Positions 1 through 64,000 of a stretch of DNA of 64,000 bases are shown here, piece after piece; position 1 is the first letter of the stretch; each line of letters begins with the position of its first letter. The DNA is from Lachnospiraceae bacterium. Lineage in GTDB: Bacteria; Bacillota; Clostridia; Lachnospirales; Lachnospiraceae. The stretch spans positions 1-64,000 of the forward strand of contig JAAWOG010000014.1 of NCBI GenBank assembly GCA_022799355.1, given 5' to 3'. The position numbers were made by a program, and so were the translations under genes. A model generated the notes under the pieces. The model was not told the origin of the DNA and made no database searches. It was given only the letters and a program-made list of their open reading frames with translations.

Positions 1-16
1 GTTAGAAACCTTGTTC

Positions 17-115
17 TTATACCAGCATTGGCATAGGTATTTTTCTTACGCAGAAATTTTGCCATTTTGCGACAAAAATCATTGATAAGTGGCCTAATTT
101 ATTTTCCAAAGCCAT
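17..115 (-). pseudogene. Possible 5' remnant of a Fic-family gene
   Basis: A 32-residue reading frame starts at an ATG six bases after a good GGAGG ribosome site and opens with MALENKLG. From memory, that opening is typical of Fic/DOC-family proteins in Clostridia. The similarity stops after about eight residues and the frame soon ends, so if the match is real only a broken gene start remains. Chance similarity over so few residues is quite possible. Confidence 0.25.
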
Positions 116-256
116 ATCTGCCCTCCATACATCCGTTATTTCATTCCATAAAAAACAAGTTCCATTGATAATCCGGTAATCCCTGAAAATATAAACGGCA
201 CAGCGAATTACACTATTTTCCGCTCACAGGTACTTTCTGGTAACAATATCCATATA

Positions 257-306
257 TCAAAAAATAGACATACCAAATATAATAAAATGGTACGTCTAAT
301 TTTTTA
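257..306 (-). terminator. Terminator after tRNA-Thr
   Basis: An imperfect inverted repeat (AGACATACCA at 266-275 against TGGTACGTCT at 288-297) is flanked by A and T runs on the two sides. Read on the minus strand it lies directly downstream of the tRNA and ends in a run of T, as an intrinsic terminator should. It could also stop transcription arriving from the other side. Confidence 0.6.
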
Positions 307-326
307 ATTTCACCCGGTTTCCACAA

Positions 327-399
327 AGCTGGAAAAGGGACTTGAACCCTCGACCTACTGATTACGAATCAGTTGCGCTACCGACTGCGCTATTCCAGC
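327..399 (-). tRNA. tRNA-Thr(CGT)
   Basis: The minus strand folds as a full cloverleaf. The acceptor stem is GCTGGAA (393-399) with TTCCAGC (328-334). The anticodon stem ACTGA/TCAGT carries the loop TTCGTAA, giving anticodon CGT, which reads the threonine codon ACG. The T arm contains GGTTCAAGTCC. The 3' CCA is not encoded and must be added after transcription. A separate promoter lies just upstream. Confidence 0.95.
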
Positions 400-438
400 A
401 TTCCCGTATTCATATGTTTTTTCCTGAACACAAACACC

Positions 439-467
439 ATTATAGTAGGTTTTTGATATTTTGGCAA
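439..467 (-). promoter_or_regulatory. Promoter of tRNA-Thr
   Basis: On the minus strand a TTGCCA -35 box (462-467) and a TATAAT -10 box (439-444) are separated by exactly 17 bases, about 40 bases upstream of the tRNA. A perfect 9-bp inverted repeat (455-463 and 470-478) overlaps the -35 box. It may be an operator, or part of the 3' end of the fabT transcript. Confidence 0.75.
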
Positions 468-511
468 GACAAAATATCATATTTTTGTATTTTTCTGAAA
501 TTTACTTCCTC

Positions 512-970
512 TCAGCGGGTAATATTCTGTTTTCCGTAGTCCTTAAAAAAGTCATTCACCGCATCCAGCACCTTCATCAGCACCGGCAGATCTTCATCAT
601 CCAGCTTTTCCAGCACCGCCTCCGTCATCTGGCGGTGGTATTCCTCATGATGCCGATACGCCGCGATCCCTTTTTCCGTCAGCCTCACAAGGACCACTCT
701 TCTGTCCTCCTCACTGCGGCTCCGTTCCACATACTGTTTCTTTACGAGATGATTGACCGCTGTAGTCAAAGATCCCATGGTAATATTCAGCCTCTTTGCC
801 ACGGAAGACATATTTTTGTCCTCACTCAGTCCGATCGCCTCGATCACATGCATATCGTTGTTGGTCAGGTCCTTAAATTCATCCGTGATGATCGCTTTCG
901 CTTCCAACTCCCAGATCTCATTCACCAACCGTACCAGTATATAATTGATTTTTTTGTATGCATCTTCCAT
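512..970 (-). CDS. fabT: MarR-family regulator, probable FabT
   Basis: A 152-residue MarR-type winged-helix repressor. The helix-turn-helix lies near residues 55-80 (SSVAKRLNITMGSLTTAVNH), and the wing (RSEEDRRVVLVRLTEKG) follows at about 83-100. In streptococci FabT represses the fab operon together with acylated ACP. Here the gene is the last of the fab cluster, about 100 bases after the FabK-like gene, whereas in streptococci it sits near the front. A TTTGA-N3-TCAAA site like the FabT box overlaps the fabH promoter about 11 kb upstream, which supports the name. Identification as FabT rests on context plus family and was not checked by alignment. Confidence 0.8.
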   Translation of the reverse strand: MEDAYKKINYILVRLVNEIWELEAKAIITDEFKDLTNNDMHVIEAIGLSEDKNMSSVAKRLNITMGSLTTAVNHLVKKQYVERSRSEEDRRVVLVRLTEKGIAAYRHHEEYHRQMTEAVLEKLDDEDLPVLMKVLDAVNDFFKDYGKQNITR

Positions 971-1068
971 TTTTCTCTAACTCCCCTTCGCCCGCTTCAG
1001 CGGGCATTCAAATCAGGATCGTGAAATTTTCAATTTCACGTTAACGCCCCTTCGCCCGCCGACATTAT

Positions 1069-2136
1069 TTATAAAAGCAGCGAATCCATCACTTCTTTTA
1101 CCGTCTCCATCTTCGACGCTTTATATGCATAAGCCCCGCAGAACAACAGAGCCTCCTCCACTTCTCCCTTCGCCGCATGGATCAGGGAATCCGTTATGCA
1201 GTAAGGAATTTCCGAAGGTTTGCAGTTTCTCAGGCATCCATGACAGGGACTGTGGGGAATTTTTTCTCCGGCGTTTACCCTTTTCATAAAATCATTCAGG
1301 ATCGCCCGCCCCGGCATACCCACCGGGCTTTTCACAATCACAATATCTTCCTCTTCCGCCTGCAGATACGCCTCTTTATATCGGATATCCGCATCGCATT
1401 CCTCCGTGGTCACAAACCTGCTGGCCACCTGCACCGCGTCCGCTCCCAACGCAAAGGCATGCTGCACCTGCTCTCTGTTTTCAATGCCGCCCGCCAGCGC
1501 AACCGGTATCTTTTTCTGGTAGCGCTCCTCATATTCCCTTACAACGGCGATGATCTCCCTGACCTCCCCGTCATAATCCTGCGTCTCTTCTTCCAGATAC
1601 GCCGCAAGCTGCTCCCTTGTAAAACCGAGATGTCCGCCGGCCTTCGGCCCTTCTATCACCAAAAGGTCCGGAACCCTGTTATACTTTCTGTCCCAGAATT
1701 TCAGAATCACCCCCGCCGAACGCCCTGTGGAAACGATGGGCGCCAGCATCGTCCCCCTGCCGGCGGTCAGCTTCGGCAGCTCCGTAGGCAGTCCGGCGCC
1801 CGAGATAATAAGATCCGCCCCCGCCTCTGCCGCCGCCTGTACATACTCCTCATAATGCTTCAGCGCCACCATGATATTAAAACCTATCACCCCGTCCGGG
1901 GCAATCTTCCGCGCCTTATCATACTCTTTTTTGATGGCACGGAGGTTTGCCGCAAGAGGATCTTTGTCAAAATCCGGCTCAAGATAGCCTATCTGTGCGG
2001 ACGAAATCATGCCGATCCCGCCTTCCTTCGCCACGGCTCCCGCCAGATTTCCAAGGCTGATCCCGACGCCCATGCCGCCCTGTATGATCGGTTTCTCTAC
2101 TGTTACATTACCTATTTTCAAAGGTTTTATACTCAT
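1069..2136 (-). CDS. FabK/nitronate monooxygenase-like flavoprotein
   Basis: A 355-residue TIM-barrel flavoprotein of the nitronate monooxygenase/FabK family. It opens with KPIIQGGMGVGIS, carries a GPKAGGHLGF phosphate-binding stretch near residue 165, and has the GGIENREQ and GADAVQVASRF motifs expected for FMN binding. It differs from the fabK in the same operon by about 50 extra residues, including inserts and a C-terminal cysteine cluster (CHGCLRNC then PYC, about residues 296-312). Its place between accDA and fabT suggests a lipid-related role, perhaps a second enoyl-ACP reductase or nitroalkane detoxification. Substrate cannot be told from sequence. An AAAGGA ribosome site supports the start. 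Confidence 0.8.
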   Translation of the reverse strand: MSIKPLKIGNVTVEKPIIQGGMGVGISLGNLAGAVAKEGGIGMISSAQIGYLEPDFDKDPLAANLRAIKKEYDKARKIAPDGVIGFNIMVALKHYEEYVQAAAEAGADLIISGAGLPTELPKLTAGRGTMLAPIVSTGRSAGVILKFWDRKYNRVPDLLVIEGPKAGGHLGFTREQLAAYLEEETQDYDGEVREIIAVVREYEERYQKKIPVALAGGIENREQVQHAFALGADAVQVASRFVTTEECDADIRYKEAYLQAEEEDIVIVKSPVGMPGRAILNDFMKRVNAGEKIPHSPCHGCLRNCKPSEIPYCITDSLIHAAKGEVEEALLFCGAYAYKASKMETVKEVMDSLLL

Positions 2137-2184
2137 GATTTTTTCCTTTCGGCATTTTCCTCACACCCATCCGTCCGGCATCTT

Positions 2185-3882
2185 TTACATACCGCGGAAC
2201 CGCTGATACCTGTGCTCTCTGAGTTCTTCCTTCGACAACACGGTATATTTTTTCAAAAATGACTGCATTTCCGCTTCCATCTTATCCGTCACAGCATGAA
2301 TATTCTCTGCGGTCAGTTCTTCCGGCTCCTCAAAAACCTGCTCCACAATGTTCTGTTTATACAGATTTTCCGCCGTTATCTTCATGATCTTCGCCGCCTC
2401 TTTCGCCTTGCTGCTGTCCTTCCACAAAATACTCGAAAAGCCCTCGGGCGACAAAATGGAGTAGACCGCGTTTTCCAGAATCCATACCTCATCGGAGACA
2501 GCCAGCGCAAGGGCGCCGCCGCTGCCGCCTTCGCCCACAACCACCGATAACACGGGAACCGAGAGCGCCGACATCTCATAAATATTCCGGGCGATGGCCT
2601 CGCCCTGCCCCCGCTCCTCCGCCTCGATACCGCAGAACGCCCCGGGCGTATCCACAAAACAGATCACGGGACGCCCGAATTTTTCCGCCTGCTTCATCAG
2701 ACGCAGCGCCTTCCGATAGCCTTCCGGCTTCGGCATCCCGAAATTGTGGGCAATATTTTCTTTCGTGCCCTTGCCCTTCTCCTGGGCGATAACCGTCACG
2801 GGCATCCCGTGAAACCTGGCAACGCCGCCCAAAACCGCGGCATCGTCGCCGTACGATCTGTCCCCGTGGAACTCAACAAAATCCGTAAACAGCGCTTTGA
2901 TGTAATCGCTGCCCGAAGGACGGTCGCTCTTTCGGGACTTCAGCACTCTGTCCCAGGCCTCAAGACGTTTTTTCCTCTTCTCTCCGGCCTCCTTTATCTC
3001 TGCCCTTTCCGGCACATTTTCCGAGAGCTCCTGTCTCTGATGGAGCCTGATTATCTGAGAAAGCGTCTCTTTCAGTTGTTTCCGCTCCACGATCCCGTCC
3101 AGAAAACCATGCTCCAGCAAAAATTCCGAACGCTGAAACCCTTTCGGCAGCTTCTGGCCGATGGTCTGCTCGATAACACGCGGTCCCGCAAAACCGATCA
3201 GCGCACCGGGCTCCGCCAGAATAATATCTCCCAGCATGGCAAAACTTGCCGTCACGCCCCCTGTGGTGGGATCTGTCAGCACACTGATATAGAGAAGCCC
3301 GGCCTCGCTGTGCCGCTTTAACGCTGCGGAAGTCTTTGCCATCTGCATCAGAGAGACAATGCCCTCCTGCATTCTGGCGCCGCCCGAACAGGCAAACATC
3401 ACAACGGGAAGCTGCATCTCGGTCGCCCTCTCCACGGCGCGGGCTATCTTCTCACCCACATTCTCACCCATGCTCGCCATCAGAAACCGCCCGTCACAGA
3501 CGCCCAGCACCACATCGTTTCCGTCTAATTTTGCCCTTCCTGTCACAACCGCTTCCTTCAGCCCCGTTTTCTCCTGCTGGAGTTTCAATTTGTCCAGATA
3601 TCCTTTGTACCGCATCGGATTGACCGGGCGCATATCCCTGTCCCACTCCTCAAAGCTGTCCTGATCCGCAATCATCTGAATCCGCTCCATGGCGGGCATA
3701 TGATAATAACCGCCGCATTTGGGGCAGATGTAATAGCCGTTCTCCACATCTTCCGTAAGAATCACTTTTTTACACAAATTACATTTTCGCAAAAGTCCTT
3801 CCGGCACTTCCGATTTCTGTTCCCGCTCTCCCTCCGTGAGAGTGAAAACCTGACTTTTTTTGAACATGTTATCCAGCTTCAT
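2185..3882 (-). CDS. accDA: Fused acetyl-CoA carboxylase carboxyltransferase (AccD-AccA)
   Basis: A single chain of about 565 residues joins the beta (AccD) and alpha (AccA) carboxyltransferase subunits, which move CO2 from carboxybiotin to acetyl-CoA to make malonyl-CoA. The AccD half has a four-cysteine zinc ribbon (C34, C37, C53, C56) and a crotonase-fold core. The AccA half begins near residue 290, contains the [11 protein letters not shown] stretch, and lacks most of the usual AccA N-terminal helical region. ATG 3882 ([11 protein letters not shown]) is preferred because it matches the normal AccD start; an in-frame TTG at 3906 is possible. No strong ribosome site marks either start. Confidence 0.92.
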
Positions 3883-3980
3883 ATTTTTATACCAGGCCCC
3901 AAACAAGCCGCTTATTCCGCTTATTTGAGGTGCGGACAGAACAATTTAAAAATGATCTGTCCGCATTTATCCTTTCTCTC

Positions 3981-4100
3981 AAAATTTCTTCACAACAATA
4001 TCACAGATTGGAAACCCTTGCATCAATTCCACATCCCTATCACAGGGTGAAAAATCTTTACATCAGTTCCACATCCCTATCACGGGGCGGAAAATCTCTG
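3981..4100. repeat. Three tandem 40-bp repeats at the 3' end of accC
   Basis: Units at 4021-4060 and 4061-4100 differ at only six positions, all transitions. A more degenerate unit occupies 3981-4020. The last unit includes the final codons and TGA of accC, so the 3' end of that gene seems to have been duplicated into the gap before accDA. Each of the two better copies keeps a TGA in the same register. Confidence 0.75.
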
Positions 4101-5423
4101 AATAAAATCCACATCAATATTTCCGTCCAGATAATCCTGATCATGCAGGATTTCGTACTGGTAATCCACATTGGTATCAACGCCTTCAATGATCACTTCC
4201 CCCAGCGCGCTCTGCATTTTGCGTATCGCCTCTTTTCTGCCCTTGCCCCAGACAATCAGCTTCGCTATCATGGAATCATAATACACGGGGATTGTGTAGC
4301 CGCTGTAGACCGCCGTATCGATACGGATTCCCTTGCCGCCGGGCAGATACAGATCCTCTATTGTTCCCGGTGAGGGACGAAATCCCTTTTCGGGGTTCTC
4401 CGCATTGATCCTGCACTCAATGGCATGCCCCTGGATCTTAATGTCTTTCTGGGCAAACTCCAGTTTCTCTCCCGCGGCGATCTTAATCTGCGCCTTGACC
4501 AGATCCACGCCCGTCACCCATTCCGTCACAGGATGCTCCACCTGGATTCTGGTGTTCATCTCCATAAAATAAAAATTGTTCTCTTTGTCCAGCAGAAACT
4601 CAATGGTGCCGGCATTCACATACCCTGCCGCCTTCGCCGCTTTTACGGCCGCCTCTCCCATCTTATTCCGCATCTTCTCCGTCAGCACCATACTTGGCGC
4701 TTCCTCGATCAGCTTCTGGTGATTTCGCTGGATGGAGCAGTCTCTCTCCCCCAGATGCACCACGTTTCCATAGCTGTCAGCCAGAATCTGAAATTCAATA
4801 TGGCGGGGATTTTTCACCAGACGTTCCAGATACATCCGTCCGTCTCCGAAACCGTTCAGCGCCTCCTTCTGGGCCGTCCGAAAGCATTCCTCAAAGTCCT
4901 CCGGTCCATAGACCTCCCGCATTCCTTTTCCGCCGCCGCCCAACGCCGCCTTGATCATGATCGGATAGCCGATCTTTTCCGCCGCCGCAAAAGCCGCACC
5001 GGCATCTTCCAGCGCTTCTTCCGTCCCCGGCACAACCGGCACGCCCGCCTCTATCATGGTTTTTCTTGCTTCCTGCTTATTGCCCAGTTTTTCGATGACT
5101 TCCGCCGAAGGCCCTACAAAAGTGATGCCGCACTGCCTGCACAGATCCGCAAATCTGCTGTTCTCCGACAGAAAACCAAACCCCGGATGCACCGCGTCCG
5201 CTCCCGATACGACCGCCGCGCTGATAATCCGCTCCATACTCAGATAACTCTCCGATGCAGGCGCTTCTCCGATACAGATCGCTTCATCCGCCAGCTTCGC
5301 GTGGAGCGCCTCCCTGTCCGCCTCGGAATAGACCGCCACCGTCCCTATTCCCATCTCCCGGCAGGCACGGATGATCCGCACCGCTATCTCTCCCCGGTTC
5401 GCAATCAAAATTTTCTTTATCAT
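4080..5423 (-). CDS. accC: Acetyl-CoA carboxylase, biotin carboxylase subunit
   Basis: A 447-residue ATP-grasp enzyme that carboxylates the biotin on AccB using bicarbonate and ATP. It shows the N-terminal ANRGEIAVRI motif, the glycine-rich ATP loop GGGGKGMR near residue 165, the RDCSIQRNHQK motif and the MEMNTRIQVEHPVTE catalytic stretch near 285-300. Length is normal for the family. It starts at an ATG behind a GGAAGGGTGG ribosome site, 23 bases after fabZ. Its last codons are repeated downstream in a tandem 40-bp array. Confidence 0.97.
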   Translation of the reverse strand: MIKKILIANRGEIAVRIIRACREMGIGTVAVYSEADREALHAKLADEAICIGEAPASESYLSMERIISAAVVSGADAVHPGFGFLSENSRFADLCRQCGITFVGPSAEVIEKLGNKQEARKTMIEAGVPVVPGTEEALEDAGAAFAAAEKIGYPIMIKAALGGGGKGMREVYGPEDFEECFRTAQKEALNGFGDGRMYLERLVKNPRHIEFQILADSYGNVVHLGERDCSIQRNHQKLIEEAPSMVLTEKMRNKMGEAAVKAAKAAGYVNAGTIEFLLDKENNFYFMEMNTRIQVEHPVTEWVTGVDLVKAQIKIAAGEKLEFAQKDIKIQGHAIECRINAENPEKGFRPSPGTIEDLYLPGGKGIRIDTAVYSGYTIPVYYDSMIAKLIVWGKGRKEAIRKMQSALGEVIIEGVDTNVDYQYEILHDQDYLDGNIDVDFIQRFSAP

Positions 5424-5446
5424 GTAGCCACCCTTCCGACCGCTTT

Positions 5447-5875
5447 TCAGCCGATCATAAATGTCAGTTCCGCGCTCACAACAACTCTGCCGTCCACGCT
5501 CGCCGTAGCTTCCCCTATCCCCAGGGGCCCCTTCTGCTTTATGATCTTCGTCTCCAGCCGCACTTTGTCCCCGGGCACCACTTTTCCCCGGAACCTGCAG
5601 TTTTTAATGCCGCCGAAGTAAGCCGTCTTTCCGCGGTTTTCCTCCATGCTGAGAATAGCCACCGCGCCCGCCTGCGCCAGCGCCTCCACCGTCAGCACCC
5701 CGGGCATCACCGGCTCCTTGGGAAAATGCCCCGCAAAAAACTCCTCCCGGTAGGACACACACTTATATCCCACCGCATACTGCCCCGGCTCATAATCCTC
5801 GATATAGTCGAGAAGTAAAAAAGGATGCCTGTGGGGTATAATCTCCTGTATCTGCCTGATATCCAAATGATTCAT
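5447..5875 (-). CDS. fabZ: 3-hydroxyacyl-ACP dehydratase FabZ
   Basis: A 142-residue hot-dog-fold dehydratase that removes water from 3-hydroxyacyl-ACP in the elongation cycle. The catalytic His50 (GHFP) and Glu64 (VEALAQAGA) are both present with the normal spacing. The ATG at 5875 is preferred over a TTG two codons earlier because a GAAAGG ribosome site lies nine bases ahead. The gene is tightly packed between accB and accC in the fab operon. No separate FabA or FabM is visible in the window, so the route to unsaturated fatty acids is not evident here. Confidence 0.96.
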
Positions 5876-5915
5876 GATCAATTGCCTTTCTGTTTATAAA
5901 CTGTCCCTACTTTGC

Positions 5916-6329
5916 TCATCTGATTCTGAACAGTTCCTGTCCGAACTCCACCGCCTGCCCGTTCTCCACAAGCACTTCGGTCACAACACCGTCAAATTCG
6001 CTTTCAATCTCATTCATCAGCTTCATCGCCTCCACGATTGCAAGCGTCTGTCCCTTTTTCACCGTATCGCCGACCTTCACAAAGGGCTCCGCCCCCTCCT
6101 CCGGCGCCGCGTAAAAAATGCCTACCAGCGGACAGGTAACCGCATGATCCTCCTGTTCCGGCTCTGCCGCCTGCACGCATATTTCCGTCTGCACCGGAAG
6201 CCCGCCGGCCGCCTGCTGCGTTTCGGGTTTTTCCATCCGTATTTTCACGCCCTTTTCCTCGTACTCAAATCCGGAAAGCTTTGAGCCGGATACGGTTTCT
6301 ATGAGCCTGATAAGATGTTCCATTTCCAT
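5916..6329 (-). CDS. accB: Biotin carboxyl carrier protein of acetyl-CoA carboxylase
   Basis: A 137-residue carrier with a variable N-terminal domain, an acidic Gln/Ala/Pro-rich linker, and a C-terminal biotinyl domain whose EAMKLMNEI motif places the biotinylated lysine at residue 103. ATG 6329 is chosen because AAGGAG sits nine bases upstream; the longer frame would overlap fabF. It carries carboxybiotin from AccC to the fused AccDA carboxyltransferase, both encoded just downstream. Confidence 0.95.
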   Translation of the reverse strand: MEMEHLIRLIETVSGSKLSGFEYEEKGVKIRMEKPETQQAAGGLPVQTEICVQAAEPEQEDHAVTCPLVGIFYAAPEEGAEPFVKVGDTVKKGQTLAIVEAMKLMNEIESEFDGVVTEVLVENGQAVEFGQELFRIR

Positions 6330-6342
6330 AGAATATTGCTCC

Positions 6343-7581
6343 TTATTCCTCAAATTTTTTTACGACCAAAGACGCGTTATGTCCGCCGAAACCAAGAGAA
6401 TTGCTCATCGCACAGCAAAGTTCTCTCTCCACCGGCGCGCCCAGCGTATAATTCAGATCACATTCTTCGTCCGTCTCCGTCGTCCCCATGGTCTGATGCA
6501 CAAACTGATCCTGCAGGCTCTTGACGCAGACAATAAACTCCACCGCGCCCGCCGCGCCCAAAAGATGCCCGATCATGGATTTTGTGGAATTGATCTGCAC
6601 ATCCTTCGCCGCATCCCCGAAAGCCAGTTTGATCGCCCTTGTCTCAAACAGGTCATTGTGATGGGTAGCAGTGCCGTGGGCGTTAATATAGTCCACCTGC
6701 GCGGGCGTAACCCCCGCTTCCTGCATTGCCGTCTCCATTGCCTTCGCCGCGCCGCTGCCGTCCTCCATGGGCGCCGTAATATGATAAGCGTCCCCGGTAG
6801 CACCGTAGCCCACAAGTTCCGCATAGATATGAGCGCCCCGCTCTTTCGCGTGCTCAAGCTCCTCAAGCACCACAACGCCTGCTCCTTCTCCCAGCACAAA
6901 GCCGTTTCTCTCCTTATCAAAAGGAATGGAAGCCCGCAGGGGATCGGGGGTTGTGGAAAGCGCCGTCAGGCTGGAAAATCCTGCGATACCGGTGGGACAG
7001 ACACTGCTCTCCGTACCTCCTGCCAGCATCACTTCCGCATCGCCGTACTGAATTGCCCGGAAGGCATCCCCGATGCAGTTTGTGCCCGTCGCACAGGCTG
7101 TGACAACGTTGGTACATTTTCCGCGCAGCCCAAGCTGGATGGAAATATTGCCCGCCGCCATATTGGAGATCATCAGGGGCACCATCAGCGGATTTACCCG
7201 GGACGGTCCTTTCGTCAGTATCTTCTCATACTCCCGCTCAATCACCTGCAGAGAGCCGATACCGGAGCCGACGATCACGCCCACCCGAAAGGCATCTTCT
7301 TTCTCCATATCAAGCCCCGCGTCCTCAAACGCCTCCTTCGCCGCCGCTACGGCATACTGAGAAAAAGGCTCCATACGTCTTGCCGCTTTTGCATCCATAC
7401 GCTCCTTCGGATCAAAATCCTTCACTTCCGCAGCCAGCTTCACCTTATAATCCGAGGCATCGAATTTTGTGATCTCTCCGATCCCTACCGTTCCTTTTTT
7501 CACGGACGCCCAGAACGCTTCCACCGTATTTCCGATCGGGGTTACCGCCCCAAGCCCTGTTACAACTACTCTTCTTTTCAT
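6343..7581 (-). CDS. fabF: 3-oxoacyl-ACP synthase II
   Basis: A 412-residue thiolase-fold condensing enzyme that elongates acyl-ACP with malonyl-ACP. The catalytic triad is visible as Cys163 (TACATGTN), His302 (AHGTATHHND) and His339 (MIGHLLGAAGA). A GAGG ribosome site precedes the ATG. It follows fabG after a gap of 85 bases. Length and order match the streptococcal/clostridial fab operon. Confidence 0.97.
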   Translation of the reverse strand: MKRRVVVTGLGAVTPIGNTVEAFWASVKKGTVGIGEITKFDASDYKVKLAAEVKDFDPKERMDAKAARRMEPFSQYAVAAAKEAFEDAGLDMEKEDAFRVGVIVGSGIGSLQVIEREYEKILTKGPSRVNPLMVPLMISNMAAGNISIQLGLRGKCTNVVTACATGTNCIGDAFRAIQYGDAEVMLAGGTESSVCPTGIAGFSSLTALSTTPDPLRASIPFDKERNGFVLGEGAGVVVLEELEHAKERGAHIYAELVGYGATGDAYHITAPMEDGSGAAKAMETAMQEAGVTPAQVDYINAHGTATHHNDLFETRAIKLAFGDAAKDVQINSTKSMIGHLLGAAGAVEFIVCVKSLQDQFVHQTMGTTETDEECDLNYTLGAPVERELCCAMSNSLGFGGHNASLVVKKFEE

Positions 7582-7666
7582 GATTACCTCGCTTTATATT
7601 TGCCTCTTGTTATGCCATCCGACGCGCTCCCGGCGCAGTTCATCTCTCCGTTTGAACTTAAAACGC

Positions 7667-8410
7667 TCACATGTCCATTCCGCCGTCCACATGGAGGACC
7701 TGGCCTGTGATATATGCCGCCTCATCGGATGCCAGAAATGCCGCCGCGTAAGCGACATGCATCGGTTCACCCAGTATGCCCAGCGGAATCTCCGCCGCAA
7801 TCTTTTCTTTTACTTCCTCTTTTAACTGCCCTGTCATATCCGTGCTGATATACCCCGGCGCAATGGCGTTTACCGTGATGCCTCTCGGCGCCAGTTCCTT
7901 CGCCGCGGATTTGGTAAGGCCAATCACCCCGGCCTTGGATGCCGCATAGTTTGCCTGCCCCGCGTTGCCGGATACGCCCACCACCGACGCCATATTGATA
8001 ATGCGCCCGCTTTTCTGTTTCAACATCTGCCTGGAAACAAAGCGGATCATATGGAATGTCCCTTTCAGATTGACCTGCACCACTTTATCGAAGGCCTCCT
8101 CCGACATGCTCATCAAAAGCCCGTCTTTTGTGATACCGGCGTTGTTCACCAGAATATCAATCCTGCCGAACTTTGCCGTGATCTCCTTAACAAAGCTTTC
8201 ACACTGCTTAAAGTCAGATACGTCACACTGATAAATAAAAGCTTTGCCGCCCGCCTCAATGATCTCTTTTTGTACCTCTTTTGCCTTTTCTTCCGAACCG
8301 TTATAATTGATGATAACCTGCGCGCCCAGCTCTGCCATATGCACTGCGATCGCTTTCCCGATTCCCCGGGAGGCACCGGTTATTACTGCCGTCTTATCCG
8401 TCAACATCAT
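7667..8410 (-). CDS. fabG: 3-oxoacyl-ACP reductase FabG
   Basis: A 247-residue short-chain dehydrogenase that reduces 3-oxoacyl-ACP with NADPH. It has the TGASRGIG cofactor loop at 11-18, the NNAG motif near 89-92, and the catalytic Asn114, Ser142, Tyr155 and Lys159 (YAASK). AGGAG lies 10 bases before the ATG; a second ATG follows directly and could also be used. It is placed between fabD and fabF. Confidence 0.96.
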   Translation of the reverse strand: MMLTDKTAVITGASRGIGKAIAVHMAELGAQVIINYNGSEEKAKEVQKEIIEAGGKAFIYQCDVSDFKQCESFVKEITAKFGRIDILVNNAGITKDGLLMSMSEEAFDKVVQVNLKGTFHMIRFVSRQMLKQKSGRIINMASVVGVSGNAGQANYAASKAGVIGLTKSAAKELAPRGITVNAIAPGYISTDMTGQLKEEVKEKIAAEIPLGILGEPMHVAYAAAFLASDEAAYITGQVLHVDGGMDM

Positions 8411-8512
8411 AAACTCTTAACTCCTATTCCTGTTTTGCAGGACAACCCGTATCCCGCTGTTTCCGCTTCCGCGGGATAACCTTCCTCCCGCCGTTTCAGG
8501 TTCCGCGGCATT

Positions 8513-9433
8513 CTACAAAAGCGCCGCCTCCACTTTCTCCAGATCTTCCCACTTCGCCACCTGCAGCATCTTTGCGCCGGGCGCGATCTTCTTCATAAAT
8601 CCCGCAAGCGTCCTGCCCGGTCCGATCTCCACGAAGGTATCCGCTCCCTCCGCCTGCATGGTATCCATGCTCTGCATCCAGCGCACCGGCGAGTATACCT
8701 GTTTTGCCAGCAGGCCTTTGATCTCTCCCGTATCCGTCACCTTCCGTGCCGTCACATTGGTGATATAGGGGATTACAAGAGGCGTAAACTCCATATCCTC
8801 CATCTCCGCTCCCAGCGCCGCACCTGCTTCTTTTAATAAAGGAGAATGGAAGGGACCGCTGACATTCAGCATAATACAGCGCTTTGCGCCCGCTTCTTCC
8901 AGTTTTTCCTTTGCCGCCGCCACCTGCTTCGTCTTTCCGGTGATCACGATCTGTCCCGGACAGTTATAGTTGGCAATCGTCACATCCTCAATCCCGCCAA
9001 GAATCTCCTCGATCACCTTTTCGTCCAGCGCCAGCACCGCACACATGGATCCCTCGCCCGCCGGCACCGTATTCTGCATCAGAATCCCGCGCTTTCTGAC
9101 AAGCTTTACCGCCTGCATATCCGTCATCGCGCCTGCCGCCGTGATCGCCGCATACTCCCCAAGGGAAAGCCCTGCCGTAAGGTCCGCATGAATGCCTCTG
9201 TTTACCAGCTCCTTTGTGATTGCCAGATAAGTCGTAACAAGCGCGGCCTGCGTATACTCCGTCAGATCCAGCCTGTCATTTTTTTCAAAGCAGAGCTCCT
9301 TCATATCAAGCCCCAGAGCCTCTGAGGCATTGTCAAACACTTCCCTCGCAAGAGCGCTGTTTTCATAAAAATCTTTGCCCATGCCCGCGGTCTGAACACC
9401 CTGCCCGGGATAAAGAAACGCCAGTTTACTCAT
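8513..9433 (-). CDS. fabD: Malonyl-CoA:ACP transacylase
   Basis: A 306-residue acyltransferase that loads malonate from malonyl-CoA onto ACP. The PGQG oxyanion motif is at 9-12, the nucleophile is Ser90 in GLSLGEY, and the partner histidine is His196 in GPFHSP. Leucine replaces the usual histidine before the nucleophile; I recall this as a common variant in Firmicutes. GAGAGGA precedes the start. It lies 69 bases after fabK. Confidence 0.96.
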   Translation of the reverse strand: MSKLAFLYPGQGVQTAGMGKDFYENSALAREVFDNASEALGLDMKELCFEKNDRLDLTEYTQAALVTTYLAITKELVNRGIHADLTAGLSLGEYAAITAAGAMTDMQAVKLVRKRGILMQNTVPAGEGSMCAVLALDEKVIEEILGGIEDVTIANYNCPGQIVITGKTKQVAAAKEKLEEAGAKRCIMLNVSGPFHSPLLKEAGAALGAEMEDMEFTPLVIPYITNVTARKVTDTGEIKGLLAKQVYSPVRWMQSMDTMQAEGADTFVEIGPGRTLAGFMKKIAPGAKMLQVAKWEDLEKVEAALL

Positions 9434-9502
9434 AAAATTTTATTCCTCTCTGTTATAAATCCTGCCTGCTGCCCGCAGAGTAGCGGCAATTACGGCTATT
9501 TT

Positions 9503-10423
9503 TCAGGAAAGCAGCGCCTCCGCCTTTGAGACAACCTTTTCGATCAGTTCCCGACAGCTTATGCTCTCTTTCACCAGTCCCGCAATCTGTCCCGCCATAA
9601 GGCTTCCGCCCTTCACATCGCCTTCCACAACGGCTTTGCGCAGTCCGCCCACGGCAAGGAGTTCCAACTCTTCCAAAGTGGCGCCGTTTCCTTCCATCTC
9701 CAGATACTTCCTTGTCATCTCATTGCGCAGTGCCCGCACCGGATGCCCCGTGCTTCTTCCCGTCACTCTCGTATCGATATCTTTCGCTTTTAATATGCGT
9801 TCTTTATAATTCTGATGAACCTGACATTCCGTTGTCACAACAAAATGGGTTCCCATCTGCACGCCCTTTGCGCCCAGCATAAATGCCGCCGCCATGCCTC
9901 TTCCGTCCGCAATGCCGCCTGCCGCGATCACCGGGATCTGCACCGCATCCGCGATCTGGGGTACAAGCACCATGGTCGTTGTCTCCCCGATATGTCCGCC
10001 GGCTTCACAGCCTTCCGCCACCAGCGCATCCGCACCGGCGCGCTCCATTCTCTTTGCCATGGCAACGGAAGCCACCACCGGAATCACTTTGATGCCGGCA
10101 TCTTTCCACATTTTCAGATATTTTTCAGGATTGCCCGCACCGGTGGTCACAACTGGTACTTTTTCCTCCACCATCACTTTTGCCACTTCATCCGCATAGG
10201 GGCTCATCAGCATAATGTTGACGCCGAAGGGTTTTTCCGTCAGCTCTTTCATCTTCCGCACCTGATCTCTCACCCAGTCCGCCGGAGCGTTTGCCGCCCC
10301 AATCAGCCCGAGCCCTCCGGCATTTGATACCGCAGATGCCAGATGGTACTCCGCCACCCATGCCATACCGCCCTGGATAATCGGGTATTCGATTCCCAAA
10401 AGCTTTGTTACTTCTGTCTTCAT
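9503..10423 (-). CDS. fabK: Enoyl-ACP reductase II (FMN-dependent)
   Basis: A 306-residue FMN-dependent TIM-barrel enzyme that performs the last reduction of each elongation cycle. It has the IIQGGMAWV opening, EGCEAGGHIGE near residue 145, AAGGIADGRG and GAKGVQMGT. A GGAGG ribosome site sits six bases before the ATG, and the gene starts 14 bases after acpP. Its presence between acpP and fabD, with no fabI, is the streptococcal/clostridial arrangement; FabK enzymes are known to be naturally tolerant of triclosan. Confidence 0.95.
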   Translation of the reverse strand: MKTEVTKLLGIEYPIIQGGMAWVAEYHLASAVSNAGGLGLIGAANAPADWVRDQVRKMKELTEKPFGVNIMLMSPYADEVAKVMVEEKVPVVTTGAGNPEKYLKMWKDAGIKVIPVVASVAMAKRMERAGADALVAEGCEAGGHIGETTTMVLVPQIADAVQIPVIAAGGIADGRGMAAAFMLGAKGVQMGTHFVVTTECQVHQNYKERILKAKDIDTRVTGRSTGHPVRALRNEMTRKYLEMEGNGATLEELELLAVGGLRKAVVEGDVKGGSLMAGQIAGLVKESISCRELIEKVVSKAEALLS

Positions 10424-10437
10424 GTACAGCCTCCGCC

Positions 10438-10674
10438 TTATTCCTTATGTTCTTCGATATATTTTGCCACTTCTTCAATACAGGTAAGGTGCTCTAAATC
10501 CTCCGCCGGAATCTCGATACCGTATTCCTCCTCCAGCGCCATAGCCAGCTCAAACAGATCCAGTGAATCAATTTCCAGATCCTCTTTAAATTTCGCCGTC
10601 GCCGTCACTGTCTCCAGCTCCATGTTCAGATTCTGTGCCGCGATCTCTCTGATTTTTTCTACCATTTCATTCAT
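10438..10674 (-). CDS. acpP: Acyl carrier protein
   Basis: A 78-residue acidic four-helix carrier. The phosphopantetheine-bearing serine is in the EIDSLDLFEL motif near residue 36. ATG 10674 (MNEMVEKI) is preferred because GGAGG sits eight bases ahead and the length is then typical; a frame from 10692 would place the ribosome site inside the gene. It shuttles growing acyl chains between the Fab enzymes encoded downstream. It is separated from fabH by 458 bases holding a long palindromic element. Confidence 0.96.
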   Translation of the reverse strand: MNEMVEKIREIAAQNLNMELETVTATAKFKEDLEIDSLDLFELAMALEEEYGIEIPAEDLEHLTCIEEVAKYIEEHKE

Positions 10675-10858
10675 TGTCTTATCCTCCATCATTCTGGTCT
10701 CTTTTTGTTTCTATTTTTTGATACCTTTTCGGCGTCCCCGCTTTTTACGGCATGGCAGGACTCTTACCACTCAGGTATCTGTTTTATGATAAACCGGAGA
10801 TATCCCGGATATCATTCAAATTTTATTTGCCGCATTATTTTTACGAAGGCTGAACTTC

Positions 10859-11091
10859 CAATATCATTTGGTTAAGCCATTTAACCAGCCGGGAGGAACA
10901 TAAAATGCGGAGGGAGCCCGTTAAAAAGCGTCGGCACTTGGCAAATGAGGAATTTTCACGGAAAATTGCTCATGCGCTTAGTGTCCGCTACGCTGTTTCA
11001 CAGGCTCTTGAAAAACAGAGCCGGCGCAAGCGTGGCGACGGAGCATTTTATGTTCCTCCCGGCGTCCTGCAATGTCAACTAAATGACATTG
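10859..11091 (+). repeat. Nested-palindrome element, copy A (complete)
   Basis: A 233-bp element fills most of the gap between fabH and acpP. Its ends are inverted copies (CAATATCATTT against AAATGACATTG). Inside is a perfect 21-bp inverted repeat (10888-10908 and 11043-11063). At the centre is a third, imperfect hairpin around 10922-10997. The 10-bp sequence GCTGAACTTC occurs directly on both sides (10849-10858 and 11091-11100), as a target-site duplication would. An extra small hairpin (GGCTCT/AGAGCC near 11003-11022) is missing from the other copies. It encodes no plausible protein. Confidence 0.85.
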
Positions 11092-11132
11092 CTGAACTTC
11101 TGCCTGTTTTATATCTCCGGCGCCATGACACT

Positions 11133-12101
11133 CTACATATCCCACTCAAGAATATTACCGCTCCATGTCAGTCCCGCTCCGAAACCGGCAAGCAGGATCT
11201 TATCCCCTTTTTTCAGTCTGCCCTCTCTGTTTAACTCATCCAGAAGGATAGGCACGCTTGCCGAGGAAGTATTGCCGTAATGCTGCAGGTTCATCGGGAA
11301 TTTCCACGCCGGCTCTCCGATATGCCTCGCCACGGTCTCCAGAATCCGCAGGTTTGCCTGATGCACCACAAACCAGGCGATCTCTTCCTGCTTCACCCCG
11401 TTTTTCCGCAGCACCTCTCTGATCAGTTCCGGCACCCTGCGCACCGCAAACTTGAAGATCTCCTGCCCGTTCATATCAATATAGAATTCTCTGGAAAACT
11501 TCTCTCCTTCCGCATTCGCCCCCAGCCTGTTCTTACAGGTCAGCGTCCAGCCCTTCGCCCCGTCGGAATGGGTAACGGACAAAAAATGCTTTCCCTGAGA
11601 ATTTTTCAGCACTGCCGCCCCTGCGCCGTCCCCAAACAAAATGCAGGTGTTCCGGTCCGTGTAGTCGGTCAGATGAGAAAGGCTTTCCGCAGCCACGATC
11701 AGCGCCGTTTTGTACTGTCCTGCCGCAAAAAAGGCATCCACCATATTGTAAGCGATCACAAAGCCGCTGCAGGCAGCGTTGATATCAAAAGCCGCCGCAT
11801 TCTTTGCCCCGATCTCCCTTTGCACCTCACAGGCGCTGCTGGGAAGTATCACATCGGAAGAAAGGGTTGCCATGATGATCAGCTCAATATCCTCCGGAGA
11901 GATTCCTGCATTTTCTATCGCACGTCCCGCCGCCTCGGCAGCCATATATGTAGTAGTCTCCGTCTTTGCAATATGACGCTGTCTGATTCCCGTTCTCTCC
12001 CGTATCCACGTATCATTGGTCTCCACAAGCTCCGCTATCTTATCATTATCCATGACATACCCGGGCGCATAGGAACCTGTTCCACAAATCACTGCTGCCA
12101 T
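11133..12101 (-). CDS. fabH: 3-oxoacyl-ACP synthase III
   Basis: A 322-residue condensing enzyme that starts fatty-acid synthesis by joining an acyl-CoA primer to malonyl-ACP. The triad is Cys111 (NAACSGF), His247 (VVHQANLRI) and Asn277 (YGNTSS). GAGGAG precedes the ATG. As the first gene of the operon it follows a strong promoter with a FabT-like operator. Primer choice (straight or branched) cannot be read from the sequence alone. Confidence 0.97.
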   Translation of the reverse strand: MAAVICGTGSYAPGYVMDNDKIAELVETNDTWIRERTGIRQRHIAKTETTTYMAAEAAGRAIENAGISPEDIELIIMATLSSDVILPSSACEVQREIGAKNAAAFDINAACSGFVIAYNMVDAFFAAGQYKTALIVAAESLSHLTDYTDRNTCILFGDGAGAAVLKNSQGKHFLSVTHSDGAKGWTLTCKNRLGANAEGEKFSREFYIDMNGQEIFKFAVRRVPELIREVLRKNGVKQEEIAWFVVHQANLRILETVARHIGEPAWKFPMNLQHYGNTSSASVPILLDELNREGRLKKGDKILLAGFGAGLTWSGNILEWDM

Positions 12102-12114
12102 AATTTCTCCTCAA

Positions 12115-12127
12115 ATGTTTAAAACAT
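12115..12127. promoter_or_regulatory. Second palindrome in the fabH leader
   Basis: ATGTTTAAAACAT is a 6-1-6 palindrome just upstream of the fabH ribosome site, 24 bases from the FabT-like box. It partly resembles that box when its flanking CAAAT bases are counted, so it may be an auxiliary operator. The evidence is symmetry and position only. Confidence 0.35.
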
Positions 12128-12150
12128 CAAATATTTTGAATTTATTTATA

Positions 12151-12163
12151 TTTGATGTTCAAA
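12151..12163. promoter_or_regulatory. FabT-like operator
   Basis: TTTGATGTTCAAA is a TTTGA-N3-TCAAA inverted repeat, the same 5-3-5 layout as the known streptococcal FabT box. It begins at the last base of the -10 box and covers the predicted transcription start, so a bound repressor would block initiation. A MarR/FabT gene closes the same operon. Confidence 0.75.
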
Positions 12164-12191
12164 GTATATAGCCGTTTTATTTGATTGTCAA
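12163..12191 (-). promoter_or_regulatory. Promoter of the fab operon
   Basis: On the minus strand a perfect TTGACA -35 box (12186-12191) and a TATACT -10 box (12163-12168) are spaced by 17 bases, about 60 bases upstream of the fabH ATG. The near-consensus match suggests high basal strength held down by the overlapping operator. Confidence 0.85.
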
Positions 12192-12225
12192 GTAGTTTTA
12201 TGATCAAAATTTTAGTTTTTCAAAA

Positions 12226-13083
12226 TTATTGATCGCGGCCTATCTCTCCCCGTAGCGCTTCTTCCATCACATCAACGGGCGCTTCCACGCCGGTCCAGAG
12301 CGTAAAATTCAGCGCCGCCTGCCGCACAAGCATCCCAAGCCCCGTTACCGTTTTCGCACCGCGCTTTGCGGCTTCCTTCAAAAAAACCGTCTCCGCCGGA
12401 TGAAATACCACATCACAGACACACATTTTCTCAGTGACTGTCGCATAGTCGATATCCGGCCTCTCCTTTACATTCGGGGAAAAACCTGCGGAAGTGCCGT
12501 TGATCAGTATTTCCGTATCCTCCGGCATTTTCATCTCCTTCTCCCACGCCAGAAACTTCGCCGCGCATTCCGTCTTTTCATTTAACAGCGCCGCCAGTTC
12601 CTCTCCACGCCCCTTATTTCTATTGATAACGGTAATATGCGCCGCACCGTTTAGCGCACACTCCACGCAAATCGCCCTTGCAGCGCCGCCGGCGCCCAGC
12701 ATGGTAACATGTTTTCCTTCCAAAGATATCCCTTCATTTTTCAATGCGGTGACAAATCCCTTTCCGTCCGTGTTCTCACCATATAACCTGCCGTCTCTGT
12801 GAACCACGGTATTCACGGCCCCTATGATCGAAGCCGCCTCGCTCAGTTCATCCAAATACGAGAGAACTTTCACCTTATGGGGCATCGTCAGATTTACCCC
12901 TCTCATGCCCAGCACACGGACGCTCGTCATTGCCGCCTCAAGATCATCCGGCAATACCCTTATCGTCAGATACCGGTAATTCAGTCCCTTTGCCCGAAAA
13001 GCGGCTTCCTCCACCACGCCGGTAGGATTGTCATCCACCGGATCGCCGAACACTCCCGTCAATTCCGCGCGATAGTTTTTCAT
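12226..13083 (-). CDS. aroE: Shikimate dehydrogenase family protein
   Basis: A 285-residue NAD(P)-dependent oxidoreductase of the AroE family. It keeps the catalytic lysine (NLTMPHK, about residue 70), the aspartate (ENTDGKG), the cofactor loop GAGGAARA near 131-138 and the C-terminal GMLVRQAA glutamine. The N-terminal substrate motif is altered: the usual HSxSP is replaced by DDNPTG, so both serines that hold the shikimate carboxylate become Asn and Thr. It may act on a related hydroxy acid rather than shikimate. GGAGG precedes the start. An aroC gene lies far away at the right edge. Confidence 0.82.
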   Translation of the reverse strand: MKNYRAELTGVFGDPVDDNPTGVVEEAAFRAKGLNYRYLTIRVLPDDLEAAMTSVRVLGMRGVNLTMPHKVKVLSYLDELSEAASIIGAVNTVVHRDGRLYGENTDGKGFVTALKNEGISLEGKHVTMLGAGGAARAICVECALNGAAHITVINRNKGRGEELAALLNEKTECAAKFLAWEKEMKMPEDTEILINGTSAGFSPNVKERPDIDYATVTEKMCVCDVVFHPAETVFLKEAAKRGAKTVTGLGMLVRQAALNFTLWTGVEAPVDVMEEALRGEIGRDQ

Positions 13084-13101
13084 TCCTCTCTCCTCCTTTT
13101 T

Positions 13102-13974
13102 CTATCTCATATGCACATCCATCTGCGGATAGGCGATCTCGACTCCCGCCTTATCCAGCGCCAGCTTTGCCTCCTCCGTCATGCGCCACTTCTCCTCCCA
13201 GAAAACCTCCTGGGCAAAATAGCAGCGCATATTTAACACCACGGCGCTCTCCGCCAGTTCCTCCACAAAAACTCTGTACTCCCGCTCTTTCAGCACCTTT
13301 TCGTTTTCTTCCAATAAAGAAAGCAGTACTTCCTTTGCCTTCTTTAAATCGGCGCCGTAGGAAATCCCCACCTGCACATCCATCCGCCGCTCCTTATTGC
13401 CCGAGGCGTTGGTCAGGCTCGTGTTGGCAAGGCTGCCGTTCGGCAGGATCACCACCTGATTATCGATGGTGCTCAGCTTTGTATAAAAAATCTGAATCTC
13501 CGTCACGGTGCCCATATTGCCGTGGGTATCTTCTTTTATAAAGTCCCCCACCTTAAAGGGCTTTAGGAGCATGATCAGCACGCCGCCCGCCAGATTGGAC
13601 AGGCTCCCCTGGATGGCAAGCCCTATCGCCACCCCCGCAGAGCCCACCAGCGCCACAATACTCGCCGTGTCCACCCCAAACCAGGACAGCATCATAAAGA
13701 TCAAAAGGACATAGAGCGCCGCCTTCACAAAAGAATCCACAAAGGAACGCACGCCCTCCTCCGCTCCCGCACGCTGCATGGACTTCTGCAGCATCTTCCG
13801 CAAAAGCTGAATGACTTTTACGCCCACCAGAAACAAAACGACACAAAGCAGTACCTTCATCCCCAGATTCAGCGCTTTTGAAGGCAGTTCCTCCAAAAAC
13901 GCCTCGATCACACCCGGCTTTAAATTTCCCTCCGTAAGTTCCGTGAGTCCCTCCACAAATTCCTTATTTTCCAA
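13102..13974 (-). CDS. MscS-family mechanosensitive channel
   Basis: A membrane protein of about 290 residues with the small-conductance mechanosensitive channel layout. It has an N-terminal amphipathic stretch, two or three membrane helices (about residues 30-110), and the pore-lining helix with GSAGVAIGLAIQGSLSNLAGG. These are followed by the beta domain (FKVGDFIKED...GTVTEIQIFYT) and an alpha/beta C-terminal domain. Such channels open under membrane tension to release solutes on osmotic downshift. The TTG at 13974 is preferred because AAAGG lies nine bases before it; the upstream frame has no ribosome site. It follows aroE's direction 19 bases apart. Confidence 0.9.
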   Translation of the reverse strand: MENKEFVEGLTELTEGNLKPGVIEAFLEELPSKALNLGMKVLLCVVLFLVGVKVIQLLRKMLQKSMQRAGAEEGVRSFVDSFVKAALYVLLIFMMLSWFGVDTASIVALVGSAGVAIGLAIQGSLSNLAGGVLIMLLKPFKVGDFIKEDTHGNMGTVTEIQIFYTKLSTIDNQVVILPNGSLANTSLTNASGNKERRMDVQVGISYGADLKKAKEVLLSLLEENEKVLKEREYRVFVEELAESAVVLNMRCYFAQEVFWEEKWRMTEEAKLALDKAGVEIAYPQMDVHMR

Positions 13975-14110
13975 TGATATGTTTCCTTTCTTCCGCTGCC
14001 GGCTCCCGCACCAGCCACCCGCATATCGCATCGGCATGGCTGACAGCGCGCCGCATTTAACCTTTTATCGTCCCCGGTTCTTACACCGACAGGGCTGATA
14101 ACGCTTCCTC

Positions 14111-16414
14111 CTACACCGTCACCTGCCAGATGCTCACGCTCAGAGCCGCCATCTTCACCCTGATCGACCATTCACAGCCGTCCGCTTTCTTCTCCAGCGC
14201 CTTTTTCATGCGGGAATTGATATACCCTTCGCCGCCGTAGCGCACATCATCCGTGTTAAAGATCTCCTTATACCTGCCGGCATGAGGCACGCCGATCTGC
14301 ACTTCTCTGTCAACTCCTGCAAAATTGCAGACAACCAGCAGCTCTTCCACGCCGGTCTTTGGTTTTCCGGCTTTTCTGATAAACGTCAGCTTGCAGTTTT
14401 CATGGTCGATACAATCCACCCACTGGAAACCGGAAGACTTGAAATCCTCCTGATACAATGCCGGATGCGCCAGATAAAACCGGTTCAGCTCCCTGACCAT
14501 ATTCTGGAAGCCCTCATGTCCTTCCTCCTGTAAGAGTGCCCAGGAAATACCTTTTCCATGCCTTCCGGCAGAATGTATCTCATCAGCCCTCTCTTCATCT
14601 GCAGGCACGTTGTCATCCGCCCCCTCCGCGCAGGGAGCGCCGCCCTTCCACCAGGCTTCCCTCTCCCCGATCTCCTGTCCCATAAACAGAAGCTTTTTGC
14701 CGGGATGGGCCATCTGATAAGCGCAGGTCAGCCGCAGCCCGGCAAGCTTATCCTCCTCTTCCCCCGGCATTTTATGATAAAGCGCCCCTTCCTCGAACAC
14801 CACCTCATGTCCGAAAGGCAGAATATATTTTTCGCTGTAGGCATAGACCATGCTGAGCGTCAGCTCCTCCTGATGGTGGGCGCGGAAATAGGGATCATAC
14901 ATAATATAATTCAGATAATCCTTTGCCCAGCTTGTATTCCATTTATAGTCAAAGCCCAGCCCTTCCTTCTTCAGTTCTCCGGTTACGCCGCTCCAGGCGG
15001 ATTGCTCCTCAGCGATCATCAGCACCCCCGGATTTCTCTTTTTCATCATGGAATTTAAGTGTTTGATAAATTCGATCGCCTCCAGATTCTCGTTTCCGCC
15101 GTACATATTGGGTATCCACTGCCCCTCTCCCTTTCCGTAATCCAGATAGAGCATACTGTCCACGGAAGAGACGCGAATACCGTCCGCATGATATTTTTCC
15201 ACCCAGAACATGGCGTTCGCAATCAGATAGTTTTTCACCTCATTACGCCCGTAGTTATACAGCCTCACATTGCGGAAAGGATGGTTTTTCTTCTTTTCAT
15301 CCAGATGCTCATACAGGCAGGTTCCGTCAAAGTCGGCAAGCCCCTCGTTCCGCTTCGGGAACCATCCCGGCACCCAGTCCAGGATCACGCCGATCCCCTC
15401 CCGGTGCAGCCGATCCACCAGATACCGGAAGTCTTCCGGCTCACCCCAGCGGGAAGCAGGCGCATAGTAAGCGCTGATCTCATATCCCCAGGGATCATCC
15501 GGGGTATGCTCCATCACCGGCATAAACTCCACATGGGTATATCCCATATCCTTCACATAGGGGACAAGCTGATCCGCCATTTCCCGGAATGTCAGCAGCC
15601 ATGTACATTCCTCTCCGTCTTTCTGCGCCGCGGCAAAACTGCCGGGATGAACCTCATAGATATTGAGCGGCGCCCCTTCCGCCTGTTTTTCTCTGCGCTC
15701 TTTCATCCATGTTTCATCCTGCCACTTAAAGTGCCCGATATCCCGGATCACGGAGGCGCCGTCTCCTCCCTTCTCCGCCCCAAAGGCAAAGGGATCTGTT
15801 TTCAGATAAGTCAGCCCGCCTTTCACCTTTAGTTCAAATTTATAGCAGTCCCCCTCTTTCGCCTCCGGCACAAAAATCTCAAAAATCCCGCTGTCCCAGA
15901 GCCTGCGCATCTGATGCACCCTGCCGTCCCAGCCGTTGAAATCCCCGACAACGGAAACCCGCAGGGCGTTCGGCGCCCACACCGCGAACTCACAGCCCTT
16001 TACGCCGTTTATCCTGGTCAGGTGGGCTCCCATTTTATCATATAACGTATAGTGGATTCCCGCTTCCAGCTTATCCGTATCCTGGGCGCTGATCTGCGGC
16101 ATAAAACGATAAGCATCCTCCACGATCACCTTTTTTCCGTCCTCATAGCACACCTCATACCGGTATGCCCCGATCTTCCGGTAAAACATCATCGCCGCAA
16201 AATACCCTGCCTCATCCACCATCTCCATGGGCAGGATCTTTTTCTCCTCCTGCAGCAGCACATTCACGGAGACGGCCCCCGGCTGGAAGGTCTGAAACAC
16301 CAGATACGCCCCCATCCTGTGCACTCCCATGATCCTGTGCGGATTATCCTCCTCCGAATAGATCACCCCTTCGATAAAACCCCAGTCCATCAGCTTATAC
16401 AATTTCTCCTGCAT
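14111..16414 (-). CDS. glgB: Glycogen branching enzyme homologue with altered active site
   Basis: A 767-residue protein with the complete GlgB layout: two N-terminal beta-sandwich domains, a GH13 barrel (about 250-600) and a C-terminal beta domain. Long stretches match GlgB, such as EVHPGSF, GYTHVEFMPVMEH, NYGRNEV, GGNENLEAIEF and PGKKLLFMGQE. Key catalytic residues differ. The nucleophile Asp in RVDAV is Ser416 (RVSSVDS), the transition-state Asp of SHDEVVH is absent (GHEVVF), and the region I His is Trp351 (PGWFP). Only the acid/base Glu469 remains. It is probably inactive as a standard branching enzyme and may bind glucan or regulate. AGGAGG precedes the ATG. No other glycogen genes are nearby. 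Confidence 0.85.
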   Translation of the reverse strand: MQEKLYKLMDWGFIEGVIYSEEDNPHRIMGVHRMGAYLVFQTFQPGAVSVNVLLQEEKKILPMEMVDEAGYFAAMMFYRKIGAYRYEVCYEDGKKVIVEDAYRFMPQISAQDTDKLEAGIHYTLYDKMGAHLTRINGVKGCEFAVWAPNALRVSVVGDFNGWDGRVHQMRRLWDSGIFEIFVPEAKEGDCYKFELKVKGGLTYLKTDPFAFGAEKGGDGASVIRDIGHFKWQDETWMKERREKQAEGAPLNIYEVHPGSFAAAQKDGEECTWLLTFREMADQLVPYVKDMGYTHVEFMPVMEHTPDDPWGYEISAYYAPASRWGEPEDFRYLVDRLHREGIGVILDWVPGWFPKRNEGLADFDGTCLYEHLDEKKKNHPFRNVRLYNYGRNEVKNYLIANAMFWVEKYHADGIRVSSVDSMLYLDYGKGEGQWIPNMYGGNENLEAIEFIKHLNSMMKKRNPGVLMIAEEQSAWSGVTGELKKEGLGFDYKWNTSWAKDYLNYIMYDPYFRAHHQEELTLSMVYAYSEKYILPFGHEVVFEEGALYHKMPGEEEDKLAGLRLTCAYQMAHPGKKLLFMGQEIGEREAWWKGGAPCAEGADDNVPADEERADEIHSAGRHGKGISWALLQEEGHEGFQNMVRELNRFYLAHPALYQEDFKSSGFQWVDCIDHENCKLTFIRKAGKPKTGVEELLVVCNFAGVDREVQIGVPHAGRYKEIFNTDDVRYGGEGYINSRMKKALEKKADGCEWSIRVKMAALSVSIWQVTV

Positions 16415-16548
16415 GTTCCCCCTCCTGTCATTATAGTATATTTTTTATAGTTGTCATTATTTTATGTATCAGCAGACATTTGTAAAAACGCTCATCCGCA
16501 CCGCACCTGATGAAAGGCTTTGCATCATATTCCCGTAGCATCCGGCAG

Positions 16549-17802
16549 TCACAGCATATGAATAAATATTCCGCTGCGCAGCTTCGGCTCAAACCAGGTG
16601 GATTTCGGCGGCATCAGGCGTCCCGCGTCCGCCACCGCGAAGAGTTCCCGGATATCCGTCGGGTACAGCGCAAAAGCTGCCCGGCAGTCCTCCCCGCATC
16701 TTCTCTCCAGCTCATCGAGCCCCCGAATCCCCCCGACAAAATCGATCCGCTTATCCGTTTTGGGATCTTCAATGCCAAAAAACGGCGCAAGCACCCTTGT
16801 CTGTAAAATGGAGACATCCAGATTCCCCACCGGATCTTCCGAAAAACAATGAGGCTTTGCCCTCAGCCTGTACCAGCTTCCGTCCAGATACAGGGAAAAT
16901 TCTCCTTTCTTTGCCGGCCTGCGGATATCTGATGTTCCCTCTTTTGAACAGATCAGTTTTTCCACGGTAAAATCCGCTTCCAGTTTCCGCAGCAGTTCCT
17001 CCACACCCATTCCGCCCAAATCTTTCAGCACCCTGTTGTAATCCAGAATACAAAGTTCCTCCTCCGGAAACAGCACCGACAAAAAGAAGTTAAACTCTTC
17101 CTCTCCCGTATAGTCCCGCAGCCCTTCCCTGCGCTTTAAGCCCACTCTGACCGCAGATGCACAGCGGTGATGCCCATCCGCAATATAGACCGCCTCCATC
17201 TTTTCAAACGCTTTCCTGACCGCCTGCTGGCTCTCCTCATCCGCCACCTGCCAAACCCGATGCCGGACGCCGTCCTCCGAAACCCAGTCATACAGCGCAT
17301 CCGCCGCCGTCTTTTTCTCCATAATCTCCCGCAGCTTCGGGCACTGCCTGTATGCTAAAAAAATCGGTCCCGTCTGGGCATTGCAGGTATCCACATGGCA
17401 GATCCTGTCCTGCTCCTTATCCGCCCTTGTGTTCTCATGCTTTTTGATCACCTGCTTCTCATAATCGTCGATGGAAGCGCACGCCACAAACCCATGCTGC
17501 GTCCGCCCCTCCATGGTCAGCGCGTAGATATAATACATGGGCTTATCTTCCGTCACATAATCCCCCGCCGCGATCCGCCCATCGAGCAGTTCCTTTGCCT
17601 TTATGTAAACCCGCTCATCATACGTATCCACACTCTCATCGAAGGAAGTCTCCGCCCTGTCGATGGCCAGAAAGGAATCCGGGTTTTTCTTCACAATCTC
17701 CGCCGCCTCTCTCCTGTTATACACATCATAGGGCAGCGCCGCAATCTTCTCCACTTTTTCCGGCACCGGCCTTACCGCCCGGAACATTCTGATATCCGCC
17801 AT
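16549..17802 (-). CDS. DUF1015 family protein
   Basis: A protein of about 417 residues recognisable as DUF1015 by PYDVYNR, the HENTRADKE stretch, the ADGHHRCASA motif and the C-terminal MPPKSTWFEPKLRSG. Function is unknown. In related genomes I recall this family next to serC/serA, although here those genes are about 13 kb away. ATG 17802 (MADIRMFRAVRP) is chosen because AGGCGG sits eight bases upstream; the open frame runs further to 17937 without a ribosome site. Confidence 0.88.
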   Translation of the reverse strand: MADIRMFRAVRPVPEKVEKIAALPYDVYNRREAAEIVKKNPDSFLAIDRAETSFDESVDTYDERVYIKAKELLDGRIAAGDYVTEDKPMYYIYALTMEGRTQHGFVACASIDDYEKQVIKKHENTRADKEQDRICHVDTCNAQTGPIFLAYRQCPKLREIMEKKTAADALYDWVSEDGVRHRVWQVADEESQQAVRKAFEKMEAVYIADGHHRCASAVRVGLKRREGLRDYTGEEEFNFFLSVLFPEEELCILDYNRVLKDLGGMGVEELLRKLEADFTVEKLICSKEGTSDIRRPAKKGEFSLYLDGSWYRLRAKPHCFSEDPVGNLDVSILQTRVLAPFFGIEDPKTDKRIDFVGGIRGLDELERRCGEDCRAAFALYPTDIRELFAVADAGRLMPPKSTWFEPKLRSGIFIHML

Positions 17803-17971
17803 AGTCATTTCCGCCTTGTCATACTTTTGGCAGCCGCCGTTTTTTCCACGCCATTCTCCCGTTTTGCGGAACATGGAGGCAGCAGCCCGAATCATTCGCT
17901 TATATATTAGTTTATCAAAATAAACTATACAACACAAGATTTCGGTGTTAAAATAATGAAAGAGTATATAA

Positions 17972-18183
17972 CAATGTCATTTTGTTAACATTACCGGACG
18001 CGGGGAGAGAGATAAAATACTCCGTCGCCACGCTTCCGCTCGGCAAAAAGCGTAACGGACACTAAGCGCATGAGAAATTTTCCATGAAAATTCCTCATTT
18101 GCTAAGTGCCGACGCTTTTTAACGGGCTCCTTGAGCATTTTATCTCTCTCCCTGCTGAATAAATGGCTTAACTAAATACATTG
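17972..18183 (-). repeat. Nested-palindrome element, copy B
   Basis: A 212-bp element in the opposite orientation to copy A. The outer ends are CAATGTCATTTTG and CTAAATACATTG. Its long inner arms (about 17999-18021 and 18133-18155) pair almost perfectly although their variable part (GAGAGA/TCTCTC) differs from copy A (GGAACA/TGTTCC). The central hairpin shares the AAAAAGCGTCGGCACTT start with copies A and C. No clear target duplication is seen. It fills the 427-base gap between two divergently read genes. Confidence 0.82.
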
Positions 18184-18229
18184 ACCACTATAATATTATT
18201 AAAAAATAATTCTGACAGGAGATTTTAAT

Positions 18230-18514
18230 ATGACAACGGAAGACAGAGAAATGTTCAACCGCATCAGAGAATATGCCGAAAAAGCCCTGGAGGGCTTCGA
18301 CACCGATCCGCAGAAAACCCCGATTTCTTTCCAGCTTCAAAAACTCCGCCCTATAATGCAGGAGCTTGCAATGGAAAAGCAGATGTCCGTGGAAGATATT
18401 TTTATCAAATATATGGACCTGGCAAGCGAGGATGCCGTGGAGAGAGAAAAACAGTTTCAGGAAAATCTGGACAGCGACAACAGCTTTTCGGGACGGGCAA
18501 ACCGGATGGAATAA
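18230..18514 (+). CDS. Small conserved-looking hypothetical protein
   Basis: A 94-residue acidic soluble protein that I do not recognise. It is mostly helical in appearance, with many Glu, Lys and Met residues, and has no signal peptide, membrane segment or cysteine. AGGAG lies nine bases before the ATG, and a GC-rich hairpin follows the stop, so it reads as a genuine gene. It is one of the few plus-strand genes in this part of the window and sits right beside palindromic element B. Confidence 0.7.
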   Translation: MTTEDREMFNRIREYAEKALEGFDTDPQKTPISFQLQKLRPIMQELAMEKQMSVEDIFIKYMDLASEDAVEREKQFQENLDSDNSFSGRANRME

Positions 18515-18526
18515 ATTTTTCTATCT

Positions 18527-18550
18527 GCCGGGACTGCTATCAGTCCCGGC
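18527..18550. terminator. Hairpin between convergent genes
   Basis: A perfect 10-bp stem (GCCGGGACTG/CAGTCCCGGC) with a four-base loop follows the 18230-18514 gene and faces the convergent DUF1622 gene. Only a weak pyrimidine run follows on the plus strand, so it may stop transcription inefficiently or protect the 3' end. Confidence 0.55.
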
Positions 18551-18587
18551 TCCCTCTCAGGATATCATCAAATTTTTCGCCCGGGGT

Positions 18588-18908
18588 TCACTGCCCTTCT
18601 TTTTCTATCTTGATTTCCCAATGAATCAGAAACGTCAAGGCCGCGCGCACCGCAATAATCGCTGCAACCAGCGCAACTTCCGATAATTCCCTGACAATAA
18701 CCGTACGCAGAATTTCACTGCCCAGTTTAAATTCCAGCCCCATTGCCATCCCCTGGGCAAGCTGCAGCCTCACATCAGGCGCACGGCGTAGATAACTTAT
18801 CACACCCTTAATCCCCGATATAACAATAATGGCCATCCCCACTGATTCAAATCCATGTATGGAAATGGATGCTAATGTTTCCAATATCGCAGCAAATGTC
18901 TCATTCAT
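18588..18908 (-). CDS. DUF1622 family membrane protein
   Basis: A 106-residue membrane protein with three predicted helices (about 8-38, 52-70 and 76-98). The stretches LQLAQGMAMGLEFKLGSEILRTV and VALVAAIIAVRAALTFLIHWE are characteristic of DUF1622, an uncharacterised inner-membrane family. It stands alone, convergent with the preceding small gene. About 200 bases upstream of it (18909-19106) hold no feature I can identify. Confidence 0.82.
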   Translation of the reverse strand: MNETFAAILETLASISIHGFESVGMAIIVISGIKGVISYLRRAPDVRLQLAQGMAMGLEFKLGSEILRTVIVRELSEVALVAAIIAVRAALTFLIHWEIKIEKEGQ

Positions 18909-19106
18909 ATCATTTTTCCTTTCAACTGATCATACTCTTTTTCTCTTATGCAACTGTTCTGACCATTCATTATTTACAATACCCTGTTCCGCAAATCATA
19001 ACCAACAATACTGTCCTTCTCCTCAAAACTGTCACAGACTGCCTTGATTATTCCCATCTGGTATCAAATACCTATCCTATTGGCGTATTTCATGCCATTC
19101 CCTACT

Positions 19107-20612
19107 TTATTCTATCCTTATATACCTCCTGTTTTTAGTGGCTGCTGTGCAGGTTAATCTTTTCATCGCCACCAGTTCATTCAGCAACTGCCTTGTTCTT
19201 GGTCCTTTTAATCCTATTTTTTCAGCAATCTCTTCTGTCTTATACAATACTTTTAATTCCATGCACGCAAGTATCTGTTTCTGCCTTTCAGATAACAACA
19301 TCTCTTGCATTTCTGCTGATTTTTCTGCTGATTCTGCTGATTTTTTTGCTGATTGTTTTCCATTTTCCGGAACCATTCTAAGATAAAGCGTCACCTGATT
19401 AAGAGTAGTATCTTCTATCAATTCCGGTTTCACCCATCCTTCTTCTTTCCAAGTTGCCAATATGGAGGGAAATCCGGAACCTGCATTGTCACCAAATCCA
19501 ACCATTCTAAGCATGGTCTGCATATGTGGATTCCTTGATTTTGAATTTCCACCCCGGTAAATATCCTCTAAAGGAAGCTTCAAAATGCCCGGATTCGTAA
19601 ACTCAAAGCCATCGGACTTTTTTATCACTTTCAAAACACCTGCATCCATCAAATAATCAGCATGTATAATAAGGTTTACAAATGCCTCCCTCACTGCTTT
19701 GTGTATCGGAGTTTCATCTATACGCTGTATTCCCTCAAGTTTAAATGGTTTCTTCAAATCCTCTGTTAATTTAGGCGTTACTTTAGTAAAAAAATTAAAA
19801 AGATTATTCTCCCATGTTCCATCATAGGTAATTCTGTCATTCCAGCGAATATCCATTGTAATTTCGCTTTCGTTGCGATAATCCATAAAAATATTGTCAA
19901 ACTCGTCCCGTACGGCAAGTCCATCACCAAACATCATAAGACCGGCAAGTGTCAATCCCTCCTTGCCCTCTCTTCTATCTTTTCTGTATCCACCAAGTTT
20001 TTCCAGAAATGATTTATCGTTAAGGGAATTCCAGACATGTCCATCATTCCTGATCTCAAAAATTTGTCGGTATTTCCGCAATGTCTCCTTGTCAACATCA
20101 TCCATTGTATAGTATTCTAAAATCATCCCATCATTGCCATCCGGGTTTTGGTCACGAATCATTCCTCTGATTTCATATTCCGTTGCGTGATAGTCACCTT
20201 CGTTATTTCGCTTAAATGTCCCTTTATATGGATTCTCGCCAACATAAATCGGGCGCATTTTATAATCAGCTCTCGGCACTTTAATCACAATCAGGCTAAT
20301 ACCAAACTCTTCCACAATAAATACATCTTCATCCTTCAGAATATTACGGTTGACCTTACTGCTGTTAATGGTGTTCCAAAAATCCTCTACCTGTTTCTTT
20401 GTATTTTGAATTCCCTGTATCATATATCTTTCTTCCGAAAGCGTTTTCCTTTTATCTTCCTTCACACCAAGAATGATATAGCCGCCTTTGGTATTGGCAA
20501 AAGCAGAATACGACTCATAAGCAGAACGTGGCACATTGTTCCCCGCTTCTTTGCACTCTATATCTATTTTTTCACCTTTATATATTAACTGTTTTAATTC
20601 CTGCATGTTCAT
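19107..20612 (-). CDS. AlbA_2 (Schlafen-like)/GHKL ATPase/winged-helix protein
   Basis: A 501-residue protein of the COG2865 type. The N-terminal AlbA_2 domain (about 1-130) has DIECKEAGNNVP and FANTKGGYIILGV. A GHKL ATPase-like part (about 290-400) contains EAFVNLIIHADY and NPGILKLPLEDI, and the end is a winged helix (about 440-500). A charged linker repeats KSAE/SAE units near 420. Such proteins are usually regulators, and some AlbA_2/Schlafen proteins belong to antiphage or tRNA-cleaving systems; the role here is unknown. Base composition is clearly more AT-rich than its neighbours, which suggests horizontal transfer. Confidence 0.85.
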   Translation of the reverse strand: MNMQELKQLIYKGEKIDIECKEAGNNVPRSAYESYSAFANTKGGYIILGVKEDKRKTLSEERYMIQGIQNTKKQVEDFWNTINSSKVNRNILKDEDVFIVEEFGISLIVIKVPRADYKMRPIYVGENPYKGTFKRNNEGDYHATEYEIRGMIRDQNPDGNDGMILEYYTMDDVDKETLRKYRQIFEIRNDGHVWNSLNDKSFLEKLGGYRKDRREGKEGLTLAGLMMFGDGLAVRDEFDNIFMDYRNESEITMDIRWNDRITYDGTWENNLFNFFTKVTPKLTEDLKKPFKLEGIQRIDETPIHKAVREAFVNLIIHADYLMDAGVLKVIKKSDGFEFTNPGILKLPLEDIYRGGNSKSRNPHMQTMLRMVGFGDNAGSGFPSILATWKEEGWVKPELIEDTTLNQVTLYLRMVPENGKQSAKKSAESAEKSAEMQEMLLSERQKQILACMELKVLYKTEEIAEKIGLKGPRTRQLLNELVAMKRLTCTAATKNRRYIRIE

Positions 20613-20682
20613 AAAACATCACCTGCCTAATCTTTATATGTGATATAAAATCAACATCAAATTTACAAATCCATCTTAATAG

Positions 20683-20796
20683 TTATTTAATAAATATATA
20701 CACATGATAAAACCCTTTTCCGAAATCTAATGCCCGAAAAGAATGCTTTATATCCGGATAATCTATAACCATATTGGAACCATGATAAACAATCAT
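20683..20796 (-). pseudogene. Truncated DUF3990 gene
   Basis: The frame starts at an ATG that overlaps the DUF3791 stop by four bases (ATGA). It encodes a good DUF3990 N-terminus: MIVYHGSNMVIDYPD, then ALDFGKGFY. It then loses similarity and stops after 37 residues, where the family normally exceeds about 150. The rest of the gene is missing, so this is probably a remnant of a two-gene unit. Confidence 0.7.
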
Positions 20797-21008
20797 ATGG
20801 ATATCCCCCTGACTTCAAAATATTCCCTGATATCTTCAATAATATATCCGGTACTCTGCGTGTGAAGCATTTCATAATTAGGAACTAAAAAGCCCATAAT
20901 GCAATTCGTACTTTTCATCTTTCTATATACTTCGGAAGGATTTTGCTTCCAATGATTTGCACATGCATGAATCATATATATCACAAATGAAAATATATCT
21001 TTATTCAT
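20793..21008 (-). CDS. DUF3791 family protein
   Basis: A 71-residue protein matching DUF3791: FVIYMIHACANHWKQNPSEVY, then PNYEMLHTQSTGYIIEDIREY. ATG 21008 is preferred because GGAAAGGGA precedes it; the longer frame from 21062 has no ribosome site. DUF3791 and DUF3990 genes often form a pair that resembles a toxin-antitoxin unit, but the mechanism is not established. Here the partner is truncated. The region is AT-rich and looks acquired. Confidence 0.82.
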   Translation of the reverse strand: MNKDIFSFVIYMIHACANHWKQNPSEVYRKMKSTNCIMGFLVPNYEMLHTQSTGYIIEDIREYFEVRGISI

Positions 21009-21186
21009 GGTTTTATTTCCCTTTCCTTCATGATCATCCCGATTCAGGAACAAATATATCATTTATTTTATCATGAATATATCGAAATATCTATTTCATA
21101 TTATCCAATTCCACCATATTTATATATCTTTGTCCCTCATGCCGGCTTACTCCCCGCCTGTTTCAAGCCGCCCCTGTCAGGCGCAC

Positions 21187-21250
21187 AAAAAACCTCCCGC
21201 GTCAACCACCAATGTTATTTAGTTAACATTAGCGTCAACCACGGGAGGCT
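21187..21250 (-). terminator. Terminator of the purine permease gene
   Basis: Read on the minus strand, a CCTCCCG/CGGGAGG stem at the base of a longer hairpin is followed by TTTTTT, just after the permease stop. The loop holds a nested AATGTTA/TAACATT palindrome (about 21211-21230) that resembles the outer hairpin of the dispersed palindromic elements. An 11-bp direct repeat (GCGTCAACCAC) is present in the same structure. Confidence 0.8.
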
Positions 21251-21262
21251 TTATCAGTTATT

Positions 21263-22660
21263 TTAATGTGTTACAAAGAACATCACCGCGAACAGCACAC
21301 CGATCACCCAGGTACCAACCCTGATCTCCTTTGCCCTGCCCGAAAACAGAGTGATAAAAATATAAGAGATAATACCAAAAGCGATACCATAGGAAATATT
21401 GTAAGCCATCGGCATCATCGCCACGGTCAAAAACGCCGGCACGGCGGTATCCGCATTCAACCAGTCAATATTCCTGACACAGTTCATCATCAGCACGCCC
21501 ACATAGATCAGCGCCGCCGCCGTCGCACAGCCCGGCACAAGCGCCGCAAGAGGGCTGAAAAACATGGCGATAAAGAACAGAGCGCCCGTTACCATGGAGG
21601 ACAAACCCGTCCTGCCGCCCTCTGCCACGCCCGCGGAAGATTCCACAAAGGTTGTAACGGTGGAAGTGCCGCACACCGCGCCGCAGGTGGTTGCAATCGC
21701 ATCCGCCAGCATAGCCTTGTCCATGTTGGGCACCTTGCCTTCCTTTGTCAGAAGGTCCCCTCTTGCGCAGGCACCATAAAGCGTTCCCAGCGTATCGAAC
21801 ATGTCCACCAGACAGAAAGCAAGAGCCGTTGTGATCACCAGCACGATCAGCTCCGCCTGAGAATGCTCTGCCAGATATGCGGAAAAATCAAACCCTTCCG
21901 TAAATACCTTGCCAAAGGCCTGGGTGCCGAAATCACCGAAAGCAGTCAGCGGATTAAAGCTTAACGTCTCACCGAACCCCTCATAAAAACCGGGAACCGT
22001 AAAGCCCAGAATATAATAAGCTGCTGCGCCCCCCACAATACCGAGCAGCACGGAACCCTTCACACCGCGTTTGGACATAACGGCGATCGCGATCACGCTT
22101 CCCAGCGTCACAAGAATCGGCATCACCGAGCCCCATGTGGCGGTTCCCGAAAAAACATTGAGGGAAACCAGATTTACACAGGTGGCCGCATCGTTTACAA
22201 TGATTCCGGCATTCTGCAGACCGATGAAAGCGATAAACAGGCCGATTCCGGCAGGAATCGCCACCCTCACCTGATCCGGGATCGCCTCAAAGATCTTTTC
22301 CCGAAGCCCCGTCACCGTTAAGATGATAAAGATAATGCCGTCCACCAGCACCAGTACCAGCGCATTGGCATAACTCAGCCCGAAGCCAAAACATACGGTA
22401 TACACAAAAAACGCGTTCAGCCCCATACCGGAAGCCTGCGCCAGCGGCAGATTGGCAAGCACGCCGATCAGTATCGTACCGATCACAGCGGAGATCGCTG
22501 TCGCAATATAGATCGCATTGTAGGACACGGTGCCCAGATCGGAAAACATGCCGGCATTTACCATCAGGATATATGCCATCGCCATAAATGTTGTCAACCC
22601 CGCAAGTACCTCGGTTCTGACGGTGGAACCTTTTTCTTTCACCTTGAAGAAATTCTCCAT
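21263..22660 (-). CDS. NCS2-family purine permease (guanine/hypoxanthine type)
   Basis: A 465-residue membrane protein with about 12 helices, of the AzgA/PbuG branch of the NCS2 family. The N-terminus TEVLAGLTTFMAMAYILMVN, the QASGMGLNAFFVYTV motif and the DMFDTLGTL segment are typical. Members import guanine, hypoxanthine or adenine by proton symport. A guanine-class riboswitch directly upstream indicates guanine/hypoxanthine as the regulated ligand and supports that substrate. GGAGGAG precedes the ATG. A strong terminator follows, so the gene is probably monocistronic. Confidence 0.93.
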   Translation of the reverse strand: MENFFKVKEKGSTVRTEVLAGLTTFMAMAYILMVNAGMFSDLGTVSYNAIYIATAISAVIGTILIGVLANLPLAQASGMGLNAFFVYTVCFGFGLSYANALVLVLVDGIIFIILTVTGLREKIFEAIPDQVRVAIPAGIGLFIAFIGLQNAGIIVNDAATCVNLVSLNVFSGTATWGSVMPILVTLGSVIAIAVMSKRGVKGSVLLGIVGGAAAYYILGFTVPGFYEGFGETLSFNPLTAFGDFGTQAFGKVFTEGFDFSAYLAEHSQAELIVLVITTALAFCLVDMFDTLGTLYGACARGDLLTKEGKVPNMDKAMLADAIATTCGAVCGTSTVTTFVESSAGVAEGGRTGLSSMVTGALFFIAMFFSPLAALVPGCATAAALIYVGVLMMNCVRNIDWLNADTAVPAFLTVAMMPMAYNISYGIAFGIISYIFITLFSGRAKEIRVGTWVIGVLFAVMFFVTH

Positions 22661-22745
22661 ATTCTTTTCTTCTCCTCCTTTGATAGGTGTGAGGAAAAGC
22701 TTATCGAAATCGTATCGGGAAAAAGATACATCTTTTGTACTTCAT

Positions 22746-22822
22746 CTTTTCTTCCGGTAGTCAGATATTTACGGTATCTGGTAGAAACTCCGGAACCATA
22801 TTATCCGGATTATATCGAAAAG
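22746..22822 (-). ncRNA. Purine riboswitch, guanine class
   Basis: The minus strand contains the full purine aptamer core: TATAATCC, ATATGG, GGAGTTTCTACC, then ACCGTAAAT and CTGACTACC. P1 is formed by CTTTTC and GAAAAG. The base that selects the ligand is C (in GACTAC), as in guanine/hypoxanthine riboswitches, rather than the U of adenine ones. The P1 3' strand can instead pair with ATCTTTTTCC just downstream, which may be the switching alternative. It lies about 85 bases before the NCS2 permease gene. Confidence 0.94.
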
Positions 22823-22924
22823 CCCTTTCCTGAGTTTATAAAAATTTTATAATTGCTACGTTCCAAGTATAACATGCGCCGGATATCCCCACAATCGTCA
22901 TATGTTACAAAGTTATCATAAAAT

Positions 22925-24445
22925 TCAGATAATAATACAGATCATCTTCCCATTGCTCTCATTGACGATTCTCTGCATCGTATCCTGAAGTTTTAACTGA
23001 CATTCATCACCCATCATACCGATTTTTCCGTGAATACCGTCCTGCACAAGCTGTTCCACGGTCTTCCCGAAAATATTTGTCTCCCAGATTCCCTCTTCCG
23101 CCTGCTCCTCGGCTTTGATAAACTCGATCAGATCCTTTGCCTGCTCCTCCGTGCCGACGATCGGCGCAATCTCCGTCTCGATATTGGCGCGGATCATATG
23201 GATAGAGGGACTTTCCGCCTTGATCTTCACGCCGTATTTGTTGCCGTGCCTGATAATCTCCGGCTCCTCCAAAGAAATCTCACCCTTCTCCGGCGCCACT
23301 ACGCCGTAGCCCTTTCTCCTGACGCATTCCAGCGCCTCTTCCACCTTCACATACTCCCGTTTCATCGCCGCAAATTCCCGGAGAAGCTGCATAAGCTGGA
23401 ACTCGTTCTCCACCCTCTGCCCCATCATCTCACTGAGCAGTTCATAATAATAACTTTCCTCCACTTCCAGCGCGATCCGTATCGTGCCATCCGCCAGGGA
23501 AATCTGCTCTAACTTTACATTGTTGATATAGGGGCTCTCCAGCACAAGATCCTGTTTCATAAACTGATGCATCGTGCTGACGGTCCTCATCAGCTCCCGC
23601 ACCGTTTCGATCAGCGCCTGCTTCATCTCATGCTCATAGGGCAGCATCTCCACCCATCTGGGCATATAAAACTCAATCTGGGACACCGGGAACTCATAGA
23701 GCGCTTCCTGCAGAATCTGCTGCACATCCCCCTGCTTCATCTGTTCGCAGTTCACCGGCAGCACCGCCACATGATAGGTTTCCTCCAACTCCCTTGCCGT
23801 CTGCCTTGTCTCCTCACTGTAGGGTTTTGCTGAATTTAAAATGATCAGGAAGGGCTTGCCCATCTGTCTTAACTCCTGTGCCGTGCGCTCCTCCGCTTCC
23901 CTGTATTCATTTCTTCCAAACTCCCCGAAACTGCCGTCGGAAAAAACGGCAATGCCTATTGTGGAGTGATCCTTGATCACCTTCTCCGTTCCGATCTCCG
24001 CCGCCTGCGTAAAAGGAATCTCCTCCTCAAACCAGGGCGTCTTTACCATCCGCTCCACATCTTCTTCCATCGCGCCCGCCGCCCCGGGAATCATAAAGCC
24101 AACGCAGTCCACCAGGCGGACCTTCATATTGATCCCGTCCTGCAGGCTGATCTCGGCTGCCTCCTGAGGAATAAACTTCGGCTCCGTTGTCGTGATTGTT
24201 TTCCCGGTACCGCTCTGGGGCATTTCATCCAGCGCCCGCAGCCTCTCATGCTCATTTTCCATATAGGGCAGCACAAGGAGGTCCATAAACCGTTTGATAA
24301 ATGTGGATTTTCCTGTTCTGACAGGTCCCACCACGCCCAGATAGATCTCCCCGTCCGTCCGGAATTTAATGTCCCGGTATAAATTAAATTCTTTCTCTTT
24401 TCCTGCGGCTTCCCCCGCCGCCACTGCCGTATTCAAATGTTCCAT
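22925..24445 (-). CDS. spoIVA: Stage IV sporulation protein A (spore coat ATPase)
   Basis: A 506-residue ATPase that polymerises on the forespore surface to anchor the spore coat. It has a Walker A loop (GPVRTGKST, about 40-48), a switch-like VDCVGFMIPGA stretch, the NSAKPYSEET motif, and a C-terminal end MICIII like that of known SpoIVA. B. subtilis SpoIVA is 492 residues. ATG 24445 (MEHLNTAV) is used because GGAGGGG lies just upstream. An inverted repeat (24452-24466 and 24489-24503) encloses that ribosome site. A CATACA box at 24512-24517 could be a sigma-E -10, but no clear -35 is seen. Confidence 0.95.
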   Translation of the reverse strand: MEHLNTAVAAGEAAGKEKEFNLYRDIKFRTDGEIYLGVVGPVRTGKSTFIKRFMDLLVLPYMENEHERLRALDEMPQSGTGKTITTTEPKFIPQEAAEISLQDGINMKVRLVDCVGFMIPGAAGAMEEDVERMVKTPWFEEEIPFTQAAEIGTEKVIKDHSTIGIAVFSDGSFGEFGRNEYREAEERTAQELRQMGKPFLIILNSAKPYSEETRQTARELEETYHVAVLPVNCEQMKQGDVQQILQEALYEFPVSQIEFYMPRWVEMLPYEHEMKQALIETVRELMRTVSTMHQFMKQDLVLESPYINNVKLEQISLADGTIRIALEVEESYYYELLSEMMGQRVENEFQLMQLLREFAAMKREYVKVEEALECVRRKGYGVVAPEKGEISLEEPEIIRHGNKYGVKIKAESPSIHMIRANIETEIAPIVGTEEQAKDLIEFIKAEEQAEEGIWETNIFGKTVEQLVQDGIHGKIGMMGDECQLKLQDTMQRIVNESNGKMICIII

Positions 24446-24551
24446 AAAAATCCCCTCCATAAACTGCCTGATTACCATTATCTTGTAACAGTTTATGAAG
24501 GGGATAGTGCCTGTATGACTTTAAATTATAATTGCCTGATATCGGCATCGC

Positions 24552-25262
24552 TCAGAACTCATAAGTCCTGCCTTCTTCCCGCAGCGAAACCATGTTTTTC
24601 ACCTGCGGCCTTTTTGCCAGATACGTCCTGATAATCTCAGGATGTTTCCAGAAATGCATCGGAAACACGGCTTTTGCCTCCGCCGTCTCCAAAAAAATAT
24701 CCATGCCGTCAAAAGCAAACTCCTCCTGTCTGGGATCAAGGGGAACAAAGGCGATATCAAAACGCCGCCCTCTGATCCGATCCATCTCCCGGCGGAAATT
24801 TGCTTCCATATTATTGTTGTGAGCTTTCGTCTCCTCCGCCCATTTCCAGAGATTTAAGTCGCCTGCATGATAAAAGCGGTACTTTTTATCTCCCTCCGAA
24901 ACCGTAACAAGATATGCCACGCCTGCGTCCGTAGAACGCAGCGTCTCTACCACAGCTTCATCCTCTTCCAGGCGATAAACCTCGTGGGCTTTTACGAACA
25001 GCAGCTCATGTTCTTTCCCGATAAGTTCCTCCGCCTGCTTTCTGCGGATATCTTTTGAGAGCACATAGGTAATGCCCTGCCTTCCATGCTGCAGTGCATA
25101 AATCTCTTTGTTGTAATGATCCTGATGACTGTGGCTGACAAATACGATCAGCTTTTTTTCCGGTAAAAACACCGGCAGCTTCCCGGTGTAGTAGTCAAAG
25201 AGCAGATAATGCCCTTTTGTCTCCGCCAGAAAGCCGCTGTGTCCCAAATAGGTAATTTTCAT
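24552..25262 (-). CDS. MBL-fold metal-dependent hydrolase
   Basis: A 236-residue metallo-beta-lactamase-fold protein related to the UlaG-like/YtkL group. It opens with MKITYLGHSGFL, has the metal motif HSHQDH near residues 50-55, and further ligands in YHAGDLNLW and FPMHFWKHPE. ATG 25262 is chosen because GGAGAG lies about 10 bases ahead; the open frame upstream has no ribosome site. Substrate is unknown. It follows the ECF S-component gene at a short distance and may be co-transcribed. Confidence 0.85.
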   Translation of the reverse strand: MKITYLGHSGFLAETKGHYLLFDYYTGKLPVFLPEKKLIVFVSHSHQDHYNKEIYALQHGRQGITYVLSKDIRRKQAEELIGKEHELLFVKAHEVYRLEEDEAVVETLRSTDAGVAYLVTVSEGDKKYRFYHAGDLNLWKWAEETKAHNNNMEANFRREMDRIRGRRFDIAFVPLDPRQEEFAFDGMDIFLETAEAKAVFPMHFWKHPEIIRTYLAKRPQVKNMVSLREEGRTYEF

Positions 25263-25333
25263 GCCGTTTTCACTCTCCATGCGCCGTATTTTATGCCGAT
25301 ACGGCGCCGTGTGGGTTGTTTTTCCTTCTATCC

Positions 25334-25896
25334 TCAGTCTTCCATTGTCAAAGAGCCCTTCTGCGCCCTTGTCTTGCTGTAGGCAAACAGCAGCAGGGAA
25401 CCGATCACACCTGCGGAAATCGCATTTAAAAGCGTTGCCGTAATGCCCTGCGTAAATACCAGATTCACGGGCTCCGCATAGATCACGATATCCAGTACTG
25501 GCGCCACAATAATCCATGCTATCGCGTTGGAAACAACCTGATATACATTGAACAGCAGAATATCCTTACCGCCGAATATCCCTTCATCCACTTTCAGCTT
25601 CGGATATACAAGTCCTGTTCCGAAACACGCAACACCGCTGGCAATTACCCAGCTCCACCATGCGGAACCGTACTGCACCGAATCAGACAGCGCATGGCCG
25701 ATAAAAGCGATGAGCCCCCCGCAATAGGTCCGAACAGTGCGCCGAAGAACGCGCCGATACCGTATGCGGTCTGAATTTCCGTCTCGGGAATACCGGTGGG
25801 AACCTTCACATACATGAACAGCAGTGTAAACAACGCCGCACCAAGCCCTGTCGCCACAATGGTCTTGGTCTTAAACTCAAATAATTTCTTCTGCAT
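25334..25896 (-). pseudogene. Frameshifted ECF transporter S component (UPF0397 family)
   Basis: Two overlapping frames together encode a membrane S component of about 187 residues of the UPF0397 type (TGIPETEIQTAYGIG, GPIAGG, then LIAFIGHALSD, YGSAWWSWVIASG, KKGSL-like end). The frame changes at a run of six C on the plus strand (25715-25720). One more G on the coding strand would restore AGGLIAFIGHAL. GGAGG precedes ATG 25896. This is either a real disruption, slippage in a G tract, or a sequencing error. It belongs with the EcfT and fused EcfA genes upstream. Confidence 0.82.
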
Positions 25897-25916
25897 CTTA
25901 TATCTCCTCCTTAGTC

Positions 25917-26000
25917 TGCGGCATAATGCCGCAACGGTTTTTATAAGGAAGCGTCCGAAAACGGCCGCTCTCCCTGGCACATTCTTTTTCAGAATATACC
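25917..26000 (-). promoter_or_regulatory. Structured leader before the ECF S component
   Basis: Between a predicted start site and the S-component gene the minus-strand transcript can form three hairpins. The first is a 9-bp stem with two G-U pairs (25992-26000 with 25976-25984). The second is a broken stem, 25949-25970. The third is a perfect GCGGCAT/ATGCCGC stem (25917-25933) directly before the ribosome site. I could not match it to a known riboswitch class; it is a candidate only. Confidence 0.45.
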
Positions 26001-26009
26001 GACACAAAA

Positions 26010-26038
26010 AGAGTACATAATATCAGGGTGTTTGTCAA
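26010..26038 (-). promoter_or_regulatory. Possible promoter of the S-component gene
   Basis: A perfect TTGACA (26033-26038 on the minus strand) is followed after 17 bases by TACTCT (26010-26015), a weak -10 match. The predicted start falls right at the first hairpin of the structured leader. Confidence 0.5.
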
Positions 26039-26065
26039 GTAAATACAAAGTTTTATATCAAATAC

Positions 26066-26908
26066 TTAATGTACAAACTCCACCGTCCACTCAGGACCGT
26101 AGTTCAGTCCGTACTGATCACAGAAGCTTCCCTGGCTGACCGCCAGCGCCACCTTCATCAGTTCATTATTGTAGACCATCGGCGCTCCCTTTTCGGCATA
26201 CCCGAAGCTCTTATGGAACAGCACTTTTCTGTCAAATTTCACTTCCCCGTTATGGCGGACAATCACATGCACATTCTCCCCATAGGAAAATCCTGCTTCC
26301 TCAAAGGTCTTAAGCGGTATATTGGTCCAGAGATTTCCAAAATTCGGATCGTTGATCTCAAAAATACCCTGCACTTTTCCCGGCTCTGCCACAGGTTCCA
26401 AAATTTCATGCTCCACAATCTCCTCCACCGGATACTCAGGGCCTACGCCCTCGAAATCAATCATACCGCTGGCAAGGCGCGCCGCCGTATACCCGAACAG
26501 ATCCCTTCCGTGGAAGATCGCAACCCCCTCCGTGCCTTTTCCGCGCAGACGGTTTACGCTCTCATCGATCTCCCGCACCGCTTCGATACCGATAAATCTC
26601 TTTACATGCGTCAGAGAACCGTTGTCCGGCGTCACGACATAATAACCGTCCACGGTTTTTGCCACACAGGCACGGCGCTTTGTGCCAACTCCGGGATCTA
26701 CCACGGACACATAGATCGTCCCCTCGGGCCAGAACTGCAGGCTCTGATACAGCCGGTAGCTGGCGCTCCAGGTATCGTACTGGGGCAGCTCATGGGTTCC
26801 GTCCATAATCTCCAGTTCCCTGTCCACGGTCTTTACCACCCCGTACATGGAACTTACCGCCCCTTCCTTGTACGTAAAATCTGTCTGAAATACTAAAATT
26901 GGTTTCAT
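26066..26908 (-). CDS. SAM hydroxide adenosyltransferase (DUF62 family)
   Basis: A 280-residue protein of the fluorinase-like SAM hydroxide adenosyltransferase family, which splits S-adenosylmethionine with water to adenosine and methionine. It has QTDFTYKEGAVSSMYGV at the start, VVDPGVGTKRR near 75-85 with the family's Asp-Pro-Gly-Val-Gly signature, TPDNGSLT, and the FHGRDLFGYTAARLA motif near 155. It is flanked by ECF transporter genes. This suggests that the transporter handles an adenosine- or SAM-derived compound, an inference from context only. GGAGG precedes the start. Confidence 0.88.
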   Translation of the reverse strand: MKPILVFQTDFTYKEGAVSSMYGVVKTVDRELEIMDGTHELPQYDTWSASYRLYQSLQFWPEGTIYVSVVDPGVGTKRRACVAKTVDGYYVVTPDNGSLTHVKRFIGIEAVREIDESVNRLRGKGTEGVAIFHGRDLFGYTAARLASGMIDFEGVGPEYPVEEIVEHEILEPVAEPGKVQGIFEINDPNFGNLWTNIPLKTFEEAGFSYGENVHVIVRHNGEVKFDRKVLFHKSFGYAEKGAPMVYNNELMKVALAVSQGSFCDQYGLNYGPEWTVEFVH

Positions 26909-26954
26909 ACTAATCCTCCATTCTTATCATTTCCTTTTGGGAAAATATCTTTTT

Positions 26955-27788
26955 TTATACAAACGGATTCCAGAATCTTGATCCGTTCACCAGAAACGAC
27001 ATACACAGCGATCCCGCCAGAATAGCCGCCCCGAACAAAAGCGCCCCCCAGTCTCCCTTTTTCATCGGTTTTGCCACATACCAGGTCCTCTTTTTATGTT
27101 TCCCGAAGCCCCGCAGATCCATCGCATTGCTGATCAGTTCGATCCGGTCCAGCGTGGAAAAAATAAGCGGAATACAGATATTCATCGTATTTTTCACCCT
27201 GACGCCCAGTTTCTCCTTCCTGGACAGATCCAGCCCCCTGCTCTGCTGCGCCACCGCGATATCCTGATAGCTGCGGATCATATCCGGAAAATACCGCAGC
27301 GTCAAGGACAGGGCATAGGATGCCTTATAGCTCACCCCTATCCGGTTTAAGGAAGCCGCAAACTCACTGGGATTGGTTGTCAGAAGAAAGATCATCCCCA
27401 GCGGCACCACGGACGCATATTTTGTCGTCTTGGTGATCTGATACAGAAGCTGTTCCTGCGTCACCACATAAAAATTCGTGATCTGAAACAGTTCATGCCT
27501 CGTTCCGTAGATCTCCGTACCGTAAACCGGACTGAATAAAAAGGTCAGTATAAAGTTCATCAGCAGAAAGATAATGACATAGATCAGCATAATCTTAATC
27601 TGCTTAAACTGCAGTCCCGAAGCTTTGAAGATCACCGCCGATACCGCCATGACAAACAGAATATATCTGATATCATAGGAGAACATCACCGAAAAGGTCA
27701 TAAATATAAAACAAAACAGCTTGGTCAGCCCTGACAGATTAAAGATAAAATTATCTCTGTCCGTATAGTCGAACAGCTTTGCTTTCAT
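26955..27788 (-). CDS. ecfT: ECF transporter transmembrane protein EcfT
   Basis: A 277-residue membrane subunit with about five helices and the two coupling motifs that contact the ATPase: AQQSRGLDL near residue 160 and a later ISNAMDLRGFG near 216. It links the S component to the fused ATPase of the energy-coupling-factor transporter. Its ATG overlaps the ecfA stop by four bases (ATGA), so the two are translationally coupled. Confidence 0.9.
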   Translation of the reverse strand: MKAKLFDYTDRDNFIFNLSGLTKLFCFIFMTFSVMFSYDIRYILFVMAVSAVIFKASGLQFKQIKIMLIYVIIFLLMNFILTFLFSPVYGTEIYGTRHELFQITNFYVVTQEQLLYQITKTTKYASVVPLGMIFLLTTNPSEFAASLNRIGVSYKASYALSLTLRYFPDMIRSYQDIAVAQQSRGLDLSRKEKLGVRVKNTMNICIPLIFSTLDRIELISNAMDLRGFGKHKKRTWYVAKPMKKGDWGALLFGAAILAGSLCMSFLVNGSRFWNPFV

Positions 27789-29506
27789 GATCTCATGTTC
27801 CTCCTTTCATAGTCGATAAACTTCTGCACAAACCCCTGGGCATCCCCGATCCCCATCAGCTTTGCCAGCTCATAGAGGGATGTCACTTTCAGATTCGCCC
27901 TCGCCGCGATCTCCTCGTTTGTCAAAATCTCCACCGCACTGGCGTCCCCGATCTTTTTCCCGTCACAGATCACAATGGCATGAGAAGTATATTCCAGCAT
28001 CAGATGCATATCGTGCGTGATCATCAAAATCGTCACGCCGGATTCATTCAGACTCTTCAAAAACTCCATGATCTCCGTATAATGATGATAATCCTGCCCC
28101 GCCGTAGGCTCGTCCAGGATCAGTATCTTCGGATTCATAACCAGCATGGAAGCGATCGTCACCCGCTTTTTCTGCCCGTAACTGAGAGCCGAGACAGGCC
28201 ACTTCCGAAAAGGCGTAAGCCCGCAGATTTTCAGCGCCTGCTCCACCCGTTTTTCAATCTCCTCCTCCGCCACGCCGTTCAGCCGAAGTCCAAGCGCCAC
28301 CTCATCGTAAATCATGGGCTTACAGATCATCTGGTTCGGGTTCTGCATCACATAACTGATAATCCGAGAACGCTCTCTGATGGTCTGCCCCTTCATATCC
28401 TCACCGCCGTAGAGAAGCCTTCCGCCATCCTCCTTCACAAAGCCGCAGATCACCTTTGCCAGCGTACTCTTTCCCGCGCCGTTGGTCCCTACGATGCTGA
28501 CCATTTCCCCTTCCCGGATCTCAAAATTGACATCCTGCAGAATCCTGCGCTTTTTCGTATACTGAAAGTCCAGATGCTCCGCCGCCAGAATGGTCTGCCG
28601 CTCTTCTTTTTCCGGCTTCGCCAGCGTCTCGCTGTCCCACTTAAGGACCGCATCCTGCACCGCGGAAATATCCAGCGTGGCGAGCCTGCCTGCGCGGTGC
28701 GCCTCCGTCAGCTTCACCCCCGCGTATTTCAGCGCCGTCACATACAAAGGCTCCCGAATCCCGTATTTCCCCAGAATGTCCGCCGCCATCATCTCATCCG
28801 GCTTCATATCCGCCACGATCCGCCCGGCGTTCACCAGAACAATCCTGTCCACCTCCCGATACAGCACATCCTCCAGACGGTGCTCGATGATCACCACCGT
28901 CTTATGGTATTCTTTCCAGACTCTGTCAATCAGATCGATAGCCGTCTTTCCGGTGGCCGGATCCAGATTTGCCAGAGGCTCGTCAAACAGAAGAATATCC
29001 ACATCATCCACCAGGACGCCCGCAAAAGCAACTCTCTGCTTCTGCCCGCCGGAGAGTTCAAAGGGAGAAGATTTGAGCAGCGTTCCCATATCCACCATAT
29101 CCGCAACTCTCTGCACCGTCTCCTTCATCTCATCCTGCGCCACCAGGTCATTCTCCAGCGCAAAGGCAATATCCTCCCCCACGGTCAGCCCGATAAACTG
29201 TCCGTCCGCATCCTGCAGAACCGTTCCCACCCGTTTGGAAAGTTCAAAAATGTTCATCTCCTGCGTCTCTTTTCCGCAGATTTTTAAAGAACCCTCCACT
29301 TTCCCGTGATAGGAAAACGGGATCAGCCCGTTTAAACAGTGCCCCAGCGTACTTTTCCCGCTGCCGCTGGGCCCTACGATCAGTACCTTTTCCCCCTCAT
29401 GGATTTTCAGGTCGATATCGTGCAGCGTGGGCTCCGCCTGACTGAAGTACTGGAAGGAAAAATGTTTAAATTCTATGACCGCATTTTTTTTACCGGCTTC
29501 CTCCAT
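27785..29506 (-). CDS. ECF transporter ATPase, fused double EcfA
   Basis: A 573-residue protein carrying two ABC ATPase domains in tandem. The first has GPSGSGKST near 45-53, LSGGQKQR and ILLFDEP. The second has GTNGAGKST near 345, a variant signature LSYGQKKR, and ILILDEP. Such fusions replace the separate EcfA1/EcfA2 pair and are known in the UPF0397-linked transporters of Firmicutes. It is the first gene of the module and is followed by ecfT with a four-base overlap, then the SAM-cleaving enzyme and the S component. Confidence 0.92.
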   Translation of the reverse strand: MEEAGKKNAVIEFKHFSFQYFSQAEPTLHDIDLKIHEGEKVLIVGPSGSGKSTLGHCLNGLIPFSYHGKVEGSLKICGKETQEMNIFELSKRVGTVLQDADGQFIGLTVGEDIAFALENDLVAQDEMKETVQRVADMVDMGTLLKSSPFELSGGQKQRVAFAGVLVDDVDILLFDEPLANLDPATGKTAIDLIDRVWKEYHKTVVIIEHRLEDVLYREVDRIVLVNAGRIVADMKPDEMMAADILGKYGIREPLYVTALKYAGVKLTEAHRAGRLATLDISAVQDAVLKWDSETLAKPEKEERQTILAAEHLDFQYTKKRRILQDVNFEIREGEMVSIVGTNGAGKSTLAKVICGFVKEDGGRLLYGGEDMKGQTIRERSRIISYVMQNPNQMICKPMIYDEVALGLRLNGVAEEEIEKRVEQALKICGLTPFRKWPVSALSYGQKKRVTIASMLVMNPKILILDEPTAGQDYHHYTEIMEFLKSLNESGVTILMITHDMHLMLEYTSHAIVICDGKKIGDASAVEILTNEEIAARANLKVTSLYELAKLMGIGDAQGFVQKFIDYERRNMRS

Positions 29507-29584
29507 CGTTTCTCTCCCCCTTCTCTTCTTTATCTTATCTTTATCAATGTCCTTTCGTTAACCCGGACATTGCTTCCCGCATCG

Positions 29585-29615
29585 TGAAAAAGCACCGACT
29601 GTCCACCGGTGCTTT
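29585..29615 (-). terminator. Terminator of the serC-serA operon
   Basis: On the minus strand a stem AGCACCG/CGGTGCT with an eight-base loop is followed by TTTTT, 20 bases after the serA stop. Confidence 0.88.
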
Positions 29616-29634
29616 CTCTTTTCTTTTTATAAAC

Positions 29635-30798
29635 CTACTTCACAACGCGCACCCTGAATACGCCCTTCACATCCCGCAGTTTTGCAATCAACGCTTCATC
29701 CGGCCTTGTCTCCACATCCAGCATCGTATAAGCCAGTTCTCCCCTGGACTTATTTGTCATATCGGAAATATTGATGCCCGCATCGCCTAAAATGGAGGTG
29801 AATTTTGTAATCATGTTGGCAATATTCTTATGGAACACCGCAATACGTCCCTCCTTGGTACAAATCCCCATATCACAGTTCGGATAATTTACGGAGTTGA
29901 CAATATTGCCGTTTTCCAGATAATTCCTCAGTTCTTTTACCGCCATTTTTGCGCAGTTATCCTCGGACTCTTCCGTGGAAGCCCCGAGATGGGGGATCAC
30001 AATGCATCCCTCCTGTCCCGCCGTAATGGTATTGGGGAAATCCGTCACATACTTTCTGATCCTGCCGGAACGGATGCCCTTTAATACCGCCTTTTCATCC
30101 ATCAGCACATCCCTGGCAAAGTTCAGAAGAATCACGCCCCGCTTCATCTTTGCGACCGCCTCTTCATTCACCATGCCCTTTGTCGCCTCCATCAGCGGCA
30201 CATGGATCGTGATAATATCACAATACTCATAAATATCGTCCACATTCAGCACATGATGCACATCGCGGCTCAAATTCCACGCCGCATCCACGGATACATA
30301 AGGATCATAGCCGTAAACTTCCATGCCCATATGCTTTGCCACGTTCGCCACCCGCACGCCGATGGCGCCGAGCCCGATAATACCAAGCTTCTTTCCCTCA
30401 AGTTCGGTGCCCGCAAATTTCTTTTTCTCTTTTTCCGCCGCTTTCGCAATATCCGGATTATCCTGCGCGGACTTCACCCACTCGATGCCGCCCACCACAT
30501 CCCGGGAAGCAAGCAGCATACCCGCGATCACCAGTTCCTTTACGCCGTTTGCGTTCGCCCCCGGCGTATTAAATACCACAATACCCTTCTCCGCGCATTT
30601 TTCAAGCGGGATATTATTGACGCCGGCGCCTGCTCTCGCCACCGCCAGAAGATTTTCCGGCAGTTCCATCTCATGCATGGAGGCGCTTCTTACCAGAATA
30701 CCGTCCGCCTCGGCTATTTCGTTTGTCTTTGTGTAATCCGGTGTAAACCGGTCAAGCCCTACCCGCGCGATAGGGTTTAAGCAATGATATTTATACAT
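29635..30798 (-). CDS. serA: D-3-phosphoglycerate dehydrogenase
   Basis: A 387-residue enzyme for the first step of serine synthesis, oxidising 3-phosphoglycerate with NAD. It has the Rossmann motif GIIGLGAIGVRVA near 146, the HVPLMEAT region, the GCIVIPHLGAST catalytic histidine segment, and a C-terminal ACT domain (about 315-387) that could sense serine. It lies 43 bases after serC. A terminator follows directly, so these two genes form one operon. Confidence 0.95.
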   Translation of the reverse strand: MYKYHCLNPIARVGLDRFTPDYTKTNEIAEADGILVRSASMHEMELPENLLAVARAGAGVNNIPLEKCAEKGIVVFNTPGANANGVKELVIAGMLLASRDVVGGIEWVKSAQDNPDIAKAAEKEKKKFAGTELEGKKLGIIGLGAIGVRVANVAKHMGMEVYGYDPYVSVDAAWNLSRDVHHVLNVDDIYEYCDIITIHVPLMEATKGMVNEEAVAKMKRGVILLNFARDVLMDEKAVLKGIRSGRIRKYVTDFPNTITAGQEGCIVIPHLGASTEESEDNCAKMAVKELRNYLENGNIVNSVNYPNCDMGICTKEGRIAVFHKNIANMITKFTSILGDAGINISDMTNKSRGELAYTMLDVETRPDEALIAKLRDVKGVFRVRVVK

Positions 30799-30841
30799 AA
30801 TATTTTATCTTCCTCTTTATTTCCGGTTCCGCATTCGCCGG

Positions 30842-31924
30842 TTACTTATTCTCTTCTTCAAACTTCCGCATAAATGCCACCAGCGCTTCCACGCCTTCCT
30901 TCGGCATCGCATTATAGATGGAAGCCCGCATACCGCCCACGGTTCTGTGCCCTTTCAGGTTTTCAAACCCGGCTTTTTTCGCCTCCGCCACAAACAGCCC
31001 GTCCAGTTCCGCATTCCCTGTCACAAAGGGTACGTTCATCAAAGAGCGGTCCTCCTTTCTGACGGTCCCCCGAAACAGCTTACTTTCATCGAGAAAATCA
31101 TAGAGCACTTTCGCCTTCTCCTCATTGCGGCGTTTCATTTCTTCCAGCCCGCCCATGGCTTTCAGCCATCGAAACACTTTGCCGCAGATATAGATCCCGT
31201 AACAGGGCGGCGTATTATAGAGCGAATCATTGTCCGCATGTGTCTTAAACTTCATCATCGTAGGTGTACACGGCAGCACTTCGTCAGAGATCAGATCCTC
31301 CCTTATGATCACAATCTGTACCCCCGCAGGACCGACATTTTTCTGAACGCCCGCATAAAGCATACCGTACTTTGTCACATCCACAGGTTCGGACAAGAAG
31401 CAGGAGGAAACGTCAGCCACGAGAATTTTTCCCTTCGTATTCGGCAGCGTATGGTATTTTGTGCCGTAGATCGTATTATTCTCACAGATATAGACGTAAT
31501 CCAGATCATCGGAAATTTCCAGATCGGAGCAGTCTGGTATGTAGGAAAAAGTCTGATCCGCAGAGGATGCCAGCTCGATCGCCTCGCCGTAGATCTTCGC
31601 CTCCTGATAAGCCTTCTTTGCCCACTGCCCCGTAATAATATAGCCCGCCTTTTTATGCTTCATCAGGTTCATCGGCACGGAAGCAAAAATAAGACTTGCG
31701 CCGCCCTGCAGAAACAGCACTTTATAATGTTCGGGTATGTTCATCAGCTCCCGCAGATCAGCCTCCGCCTCTTTGATGATTTTATCATACACTTTGGACC
31801 GGTGGCTCATCTCCATCACGGACATCCCGCATCCCTCGTAATCCAGCATTTCGGCAGCGGCCTCTTTCAATACTTCCTCCGGAAGCACTGCGGGACCTGC
31901 CGAAAAATTATATATTCTCGCCAT
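30842..31924 (-). CDS. serC: Phosphoserine aminotransferase
   Basis: A 360-residue PLP-dependent aminotransferase converting 3-phosphohydroxypyruvate to phosphoserine. It begins ARIYNFSAGPAVLPEEVL, and the PLP lysine is in YAGVQKNVGPAG near 198. It also has DVSSCFLSEPVD, NTPPCYGIY and the C-terminal GGMRASIYNAM substrate loop. ATG 31924 is used because AGGAGG lies seven bases ahead. It precedes serA; no phosphoserine phosphatase is in the window. Confidence 0.96.
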   Translation of the reverse strand: MARIYNFSAGPAVLPEEVLKEAAAEMLDYEGCGMSVMEMSHRSKVYDKIIKEAEADLRELMNIPEHYKVLFLQGGASLIFASVPMNLMKHKKAGYIITGQWAKKAYQEAKIYGEAIELASSADQTFSYIPDCSDLEISDDLDYVYICENNTIYGTKYHTLPNTKGKILVADVSSCFLSEPVDVTKYGMLYAGVQKNVGPAGVQIVIIREDLISDEVLPCTPTMMKFKTHADNDSLYNTPPCYGIYICGKVFRWLKAMGGLEEMKRRNEEKAKVLYDFLDESKLFRGTVRKEDRSLMNVPFVTGNAELDGLFVAEAKKAGFENLKGHRTVGGMRASIYNAMPKEGVEALVAFMRKFEEENK

Positions 31925-31958
31925 TGTCATTCCTCCTGTCTGTTTCACATACAAATTT

Positions 31959-31987
31959 ATTCTACCTTTTCAGGACGGAGAAGTCAA
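31959..31987 (-). promoter_or_regulatory. Promoter of serC-serA
   Basis: A TTGACT -35 box (31982-31987) and a TAGAAT -10 box (31959-31964) on the minus strand are separated by 17 bases, with a leader of about 30 bases before the serC ATG. Confidence 0.7.
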
Positions 31988-32033
31988 CTTTGAATCCATT
32001 TTTATCGCAATAATTGATTCCCTCCACCGCTCT

Positions 32034-33527
32034 TTACTTATCTTCCTCCTCATAATACATCACCACCGGCACCCCTATCTCTATCATGCCGTAGAGCTTC
32101 TCCGCCGCCTCAAGGGGCAGATTGATACAGCCGTGGGAGCCTTCCTTTTTATAGATCTCCCCGCCGAACTCATCCCGCCAGAGCGCATCGTGTATACCCA
32201 CGCCGCCCTTCACCGGCATCCAGTAATTCACATGGGACGCATATCCGGGACCTCTGAGAATCCGGTTTTTCTGTTTTCCGTATACAAAGTATACTCCCTC
32301 CGGCGTCGCCCTGCGCCGCATCATGTTACCTGTCACGATGGGCGTCTCAATCTCCACTTCTCCCGCCTGATAAAACCAGAGCTTTTGCTTTGTCATATTG
32401 ATCTCGATATAGGTATCTCCTATATCATTTTCCCCTCTGGCATAAGCCTCCCGGCGGTAGGCGGGCGTATGGGTTTCGCTGCACCGCTTTGCAAGAGCCT
32501 CCGAAAGCCATTTCACCTCCGCTTTTTTGTCCAGTTCCGTCCCGTAGTTTCCTTTTTCAAGCGTAATACTGCCCCCGCCTGTCATCATAAACTCCCTGGG
32601 CCTGCCGTAAGTATCATAGGCAGCGGCAAGCTTCCCGATCGCCGCCTCCACCTTCTCCTGATCCCAGCAAAAGCTGCCGTCTTCCCCCCGGACAGGCACG
32701 GATTCCCTGCCGTCCCTCTCCCGGATCAATGGGGCATTTTCCTCCCCGGCGTCCTCCAGCATCAGCAGGTCCGCCAGCGCCTTTTGATCAAATCTCACCT
32801 GTTCCGCCCCCATATCATAAACGATCTCAAAGTCAATAAAATCTTTCAGTTCCCGATAAAGCGCCTCCTGCCCCTTTTCCTCCGGGCTTATCTCCTCATC
32901 ATAATAGCAGGCGGAAGAAAGGACGATGCTCTCTTTTCCCTTTTCCACAGCTTCCAGACATTCCGTCAATGCCCTCTCCACATCCAGCCGCCTCTTTTTT
33001 CCGTCATACAGTAAAAACCCTTCTTCCCCATCCTTTAACAGCCTGATGCACGCCTCCCTGTCCAGTTCCGCCCGCACCCTTTCATCCGCCAGAAATTCTT
33101 TTTTAAATTGTTCTTTTCCTTCTTCCGTCAGGATAACGGCAGGCTCCAGTTCGTAGCCGCCTTTTTGCAGAAACAGATTCTTCACCCACATAAGCGGCCT
33201 CTGATTTTGCAAAAGCTGTCTCAGCCCTTTTGTATAATCCTGTTCTGCCATCCGCTCATCCAGCACAAAATGGCTGCTCCCCCTCTCCCCCTCCGGTTTC
33301 TCTTCCCCGCAGCAGATCGGATATATCACCTCAAGCCCCGGCTCTGCCGTCAAAGAAAGCAGCTCCGCATTGACCTCCTCCACGTTCTTTCCGGTACAGT
33401 AGACACCGTTGATCCAGGTACCGAAAGAAAAACCTTCCATATAATAAAAGGCAATCCCCAGATAGGCGCCCGCACATAACAGTATCAATGAGATAATAAC
33501 ATAGCGAATCTTTTTTCCTGTTTTCAT
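32034..33527 (-). CDS. L,D-transpeptidase with peptidoglycan-binding region
   Basis: A 497-residue membrane-anchored protein: a short cytoplasmic N-terminus, one membrane helix (about 8-28), a long extracytoplasmic region resembling paired YoaR-type peptidoglycan-binding domains (about 30-330), and a C-terminal YkuD catalytic domain (about 370-497). The YkuD domain shows the nucleophile motif GSHGCINLP. It would cross-link cell-wall stem peptides 3-3 or attach proteins to the wall. GAGGAT precedes the ATG. It is separated from the lipoprotein gene upstream by a terminator. Confidence 0.9.
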   Translation of the reverse strand: MKTGKKIRYVIISLILLCAGAYLGIAFYYMEGFSFGTWINGVYCTGKNVEEVNAELLSLTAEPGLEVIYPICCGEEKPEGERGSSHFVLDERMAEQDYTKGLRQLLQNQRPLMWVKNLFLQKGGYELEPAVILTEEGKEQFKKEFLADERVRAELDREACIRLLKDGEEGFLLYDGKKRRLDVERALTECLEAVEKGKESIVLSSACYYDEEISPEEKGQEALYRELKDFIDFEIVYDMGAEQVRFDQKALADLLMLEDAGEENAPLIRERDGRESVPVRGEDGSFCWDQEKVEAAIGKLAAAYDTYGRPREFMMTGGGSITLEKGNYGTELDKKAEVKWLSEALAKRCSETHTPAYRREAYARGENDIGDTYIEINMTKQKLWFYQAGEVEIETPIVTGNMMRRRATPEGVYFVYGKQKNRILRGPGYASHVNYWMPVKGGVGIHDALWRDEFGGEIYKKEGSHGCINLPLEAAEKLYGMIEIGVPVVMYYEEEDK

Positions 33528-33637
33528 AATATCCTCTTTTGTTACTTTGTTTCTTCCGTCTCTTTACGGCTTCTTACATCATACCACACTTCCTCTTTTT
33601 TTGAAAATTGATTTCCATGGCTGAATATTCATTTTTT

Positions 33638-33669
33638 GTAACAGTTCAGCCTTTTGGCTGCACCGTTAC
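33638..33669. repeat. 32-bp hairpin repeat, copy 1
   Basis: A stem-loop (GTAACAGT...ACCGTTAC with an inner AGCC/GGCT stem) that recurs almost identically at 34865-34896, so the two copies bracket the lipoprotein gene. They differ at two positions; one is in the loop. A seven-base T run follows a base later on the plus strand. Confidence 0.7.
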
Positions 33670-33712
33670 CATTTTTTTCATTTCATAGGACGCAATTTCC
33701 TATGAAATGAAA

Positions 33713-33754
33713 AAACGAGACTCTGTCACATTTACTGCAACAAAGTCTCGTTTT
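33713..33754 (-). terminator. Terminator of the lipoprotein gene
   Basis: On the minus strand CGAGACTTTGT pairs with ACAGAGTCTCG and is followed by six T, 17 bases after the stop. A second palindrome (33672-33715) with AT-rich arms comes immediately after and could act as a back-up or work in the opposite direction. Confidence 0.85.
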
Positions 33755-33770
33755 TCCGGCAGTTTATCTT

Positions 33771-34730
33771 CTACTCGTCCGTCATGGTAAAAAGACGGCA
33801 GTTTTCACCCAGCAGATCCTGCACATCAAATTTTTCCCTCGCCAGTTCTATCTCAAGATTAGCAGCTATCGCAAAAGAATCGGTTTGTTCCTTCTTTACA
33901 ATATCCATGGCCTTCTTCAGCGTTTCGGTCATTTCACTATAATTCCAGGTATAAGTTTCTCCCGGCTCCTGCGGCCAGCCAAATACGCCAAAGACCGCTC
34001 CGTCATAATCTGCCGGACAATAGAGCGTCATCTCCGCAACATAGTATGTATCCCGCATTTCGTCCTTCCAAAGATAAAATGTTATCTGCTGATCTGCTCC
34101 TTCTCCCCAGAGTTTCCTTGTACCAATGGAATCTCCCTCCACTAGTCCGGTGTAGTCGGGGTGACCGCCGCCGAGACACGATATCGCATTTCCCGTATAA
34201 CGGTCAAAAAAGAATTTCCCAAATCTCGGAACCTTATATCCCTGAATCACTTCCGGCGGCAGATCAAGGTCAAGATCGCTGTAATAACTGTCCGATGCGG
34301 AAGTATCAAAGGTCAGCGTCACCGTTATCTCCTTATGCTCTCCCACAATATTTTCCGTCATCTCCACACTTCCCGCGACATCCTCCTTCCCCGCGAACAG
34401 TAATGAGTTATCCTCCTGCGGTACCCCTATCGGACAGTTAAGGGAAAAGTCTCCCTTAGGCGTTATCGCCATGCCGCTTGCCGCCAGCCAGTCTGCGGGC
34501 TCCTCAACCGTCTCCTCCGGCATTTCCGCCTCTCCGCTTTCGGCATCCGTATTCTCCTCATTTTCCGGCGCAGTCTCTTCATCCGTAATCCCTTCCGCCA
34601 CAATCCCTTCCTCCACAGCCCCTTCCTCCGTCTGCACAGTCTCTTCCGGCGCCGCCTCCTCTTTCCCACAGCCTGAAAGTGTCACCGCCATGGCAATCGT
34701 CAAAAAATATGCGAGCATTTTTTTCCTCAT
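33771..34730 (-). CDS. Putative lipoprotein of unknown function
   Basis: A 319-residue exported protein. The N-terminus is a lipoprotein signal (MRKKMLAYFLTIAMAVT) ending in the lipobox LSGC with the modified cysteine at about residue 21. A very acidic stretch of Glu/Thr/Ala repeats (about 22-80) acts as a linker, and the remainder has no domain I recognise. ATG 34730 is used because GGAGG precedes it; the frame extends to 34826. Its own terminator follows. Two identical-looking hairpin repeats flank it. Confidence 0.8.
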   Translation of the reverse strand: MRKKMLAYFLTIAMAVTLSGCGKEEAAPEETVQTEEGAVEEGIVAEGITDEETAPENEENTDAESGEAEMPEETVEEPADWLAASGMAITPKGDFSLNCPIGVPQEDNSLLFAGKEDVAGSVEMTENIVGEHKEITVTLTFDTSASDSYYSDLDLDLPPEVIQGYKVPRFGKFFFDRYTGNAISCLGGGHPDYTGLVEGDSIGTRKLWGEGADQQITFYLWKDEMRDTYYVAEMTLYCPADYDGAVFGVFGWPQEPGETYTWNYSEMTETLKKAMDIVKKEQTDSFAIAANLEIELAREKFDVQDLLGENCRLFTMTDE

Positions 34731-34864
34731 CTCGTCCCTTCCTCCTTCTTTTTTCCCTTGCTTGCAGACACTGCTCTGCTTTTCAGGGCAGGCTGCCCTT
34801 AAGCTGTTATCATAATACCCCCCCAATCCATTTTGTCAAGTTCCTTTGGCCGCTTTGTTATCTT

Positions 34865-34896
34865 GTAACAGTTCAGCCTTTCGGCTGCACTGTTAC
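34865..34896. repeat. 32-bp hairpin repeat, copy 2
   Basis: Near-identical to the hairpin at 33638-33669. It lies in the 415-base divergent gap between the lipoprotein gene and the nuclease gene. The bases leading into it (TTATCTTGTAACAGTT) also occur before spoIVA at 24478-24493. No T run follows it, so it is not an obvious terminator here. Confidence 0.7.
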
Positions 34897-34974
34897 GTTA
34901 TCTTCATCATATTTTTTAATTTCTCTTGTCATGTATCCGTTCTTCTGTTATACTCGTCTTGTGAAAACAAAAAG

Positions 34975-35002
34975 TTGACTTTGCAGTTTGTCCGTTTATA
35001 AT
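34975..35002 (+). promoter_or_regulatory. Promoter of the Rpn-type nuclease gene
   Basis: TTGACT (34975-34980) and TATAAT (34997-35002) with a 16-base spacer lie about 145 bases before the ATG at 35146. Confidence 0.65.
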
Positions 35003-35145
35003 ATATATTTCATACTGCACGTTATCTTTAAAAAGCATTTCGGACACCTTTTTCGCCTGTGTCCCGTATATCCGACGTATCGTTATGGCTTTCACCGACT
35101 TTTCACATACCGTAACTCATTTATATCGCAGCTGAAAGGATTTTT

Positions 35146-36063
35146 ATGTCTTCACAAACAATGATCGGTGACAGACTGTGGGATGAAATTCTAAAAGCCA
35201 TTGTCTACACCATGCCAAATCAACTCTTTCCTCTTATCAAAGAAGTCTATGGTAAAGAATACCCTCCTGATACCCCTATCAAACTGCTGGGTACGGAACA
35301 CTCTACCTATCTGGACGATCCTGAAAGCACTCCTTCTTCCAAACTGATGGATATTTCGCTTTTGATCGCAGATACGGATTACTACCATATTGAGTGCCAG
35401 ATGGGAAACGACAGAATGATGGCCATCCGTATGATCTCCTACGACCTGCACTATGCAATCGAGCACTGCATGTCAAAAAAACTAAACGCTGACGAAATCA
35501 TCATTCACTTTCCCCGATCCATGGTACTCTACCCCGAGCAGAACCATCGTATTCCGGACAGTTTAAAGTGCCGTGTTATCTTTCAGGATGAAAGCCAACA
35601 TCTTTACCGGATTCCCGCCGTAAAAATTCAGTCCTACTCCCTTCGGGAAATCCATCAAAAACATTTAAATCTGTTCATCCCATATCTGCTGCTCCGATTA
35701 AAGCCGCGCATTTCATCAAAAAGGAATCCTCTGACTAAAAAGGAATTGACAGAATTTATAGATGATATTATAGTTATATTACAACAGGATTTAATCAATG
35801 GATATTTAACGAAGCAGGAATGCAGTGACTATATCAATCTGCTCACCCGTGCTTCCGAACATATTTTTTCCCACTGTCCGAAGTATCATAAGGAGGTGCA
35901 GCACATGACAAAACCGCTTATCATTCTTCCCGGTATGGAGATTGCGGAATTAAAAGCAAGCATTGCTGAAAAAGATTCTGCTCTTGCCAAAAAAGACTCC
36001 GAAATCGCCGAGCTCCGCGCAAAGCTTGCCGCGCTGGCTTTTCCGCCCGTATCATCACAGTAA
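35146..36063 (+). CDS. Rpn-family PD-(D/E)XK nuclease-like protein
   Basis: A 305-residue protein of the recombination-promoting nuclease/transposase-like family. The nuclease core near residues 60-90 shows an Asp in LMDISLLIAD followed by IECQMG (the Asp...Glu-x-Gln signature). The middle is helical, and the C-terminus is a coiled coil with repeated EIAELKA/EKDSALAKKDS units (about 262-295). These proteins are common and multicopy in Lachnospiraceae, and their role is not well defined. It stands alone on the plus strand. Confidence 0.8.
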   Translation: MSSQTMIGDRLWDEILKAIVYTMPNQLFPLIKEVYGKEYPPDTPIKLLGTEHSTYLDDPESTPSSKLMDISLLIADTDYYHIECQMGNDRMMAIRMISYDLHYAIEHCMSKKLNADEIIIHFPRSMVLYPEQNHRIPDSLKCRVIFQDESQHLYRIPAVKIQSYSLREIHQKHLNLFIPYLLLRLKPRISSKRNPLTKKELTEFIDDIIVILQQDLINGYLTKQECSDYINLLTRASEHIFSHCPKYHKEVQHMTKPLIILPGMEIAELKASIAEKDSALAKKDSEIAELRAKLAALAFPPVSSQ

Positions 36064-36122
36064 CCCTTATTTTCAAAAGCAACTCCGCATCCCGCCCTTT
36101 TCATAAAAAAGTAACATTTGTT

Positions 36123-36164
36123 CCTTGCGTCGTAACAGATCCGCACCTAAAATACAACGCAAGG
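36123..36164 (+). promoter_or_regulatory. Hairpin covering a ribosome site
   Basis: CCTTGCGT (36123-36130) pairs perfectly with ACGCAAGG (36157-36164), whose AAGG is part of the AAGGAGG ribosome site of the next gene. The 26-base loop could host a regulator. It suggests translation-level control of the hexulose-phosphate operon. Confidence 0.5.
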
Positions 36165-36175
36165 AGGAACATACC

Positions 36176-36988
36176 ATGAAACTATTACATTCAGGCCTTC
36201 CCATCCATATGCGGGATGCCGACGGCACATTATCTTTTGAAGAAGGACTCCTTTGTGACGGCTCTTCCTCAAAAAACGTCGGTCAGATGGCTGGGCTTCT
36301 CAAAAATCCTGATTACCCCGACAAAGACGAACGGATGTATGACGCATACCGCAACATCCGCTTCCCCGAACATGAAGAACTGTTTAAACGTTTTGACTTC
36401 CGCTATGATATCACCGCAATACAGCCCGGAACAGTGAACGGTGAATTTAAAAAAACCTCCGGACACTACCACGGCTATATTGCGGGCGGGCTTCATCCCT
36501 ATCCGGAAGTCTACGAAGTGATCCGGGGTGAAATCCTCTTTATCCTGCAAAAATCCTTTCATTTTGACAGGGATAAGGAACTTTCCATCACGGAATGCAG
36601 GGCAGTCCATGTAAAAGAAGGAGAGGCAGTCATTATACCGCCCTACTGCGGGCATGGTTCCATCAACCCAACTGACGGCGTTTCCGCGTTCAGCAACCTT
36701 GCTGTCATTTCCTGCCCTCTGCACTATGAACCCGTCCGGGAAAAACACGGGCTTGCCGTTTACGCGGTAAAAGATAACGATACTTTCAGGCTAATCCCAA
36801 ATGAACATTATGAAAACCTTCCGCCGGTCAGATTATGCCGCCCTGTGGAAAATCCGGCTCTCGGTATCGAATTTGGCGTCCCCTGTTATCATACCTTTAT
36901 CACCCACCCGGAACGATATGACTTTCTTTTACATCCTGATTCCCATATGGAGACTATAGACAACATGACAACGGAGGTATTTTCATGA
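36176..36988 (+). CDS. Cupin-type glucose-6-phosphate isomerase
   Basis: A 270-residue protein of the archaeal-type phosphoglucose isomerase family (cupin fold, metal-dependent), which interconverts glucose 6-phosphate and fructose 6-phosphate. The metal-binding cupin motif is GHYHGYIAGGLHPYPEVYEV near 99-118, with a later histidine in PPYCGHGS. ATG 36176 is chosen because AAGGAGG lies upstream and the longer frame lacks a ribosome site. Its stop overlaps the next start (ATGA), so it is coupled to a hexulose-phosphate synthase gene. This suggests that its fructose 6-phosphate substrate comes from that pathway. Confidence 0.85.
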   Translation: MKLLHSGLPIHMRDADGTLSFEEGLLCDGSSSKNVGQMAGLLKNPDYPDKDERMYDAYRNIRFPEHEELFKRFDFRYDITAIQPGTVNGEFKKTSGHYHGYIAGGLHPYPEVYEVIRGEILFILQKSFHFDRDKELSITECRAVHVKEGEAVIIPPYCGHGSINPTDGVSAFSNLAVISCPLHYEPVREKHGLAVYAVKDNDTFRLIPNEHYENLPPVRLCRPVENPALGIEFGVPCYHTFITHPERYDFLLHPDSHMETIDNMTTEVFS

Positions 36989-37614
36989 AATTACAGATTG
37001 CAGTGGATATTGCGGACAGCAGAAAAATTCTGGAAATCGCGGAGCAGATCTCAGATATCATCGATATCTTTGAAGTGGGTACGCCTGCCATAATGAAAGA
37101 GGGAATGCTTCCCGTAAAAATGCTGAAAGAAGCCTGGCCGGATATGACGGTTCTTGCGGACAGCAAGATTGTGGACGGCGGCGCAATGGAATGTAAGGAT
37201 ATCTGTGAGAGCGGCGCCGATATCGTAACCGTCCTTGCTCTTGCCGATAACGCTACCATAAAAGAGGTGGTAAAAACAGCACATCAGTATGGCAGAAAAG
37301 TTCTGGCGGACCTGCTGTGCGTAACGGATATTCCAAAGCGTTCTAAGGAACTGATCCAAATGGGCGTCGATTATATCGGTGTACATACCGGCGTCGATAT
37401 GCAGCAGGAAGGACGCACACCCCTTGCGGATCTTCGGGAACTGATCGCCAGCGTCGGGACATCCTGCGCTGCCGTCGCCGGCGGTGTCAATTTGGATTCC
37501 CTGCCGGATTATGCAGCGGAAAATCCGGCAGTCATCATAGCCGGCAGCGCGCTCTACAAAGCGAAAAATGTAAGAGCTGCCGTACTGAAAATGAAGGAGG
37601 TAATGCACTCATGA
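36985..37614 (+). CDS. 3-hexulose-6-phosphate synthase family protein
   Basis: A 209-residue TIM-barrel protein of the orotidine-monophosphate-decarboxylase suprafamily. It contains the ADSKIVDGG motif with the catalytic Asp-x-Lys-x-x-Asp set, GADIVTVLA, and the phosphate loop AGGVNLDS...AGSALY. Family members condense formaldehyde with ribulose 5-phosphate (HPS) or decarboxylate 3-keto-L-gulonate 6-phosphate. Close coupling to a PHI gene favours HPS. It overlaps both neighbours by four bases. In Clostridia the pair may run backwards to make pentoses, or detoxify formaldehyde. Confidence 0.82.
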   Translation: MKLQIAVDIADSRKILEIAEQISDIIDIFEVGTPAIMKEGMLPVKMLKEAWPDMTVLADSKIVDGGAMECKDICESGADIVTVLALADNATIKEVVKTAHQYGRKVLADLLCVTDIPKRSKELIQMGVDYIGVHTGVDMQQEGRTPLADLRELIASVGTSCAAVAGGVNLDSLPDYAAENPAVIIAGSALYKAKNVRAAVLKMKEVMHS

Positions 37615-38174
37615 CAACAAAAGAAATTTTATTAACCATAACCGATGAACTGACCGACTGTCTTGCGGACCTGAAGGAAGAACAACTCTCCGAACTTGAG
37701 CTGCTTATCCGGAAAGCCGATAAGATTTTCGTAGCAGGGGCAGGGCGCTCTCTGATGATGATCCGTGGGCTTGCCATGCGGCTTATGCATATGGGCTATA
37801 AAGCCTATGTGGTAGGGGAGACGACCACGCCCGCCTTAGAACCCGGCGATCTGCTTATCATTGCCTCAGGAAGCGGCAATACGGAAACCCTGACGGCAAT
37901 TGCCGATAAATGCAAACGCCTCGGCGGCGTCCTTGCCCTGATCACCACCATGCCCGATTCCAATATCGGACAAAAGGCTGACTGTATCGTCCATATTCCC
38001 GCCTCCACCACCAAAAACAGCGAAAACAAAAGGCGTTCCATCCAGCCCGGCGCCAACACCTTTGAGCAGTCCGTACTGCTTCTGGGAGATGCCATAATCA
38101 TCAGAATGATCAGCGAAAACACGATAGATGAAAATAATAAACAGCTTATGAAGCTGCACGCAAATCTTGAATGA
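37611..38174 (+). CDS. 6-phospho-3-hexuloisomerase
   Basis: A 187-residue SIS-domain isomerase of the PHI family, converting hexulose 6-phosphate to fructose 6-phosphate. The sugar-phosphate binding motifs are GAGRSLMMIRGLAMRLMH near 43-60 and ASGSGNTETL near 85-95, with the VGETTTPALEPGD stretch typical of PHI between them. It is translationally coupled to the HPS gene through an ATGA overlap. Confidence 0.88.
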   Translation: MTTKEILLTITDELTDCLADLKEEQLSELELLIRKADKIFVAGAGRSLMMIRGLAMRLMHMGYKAYVVGETTTPALEPGDLLIIASGSGNTETLTAIADKCKRLGGVLALITTMPDSNIGQKADCIVHIPASTTKNSENKRRSIQPGANTFEQSVLLLGDAIIIRMISENTIDENNKQLMKLHANLE

Positions 38175-38206
38175 TCACCATATGACGGAAGGTTTTAAAA
38201 ATAACC

Positions 38207-38932
38207 ATGAATGATCTGTTTTCTTATGAACATATACAGCGTTTCAATGAGACGGAACTCGGCATCTACAAATATATCACAGCCAACAAGGAAAAAGCCG
38301 CCTATCTCACCATCCGGGAACTGGCGGAAGAAAACCATGTTTCCACCGCTTCCATTCTGAGATTCTGTGAGAAGGCAGGATGCGACGGCTACTCCGAGTT
38401 TAAGGAAAAGATCCGCAGCATACTGGGGGAGAAACCATTTACTCCCCCGGGAAGCGATGTGGAAGAGATTCTGCAGTATTTTAACCGCACCTGCACCGGC
38501 GCTTTTGAAGAGATGATTGAGAAGGCGGCGGCAATGATCCGCCCCGCCGAAAGCGTTATTTTTGTGGGTATGGGCGCCTCGGGAACACTCGGGGCATACG
38601 GCGCGCGCTATTTTTCCAATCTGGGAAAATTTTCTTCCAGTATCGAAGATCCCTATTACCCGCTGCTTCAGGATATGCGGGATCATGTGCTGGTTATTGC
38701 CCTCTCCGTCTCAGGGGAGTCCATGCCCATAATTAATCTGCTGCAGAACTTTCGGAGCCATAACTGTAAAATCCTCAGCATCACAAACCACCCGACTTCC
38801 ACTATCGCCAAAATGGCAGACATGAACATATCCTATCATCTGACAGACAAAAAAACAGATCCCTACTGCAACCTCACCACGCAGGTACCTGTTATTTTTC
38901 TGATAGAAATATTAGCCCGCCGGATTTCATAA
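38207..38932 (+). CDS. RpiR-family transcriptional regulator
   Basis: A 241-residue regulator with an N-terminal helix-turn-helix (about 30-65: LAEENHVSTASILRFCEKAG) and a C-terminal SIS sugar-phosphate-sensing domain (about 100-240, GMGASGTLGAYGARYF and SVSGESMPI). RpiR regulators respond to phosphosugars. As the last gene of the hexulose-phosphate locus it probably controls it, sensing a hexulose or pentose phosphate. Confidence 0.88.
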   Translation: MNDLFSYEHIQRFNETELGIYKYITANKEKAAYLTIRELAEENHVSTASILRFCEKAGCDGYSEFKEKIRSILGEKPFTPPGSDVEEILQYFNRTCTGAFEEMIEKAAAMIRPAESVIFVGMGASGTLGAYGARYFSNLGKFSSSIEDPYYPLLQDMRDHVLVIALSVSGESMPIINLLQNFRSHNCKILSITNHPTSTIAKMADMNISYHLTDKKTDPYCNLTTQVPVIFLIEILARRIS

Positions 38933-38972
38933 CGGATGATCTCATAACGAATCCGGCGGATTCTTTATCAGT

Positions 38973-39014
38973 CGGAAAGTGCCTGCCGATATCGGCTTAC
39001 ACTTTCCGCCCTTT
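38973..39014. terminator. Terminator between convergent genes
   Basis: GGAAAGTG pairs with CACTTTCC around an 18-base loop that has its own CCGATATCGG palindrome, followed by a T-rich stretch on the plus strand. It separates the RpiR gene from the convergent reductase gene. A second inverted repeat built of CCGCCGGATT and AATCCGGCGG (38917-38960) covers the end of the RpiR gene. Confidence 0.7.
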
Positions 39015-39022
39015 TCTTCTTC

Positions 39023-40009
39023 CTATTTCAAAATCTCATCGATACGCCTCAATTCATCCTCCGTAAACTCCATCTTTTCTATGAAACCTATATTTTCCTT
39101 TAACTGCTCCCAGTTTCTGGCGCCGGAAATTACCGATACGCTTTCCTTCCTGGACAGTATCCAGGAAAGCGCCATCTGTGGAAGGGCCTGTCCTCTTTCC
39201 TGTGCCAGCTCATGGAGCTTCTTCGCCTTCTCAATATTTTCTTCCGTGATCAGGGAATCCTGTTTATGGAAAGTCCCCCTTGCCGCCCTGCTGCCTGCCG
39301 TAATACCGTTAAAATATTTCTTTGTCAAAAGCCCCTGTGCCAACGGTGAAAAACACACCGCACCGATCCCTTCTGCTCCCAGCACATCGTAAAGGCCGTC
39401 CTCCACCCAGCGATCAAACATGGAATACGAAGGCTGATGTACCAACAGATGGATTCCCATCCCCTTTAAAATATCACATGCTTTTTTCGTCTCTTCCGCA
39501 GAGTAATTGCTCACTCCCACATACAGCGCTTTCCCCCTTCGCACCGCGCAGGCAAGCGCATCCATGGTTTCCTCCAAAGGTGTCTCCGGATCAGGCCTGT
39601 GATGATAAAAAATATCCACATAATCCAGCTTCATCCGCTTTAAGCTCTGATCCAGGCTGGCGGTCAGATATTTTTTAGAACCCCAGTTTCCATAAGGCCC
39701 CTCCCACATATCATATCCGGCTTTTGTACTGATCAGCATCTCATCCCGATAGGGCTTAAGGTCCTTTTCCATAATTCGCCCAAAGGTCTCCTCCCCGCTC
39801 CCGTAAGGCGGTCCGTAATTATTTGCCAGATCAAAATGTGTGATGCCGTTATCAAATGCTTTTGTCACCGTTTCTCTGCAGGTTTCAAACTCGTTGATTC
39901 CGCCGAAATTCTGCCAGAATCCCAGCGATATAACCGGAAAGAGCAGCCCGCTCCTCCCACACCTTCTGTACTTCATTTGTCCATATCTCTTATTATCTGC
40001 CTGATACAT
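39023..40009 (-). CDS. gpr: Aldo/keto reductase, YghZ/Gpr type
   Basis: A 328-residue NADPH-dependent aldo/keto reductase very close to E. coli YghZ (L-glyceraldehyde 3-phosphate reductase): RYGQMKYRRCGRSGL, THFDLANNYGPPYGSGEE, STKAGYDMWEGPYG, the catalytic HHR stretch in IFYHHRPDPETP, and HQPSYSMFDRWVE. The start overlaps the end of the upstream kinase gene by 17 bases, so it is the last gene of the sugar transporter/two-component operon and may reduce a sugar aldehyde taken up by that transporter. Confidence 0.9.
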   Translation of the reverse strand: MYQADNKRYGQMKYRRCGRSGLLFPVISLGFWQNFGGINEFETCRETVTKAFDNGITHFDLANNYGPPYGSGEETFGRIMEKDLKPYRDEMLISTKAGYDMWEGPYGNWGSKKYLTASLDQSLKRMKLDYVDIFYHHRPDPETPLEETMDALACAVRRGKALYVGVSNYSAEETKKACDILKGMGIHLLVHQPSYSMFDRWVEDGLYDVLGAEGIGAVCFSPLAQGLLTKKYFNGITAGSRAARGTFHKQDSLITEENIEKAKKLHELAQERGQALPQMALSWILSRKESVSVISGARNWEQLKENIGFIEKMEFTEDELRRIDEILK

Positions 40010-41800
40010 TCTCTTCTCCTTTCCCTAAAACCATATGCCGCCTTTTCGGAAGCCTGATCTTTACCACGCATCCCATCCCCGGTCTGCCATACAGTTTTAT
40101 CCCATATTGTTCTCCAAAATGCAGGCGTATTCTCAGATTCGTGTTAAACAATCCGATATGTCCCTCTCCTGCCTTTCCTTCTTTTAATTGCCGCTGCAGT
40201 TCTCTCAGCCTGCTTTCAGGTACCCCCACGCCATTGTCGATCACGGAAATAACGACTTCCTTCCCCTGATCTCTCACCTTTATCTTCATTTTTCCCGGCC
40301 GTTCCATCTCACATCCCGCAAGCAGCCCATGCTGGATTCCATTCTCGATCAGCGGCTGCAGAAAAAGCTTTGGCACCTCCGCATCCATGCATCTCTCATC
40401 CTTATCGTATATTACCTCGAAAAAGTCTCCAAACCGCATTTTCTGTATCTGAATATATTTTTCCGCGGTCTCGAGTTCATCCTGCAGTTTTACCAGATCA
40501 TCTCCCTCCGACAGACTGTAGTGCAGAATGTCGCTCAGGTTTTCGATCATCTGATTTGCCGGGCAGTATCCCTTTGCCGCCTCCATCACTTTCCAGTAGA
40601 TTGTCTCCATCGTATTATATAAAAAGTGTGGATTGATCTGCATCTGCAGTGTTTTTATCTCCGCTCTCTCAAGCTGGATCTGCTTTTCATAATCGAGTAT
40701 GATAGCCCTTCTGTGTTCCTCAAAAATCTTTAGGACGCTCTGAAAAAAATAATCATATTCTTCCCCGATCTGGCGCAGCTTTTCCGGATATTCACCGCTC
40801 TTTTCATAATACTCTATAATAGATGCCACCTGATTTTGAAGCGTATAACGCCTCCTTGTCATGATCCATGATAAAATAATCCCCAGCACCGCCGTAACAA
40901 TCATCACGCCAAAGATCATAAAAACCAGAGGAAACGCCAGCTTCATCTCCTCCGAGATGGGCGCCATAAAAAGATAAGTAAATCCCGAATGCTCATTTTT
41001 CATTTGATAGACAATATATTTTCTGCCGTCAGCCAGGATCGTCATCTCCTCTTTACCGGACGCCATGATACTCTGCAAAAGCTGCTCATCCACGCCGGGA
41101 ATCTTCTCCGCTTCAAACAGTATCTCTCCCGTCTCATAGCCCACATAAATGCTCTGCCCTTCACCGTTCACAAAGCTTTTAAGCCTTTCGTTGACTTTTT
41201 CTACCATAAAATTCAATGTAACAATCCCATAATTTTTATGATTCTTAGACGTGTAATATTTTCTGGACACAGATACAACTTCCGTTTCGGTTTTCTCAAA
41301 AGCATACTGCCTCAGCGAACGCCTCATCACATCCGGCACTTCATCGTTCTCGTCATTTACCATATTAAGCCATTCCCTGTCATAAAAATCCGACACAGGA
41401 ATCAGTCCCTGCTCCGAGAGGATCAGCTTATCATAATGAACATAGTAGATATAGGCGGAGTGCAGGTACAGTTTTGTATATACGGGCGTACTGACAAACG
41501 TGCGGATCAGTTCCTGATCCCTGCTGTCCGTGTAGGTATAGGTTTCACTCGATAACAGCCGCTTTAAAATAATCATGATCTGTGTATTGGGCCAGAGGGA
41601 ATACATATAATAATCCATATCCCCATCATCTCACTTACGTTGTCATCCGCAAGCTGCAGCGCATGCATACATTCATCCCTGCTGCTCTGATGCGCATTTC
41701 TCAACAGAAAAACCGTCATCAGAATCCCCAGCAGAGCCGTCACCGCAAGAACAGGAAACACCATATTCCTGTAATACCTGATCCACTCATTTCTTTTCAT
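39993..41800 (-). pseudogene. Frameshifted YesM-type sensor histidine kinase
   Basis: A membrane sensor kinase of about 600 residues in two frames. The first (from ATG 41800) gives a membrane helix and the start of the extracellular domain. The second (from about 41620) gives the remaining sensor, a second membrane helix, the His_kinase motif QMQINPHFLYNTMETIYW and an ATPase domain (NGIQHGL, DNGVGVP, GHIGLFNTNLRI). One extra G in the GGGG run (41621-41624) would join them in frame. The disruption may be a true mutation or a sequencing error. It overlaps the response-regulator gene by 14 bases and would signal to it. Confidence 0.82.
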
Positions 41801-42563
41801 TCCGCTCCTGCCCTTTATTTCTGTAGTCTCTCGGACTCATTCCATAAAATTTCCTGAAAGCCCTCGTAAAATTTTTGGCATTATGATATCCCACCCGCTC
41901 GCTGACCTCATACACCTTACTGTATGTCTCCGATAACAGCCTTGCCGCCTCCCTGAGCCTTACCCTCTGCACATACTCCGAAAAACTTATGCCCATCTCA
42001 CCGCTGAACAGCACGCTTAAATAGGACGGACTTAAACTCACATGTGCCGCCGCGTCCGCAAGCTTGATCTCCACGTAGTTCTTCTTTACATATTCCTTTA
42101 CTTCCCTGATAATCTTTCCCTTATAGTCAAATCCTTCCCTATCTCCTCTGTTTCCCGCATCCGGTTTTTCCTCTCTCTGATCCGAATCCAGCACCTTTTT
42201 CAATCTTTCAAACAGACCGGCGATCTTTCTGTAATCCGTAGGTTTCAGGATATAATCATAAACACCGAGCTGCAGGCCTTTTCTCGCATATTCAAATTCA
42301 TTGTAGGCGCTGAGAAGTATAATCTTTCCCGTAAATCCCCGCTTCTTCAACTCCTCGATCAGCTTCAGGCCGTCCATAACAGGCATTTTAATATCTGTCA
42401 TCAGCACGTCCACCGGCTCCTTATCCTCCGTGATCATCTTCAGAGCCTGCTCGCCGTTCCTCGCCTGCCCTGCCACCTGAAATCCCAGTTCCGCCCACGG
42501 GAAAAAATTGGCAAGCCCGTTGCGTATCCCTACTTCATCATCCACAATCAGCAAACGATACAT
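41787..42563 (-). CDS. YesN-type response regulator (AraC output)
   Basis: A 258-residue regulator: receiver domain (1-120) with the phospho-acceptor Asp57 in MTDIKMP and the LLSAYNEFEYARKGL stretch, a short linker, and a C-terminal AraC-type double helix-turn-helix (about 155-250, SPSYLSVLFSGEMG and VGYHNAKNFTRAFRKFYG). It pairs with the adjacent YesM-type kinase. A direct repeat of TAAAAGGTATC spaced by 20 bases upstream of the solute-binding-protein gene is a likely binding site. Confidence 0.9.
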   Translation of the reverse strand: MYRLLIVDDEVGIRNGLANFFPWAELGFQVAGQARNGEQALKMITEDKEPVDVLMTDIKMPVMDGLKLIEELKKRGFTGKIILLSAYNEFEYARKGLQLGVYDYILKPTDYRKIAGLFERLKKVLDSDQREEKPDAGNRGDREGFDYKGKIIREVKEYVKKNYVEIKLADAAAHVSLSPSYLSVLFSGEMGISFSEYVQRVRLREAARLLSETYSKVYEVSERVGYHNAKNFTRAFRKFYGMSPRDYRNKGQERNEKK

Positions 42564-42665
42564 TTCATTTCCCTCCCGGCGACCGGCACTCTCTACTCAA
42601 TGACACTGCACATCCTTATTTTTTCATTTTATCATGTATTCACCATCCTCACAACCGGACTGCTT

Positions 42666-43490
42666 TTATCCTTTTATTCCCTGCGTTGCCATTCCGTCGA
42701 TCAGATACTTTTGTCCGAACATATAGACAAGGATACACGGAATCATAGATACCAGCGACATTGCCAGCACCGTGCTCCAGTTTACGGCAGATGCCGAATC
42801 CAGACTCATCCGAAGCGCCAGCGATACCGGATACTTACTCACGGAACTGATATAAATCAATACGTTAAAAAAATCATTCCATGTCCAGATAAACTGAAAC
42901 AGAAAAGCCGAAAACAGGGCCGGCTTTAAAATCGGCAGCAGCACATAGATCAGTGTCTGAAAGGAACCGCATCCGTCTATCTTTGCCGCGTCGTCCAGAT
43001 CTCTTGGAATCCCTCTGAAAAACTGTATCATCATATAGATGAAAAACGGCGTACAGGCGAACATCGCAGGGACAATAAAAGGATAATACGTATCATTCCA
43101 GCCCAGACGATTAAACAGAATAAACCTTGGTATGACCAGCACTGTGTTGGGAAGCATCAAAGTGGAAATCATCAATACCATCAGCATCTTTTTGAGCGGA
43201 AATTGAAACCGCGCAAATCCATATCCCACAAGACAGCTTGAAATGGTCGTAAATGCCGCCGTCGGCACTACCAGCTCCAATGTATTACATAAAAACCTGC
43301 CGAAGCTGTTCTGCCCTGTCCCCCGCCAGCCCAATATATAAGAATCTGTCTGCCATTTCTGAGGCAGCAGCCGGATAGAACCGAAAATCTCACTGTTTGG
43401 CTTAAACGATGAAAATACCAGCCAGACCAACGGATAGGCCATAATCAATGCCACCAGGCATAAAAAAGCATAGGATAACAATTTCTTCAT
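42666..43490 (-). CDS. Sugar ABC transporter permease (MalG type)
   Basis: A 274-residue inner-membrane permease with six helices and the MalG-like C-terminal signature. The ATPase-contact loop is DDAAKIDGCGSFQTLIYVLLPILKPAL (about residues 176-202, EAA motif). It forms a heterodimer with the permease encoded 12 bases upstream. No ATPase gene is present in this operon, as is common for CUT1 transporters, which share a housekeeping MsmK-like ATPase. Confidence 0.9.
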   Translation of the reverse strand: MKKLLSYAFLCLVALIMAYPLVWLVFSSFKPNSEIFGSIRLLPQKWQTDSYILGWRGTGQNSFGRFLCNTLELVVPTAAFTTISSCLVGYGFARFQFPLKKMLMVLMISTLMLPNTVLVIPRFILFNRLGWNDTYYPFIVPAMFACTPFFIYMMIQFFRGIPRDLDDAAKIDGCGSFQTLIYVLLPILKPALFSAFLFQFIWTWNDFFNVLIYISSVSKYPVSLALRMSLDSASAVNWSTVLAMSLVSMIPCILVYMFGQKYLIDGMATQGIKG

Positions 43491-43501
43491 ATTCCTCTCC
43501 T

Positions 43502-44398
43502 TTAATCTTCATAATGGACAAGTCCGTCCGAAAACCGGAAGATCACAAACGTAAACAAAATGATGATCACAAACAAAATCCATGACTGTGCACTGGCATA
43601 GCCCATTTTAAAATACCTGAATCCGTTTTCATAGAGCATCAGTCCGTACAGATACGTTTCTTTCAGCGCACCGCCTCCGGTAATGACAAAGGCGGCCGTA
43701 AAATCCTGAAACAACTGAATCATCTGCATCACCAGATTAAACAGTATGATCGGTGAAAGCATCGGCAGCGTAATACGGAAATATTTCTGCACCGCATTTG
43801 CTCCGTCGATATCCGCCGCTTCATACAAACTGTCCGGCACCTGTTTCAGCCCTGCCAGAAAAAGCACCATGGAGGAGCCGAACTGCCACACCTGGAGCAG
43901 GCTGATGACAGGAAGGGAGGTTTTAGGGCTCCCTATCCAGTCAAATCCATTATATCCGGAAAATACGGCTCCAATCAGTGTGTTCAGCAGTCCTGTTTTC
44001 ATAAAGATAAAACGCCATAAAATCGTAATCGCCACACTTCCCCCGAAAATAGAGGGAAGATAATAAATAACCTTAAAAACAGCGATCCCCTTCAGCCTCC
44101 GGTTCAACAGTCCCGCAATAAACAACGAAATGATCATTTTCAGCGGCAGTGCTATCGCAACATACATACATGTCGCTTTCATGGATTTCAGGAACAATCT
44201 GTCATTTGTAAAAATTTTAATGTAATTTTGCAGCCCTACAAATTTATAGTCATTCAGCATGGTAAAATCCGTAAAAGAATACAGAAAAGACATTACCAGC
44301 GGATAAAGCTGAAACGCCAGAAACCCTATGATCCATGGTGTCAGATAAAACATACCCGTATATTTTCTTTTCCATTTTTTCCATTGATTGGTCCGCAC
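43502..44398 (-). CDS. Sugar ABC transporter permease (MalF type)
   Basis: A 298-residue permease with six helices. It begins with a basic cytoplasmic stretch then YLTPWIIGFLAFQLYPLVMS, and has the EAADIDGANAVQKYFRITLPML contact loop near 193-214. It lies between the solute-binding lipoprotein gene (27 bases upstream) and the MalG-type partner. Substrate is unknown but probably an oligosaccharide or sugar acid, judging by the divergent catabolic genes. Confidence 0.9.
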   Translation of the reverse strand: MRTNQWKKWKRKYTGMFYLTPWIIGFLAFQLYPLVMSFLYSFTDFTMLNDYKFVGLQNYIKIFTNDRLFLKSMKATCMYVAIALPLKMIISLFIAGLLNRRLKGIAVFKVIYYLPSIFGGSVAITILWRFIFMKTGLLNTLIGAVFSGYNGFDWIGSPKTSLPVISLLQVWQFGSSMVLFLAGLKQVPDSLYEAADIDGANAVQKYFRITLPMLSPIILFNLVMQMIQLFQDFTAAFVITGGGALKETYLYGLMLYENGFRYFKMGYASAQSWILFVIIILFTFVIFRFSDGLVHYED

Positions 44399-44425
44399 CG
44401 TTTTCCCCTCCGAAAATCCTGCCGT

Positions 44426-45793
44426 TTAATTGCCTGCCAGCGCCGCAAGCGGCTCTTTGATCGTATCCATCAGCTCCCCTGCCGCCTCCTCTGGTGTCAG
44501 GTCTTTATAAAGCACTCTTGATAAAATTTCCGTGCTGATAGAGGTGATCTCGGAATTATCATGATACCCGTTCTGGGCTGTCCCCGCATTTTGGGAAGCA
44601 ATCTCAATACCGGTTTTCAGGTCCGGATTCAACAGATTATTTTCTTCCAGAAGTGTCCTTGCCTCCGCAGTGGCCGGTACGCCGCGGCAATCCCCGAGAA
44701 TTTTGATGGCTTCCTCATCCGTCATCATCCAGTTGGCAAATTTCAGACATTCCTCCACACTGACAGAATCCTTATTTACCGCCAGTACCATGGACGGTTT
44801 GCAGTTGATGCCCGTATCTGCGGCATCCGCCGGTACGGGAAGCCTGCAGCATCCTATATCCTGTACATTGTCATTGATCAAAGACGGATAATCCGATGCC
44901 CATCTGATCAAAAGAGCGGCTTCTCCATTTGCCCACACCGGATTCTGATCGATATTTCCGTTATATGCCATGGTTTCTTCCAGGGGCTGTATCAGATCCT
45001 TTTCTTCCAGTTCAAGCAGATATGCATAGGCATTTGCCAATTGCTCTTCCGTAAAGTTAACGGTAAAATCATCATTGATCCACTGCCCGCCGCACTGCTG
45101 CAGCACATAAGGCTTAAATACATTTTTTTCAAGTGTGTGCAGGTCACTGTGTAAAAATACCTTGTCAGGATTCTCCGCCTTGAATTTTTCACCTTCCCTG
45201 ATCAGATCTTCCCAGGTCCATTCAGTACTCTCGTCCACAGCCAGTCCGCTTTCCTTTACTACATCCCGATTATAGAACAGCGTAAATCCGTTCTGTGCCA
45301 TCGGCAGTGCCGCCAGCTTGTCCCCTTCCGAGCACCATCCCTTTGTATAGTCCATATCAAATTTGCCAAAATCAATGATGTCATAGGCTTCGAGATCGAC
45401 AAAGAAATCTCCCTGGGCCGCCAGTTCCGTAATCCATGGATAATCAAGCTGAATAATATCCGGCGCCGTTCCTCCCGCCAACTGTGTCACCAGTTTTTCA
45501 TAATAACTGGAAATTGTAGAATATTCCCCCTCAATATGAACGCCCGTCAGCTCCTCATATTTTGCCAGCGCCTCAAGGGTTTTTTCATGTCTTGTGTCAG
45601 ATCCCCACCAGCAGAACCGCAAGCTGATGTTCCCGCTGCCGCCGTCTTTTGTATTTTCCCCCTCCTGAGTATGTTCTTCTTTCGTGTTTTCGGCTTCCTT
45701 CGGTGTCTGTTCCTGCCAACTTCCGCATCCCCCAAGCATACTGAGCGTTACGGTCCCGGCAAGCAGCATTGCCATCCATTTTTTCTTTCCCAT
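44426..45793 (-). CDS. Sugar-binding lipoprotein of an ABC transporter
   Basis: A 455-residue extracellular solute-binding protein of the CUT1 type. It has a lipoprotein signal (KKWMAMLLAGTVTLSML) ending in LGGC, a short Glu/Thr-rich linker, then the binding domain (LRFCWWGSDTRHEKTLEAL...). ATG 45793 (MGKKKWMAM) is chosen because AGGAG lies upstream; the frame reaches 45826. It is the first gene of the transporter/two-component operon and is preceded by a direct-repeat operator. Confidence 0.9.
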   Translation of the reverse strand: MGKKKWMAMLLAGTVTLSMLGGCGSWQEQTPKEAENTKEEHTQEGENTKDGGSGNISLRFCWWGSDTRHEKTLEALAKYEELTGVHIEGEYSTISSYYEKLVTQLAGGTAPDIIQLDYPWITELAAQGDFFVDLEAYDIIDFGKFDMDYTKGWCSEGDKLAALPMAQNGFTLFYNRDVVKESGLAVDESTEWTWEDLIREGEKFKAENPDKVFLHSDLHTLEKNVFKPYVLQQCGGQWINDDFTVNFTEEQLANAYAYLLELEEKDLIQPLEETMAYNGNIDQNPVWANGEAALLIRWASDYPSLINDNVQDIGCCRLPVPADAADTGINCKPSMVLAVNKDSVSVEECLKFANWMMTDEEAIKILGDCRGVPATAEARTLLEENNLLNPDLKTGIEIASQNAGTAQNGYHDNSEITSISTEILSRVLYKDLTPEEAAGELMDTIKEPLAALAGN

Positions 45794-45871
45794 ACCGTTC
45801 TCTTCTCCTTTGATTATTTTGTACAATATTTATTTGTAACAATTTCATTTTATATTAATTCTATACAACTC

Positions 45872-45902
45872 TAAAAGGTATCCAAATTTATAAAAGGTAT
45901 CA
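45872..45902. promoter_or_regulatory. Direct-repeat operator (AraC type)
   Basis: TAAAAGGTATC occurs twice at 45872-45882 and 45892-45902, exactly 20 bases (two helical turns) apart, in the divergent region between the transporter operon and the lyase gene. A third GGTATC is at 45946-45951. This is the layout expected for a YesN/AraC-type dimer, whose gene lies in the operon. Confidence 0.6.
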
Positions 45903-45969
45903 TAAGATACTGATTTTCGTTAAAATTCGTTCTTATATTTTATATGGTATCATTTCATTTTGCTCCCCT

Positions 45970-45998
45970 TTGACAGGAAACATACCGCTTTTTATAAT
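45970..45998 (+). promoter_or_regulatory. Promoter of the lyase-isomerase operon
   Basis: A perfect TTGACA (45970-45975) and a perfect TATAAT (45993-45998) are spaced by 17 bases, about 33 bases before the ATG at 46031. Confidence 0.88.
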
Positions 45999-46030
45999 GA
46001 AGCCAGCAAAAATATAAGGAGGTCTTTACA

Positions 46031-46936
46031 ATGACAAACAAGGAATACTGGAAGGGAATCATCCCCGCACTTATCACCCCGGTAAATGAAGATGGGACTC
46101 TGGATTCTGACAGCCTGGAGAAGATAATCGAACATATTATTTCATCCGGCTGTCATGGTCTTTTTGTCGCAGGTTCTTCCGGGGAACCCACTAATTTAAG
46201 TTCTAAAACCAGACGGGATGTGATATCTCAGGCAATCCGCATCGTAAACGGCAGGCTGCCCGTCTGTGTGGGAACCATCTCCCCCGGAACGGAACAGACA
46301 ATAGAAATGATAAAAGAAGTACAGGACATGGGCTGCAACTTTATATGCAGCACTCCGAATTTCTATATGCTTAACGAAAGGCAGGAAGATATCATCCATC
46401 ATTTTGAAAAGGTCGCCCGCAGAACCGGCGCCCGGATTATGATCTATAATAATGATGCCACAGTCGGGCAGACCATTAAAGCGGAAACTTTTTACAAACT
46501 GGCGGAAATTGAAAATGTGATTGCATACAAAGATACCCGCCCGGACTGGGAAAATCATGTAAAGGCACTGGCATTTCTGAGAGATAAAGATATCAGCCTG
46601 ATCTCCGGCGGTGAATATATGCTCGGTCCCAGCATTCTGATGGGCGGCCAGGGCAATATCGCTGCTGCCAGCAACGTATTTCCGAAGCTTTTCGTGGCTT
46701 TATATCACGCGGCAAAAGCGCAGGATATTCCTTTAACACTGGACTTAAATGACAAGATTGCGCGCCTTAATGACACTGCCACAAGGACAGGTAACGGTTG
46801 GTTATGGGGCATCAAATATATCGCCCACCGTTTCGGTTTATGTCAGTATACCGTGGCCGGAAATTTCACACCCCTGACAAAAGAACAGGAATCCGCAATT
46901 GACGCCATAATAGAGGAATTATCAGAATACCGCTGA
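46031..46936 (+). CDS. Dihydrodipicolinate synthase/N-acetylneuraminate lyase family protein
   Basis: A 301-residue class I aldolase-type barrel. It has GIIPALITPVNEDGTLD, the GSSGEPTNLSS loop near 48-58 (GxxGE motif), a tyrosine in MIYNND near 140, and the Schiff-base lysine in VIAYKDT near 167. The DHDPS/NAL family includes sialic acid lyases and sugar-acid aldolases or dehydratases. Next to a lyxose isomerase and opposite a sugar transporter, a role in sugar or sugar-acid breakdown is more likely than lysine synthesis. AAGGAGG precedes the start. Confidence 0.85.
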   Translation: MTNKEYWKGIIPALITPVNEDGTLDSDSLEKIIEHIISSGCHGLFVAGSSGEPTNLSSKTRRDVISQAIRIVNGRLPVCVGTISPGTEQTIEMIKEVQDMGCNFICSTPNFYMLNERQEDIIHHFEKVARRTGARIMIYNNDATVGQTIKAETFYKLAEIENVIAYKDTRPDWENHVKALAFLRDKDISLISGGEYMLGPSILMGGQGNIAAASNVFPKLFVALYHAAKAQDIPLTLDLNDKIARLNDTATRTGNGWLWGIKYIAHRFGLCQYTVAGNFTPLTKEQESAIDAIIEELSEYR

Positions 46937-46961
46937 CAACACATAAAAGAGGACAACATCT

Positions 46962-47645
46962 ATGAAAAGATCGATGATCAACGCCTGTATCAGAGAATTT
47001 GAAGATATGCTTCGGGAATACAGGTTTGCGCTTCCTCCGTTTCTTTTCTTTACCCCAAAAGAATGGGAAAACAAAGGACATGAATATGATGAAATACGGG
47101 ATAATGCCCTGGGCTGGGATATCACCGACTACGGGGAAGGAAATTTTGAGAAAAAGGGGCTTTCTCTGATTACTCTGAGAAACGGAAACGTGCACAATGA
47201 TAACTACCCCAAATGCTATGCCGAAAAAATTATTATGCTGAAAGAAGGGCAGCTCTCCCCTAACCATTTTCACTTTCATAAAATGGAGGATATCATCAAT
47301 CGGGGCGGCGGCAATCTGATCTTCCGGCTCTGGAACGCTACCGGAGACGGAGATCTTGCCGAAACGGATGTAACGATCAGCAGGGATGGCCGCCGCTGCA
47401 CCGTAACATGCGGGGAAGAGATTCTGCTTGCTCCCGGAGAATCCCTGACATTTTATCCCTATTGTTACCATGAATTTATCGTACAGCCGGGAGGCGGTAA
47501 AACCCTGATCGGAGAAATCTCCAAATGCAATGATGATAATACCGATAATCACTTTCTAAAGACACAGGAACGCTTTCCTTTGATTGAAGAGGATGAGCCG
47601 CCTTACCGGCTGCTCTGCACGGAATATCCTCCCGCAAAAGAGTAA
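46962..47645 (+). CDS. D-lyxose ketol-isomerase family protein
   Basis: A 227-residue cupin protein of the D-lyxose isomerase family. The metal site is visible as PNHFHFHKMEDIINRGGG near 89-106 with a later YCYHEF histidine. Family members interconvert D-lyxose and D-xylulose (also D-mannose and D-fructose). It starts 25 bases after the lyase gene and shares its promoter. A bidirectional terminator follows. Confidence 0.85.
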   Translation: MKRSMINACIREFEDMLREYRFALPPFLFFTPKEWENKGHEYDEIRDNALGWDITDYGEGNFEKKGLSLITLRNGNVHNDNYPKCYAEKIIMLKEGQLSPNHFHFHKMEDIINRGGGNLIFRLWNATGDGDLAETDVTISRDGRRCTVTCGEEILLAPGESLTFYPYCYHEFIVQPGGGKTLIGEISKCNDDNTDNHFLKTQERFPLIEEDEPPYRLLCTEYPPAKE

Positions 47646-47661
47646 TGCCCATAAAGACATG

Positions 47662-47694
47662 AAAAAGGCTTTCCCCGAAAAGAAAGCCTTTTTT
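47662..47694. terminator. Bidirectional terminator
   Basis: AAAAAGGCTTTC pairs with GAAAGCCTTTTTT around a short loop, between the lyxose isomerase gene and the convergent ilvB gene. A and T runs on the two sides let it work in both directions. Confidence 0.9.
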
Positions 47695-47709
47695 CCTATC
47701 TATTCTTAT

Positions 47710-49389
47710 TTATTCCTTTTTCGCCAGATCCTGCGCATCAAACGCCTCGCTGATCGGACCGCCCGGGGATACCATCGGGAACACCTTATCGTCCTCATCA
47801 ATGATACAGTTGAGCACCACAGGCTTTCCGAGCGCAAGCGCCTTTTCGATTGCCGGCGCAACCTCCTCCTTCTTTGTCACAAGGATCGCCTCACAGCCAA
47901 GCCCTTCCGCCACTTTGCAGAAATCCACCTTATCCTGCAGGATCGTCTGGGAGTAGCGCCGTCCATAGAACAGCGTCTGCCACTGCCGTACCATCCCCAG
48001 CACATGGTTATTGATCACCACCTGAATGATCGGGATGTTGTATCTGCTGGCGGTTGCCAGCTCGTTCAGGTTCATGCGGAAACATCCGTCGCCCGCGATG
48101 TTGATGCAGATCTTATCCGGCCTTCCCGACTTCGCGCCGATGCAGGCGCCAAGGCCGTAGCCCATGGTACCAAGTCCGCCGGAAGAAAGGAAGGTTCTGG
48201 GCTCCGTATATTTATAATACTGCGCCGCCCACATCTGATGCTGTCCCACATCCGTTGTGATAATGGCTTTCCCCTCCGTCAGCCTGTCGATCTCCTCTAT
48301 AATATAAGGACAGGTCAGCGCACTCTTGTCATATGTAAGAGGATATTTTTCTTTCAGTTCCGCAATCCTCGCAAGCCATTCGGGATGTTTTTTTCCTGTC
48401 AGCCTCCGGTTTAAAATCTGCAGGACTTCTTTCAGATCTCCTACGACCGATACATCCGTTTTGATATTTTTATTGATCTCCGCCGCATCGATATCGATGT
48501 GCAGCACCTTTGCCTTCTCCGCAAATCTTTTGGGATTTCCCACCACACGATCGGAAAATCTTGCTCCCAGCGCAATCAGAAGGTCACACTCACTGACGCC
48601 CAGATTGGATGCCTTCGTGCCGTGCATACCGATCATGCCCGTATACACCGCGTCCCTTCCGTTGAAGGCACCCTTGCCCATCAGCGTATCGCAGACCGGC
48701 GCATCCACCTTTTTCACAAACGCCGCCAGTTCCTCGGATGCTCCCGATAAGATAATACCGCCGCCCACATAGAGATAAGGACGTTCCGCTTTCTCAATCA
48801 GCGCGATCGCCGCCTCGATATCGTCTTCCGAATATTTCACTTTCTTCTCGATCGGTTCCGGCGCTTTCGGCGTAAACTCACAGGTATTCGCCGTCACATC
48901 CTTTGTGATATCCACCAGTACCGGACCGGGACGCCCCGACTGCGCGATATGAAACGCTTTTCTGAGCGTCTCCGCCAGCTTTGTCACATCCTTCACGATA
49001 TAACTGTGCTTGGTGATCGGCATCACCACGCCCGCGATATCCACTTCCTGGAAAGAGTCTTTGCCAAGCGCCGGCAGGTTTACGTTGGCCGTGATCGCCA
49101 CCACCGGAATGGAATCCATATAAGCCGTCGCTATTCCCGTTACGAGATTGGTCGCGCCGGGCCCGCTGGTTGCCATACAGACACCCACCTTTCCGGTCGC
49201 CCTGGCATACCCGTCCGCCGCATGTGCCGCACCCTGCTCATGGCTTGTGAGAATGTGGTTTATCTCCTCACTGTGCTGATACAATGCGTCATACACATTT
49301 AAAATCGTTCCGCCCGGATATCCGAAAACGGTATCCACGCCCTGTTCTTTCAAACATTCTATTACAATTTCCGAGCCTGTAAGCTGCAT
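47710..49389 (-). CDS. ilvB: Acetolactate synthase, large (catalytic) subunit
   Basis: A 559-residue thiamine-diphosphate enzyme making acetolactate or acetohydroxybutyrate for valine, leucine and isoleucine. It has FGYPGGTILNVYDAL with the catalytic glutamate in SHEQGAAHAADGYAR near 50, the FAD-region middle domain, and the ThDP motif GDGCFRMNLNELATA...VINNHVLGMVRQW near 425-460. Length is standard. It follows ilvD in the operon after palindromic element C. No small regulatory subunit gene is adjacent here. Confidence 0.95.
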   Translation of the reverse strand: MQLTGSEIVIECLKEQGVDTVFGYPGGTILNVYDALYQHSEEINHILTSHEQGAAHAADGYARATGKVGVCMATSGPGATNLVTGIATAYMDSIPVVAITANVNLPALGKDSFQEVDIAGVVMPITKHSYIVKDVTKLAETLRKAFHIAQSGRPGPVLVDITKDVTANTCEFTPKAPEPIEKKVKYSEDDIEAAIALIEKAERPYLYVGGGIILSGASEELAAFVKKVDAPVCDTLMGKGAFNGRDAVYTGMIGMHGTKASNLGVSECDLLIALGARFSDRVVGNPKRFAEKAKVLHIDIDAAEINKNIKTDVSVVGDLKEVLQILNRRLTGKKHPEWLARIAELKEKYPLTYDKSALTCPYIIEEIDRLTEGKAIITTDVGQHQMWAAQYYKYTEPRTFLSSGGLGTMGYGLGACIGAKSGRPDKICINIAGDGCFRMNLNELATASRYNIPIIQVVINNHVLGMVRQWQTLFYGRRYSQTILQDKVDFCKVAEGLGCEAILVTKKEEVAPAIEKALALGKPVVLNCIIDEDDKVFPMVSPGGPISEAFDAQDLAKKE

Positions 49390-49452
49390 CTGAATTCCTC
49401 CTGTAAATCAAATCTGTTTTATTTTTATCAAGATTCTGAATGAAACTGACCA

Positions 49453-49607
49453 GCCGGGATGGAAATAAAATGCTCAAGGAGCCCGTTAAAAAGCGTCGGC
49501 ACTTAGCGAATGCGGAATTTTGGTACAAAATTTCGTATGAGCTTAGTACCGTTACGCTTTTTACCGAGCGCAAGCGTGGCGACGGAGCATTTTATTTCCA
49601 TCCCGGC
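49453..49607 (+). repeat. Nested-palindrome element, copy C
   Basis: A 155-bp core between ilvB and ilvD. Perfect 23-bp inverted arms (49453-49475 and 49585-49607) enclose the same central hairpin as copies A and B. The arm sequence GGGATGGAAATAAAATGC differs from copy A (GGGAGGAACATAAAATGC), yet its partner arm has changed to match. The central stem carries TTTTG/CAAAA where A and B carry TTTTC/GAAAA. The right outer end is cut off by the ilvD stop, seven bases further on. Confidence 0.85.
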
Positions 49608-49613
49608 GTCCGC

Positions 49614-51278
49614 CTATTTCTTCTCCAGAATCGCACCCCTGTTGCCGCTTGTCACCATCTCGCGGTACCTTGCCAGATACCCCGTATTCACCTTCGGCTC
49701 CCTGGGCTCCCATTTCGCCCTTCTCTCCGCCAGCACTTCATCCGTGACCTTCACATTCAGAGAATAATTCGGAATATCAATACGGATCATATCACCCTCT
49801 TCCACCAGCGCGATGGGACCGCCCACCGCCGCCTCCGGCGATACATGTCCGATGGATGCGCCCCTGCTGGCACCGGAGAAACGTCCGTCCGTGATCAGCG
49901 CCACACTCGAGCCGAGCCCCATCCCCGCGATGGCGGATGTGGGATTTAACATCTCCCGCATACCGGGGCCGCCCTTTGGTCCCTCATAGCGGATGACCAC
50001 AACATCCCCCGCCACGATCTTACCGGACTTGATTGCCTCGATGGCATCCTCCTCGCACTCAAACACCCTGGCCGGCCCTTCATGCACCATCATCTCGGGT
50101 ACCACTGCGGAACGTTTCACAACAGAACCGTCCGGCGCCAGATTGCCTTTCAGCACGGCAAGCCCTCCCGTTTTACTGTAAGGATTGTCAAGAGGCCTGA
50201 TTACCTCGGGATCTTTATTTACCGCATCCTTAATATTTTCACCGACGGTCTTTCCCGTTACCGTCATGCATTCTTCCTGTAAAAGCCCCAGCTCAGACAG
50301 CTCTCTCATCACCGCGTAAACGCCGCCCGCCTCGTTCAAATCTTCCATATAAGTCGGTCCCGCAGGCGCCAGATGACAGAGATTCGGCGTCTTCTCGCTG
50401 ATCTCGTTTGCCAGCGCGATATCAAAATCAAAACCGATCTCATGGGCGATCGCCGGCAGATGCAGCATGGAATTGGTGGAACATCCGAGCGCCATATCCA
50501 CGGTCAGCGCATTCAGCACAGCCTCCTTTGTCATGATATCTCTGGGGCAGATATTCCGTTTTAACATCTCCATCACAGCCATACCGGTATGTTTTGCCAG
50601 CTTGATCCTCTCGGAATACACCGCCGGGATCGTACCGTTTCCTCTAAGTCCCATGCCCAGCGCCTCGGTCAGGCAGTTCATGGAATTTGCCGTATACATA
50701 CCGGAACAGGAACCGCAGGTAGGGCACACCTTCTCCTCAAACTCCCGCACTTCCTCCTCGCTCATGGTACCCGCCGCATGGGAACCCACCGCTTCAAACA
50801 TGGAGGATAAGCTTCTCTTTTGTCCTTTCACTCTCCCCGCCAGCATCGGGCCGCCGGACACAAACACGGTGGGTACATTGATCCTCGCCGCCGCCATCAA
50901 AAGTCCCGGCACGTTTTTATCACAGTTCGGCACCATCACCAGGGCGTCAAACTGATGTGCCAGCGCCATACATTCCGTGGAATCCGCAATCAGATCCCTC
51001 GTCACAAGGGAATACTTCATCCCAACATGTCCCATCGCAATACCGTCGCAGACTGCGATTGCCGGAAATACCACCGGCACGCCGCCGGCTTCCGCCACTC
51101 CCATTTTCACCGCCTCCACGATCTTATCCAGATTCATATGTCCGGGCACGATCTCGTTATAGGAGCTGACGATACCAACCATCGGCTTTCTCATCTCCTC
51201 CTCCGTAAATCCTAATGCATGAAACAGGCTTCTGTGGGGTGCCTGCTGCATCCCGGTTTTTACATGATCACTCCTCAT
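49614..51278 (-). CDS. ilvD: Dihydroxy-acid dehydratase
   Basis: A 554-residue iron-sulfur enzyme dehydrating dihydroxy acids in branched-chain amino acid synthesis. Cluster cysteines are seen in [10 protein letters not shown] near 115 and [16 protein letters not shown] near 185, plus [14 protein letters not shown] near 465. ATG 51278 (MRSDHVKTG) is preferred, with AAAGGA upstream. It precedes ilvB in the same direction, with element C between them. Confidence 0.95.
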
Positions 51279-51382
51279 TGTCTCATCCTTTCTCATTCTG
51301 ATGTATTTATTTCAGATCATTAAAACGTTCCACTTACAAACATTTCACTTTTTGCTTATATACTTCACGTTCGGTCCAGTCT

Positions 51383-51412
51383 ATTTTAACACAATGTTTT
51401 ACTTTTTTACAA
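51383..51412 (-). promoter_or_regulatory. Possible promoter of ilvD-ilvB
   Basis: TTGTAA (51407-51412) and TAAAAT (51383-51388) on the minus strand, spaced by 18 bases, lie about 100 bases before the ilvD ATG. I looked for a T-box or attenuator in the leader and saw none. Confidence 0.5.
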
Positions 51413-51453
51413 GATGTTGCAGCATATAAAAAAATGGATAAAGCAGCATCCTT

Positions 51454-52047
51454 TTATCTGATAATCTCCAACATTACCGCAATGTCTGCAGCTGCCATCT
51501 CTGCTTTTGACTTTTCAATTAAAATATTTCTTCCTGTCATGATGTAGGAGGGCATTACCCTGATACCCTTATAATAAAATTCACTGTTCCGTAATTTATA
51601 GGTGGAAACGGCGGGAATCACATTTTTCCCTGTTGACTTTTTTGTGATCATATTAAAGGATTTTTTTGCCACATCACCCATAAGCATAATTACTTTTATA
51701 TTGGGAAATAAAGAAATTTCCGTTTCCAGATAAGGCAGACTATATTCTATGCTGCTTTTATCAACAGTATATTCCGTCTTTGGGGTTTTCACGGCATTTG
51801 TGATATAGATACCCATTCTCAAAATGTCCTGTACGGAGGTAACCTCTGCTCCTGCCCTCTGCAAAAGGGAAATCGTTGTTTTCAGATAATCAGCGTCGGG
51901 GCTTCCATAAAAATCCTGTAACGGATCGGAAGGGACAACTTCATTTATCATAATTGTCCTGATTGTAAGCGGATCAACTGCAATGTCATTCAGATATATA
52001 TCATTTGCCATACCCGTTTTTGTTTCCAGTTCTTCTTTCATATTCAT
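51454..52047 (-). CDS. Uracil-DNA glycosylase superfamily-like protein
   Basis: A 197-residue protein that resembles distant members of the uracil-DNA glycosylase superfamily: an N-terminal TIMINEVVPSDPLQDFYG segment, GIYITNAVK, the buried strand NIKVIMLMGDVAKKSFN, and RVMPSYIMTGRN near the end, where the family has its substrate-binding loop. The match is by pattern only; the usual GExPG motif is not exact, so activity is uncertain. ATG 52047 is chosen because GGAGG lies upstream. Base composition is more AT-rich than its neighbours. Confidence 0.55.
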   Translation of the reverse strand: MNMKEELETKTGMANDIYLNDIAVDPLTIRTIMINEVVPSDPLQDFYGSPDADYLKTTISLLQRAGAEVTSVQDILRMGIYITNAVKTPKTEYTVDKSSIEYSLPYLETEISLFPNIKVIMLMGDVAKKSFNMITKKSTGKNVIPAVSTYKLRNSEFYYKGIRVMPSYIMTGRNILIEKSKAEMAAADIAVMLEIIR

Positions 52048-52163
52048 ATATGCATTCTCCTCCTTTATGGCATCTTTCCGTATCATGCTTTCTTATTTTA
52101 TACCATAATAATCATGACAGCGTCATGTCAGGATTATCAGATAATTTATTTTGTTATAAAAAC

Positions 52164-52198
52164 AAAAACACACCTAAAACCGTATTTAAGTGTGTTTT
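52164..52198 (-). terminator. Terminator of the 52247-52696 gene
   Basis: On the minus strand AAAACACACTTA pairs with TAGGTGTGTTTTT, ending in a T run, about 50 bases after the stop of the small unknown gene. Confidence 0.75.
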
Positions 52199-52246
52199 AT
52201 ATCTCTTTCTTATTTTTCTGCTGAAATTCGCTCATCTTTTTTGAGC

Positions 52247-52696
52247 CTATCTGTTATACTCCGCTTTCAAAGGAGCCATAACCTCAGGGTTTTGTTTCAC
52301 CCATGCCATAGCACAGCTGCATAAAGTTGCGGTCAAATTGTCATCTATAAAACCTTTTTCCCCGTTTTCTTTCAGTAACTGTACAAGGACTCCCGCAATT
52401 TTCAAATCATCCTCATCAAATCCGTTGCCTAACGGAAGATACGCCAAAAAGGCATCCAGCATTTTCTGAAAATCCTCATCCCAGTTAATACAGCCATTGC
52501 CTAAAAACTCATGCTGTACCCTGCCTGCAATCCGAATCACTTCCCCCTGCGCCGTCTGCGCCTTACCGCAGGGCGGAACAAGGTAATCCCAATACATTTG
52601 AAATGCTTTCTCTTCATCGTCCTCATTGGGAAGATTTATCAAAGAGATACCGTCATGGATACCGTTCTCTTTCGGTTCTGCGTTATTCTCACCCAT
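52247..52696 (-). CDS. Hypothetical protein, unknown function
   Basis: A 149-residue soluble acidic protein that I do not recognise. It has an N-terminal disordered-looking stretch (GENNAEPKENGIHDG), then a mixed helical part with four scattered cysteines (PPCGKAQ, NGCINWD, LCSCAMAW). GGAGG lies eight bases before the ATG, and a terminator follows. It comes 36 bases after deoB in the same direction, so it may be the last gene of the nucleoside-salvage operon, though its composition suggests a later arrival. Confidence 0.65.
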   Translation of the reverse strand: MGENNAEPKENGIHDGISLINLPNEDDEEKAFQMYWDYLVPPCGKAQTAQGEVIRIAGRVQHEFLGNGCINWDEDFQKMLDAFLAYLPLGNGFDEDDLKIAGVLVQLLKENGEKGFIDDNLTATLCSCAMAWVKQNPEVMAPLKAEYNR

Positions 52697-52732
52697 TTAC
52701 ATTTCCTCCAAACACCGCTTATGCCTGCTCTT

Positions 52733-53923
52733 TTACAGAAGCTTGTCAAGTACCGACCTGCCTACGGTTCCTTCCGGCATGGCCACCCCGAAGTTATCCG
52801 CAACGGTAGCGCCGATCACCCCGAACGTATCTTCCTGTTCCAATGCGCCGCCATGTTCCATCTTTTTAGAATATGCGACAAAAGGCACATACTCCCTTGT
52901 GTGGTCCGTTCCCGTATAGGTAGGATCATTTCCGTGGTCCGCGGTCAGAATCACAAGGTCATCCTCCCGCATCTTTTCCAGCAGAACGCCCAGATTCTTA
53001 TCAAACTTCTCAATCTCTTCGGCATATCCCTTCACATCCCGGCGGTGTCCCCAGAGCGCGTCAAAGTCCACCAGATTGACAAAACAAAGCCCGTTAAAAT
53101 CTCTGTCCGCAATTTCCAGCGTCTGTTCCATACCGTGTACGGAACTGTCGGAATGATGGGTTTCCGTGATGCCCTCGCCGCAGAAAATATCATGGATCTT
53201 TCCGACGCCGATCACATCAAAGCCCGCATCCTGCAGGGCGTTCAGCGCTGTCGCTCCGGAGGGTTTGAGCGCGTAATCATGGCGGTTGCTGGTACGCTTA
53301 AACTCCCCTTTCTTTTTTCCCACATAGGGGCGTGCGATCACGCGCCCGACTCTCCACTCATCCCGCAATGTCAATTCCCTTGCAATCTCACAGCAGCGGT
53401 AGAGATTTTCCAGGTCAAAGGTCTCCTCGTTGCCGCAGATCTGCAGCACGGAATCCGCAGAAGTATAGACGATCATCGCTCCCGTCTCGATCTCTTCCTC
53501 GCCCAGTTCCTCGATGATCTTTGTGCCGCTGTAACTCTTATTGCCGATCACTCTTTTCCCGCAGCGCTTCTCCAGCTCCGCGATCAGCTCCGGCGGAAAA
53601 CCGGTCTCGGTAAAGGTCTGAAAGGGCTTTTCGGTTTTGATGCCCATGATCTCCCAGTGCCCTGTCATGGTATCCTTTCCTCTGCTCACCTCCCCAAGCC
53701 GCATATACCGTCCAAGGGGTTTCTCCGCAGCCTTCATCTCTCCCCCTCCATGGAGGTTGAGCATACCGAGTTTCGTCAGATTCGGTATCTCAATACTTCC
53801 CATCTTATCCAGAATATGCCCGAAGGTATCTGAGCCCACATCCCCGAAATCCGCCGCATCCGGCAGTGCGCCGATGCCGAGGGAATCCAGAACAATCACA
53901 AAAATTCTTTTAAATTCACTCAT
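52733..53923 (-). CDS. deoB: Phosphopentomutase
   Basis: A 396-residue alkaline-phosphatase-fold enzyme moving phosphate between C1 and C5 of ribose or deoxyribose. It begins [24 protein letters not shown] with the metal-binding Asp, has [13 protein letters not shown] with the acceptor threonine near 87, and ends with [22 protein letters not shown] metal ligands near 335. It feeds ribose 5-phosphate or deoxyribose 5-phosphate (to DeoC) from the phosphorylase reaction of this operon. Confidence 0.96.
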
Positions 53924-53981
53924 AGTTTTATCTCTCCCGCTATATTTTTTCCCGTATTCTATTTCTATCTATCTTCGCTCT

Positions 53982-54026
53982 CACATTGCCGGCCGCCGGG
54001 AGGAACATAAAATGCTCCGCCGCCAC
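53982..54026 (-). repeat. Nested-palindrome element, copy D (half element)
   Basis: One outer arm of the dispersed element (CACATTGCCGG, then GCCGGGAGGAACATAAAATG and CTCCGCCGCCAC) lies between add and deoB. The arm matches copy A exactly in its variable part. The central hairpin and the second arm are missing, and unrelated sequence follows, so this is a truncated copy. Confidence 0.75.
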
Positions 54027-54078
54027 CCTTCTCGATGCATGGAAATCACAGAAAAATGTCATTTTGCACCGGTAAGCC

Positions 54079-55050
54079 TTATGAAAAACACCGCCTCAGT
54101 TTCTCACGGATCTCTTCCCCTGCAAACGAAACCTCCACCGCATTTTTCATGCACAGCATAATCTCTTCATCGCTCACACCGTACATTTTCTGAATAAATG
54201 CCAGCTCTTCCGTCAGCGATGTACCGCTCACGGTCCGGTTATCCGTATTGACCGTGACCAACAGCCCCCGATCCAGAAATTCCCGAAGGGGATAATCCTC
54301 CGGCCTTTTTACCGCCTTTGTCTGCAGGTTGCTGATGGGGCACATCTCGATTCCGACGCCGGCTTCTTTCACGATCTTTTGCACATCAGCTCTGCCTCCC
54401 ATGGCGATACCGTGCCCGATCCGTCCTGCTTTCGCCTTCACCGCGCCGATGATATTTTCTGCGCTGCCGCATTCCCCCGCATGGATCGTGTAAGGCATCC
54501 CCAGTTTTCTCACCTGCTCAAACAGGCTCATAAACCCGGACATGGGATATACTTCCTCCGCTCCCGCCAGGTCCGCGGCACAGACGCCCGCTCCCAGAAA
54601 TTCCCGCGCCGTCCTGATCATCTCCATATTTTTCTCTTCGCTGTAATGGCGCATGGCACAGACGATCACATGATAAGCCACGCCGAACTTTTGTCCTCCC
54701 GCATCAAGCCCTTTCAGCAGCGCCTCAATGGCGTGCTTTGTATCCATGCCTTTGCTCCCGCAGGCAAGGGGATCAAAACGGATCTCCGCATACCTGACAT
54801 TCTCACTGCCCATTGTCTTTAAAATATCGATCCCGGCTTCCGTAAGCCCCGCCTCGTCCTGCAGACAGGCAATGGGCAGCACAAATTTTTCCAGATATTC
54901 CGAAAGGCTGCCGCAGTCCTCAGACACTCTGAGTTCCTTCTCCTCCACGAGCCTCCCCAGACGGTTCCCGATAAATTCCCGGCTGAGCGAACCATCCAGA
55001 TGACAATGCAGTTCCAATTTAGGCAGTTTCTTTAATTCCTCTTTTGTCAT
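54079..55050 (-). CDS. add: Adenosine deaminase
   Basis: A 323-residue amidohydrolase turning adenosine or deoxyadenosine into inosine or deoxyinosine. Zinc ligands are in KLELHCHLDGS near 12-22, the HAGECGSAENI segment near 195 carries a further ligand and the catalytic Glu, and VTVNTDNRTVSGTSL holds the Asp pair. ATG 55050 (MTKEELKKL) is preferred, with AGGAAGGG upstream. It is part of the udp-deoC-cdd-add-deoB salvage operon. Confidence 0.93.
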   Translation of the reverse strand: MTKEELKKLPKLELHCHLDGSLSREFIGNRLGRLVEEKELRVSEDCGSLSEYLEKFVLPIACLQDEAGLTEAGIDILKTMGSENVRYAEIRFDPLACGSKGMDTKHAIEALLKGLDAGGQKFGVAYHVIVCAMRHYSEEKNMEMIRTAREFLGAGVCAADLAGAEEVYPMSGFMSLFEQVRKLGMPYTIHAGECGSAENIIGAVKAKAGRIGHGIAMGGRADVQKIVKEAGVGIEMCPISNLQTKAVKRPEDYPLREFLDRGLLVTVNTDNRTVSGTSLTEELAFIQKMYGVSDEEIMLCMKNAVEVSFAGEEIREKLRRCFS

Positions 55051-55178
55051 GATCCCTTCCTGTTCCACTGCGGACTACGGCGCTGTTTTTTTATTTCAGC
55101 CCCACAGAAGCCCGTATATACGACAGGGCACCCTGGCCCATAGCCCTCTTAACCCATCTTCTGCATATCCCGGTTTTA

Positions 55179-55598
55179 TCACGCCAGATTCGCGGGACCG
55201 AAGCCCCCCGGAAGTATATCCTTCAATGTAAAAATTTCATACTCCTGCCTGCTCTTTGCCATGATAACCTGAAATGTGTCGGGATCGCAGAACTCCATCA
55301 TCACCTGCCTGCATACGCCGCAGGGCGCCGCGTATTCCGTAAGGATTCCTTCTTTCCCCCCGACAACGCAGATCGCATCAAATTCCCGCACCCCTTCGCT
55401 GACCGCCTTGAAAAAAGCGGTCCGCTCGGCGCAGTTCGTCGGCGTATAGGCGGCATTTTCGATATTGCAGCCCGTATAAAGTGATCCGTTCTTTGCCAGC
55501 AGCGCCGCCCCAACTCTGAAATGAGAATAGGGCACATAGGAAAACTCCATCTGTCCAATCGCCAGATCAATCATCTCTTCTATCAGCTTTTTATCCAC
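55179..55598 (-). CDS. cdd: Cytidine deaminase
   Basis: A 139-residue zinc enzyme deaminating cytidine and deoxycytidine. It has YSHFRVGAALLAKNGSLYTGCNIENAAY, the CAER catalytic Glu near 58, and the two zinc cysteines in PCGVCRQ near 92. The start is GTG, six bases after AGGAGG. The product uridine is the substrate of the uridine phosphorylase of the same operon. Confidence 0.95.
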   Translation of the reverse strand: MDKKLIEEMIDLAIGQMEFSYVPYSHFRVGAALLAKNGSLYTGCNIENAAYTPTNCAERTAFFKAVSEGVREFDAICVVGGKEGILTEYAAPCGVCRQVMMEFCDPDTFQVIMAKSRQEYEIFTLKDILPGGFGPANLA

Positions 55599-55650
55599 TC
55601 TGCACCTCCTGTGGGTTGTTATCTCTTTCGTTCCCCTGACTCAGTTATCT

Positions 55651-56316
55651 TTAGTATCCGGTCGCCTCTTCCTTTTTCAGCAGTTTGATAATACGGCTTG
55701 TGCCGAGACGGTCCGCTCCCAGGGCAAGAAACTTCTCCGCATCCTCCAAAGAAGAAATGCCGCCTGCCGCCTTGATCTTTACCTTCTCTCCCACATGCTC
55801 CGCAAACAGCTTCACATCGTCAAACGTAGCGCCTGCGGTGGAAAATCCGGTGGACGTCTTAATATAGTCCGCTCCCGCTTTGGTTACGATCTCACACATT
55901 TTTATCTTTTCTTCATCCGTCAGAAGGCAGGTCTCGATAATCACCTTCAGTATTTTATCCCCGCATGCCGCCTTCAGTGTGCGGATTTCTTCCTCCACCA
56001 GGTCGTACTTTTTGTCCTTCAGCCAGCCGATATTGATCACCATATCAATTTCCGCCGCCCCGTTTTTGATGGCGTCTTTTGTCTCAAATTCCTTTACCGC
56101 CGTTGTCATATAACCGTTGGGGAAGCCGATCACCGTGCAGACAGCCACCTTTCCCTGCAGATAATCCGCCGCTTCCTTCACGTAGGAAGGCGCAATACAG
56201 ACGGAAGCCGTCCCGTATTTTACCGCGTCATCGCAGATCTGTCTGATCTCCTCCCATGTGGAAGGCTGCAGAAGCAGCGTGTGATCCACATGTTTTACCA
56301 TTTCCTTTACATCCAT
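55651..56316 (-). CDS. deoC: Deoxyribose-phosphate aldolase
   Basis: A 221-residue class I aldolase splitting deoxyribose 5-phosphate to acetaldehyde and glyceraldehyde 3-phosphate. It has [29 protein letters not shown], the Schiff-base lysine in [10 protein letters not shown] near 153, and [12 protein letters not shown] with the second lysine near 180. ATG 56316 is chosen because AGGAGG is eight bases ahead; an ATG two codons earlier is too close to it. It follows udp after a short gap. Confidence 0.95.
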
Positions 56317-56335
56317 ATCCATATCCTCCTGTTCG

Positions 56336-57118
56336 TTATTCCTGTTCCCTGTCCTTTTTGATCAGTTCACGGATAGCCTCCACTGCCACCTGAATTGCCA
56401 TATCCGTGTCATGCGCCACCGGGTTTTCCAGCCCCAGCTTTTCCCTCTCCTGGTTTGCCACTACCAAAAAGCAGGAACCCGCTCTCACCCTCAGATAACC
56501 GGCCACAATAAACAGCGCCGCCGATTCCATCTCCGAGGCAAGACAGCCCATCCTCTTCCAGGCTTCCCATTTGTTCATCAGTTCATAGCCGACCGGCTTT
56601 GTCTCCGGTTCGTGCTGGCCATAAAAAGCGTCCTTGCACTGCACTACTCCCGTATGGAACGGATAGCCTTTCTTTTTTGCCGCTTCCACCAGCGCGTTTG
56701 TTACCGTAAGGTCAGCCACCGCCGGAAATTCAATGGGAGCATACTCCTTCGTAGTTCCCTCCATACGGATCGCGCCCGTTGCCACCACCACATCGCCGCT
56801 CTTTACCTCCGTCTGCATCCCGCCGCAGGTGCCGATGCGGACAAACGTATCCGCGCCGCAGCGATACAGCTCCTCCATGGCGATAGAAGCGGAAGGACCG
56901 CCGATACCGGTGGATGTAACGCTGACCTTCACCCCGTCCAGGGTGCCGGTATAGGTAACATATTCCCTGTTATCCGCAATCAGCACCGGATTCTCAAAGT
57001 ACTGCGCAATTCTGGCACAGCGCTTGGGATCTCCCGGCATAATCACATACCTGCCGACTTCGCCCTGCGCCACCTGAATATGATATTGTCTGCTCTCATC
57101 CTCTGAATAATTCTTCAT
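56336..57118 (-). CDS. udp: Uridine phosphorylase
   Basis: A 260-residue nucleoside phosphorylase of the PNP/UDP family. It has [15 protein letters not shown] near 25-40 (phosphate site), [24 protein letters not shown] and [10 protein letters not shown] near 195-205 (ribose and base site). The specificity segment with an Arg near [10 protein letters not shown] and the QCKDAFYGQ motif favour uridine over purines. It is the first gene of the salvage operon, with a promoter about 110 bases upstream. Confidence 0.9.
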
Positions 57119-57236
57119 AATACCTTCTCTCCTGTCTCTGTGTGATATTTTATAACAGTTTATCTTATCCGAAAAACCGCTTTACACTTTTGCCGTATAA
57201 TTTATCGTTATCACATAAATTTTCTGACATATCACT

Positions 57237-57265
57237 ATTTTAATATTCTAACCGCATTTTTGCAA
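57237..57265 (-). promoter_or_regulatory. Promoter of the nucleoside-salvage operon
   Basis: TTGCAA (57260-57265) and TAAAAT (57237-57242) on the minus strand, spaced by 17 bases, lie about 120 bases before the udp ATG. The -35 box falls at the 3' edge of the Crp/Fnr gene's flank, so the operon can be read independently of it. Imperfect TGATATGTCA and TGTGATAACG motifs in the leader might be regulator sites. Confidence 0.6.
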
Positions 57266-57270
57266 TAACA

Positions 57271-57999
57271 TTATGACAGGTCGATCTTTTTTTCGACGAT
57301 CTTCCTCAGTTCCTCATACTGCTCCCTGCTGATCGTTATTTTCTGCCCTTTTTTCGTGATCAGCCCCTCTTCGTAAAATTTTTTTACGCTGCGGTTAATG
57401 CTCCGCAGACACAGCCCCGTCTCGTCCGCCAGCGACTGTCTGCCGACGGGAATCTCCAGAAAACCGTCCTGATGGTACTTTTTATAATAGTCCACCAGAT
57501 ACAGTGCCAGCCGGTCCGCCCCCTGCATAAACAAAAAAAGCCTGTTGTTTCTCCCTTCGGTCAGAAGATATTCACAGATCTGTTTCGCCTCATATTTCAT
57601 TGCCTGAATATCCGAATACATCCACCTCTGAAATACCGCCCTCGGCAGTTTCATAACCACACAGTCCGTCACCGTCCAGAGGTTTGTCCTGTAGAGTTCC
57701 TCGTCCGTCATAAATTCCATGCCGCCAAAGGCGTACAGCTTATCAAACCTCATATAGTTAAAAGGCACACCGTACACCCGGTAATCCGCCGCCTCCACAA
57801 CGCCATTTATCACATAATAAATCGTATCGGCGGGCTCTCCCTCCTTTACCAGCAGCGTATCTTTCTTTATTTTTTCCACCCTGCACGCTTCCATAAGCCA
57901 CTGCGGAGCATCCCTGAAATATTCTTCAAACTGTTTCCGTTTTTTACTCTCCGTCTCCTTTAAAAAGGGCGACAGATCACACATCTGATCCCGCTTCAT
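57271..57999 (-). CDS. Crp/Fnr-family transcriptional regulator
   Basis: A 242-residue regulator with an N-terminal cyclic-nucleotide-binding-like fold (about 30-145, KKDTLLVKEGEPADTIYYVINGVVEA) and a C-terminal winged helix (about 165-235, GRQSLADETGLCLRSINRSVKKF). Its cysteines do not form an Fnr-type iron-sulfur cluster pattern and the cAMP-binding RxxS motif is not seen, so the effector is unknown. ATG 57999 overlaps the upstream stop by four bases (ATGA), and AAGGAAGG precedes it. Confidence 0.88.
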   Translation of the reverse strand: MKRDQMCDLSPFLKETESKKRKQFEEYFRDAPQWLMEACRVEKIKKDTLLVKEGEPADTIYYVINGVVEAADYRVYGVPFNYMRFDKLYAFGGMEFMTDEELYRTNLWTVTDCVVMKLPRAVFQRWMYSDIQAMKYEAKQICEYLLTEGRNNRLFLFMQGADRLALYLVDYYKKYHQDGFLEIPVGRQSLADETGLCLRSINRSVKKFYEEGLITKKGQKITISREQYEELRKIVEKKIDLS

Positions 58000-58646
58000 G
58001 CGGAAACCTTCCTTTCTGCCTGATAAGCGGCGGCACGTACCATATACTTTTTGATCCGCTCCGAAAAGAACTGAATCACCGGTCCGGCCAAAAGCGCCGT
58101 AGCCACAGTGATAAAACCGAGCCTGCCGCCTAAGATAACACCCGTTATTACACATACTATATCAAAACAAATCTTTATGGTCCGGTACTCCTTCCCCGCT
58201 TTGTCTTTGATCAGCATCACAACGCCGGTAAAAGGATCAAGCCCGATATCCGCCGCAATAAACATCGCGACACCGAAATACAGAGACAGACACCCGATCA
58301 ATGCCCCCAGGATCTGCAGCGCCGGTGTCTGCACCGGAAACAGCAGCGAATAGAGCTTTCCGCCCAGATCCACAACAGTGCCATAGGGAAGAATATAAAT
58401 AAATGTGCCGATATTCACATAACGCCGTCCCGCAAAGAAAACAACCGCCGTCAGCGCAAAATTTACAATATTGGATGCCATTCCAAGCTGCCCGGCGGAA
58501 AGCCCCAGCGCGTTCCTTAACCCGTCATACACAATGCCGATCGGATCGTTCCCCAAAGAAGCCGCCGCATTAAAAGCAATTCCCGTTCCTACAAATAAAA
58601 TACCAACCACCGCCAGTATCATCTTTCTTACTTTTTCCCTGTTCAA
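57996..58646 (-). CDS. YczE/YitT-like membrane protein
   Basis: A 216-residue membrane protein with five or six predicted helices. The stretch FVGTGIAFNAAASLGNDPIGIVYDGLRNALGLSAGQ and the later AADIGLDPFTGVVMLI are typical of the YczE/YyaS/YitT group, whose function is not established. It is translationally coupled to the Crp/Fnr gene downstream, which suggests that the regulator and the membrane protein act together. Confidence 0.82.
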   Translation of the reverse strand: MNREKVRKMILAVVGILFVGTGIAFNAAASLGNDPIGIVYDGLRNALGLSAGQLGMASNIVNFALTAVVFFAGRRYVNIGTFIYILPYGTVVDLGGKLYSLLFPVQTPALQILGALIGCLSLYFGVAMFIAADIGLDPFTGVVMLIKDKAGKEYRTIKICFDIVCVITGVILGGRLGFITVATALLAGPVIQFFSERIKKYMVRAAAYQAERKVSA

Positions 58647-58766
58647 TGAATCTTCCCCGCTTTCCGCCGTTTATCCCAAACGGCATATATTCCGCACAAA
58701 AATGCGCTCCATACAACACCCTGCAGCATTTCTTACTACGGAAATTATGGCATATGCCCCAAAAGC

Positions 58767-58790
58767 AAAAAAGGACTACAGTCCTTTTTT
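58767..58790 (-). terminator. Terminator of the GNAT gene
   Basis: AAAAAAGGACT pairs with AGTCCTTTTTT around a two-base loop, about 60 bases after the stop of the acetyltransferase gene and upstream of the YczE-like gene. It can work in both directions. Confidence 0.85.
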
Positions 58791-58848
58791 ATAAGATCCA
58801 TTTTTATTTTATCAAATTTTCACAATTTTACTTCATAAATTTTGTGCA

Positions 58849-59415
58849 TTATTCCCGGGAACCATACCACTTTACCGCCGCCGGCTTTTCCAAATGCTCC
58901 CCAAGATGCTTTTCCATCCACACAAGATGATACCAGCGCCCAAACTTATAACCGCACCGATGAAACTTTCCCGTCAGCCGGTAGCCCATATGTTCATGGA
59001 ACCGGATACTGTTGCAGGTGAGATACTCATCTTCCACCTCAGGACAGGCGATGCAGGCGTTTACGTTTATGATATGCATCAGAGACAGCTCCCTTTCCAG
59101 AGCGGCGTATAATTCTCTGCCCAGCCCCATCCTCCGGCTGTCCTTCTCCACATAGATCGCCGTCTCCACGGACCAGTCAGCGGCAGGGCGCTCGTTAAGG
59201 GGGCCGGCATAGGCATATCCTGCAAGCTTTCCATCCCTCTCTGCCACCAGATACGGATATTTTTCCAGTGTACGCCCTATCCTTCTTTGAAATTCCTCCA
59301 CGGAAGGCACCTCATACTCAAAGGTGATTGCCGTCCTCCTGACATAAGGCGCATAGATCTCCACAAGCCGCTCCGCATCCGCCATCTTCGCCGCCCTGAT
59401 AATACTTTGTTCCAT
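58849..59415 (-). CDS. GNAT acetyltransferase (phosphinothricin acetyltransferase-like)
   Basis: A 188-residue GNAT enzyme resembling the Pat/YwnH group. It opens RAAKMADAERLVEIYAPYVRRTAITFEYEVPS, the acetyl-CoA loop is RRMGLGRELY near 95-104, and it ends HRCGYKFGRWYHLVWMEKHL. Such enzymes acetylate glutamate analogues or methionine sulfoximine-type compounds; the natural substrate here is unknown. It stands between element E and its own terminator. Confidence 0.87.
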   Translation of the reverse strand: MEQSIIRAAKMADAERLVEIYAPYVRRTAITFEYEVPSVEEFQRRIGRTLEKYPYLVAERDGKLAGYAYAGPLNERPAADWSVETAIYVEKDSRRMGLGRELYAALERELSLMHIINVNACIACPEVEDEYLTCNSIRFHEHMGYRLTGKFHRCGYKFGRWYHLVWMEKHLGEHLEKPAAVKWYGSRE

Positions 59416-59445
59416 TTTTATTCACACTTTCTATCACGCAGCTTC

Positions 59446-59533
59446 CATGTCATTTTGTTCCGATTGCCGGACGCCGGGAAGGACATAAAATGCTCCCTCC
59501 CGGCCGGATAAATGGTTCAACAAAATTACATTG
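59446..59533 (-). repeat. Nested-palindrome element, copy E (internal deletion)
   Basis: An 88-bp form with both outer ends (CATGTCATTTTG and AAATTACATTG) and one inner arm (GCCGGGAAGGACATAAAATG), but without the central hairpin. The remaining arm joins directly to CTCCCGGCC of the other side. It looks like an internally deleted copy, between the GNAT gene and leuB. Confidence 0.75.
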
Positions 59534-59536
59534 ATT

Positions 59537-60622
59537 TTATTTTATCCTGTCCGCAATGGCATCTCCCATCCCGGCGCAGTTCACTTCACTGCATCCCTCC
59601 GACATAATATCCACGGTCCGAAGGCCATCCTTCAATACCTGCCGCACCGCCTCGTCGATGGCATCCGCCTCTTTATCCAGGTCGAAACTGTAACGCAGCA
59701 TCATGGACGCCGAAAGAATCGTGGCAATCGGGTTTGCCTTTCCTGTGCCTGCGATATCAGGCGCGGAACCATGGCTTGGCTCATAGAGCCCGAACCTGCT
59801 GTCATTTAAGCTGGCGGAGGAGAGCATACCGATGGAACCGGTCACCATACTCGCCTCATCCGATAAAATATCCCCAAACATATTTTCCGTCAGGATCACA
59901 TCAAACTGCGCCGGATCTTTCACAAGCTGCATGGCACAGTTGTCCACCAGCATATGCTCCAGTTCCACATCCGGATAATCCTTTGCCACCTCATTCACAA
60001 CGGCTCTCCACAATCTGGAGGAATCCAGCACATTCGCCTTGTCCACGGAAGTCACTTTCTTCCTTCTCTTCCTCGCGATATCAAATCCTTTTATGGCGAT
60101 CCTTCTGATCTCCGTCTCATCATAGGTCAGCGTATCGACGGCTTTCCTTACGCCGTTCTCCTCCACGGTCTTCCTCTCTCCAAAGTAAAGCCCGCCGGTC
60201 AGCTCCCGCATGATCATCATATCAAAACCTGCCGCACTGATCTCCTCCTTCAAAGGACATGCTCCCGCCAGTTCCTCATACAAATATGCCGGCCTTAAAT
60301 TGGCAAACAGATTAAGAGACTTGCGCAGCTTTAAAAGTCCCGCCTCCGGCCTTTTCTCAGGGGGAAGCTGATACCAGGGCGAAGTGGAGGTATTGCCGCC
60401 GATGGCTCCCATCAGCACCGCGTCCGCCGCCTTACAGCTTTCTATCGTTTCATCCGTCAAAGGCACCCCGTGTACATCAATGGACGCCCCGCCCATCAGC
60501 ACATCCTCAAACACCATTTCATGGCCGTACTTTTCAGCCACCTTCTCCAGTATCTTTTTAGCCTCTGCCACAATTTCCGGTCCGATCCCGTCTCCGGATA
60601 TGCATGCAATTTTACAGATCAT
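59537..60622 (-). CDS. leuB: 3-isopropylmalate dehydrogenase
   Basis: A 361-residue NAD-dependent enzyme of leucine synthesis. It has [18 protein letters not shown], the substrate arginines in [17 protein letters not shown] near 97-110, the MREL...GLYFGER segment, [13 protein letters not shown], and the NAD loop [20 protein letters not shown] near 285-305. GGAGG precedes the ATG. leuA/C/D are not in the window. A terminator of yajC lies upstream of it. Confidence 0.95.
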
Positions 60623-60714
60623 GTTTTCTTCCTCCGTCTGTTTCCTGTTTTCTTTCCTGTTCTACTTTTTTATTTTATCAGATGGGCAGCACCCGCGCAA
60701 CAGCAGAAAAGCCC

Positions 60715-60752
60715 AAAAAACGGACAGTCCGCCAAGCGTATTGTCCGTTTTT
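60715..60752 (-). terminator. Terminator of the tgt-yajC operon
   Basis: AAAAACGGACA pairs with TGTCCGTTTTT around a 16-base loop, about 20 bases after the yajC stop. Confidence 0.88.
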
Positions 60753-60773
60753 CTTTCCGCATTTTATTTTCCT

Positions 60774-61082
60774 TTAGCTTTCCGCCTTCTCCACATCGGC
60801 GATCGCTTCTTTCTTCATCGGAATACGGCAGTTTTTATTATTACCAAACTCCACAATAACCGTATCGTCCGTGATATCAATCACCACACCGTAAAAACCG
60901 CTGGTTGTGCATACCACATCCCCGATCTCCAGAGAAGCAAGCATGCCCGCCACTCTTTTCTGTTCCTTTTTCTGAGGTCTCATCAGGAAGAAATAGAAAA
61001 ATCCCACGATAAGTACCAGATAAACGATCATGATCATACCGCCACCCTGTGCGGCAACATCTCCTGTCAGCAAACTTAACAT
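60774..61082 (-). CDS. yajC: Preprotein translocase subunit YajC
   Basis: A 102-residue small membrane protein with one helix (about 15-35, MIMIVYLVLIVGFFYFFLMRPQ) followed by the basic KKEQKR stretch and a beta domain (GDVVCTTSGFYGVVIDITDDTVIVEF). It is an accessory to the SecDF-SecYEG export machinery. ATG 61082 is chosen because GAGGAT precedes it; the longer frame has no support. It follows tgt in the common tgt-yajC order. Confidence 0.93.
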   Translation of the reverse strand: MLSLLTGDVAAQGGGMIMIVYLVLIVGFFYFFLMRPQKKEQKRVAGMLASLEIGDVVCTTSGFYGVVIDITDDTVIVEFGNNKNCRIPMKKEAIADVEKAES

Positions 61083-61217
61083 TCTTTCATCCTCATTTCC
61101 GCGCACATCCGCGCTTATCCCTTCTTTCAAAGCTTTCGCTCCCGCCCTCTTCAAGTGCAAAAGCAAAGCCTGTTTTACTATCATACACAAGTTTACCGCT
61201 GAAAACAAGCCCTATTT

Positions 61218-62357
61218 TCAATTAATGCCAACAAACTGCGCCATCCGCTCAAGCTTCTCCTTCTTATAAAGAGCAAACCTTCCCTGATCCAGCGCATCTC
61301 TGATCTCCGTCATCATCGTATTATAGAAATACAGATTGTGGAGCACGCACAGCCGCATCCCCAGCATCTCCTTCGCTTTCAGAAGATGTCTGATATAAGC
61401 CCTCGAATAACGCCTGCAGGCGGGGCAGGGACATCCCTCCTCGATGGGGCGCATATCCTTCTCATATTTCTGATTAAACAGATTGATCTTCCCGTAGTTG
61501 GTATACAGATGCCCGTGCCTGCCGTTTCTGGACGGATATACGCAGTCGAAAAAGTCCACACCCCGCTCCACGGCTTCCAGAATATTTGCCGGCGTGCCCA
61601 CGCCCATCAGATAAACAGGTTTATGCTCCGGCAGACAGGGCACCGTCTCATCCAGAATATGGTACATCTCCTCATGGGTTTCTCCCACCGCAAGCCCTCC
61701 TACCGCATAACCGTCTAAATCAAGTTCGGCGATCCGCTTCGCGTGTTCGATCCGGATATCATCAAAGATCGCCCCCTGGTTGATGCCAAACAGAAGCTGA
61801 TTGGGGTTGATCGTTCCCTCCTGTCCGTTCAGCTTCCGCATCTTCTCCTGGCAGCGCACAAGCCATCTCGTAGTCCTGTCCACAGAATTTTGCACATACT
61901 GCCTGTCCGCCTTACTGGATGGACATTCATCAAACGCCATCGCGATGGTGGAACCGAGATTGGACTGGATCTGCATACTCTCCTCCGGTCCCATAAAGAT
62001 CTTCCTGCCGTCAATATGGGAATGGAACGCCACGCCCTCCTCCGTGATCTTGCGCAGCTTTGCTAGGGAAAACACCTGAAAACCGCCCGAATCCGTTAAA
62101 ATAGGCTTCTCCCAGGACATAAACTTATGCAGTCCGCCCACGGACCTTATCAGCTCATCCCCCGGCCTGACATGTAAATGATACGTATTGGACAGCTCAA
62201 TCTGCGTCCCGATCTCCTCCAGATCCGAAGTGGCAACCGCTCCCTTAATCGCCGCCGCCGTACCGACATTCATAAAGACAGGGGTTTGCACCACGCCATG
62301 TACCGTTGTAAACTCGGCGCGCTTTGCCCTGCCTTCCTTTGTTAAAATTTTATACAT
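61218..62357 (-). CDS. tgt: tRNA-guanine transglycosylase
   Basis: A 379-residue enzyme that exchanges the wobble guanine for preQ1 in tRNAs with GUN anticodons. It has the DSGGFQVFSLAKLRKI catalytic segment near 92-107, GGLAVGET, the nucleophile Asp in FFDCVYPSRNGRHGH near 263, and zinc ligands in CPCPACRRYSRAYIRHLL near 307-320. GGAGG precedes the ATG. It is paired with yajC, as in many bacteria. Confidence 0.96.
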   Translation of the reverse strand: MYKILTKEGRAKRAEFTTVHGVVQTPVFMNVGTAAAIKGAVATSDLEEIGTQIELSNTYHLHVRPGDELIRSVGGLHKFMSWEKPILTDSGGFQVFSLAKLRKITEEGVAFHSHIDGRKIFMGPEESMQIQSNLGSTIAMAFDECPSSKADRQYVQNSVDRTTRWLVRCQEKMRKLNGQEGTINPNQLLFGINQGAIFDDIRIEHAKRIAELDLDGYAVGGLAVGETHEEMYHILDETVPCLPEHKPVYLMGVGTPANILEAVERGVDFFDCVYPSRNGRHGHLYTNYGKINLFNQKYEKDMRPIEEGCPCPACRRYSRAYIRHLLKAKEMLGMRLCVLHNLYFYNTMMTEIRDALDQGRFALYKKEKLERMAQFVGIN

Positions 62358-62497
62358 AATTCCTCCACTTCATGATGTACACATTCTTTTATATATTGCC
62401 GCTCGCCGAATAAGCAAACTTATTCTTCTCGCTAACGCTCATTATATCGTATTTTCCCGCGTTTATCATCCCATTCTTTTTTTACACTACAAGTTTT

Positions 62498-63400
62498 TTA
62501 CAGGCCCTCCACATACTCTTCCAGCGTCAGTCCCTGCTCCATCATTTCCCGCGCCGCGGTTTTTCCCACATATCTGAAATGCCAGGGTTCGTATTCGATG
62601 CCTGTTATGTATTCTTTCCCTTTCGGATAACGCAGGATAAAGCCGTACTCGCTGCAATGCTCCCTGAGCCAGATTCCCGCCGCCGTCTCGCCGAATCCCT
62701 CGTCCAGCGTCGTATAAGAATTGGTATAAATATCAAGGGCAAGTCCGATCTGATGTTCGCTGCTTCCCGGCACATTTACCACCCGCGCCGCCAGCTTATA
62801 AGCTTCGATATAAGACATTCCCCTGTCCATATACCGCACGATCTTCCGGTCAAACAGATACTCCTGCCGGTTAAGAGTACGATAAGGAGAACAAACCTCC
62901 AGCGCAATCCCATCCTCTTTCGCCGCCTGCAGCATACTCAGAAATTCCGGTATGATCCGTTCATCGCACTGCAGGCTCCCCCGGATTGTCCCCAGCGTAA
63001 ACTCGTAATCCTCGGGGATCGGATGCCTGCTGTTTACAAGAAGCAGATTCCAGTCATCCCCGGACACCTCAGCGCTTATCTCCCCGGTCATCTCCAAATC
63101 CGCCGGATCATAGTCCGCCAGAATCTCCTCCGCAGAATACTTATCAATATCCTCCGCCGCTTCCGCCTCAGGGTTGATGCCCCCATCCGCCTCCTCAAAC
63201 CGATCAGGCTCTTTCTCCTCTTTTATAACGCTGTTTCCCGTCTCCACCGCCTTCGTTTCCATTGTCAGTGTAATATAAAACCCAAAAAGCAACAGACTGA
63301 ATCCCAGCGTAAGGGCTCCCTTCCAATCGAAAGGTTTTGTCCTTTTTATTCCGTTTTTCTTATGTATCTTTCCTTCTCTCATATGATCTGCCCACAGCAT
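62498..63400 (-). CDS. VanY-type D-alanyl-D-alanine carboxypeptidase
   Basis: A 300-residue membrane-anchored zinc peptidase of family M15. It has a basic cytoplasmic start, one membrane helix (about 28-48), an acidic linker (about 55-105), and the catalytic domain with SPYRTLNRQEYLF near 170, the zinc motif GSSEHQIGLALDI near 213-225 and EPWHFRYVG near 271. It trims D-Ala from peptidoglycan stem peptides. The ATG at 63400 lacks a clear ribosome site, and the ATG six codons later is an alternative. No van resistance genes are nearby. Confidence 0.9.
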   Translation of the reverse strand: MLWADHMREGKIHKKNGIKRTKPFDWKGALTLGFSLLLFGFYITLTMETKAVETGNSVIKEEKEPDRFEEADGGINPEAEAAEDIDKYSAEEILADYDPADLEMTGEISAEVSGDDWNLLLVNSRHPIPEDYEFTLGTIRGSLQCDERIIPEFLSMLQAAKEDGIALEVCSPYRTLNRQEYLFDRKIVRYMDRGMSYIEAYKLAARVVNVPGSSEHQIGLALDIYTNSYTTLDEGFGETAAGIWLREHCSEYGFILRYPKGKEYITGIEYEPWHFRYVGKTAAREMMEQGLTLEEYVEGL

Positions 63401-63460
63401 TTTCTTATATACGGCTCCCCGTTATCTCATACAGTATACCACACAAATTTTAATATTGCA

Positions 63461-63489
63461 TTGTTTTTTCCCTATTATTTCATTATACT
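63461..63489 (+). promoter_or_regulatory. Promoter of aroC
   Basis: TTGTTT (63461-63466) and TATACT (63484-63489) with a 17-base spacer lie about 40 bases before the aroC ATG. Confidence 0.65.
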
Positions 63490-63527
63490 GGTAACAAGTT
63501 CAACTACACGACAAAGGAGAGACAACT

Positions 63528-64000
63528 ATGGCAGGTTCCACTTACGGCACTATCTTTAGCATAACAACCTGGGGAGAGTCCCACGGCAAAGCCCTCGGCG
63601 TTGTCATCGACGGCTGCCCCGCAGGACTTCCTCTTTCGGAAGAAGATATTCAAATCTATCTCGACCGGAGAAAACCGGGGCAGACAGCCCTTTCCACCCC
63701 CAGAAAGGAAAGCGACAAGGTGGAGATCTTAAGCGGCGTCTTTGAGGGAAAAACCACAGGAACGCCAATCTCCCTGATGATCCCAAATACCTCCCAGAAA
63801 TCCTCGGACTACTCTCAGATCGCCTCCTGCTACAGGCCTGGGCATGCGGATTATCCCTTCGATGCCAAATACGGCTTTCGGGACTACCGCGGCGGCGGAC
63901 GCTCCTCCGGACGGGAGACCGCAGGGCGTGTGGCAGCAGGCGCCGTTGCCTTAAAACTTTTATCCCGGCTCGGTATTTTTGTCTGCGCCTATACGGAATC
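63528..64000 (+). CDS. aroC: Chorismate synthase (5' part, runs off the window)
   Basis: The first 157 residues of chorismate synthase, which makes chorismate from EPSP using reduced FMN. It shows [25 protein letters not shown], and the signature [44 protein letters not shown] lies eight bases before ATG 63528. The gene is cut by the window edge. It and the aroE-like gene are the only shikimate-pathway genes seen. Confidence 0.95.

Follow-up and report, generated by a model that had tools for sequence, protein, structure and literature searches.

A nested hairpin repeat in the 64-kb window

The window analysed here, a 64,000-nt stretch of DNA from the Lachnospiraceae genome G000, contains several copies and remnants of one hairpin repeat (Table 1). 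The original prediction had described five copies built on one plan of short inverted ends, a long inner stem and a central hairpin: in its main parts this holds for copies A, B and C, which have in common a stem P1 of about 22–23 bp (in copy A a perfect 21-bp stem), an inner hairpin P2 and a mini-hairpin P3 with a GNRA loop, but not for the elements at 53983–54030, which is one-ended, and 59441–59534, which is without the inner hairpin; furthermore, copies A and B have inverted ends and copy C has none. The P1 variants GGAACA, GAGAGA and GGAAA are each accompanied by a matching opposite arm, as had been noticed. Elsewhere in the window lie a tRNA (327–399, minus strand) and a purine riboswitch aptamer (22738–22837, minus strand; Rfam RF00167, 75 bits).

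Table 1. Positions of the hairpin repeat, its parts and its remnants in the window (TIR, terminal inverted repeat).
Feature	Position	Strand	Remarks
Copy A, full element	10859..11091	+	tip in orientation A: CGTCGGCACTT...GAGCGNRAGCG
Copy A, left TIR	10859..10875	+	CAATATCATTTGGTTAA
Copy A, right TIR	11075..11091	-	CAATGTCATTTAGTTGA on minus strand
Copy A, target duplication, left	10850..10858	.	9 bp, CTGAACTTC
Copy A, target duplication, right	11092..11100	.	9 bp, CTGAACTTC
Copy A, P1 5' arm	10888..10908	+	
Copy A, P1 3' arm	11043..11063	+	100% complementary to 5' arm
Copy A, conserved tip	10909..11042	+	P2 inner hairpin, extra hairpin, P3 mini-hairpin
Copy A, P3 mini-hairpin	11024..11031	+	GC-GCAA-GC, GNRA loop
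Copy B, full element	17972..18183	-	opposite to A; P1 arms 18000-18022, 18133-18155
Copy C, stem and tip without TIRs	49449..49611	+	P1 arms 49453-49475, 49585-49607
One-ended fragment	53983..54030	-	single P1 arm and flank
Short element, deletion form	59441..59534	-	both ends, shortened stem, without P2
Degenerate one-ended fragment	42561..42609	+	
Solitary terminal repeat remnant	21207..21230	-	
Solitary terminal-repeat match	29545..29561	+	one mismatch

Copy number and distribution

With 88 BLAST matches to copy A (among the matches listed) and 28 full-structure matches (among the candidates scored) in the host genome, the family is real, far beyond chance; congener G004 holds at least 148 full-structure matches (150 candidates scored). 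A covariance model built from 57 non-redundant copies matched 106 of 299 Lachnospiraceae genomes, corresponding to 105 of the 298 genera sampled, and in a set of 391 class-level genomes its matches were found in Lachnospiraceae only, with none in the other Clostridia families sampled. The copies named here derive from MAGs and isolates of gut origin, rodent guts among them. Across these genera the element recurs with quite different arms, and the wide divergence of the arms shows that the copies are not recent identical duplicates. In most other genera, the tip occurs without the IS4-type TIRs described below and within other flanks. Outside the window's genus the P1 sequence is unrelated and the inverted repeat often reaches 50–80 bp (L281: 82 bp, 3 mismatches; L263: 73 bp, 3; L313: 63 bp, 2; L290: 51 bp, 0). 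By eye, P1 in these otherwise unrelated sequences often combines a G+C-rich base with an A+T-rich stretch (ATAAAAT or TATATAT) roughly 10 bp from the tip.

Where two copies lie close together in other genera, the arrangement is nearly always head-to-head. At L276, L277, L278, L279, L282, L286, L300 and L318 the two members differ in their arms and stand in the same order, with the A strands diverging, some only 30–45 bp apart. At L162 and L190 a further element, with arms of a distant type (GGAACAGTATATATTTACC), lies some tens of bp to the right as a direct tandem copy. A glmS ribozyme (RF00234; L197, 2593–2754, minus strand) lies near an element in Lachnospiraceae UBA11962. The element in the window had no Rfam match at the gathering threshold, nor did seven loci yield a credible one up to E = 5, and the queries used did not find the element on plasmids, phages or viral contigs. 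Our literature searches returned no description of it, which, given their limited coverage, is weak evidence.

Fold and covariation

Folding of the 57 copies with RNAalifold yielded P1 (23 bp), P2 and P3. The tip, about 100 nt long, combines P2, an imperfect hairpin, with P3, a mini-hairpin of two pairs closed by the GNRA loop, in a three-way junction. By eye, P2 keeps a fixed U-U mismatch together with unpaired bases and bulges on its 3' side, and some subfamilies show Watson-Crick pairs in place of tandem G-A positions. The tip is kept across genera, whereas P1 differs almost copy by copy with its arms still matching.

The covariation claimed in the original prediction, which we assessed by shuffles and partner slides and not by R-scape, is overwhelming and much stronger than had been thought: double changes occur at 32 of 48 pairs and 98.3% of cells are paired, compared to 82% in shuffles (0 of 500) and 35–50% when the partners were slid. 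Within P1, about 15 cells with one-sided changes stand against several hundred with double changes.

On copy A's strand, 118 of 122 copies have a P3 loop that conforms to GNRA. The same rule is followed at 73 of 77 scored P3 sites from other genera, where A and G are almost equally frequent at position 3 and five copies have exchanged the closing pair C-G for U-A. Of 126 copies, 100 fold more stably as copy A's strand. The GNRA rule supports a folded single strand in copy A's orientation, be it RNA or single-stranded DNA.

Mismatches and neighbouring genes

A stem that is selected as RNA should accumulate single transitions as G-U pairs on its functional strand. It had been argued that RNA is favoured because several imperfect pairs in B and C are G-U when read on copy A's strand; however, this is not uniform even within the window, where copy B has one A-C and one G-U in orientation A, and it fails in the family at large. 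In P1 of 127 copies, we counted 22 distinct G-U against 23 distinct A-C events on copy A's strand; counted as cells the same copies give 46 against 25, a lean towards A that is due to one recurring site, and the P1 cells of 78 copies from other genera give 110 G-U against 154 A-C. For P2, distinct contexts number 13 against 15 in other genera and 12 against 10 in the genus set. Neither P1 nor P2 thus shows a consistent strand preference of mismatches or a wobble excess on a transcribed strand, and this symmetry leaves the strand argument without support. The positive control for this test consisted of tRNA stems, of which only six could be scored, too small a number.

Orientation relative to tandem genes was co-directional in 52 cases against 20 in the window's genus set and in 15 against 16 in other genera. 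A 3'-UTR element was rejected because the bias seen in the genus is gone in other genera. An intrinsic terminator formed from the AAAAAGCG...CGCTTTTT blocks was likewise discarded, since by eye the T-tracts are missing in several genera. No recurrent helper gene was found in the neighbourhood of the copies.

These results bear on the possibility that the element is a functional structured RNA, either noncoding or part of an mRNA, made as a putative transcript from copy A's strand, with the fold under selection and spread by MITEs. Such an RNA would account for the purine at position 3 of the GNRA loops throughout, the exchanged closing pair, the greater stability of copy A's strand, the conserved bulges and U-U mismatch, the replacement of tandem G-A by Watson-Crick pairs in some subfamilies and the unchanged tips at L102/L104 and L331/L337 (see below), and its paired columns covary as those of a new RNA family would. 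In spite of this we regard it as a tentative explanation and somewhat doubtful: neither P1 nor P2 shows a G-U excess relative to A-C, whichever strand is read, the near-perfect, copy-specific stems of 50–80 bp in some genera exceed the needs of an RNA, the family has no fixed relation to neighbouring genes and the element is not in Rfam.

Changes in place at orthologous loci

Orthology was accepted only with related arms or a full alignment, L330/L336 being kept for its aligned flanks. Position alone was rejected as a basis, as several coincident intergenic sites are independent insertions; L059/L176 is an example, L059 being intact at both ends and flanked by a target duplication of its own. 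Vertical inheritance is seen for other copies than copy A, and congener G482 carries the element at the corresponding site for six of the seven G214 loci tested. The tip is clearly more conserved than the flanks in L102/L104 (0/94 against 56/996 positions changed, with two double changes and one single change in the arms), L162/L190 (1/109 against 89/975), L133/L189 (2/94 against 52/643) and L331/L337 (tip unchanged), whilst this is not clear in L330/L336, L334/L339 and L335/L342, for which the count includes P1 bases.

In L330/L336, the arms differ almost throughout and each pair is nevertheless self-complementary, with flanks that can be aligned (9 differences in 407 positions on the right); L334/L339 is a further orthologous pair counted for a joint change of the arms in place. 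Gene conversion between copies could partly mimic such a joint change. In addition, the centre of L015 (G000:C2:5930-6113) is inverted relative to its IS4-type ends, which constitutes a spacer inversion, and at L150 an outer end has been copied onto the other side. Template switching is known to homogenise the arms of inverted repeats and to invert their spacers (PMC8604942). The inversion in L015, the copied end of L150 and the in-place change of arms bear the signature of template switching between the two arms of an inverted repeat. Hairpin-templated DNA repair, which had been named as the alternative to an RNA hairpin, hence gains support from the strand symmetry, the joint in-place arm change and the spacer inversion.

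Terminal repeats and mobility

Many copies in the window's genus sit inside IS4-type MITEs with the TIR CAATGTCATTTNGTTAA and target duplications of 9–10 bp, among them CAGAAATAGT (L068), GGGCTGAAC (L087) and GGAGCGGTAT (L059) besides that of copy A. Congener G005 harbours an autonomous IS4-family element (L237, 1680 bp) whose ends, CAATGTCATTTAGATAA, match those of the MITEs and whose transposase of 437 aa is recognised by NCBIfam transpos_IS4_1 (2.4e-49) and Pfam DDE_Tnp_1 (2e-24); it is surrounded by a 10-bp duplication, GGCATTTTCT, provided that the G005 contigs C22 and C16 flank one insertion. The copies thus resemble IS4-family MITEs in sharing TIRs with an autonomous IS4 element (in the window's genus only), in target duplications of similar size, in being non-coding and in their length, here up to about 230 bp. 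They differ from such MITEs in their conserved folded tip, in mostly lacking these ends in other genera and in an interior in which no remnant of the IS was seen, the tip sequence being absent from the IS stretches read in L237–L239. The host assembly G000 has no detectable member of the L237 transposase family. In the window's genus, the unit would have been spread in trans by IS4-type transposases that recognise the flanking terminal repeats.

Given these features, the repeats might be plain decay products of non-autonomous IS4-family elements, with a palindromic interior that has no function beyond transposition. Copy A is absent from the orthologous intergenic regions read in congeners G001 and G004, and several contigs of G000 break off within near-identical members of a single subfamily (CAATGTCATTAAGTTAGC...), suggesting that it spread recently; both are in keeping with this explanation, as are the TIRs, the target duplications and the autonomous relative. 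We nevertheless consider it improbable: about 105 genera share the conserved tip, most of them without these TIRs, six of the seven G214 loci retain the element in place, and P1 outlives the ends. Mismatches in P1 do not depend significantly on how far the terminal repeats have decayed (Spearman -0.05, p 0.55), averaging 0.4 of 20 with intact ends and 0.9 with ends near background, and P1 is still about 95% paired in copies whose terminal repeats have faded to background level.

A separate motif, GTAACAGTTCAGCC/GGCTGAACTGTTAC, flanks many elements, forming inverted ends in L290 and L313 and the target or an outer layer in G004 (L069, L092); repeats of about 8–9 bp lie outside L290, and a flank of copy A, GGCTGAACTTC, resembles the motif. 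The motif may represent another type of TIR or a hot spot of insertion.

Comparison with other repeat families

ERIC, BOX, Correia and similar MITE-like repeats are dispersed nested palindromes of 100–200 bp. To our knowledge, copy-specific arms around a conserved tip are not described for ERIC, BOX or Correia. In its form the element may resemble parvovirus-like ITRs and attC.

REP/BIME and the CGTC-/GTAG-tagged repeats (PMC3733652), in a survey that does not mention Firmicutes, are also dispersed, largely intergenic palindromes with variable complementary stems, but they measure 20–40 bp, whereas here a conserved tip of about 100 nt stands on a stem, giving about 150 nt for stem and tip together, the foot varies between GGAC and GTCC in place of GTAG/CGTC, and no RAYT association is apparent. 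Mobilisation by a Y1 (RAYT-type) transposase, although compatible with dispersed palindromes, variable matched stems and sites often near gene ends, is very unlikely on account of the Y1 domain (PF01797) counts, which bear no relation to copy number (none in G000, one in the genome with 148 copies and 13 matches in a low-copy genome), and there is no common neighbouring gene. Least credible of all is that the repeat encodes a short protein on copy A's strand, in the manner of the Rickettsia palindromic elements: although a 109-aa ORF (10905–11234, plus strand) runs through copy A and the frame is open from CTCAAGGAG to the end in 34 of 57 copies, stops in the other 23 and a spacing of two conserved blocks that falls into all three phases (27/19/8) rule against it, and no conserved reading frame was found in the 57 copies examined. 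Gene-calling programs may read these repeats as small proteins that do not exist.

Interpretation

The explanation we prefer, to which we give about an even chance, is that hairpin-templated template switching maintains the match of the arms at the level of DNA, around a tip that is selected as a folded single strand. The palindrome would fold in single-stranded DNA and one arm would be copied from the other, through template switching or hairpin-templated repair; such copying would fix mutations in both arms at once and would sometimes invert the centre or lengthen the arms. Selection would preserve the tip as a folded strand in copy A's orientation, which a putative host or transposon factor would recognise. 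We infer the DNA-level matching from the strand symmetry, the joint arm change, the inverted spacer and the outward-copied end; against it stands that only one clear spacer inversion occurs among 128 copies. As a blind DNA process should tidy the fixed bulges and the U-U mismatch of P2, their persistence means that selection must act on P2. The GNRA rule, with a third base that is always a purine, fits RNA better than the known GNNA loops of DNA. It is the strongest argument for RNA; those for DNA, to which we lean on balance, are the strand symmetry, the very long copy-specific arms and their exchange in place. Both may be partly true, with an RNA or single-stranded DNA tip on DNA-homogenised arms.

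DNA-level matching of the arms has its nearest counterpart in quasi-palindrome homogenisation (PMC8604942), which likewise produces matched arms without strand preference and spacer inversion but has been described as scattered mutation events and not as the evolution of a repeat family. Going further, the repeat could conceivably represent a new class of mobile or host-adopted element, its arms written from each other by folding of single-stranded DNA and its T-shaped GNRA tip recognised family-wide as a folded strand by a putative nuclease, primase, recombinase or transposase, a proposal we make with some reserve.

This uncatalogued folded repeat is present in a third of the genera sampled from Lachnospiraceae, a family that ranks among the dominant bacteria of the gut, and reaches about 150 copies in at least one genome. 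Since its arms drift and yet stay matched without the wobble excess of an RNA helix, the repeat family offers a natural test case for telling covariation of an RNA apart from homogenisation of DNA arms. Covariation usually counts strongly in favour of RNA; as these repeats show, it should be accompanied by a check of strand symmetry.
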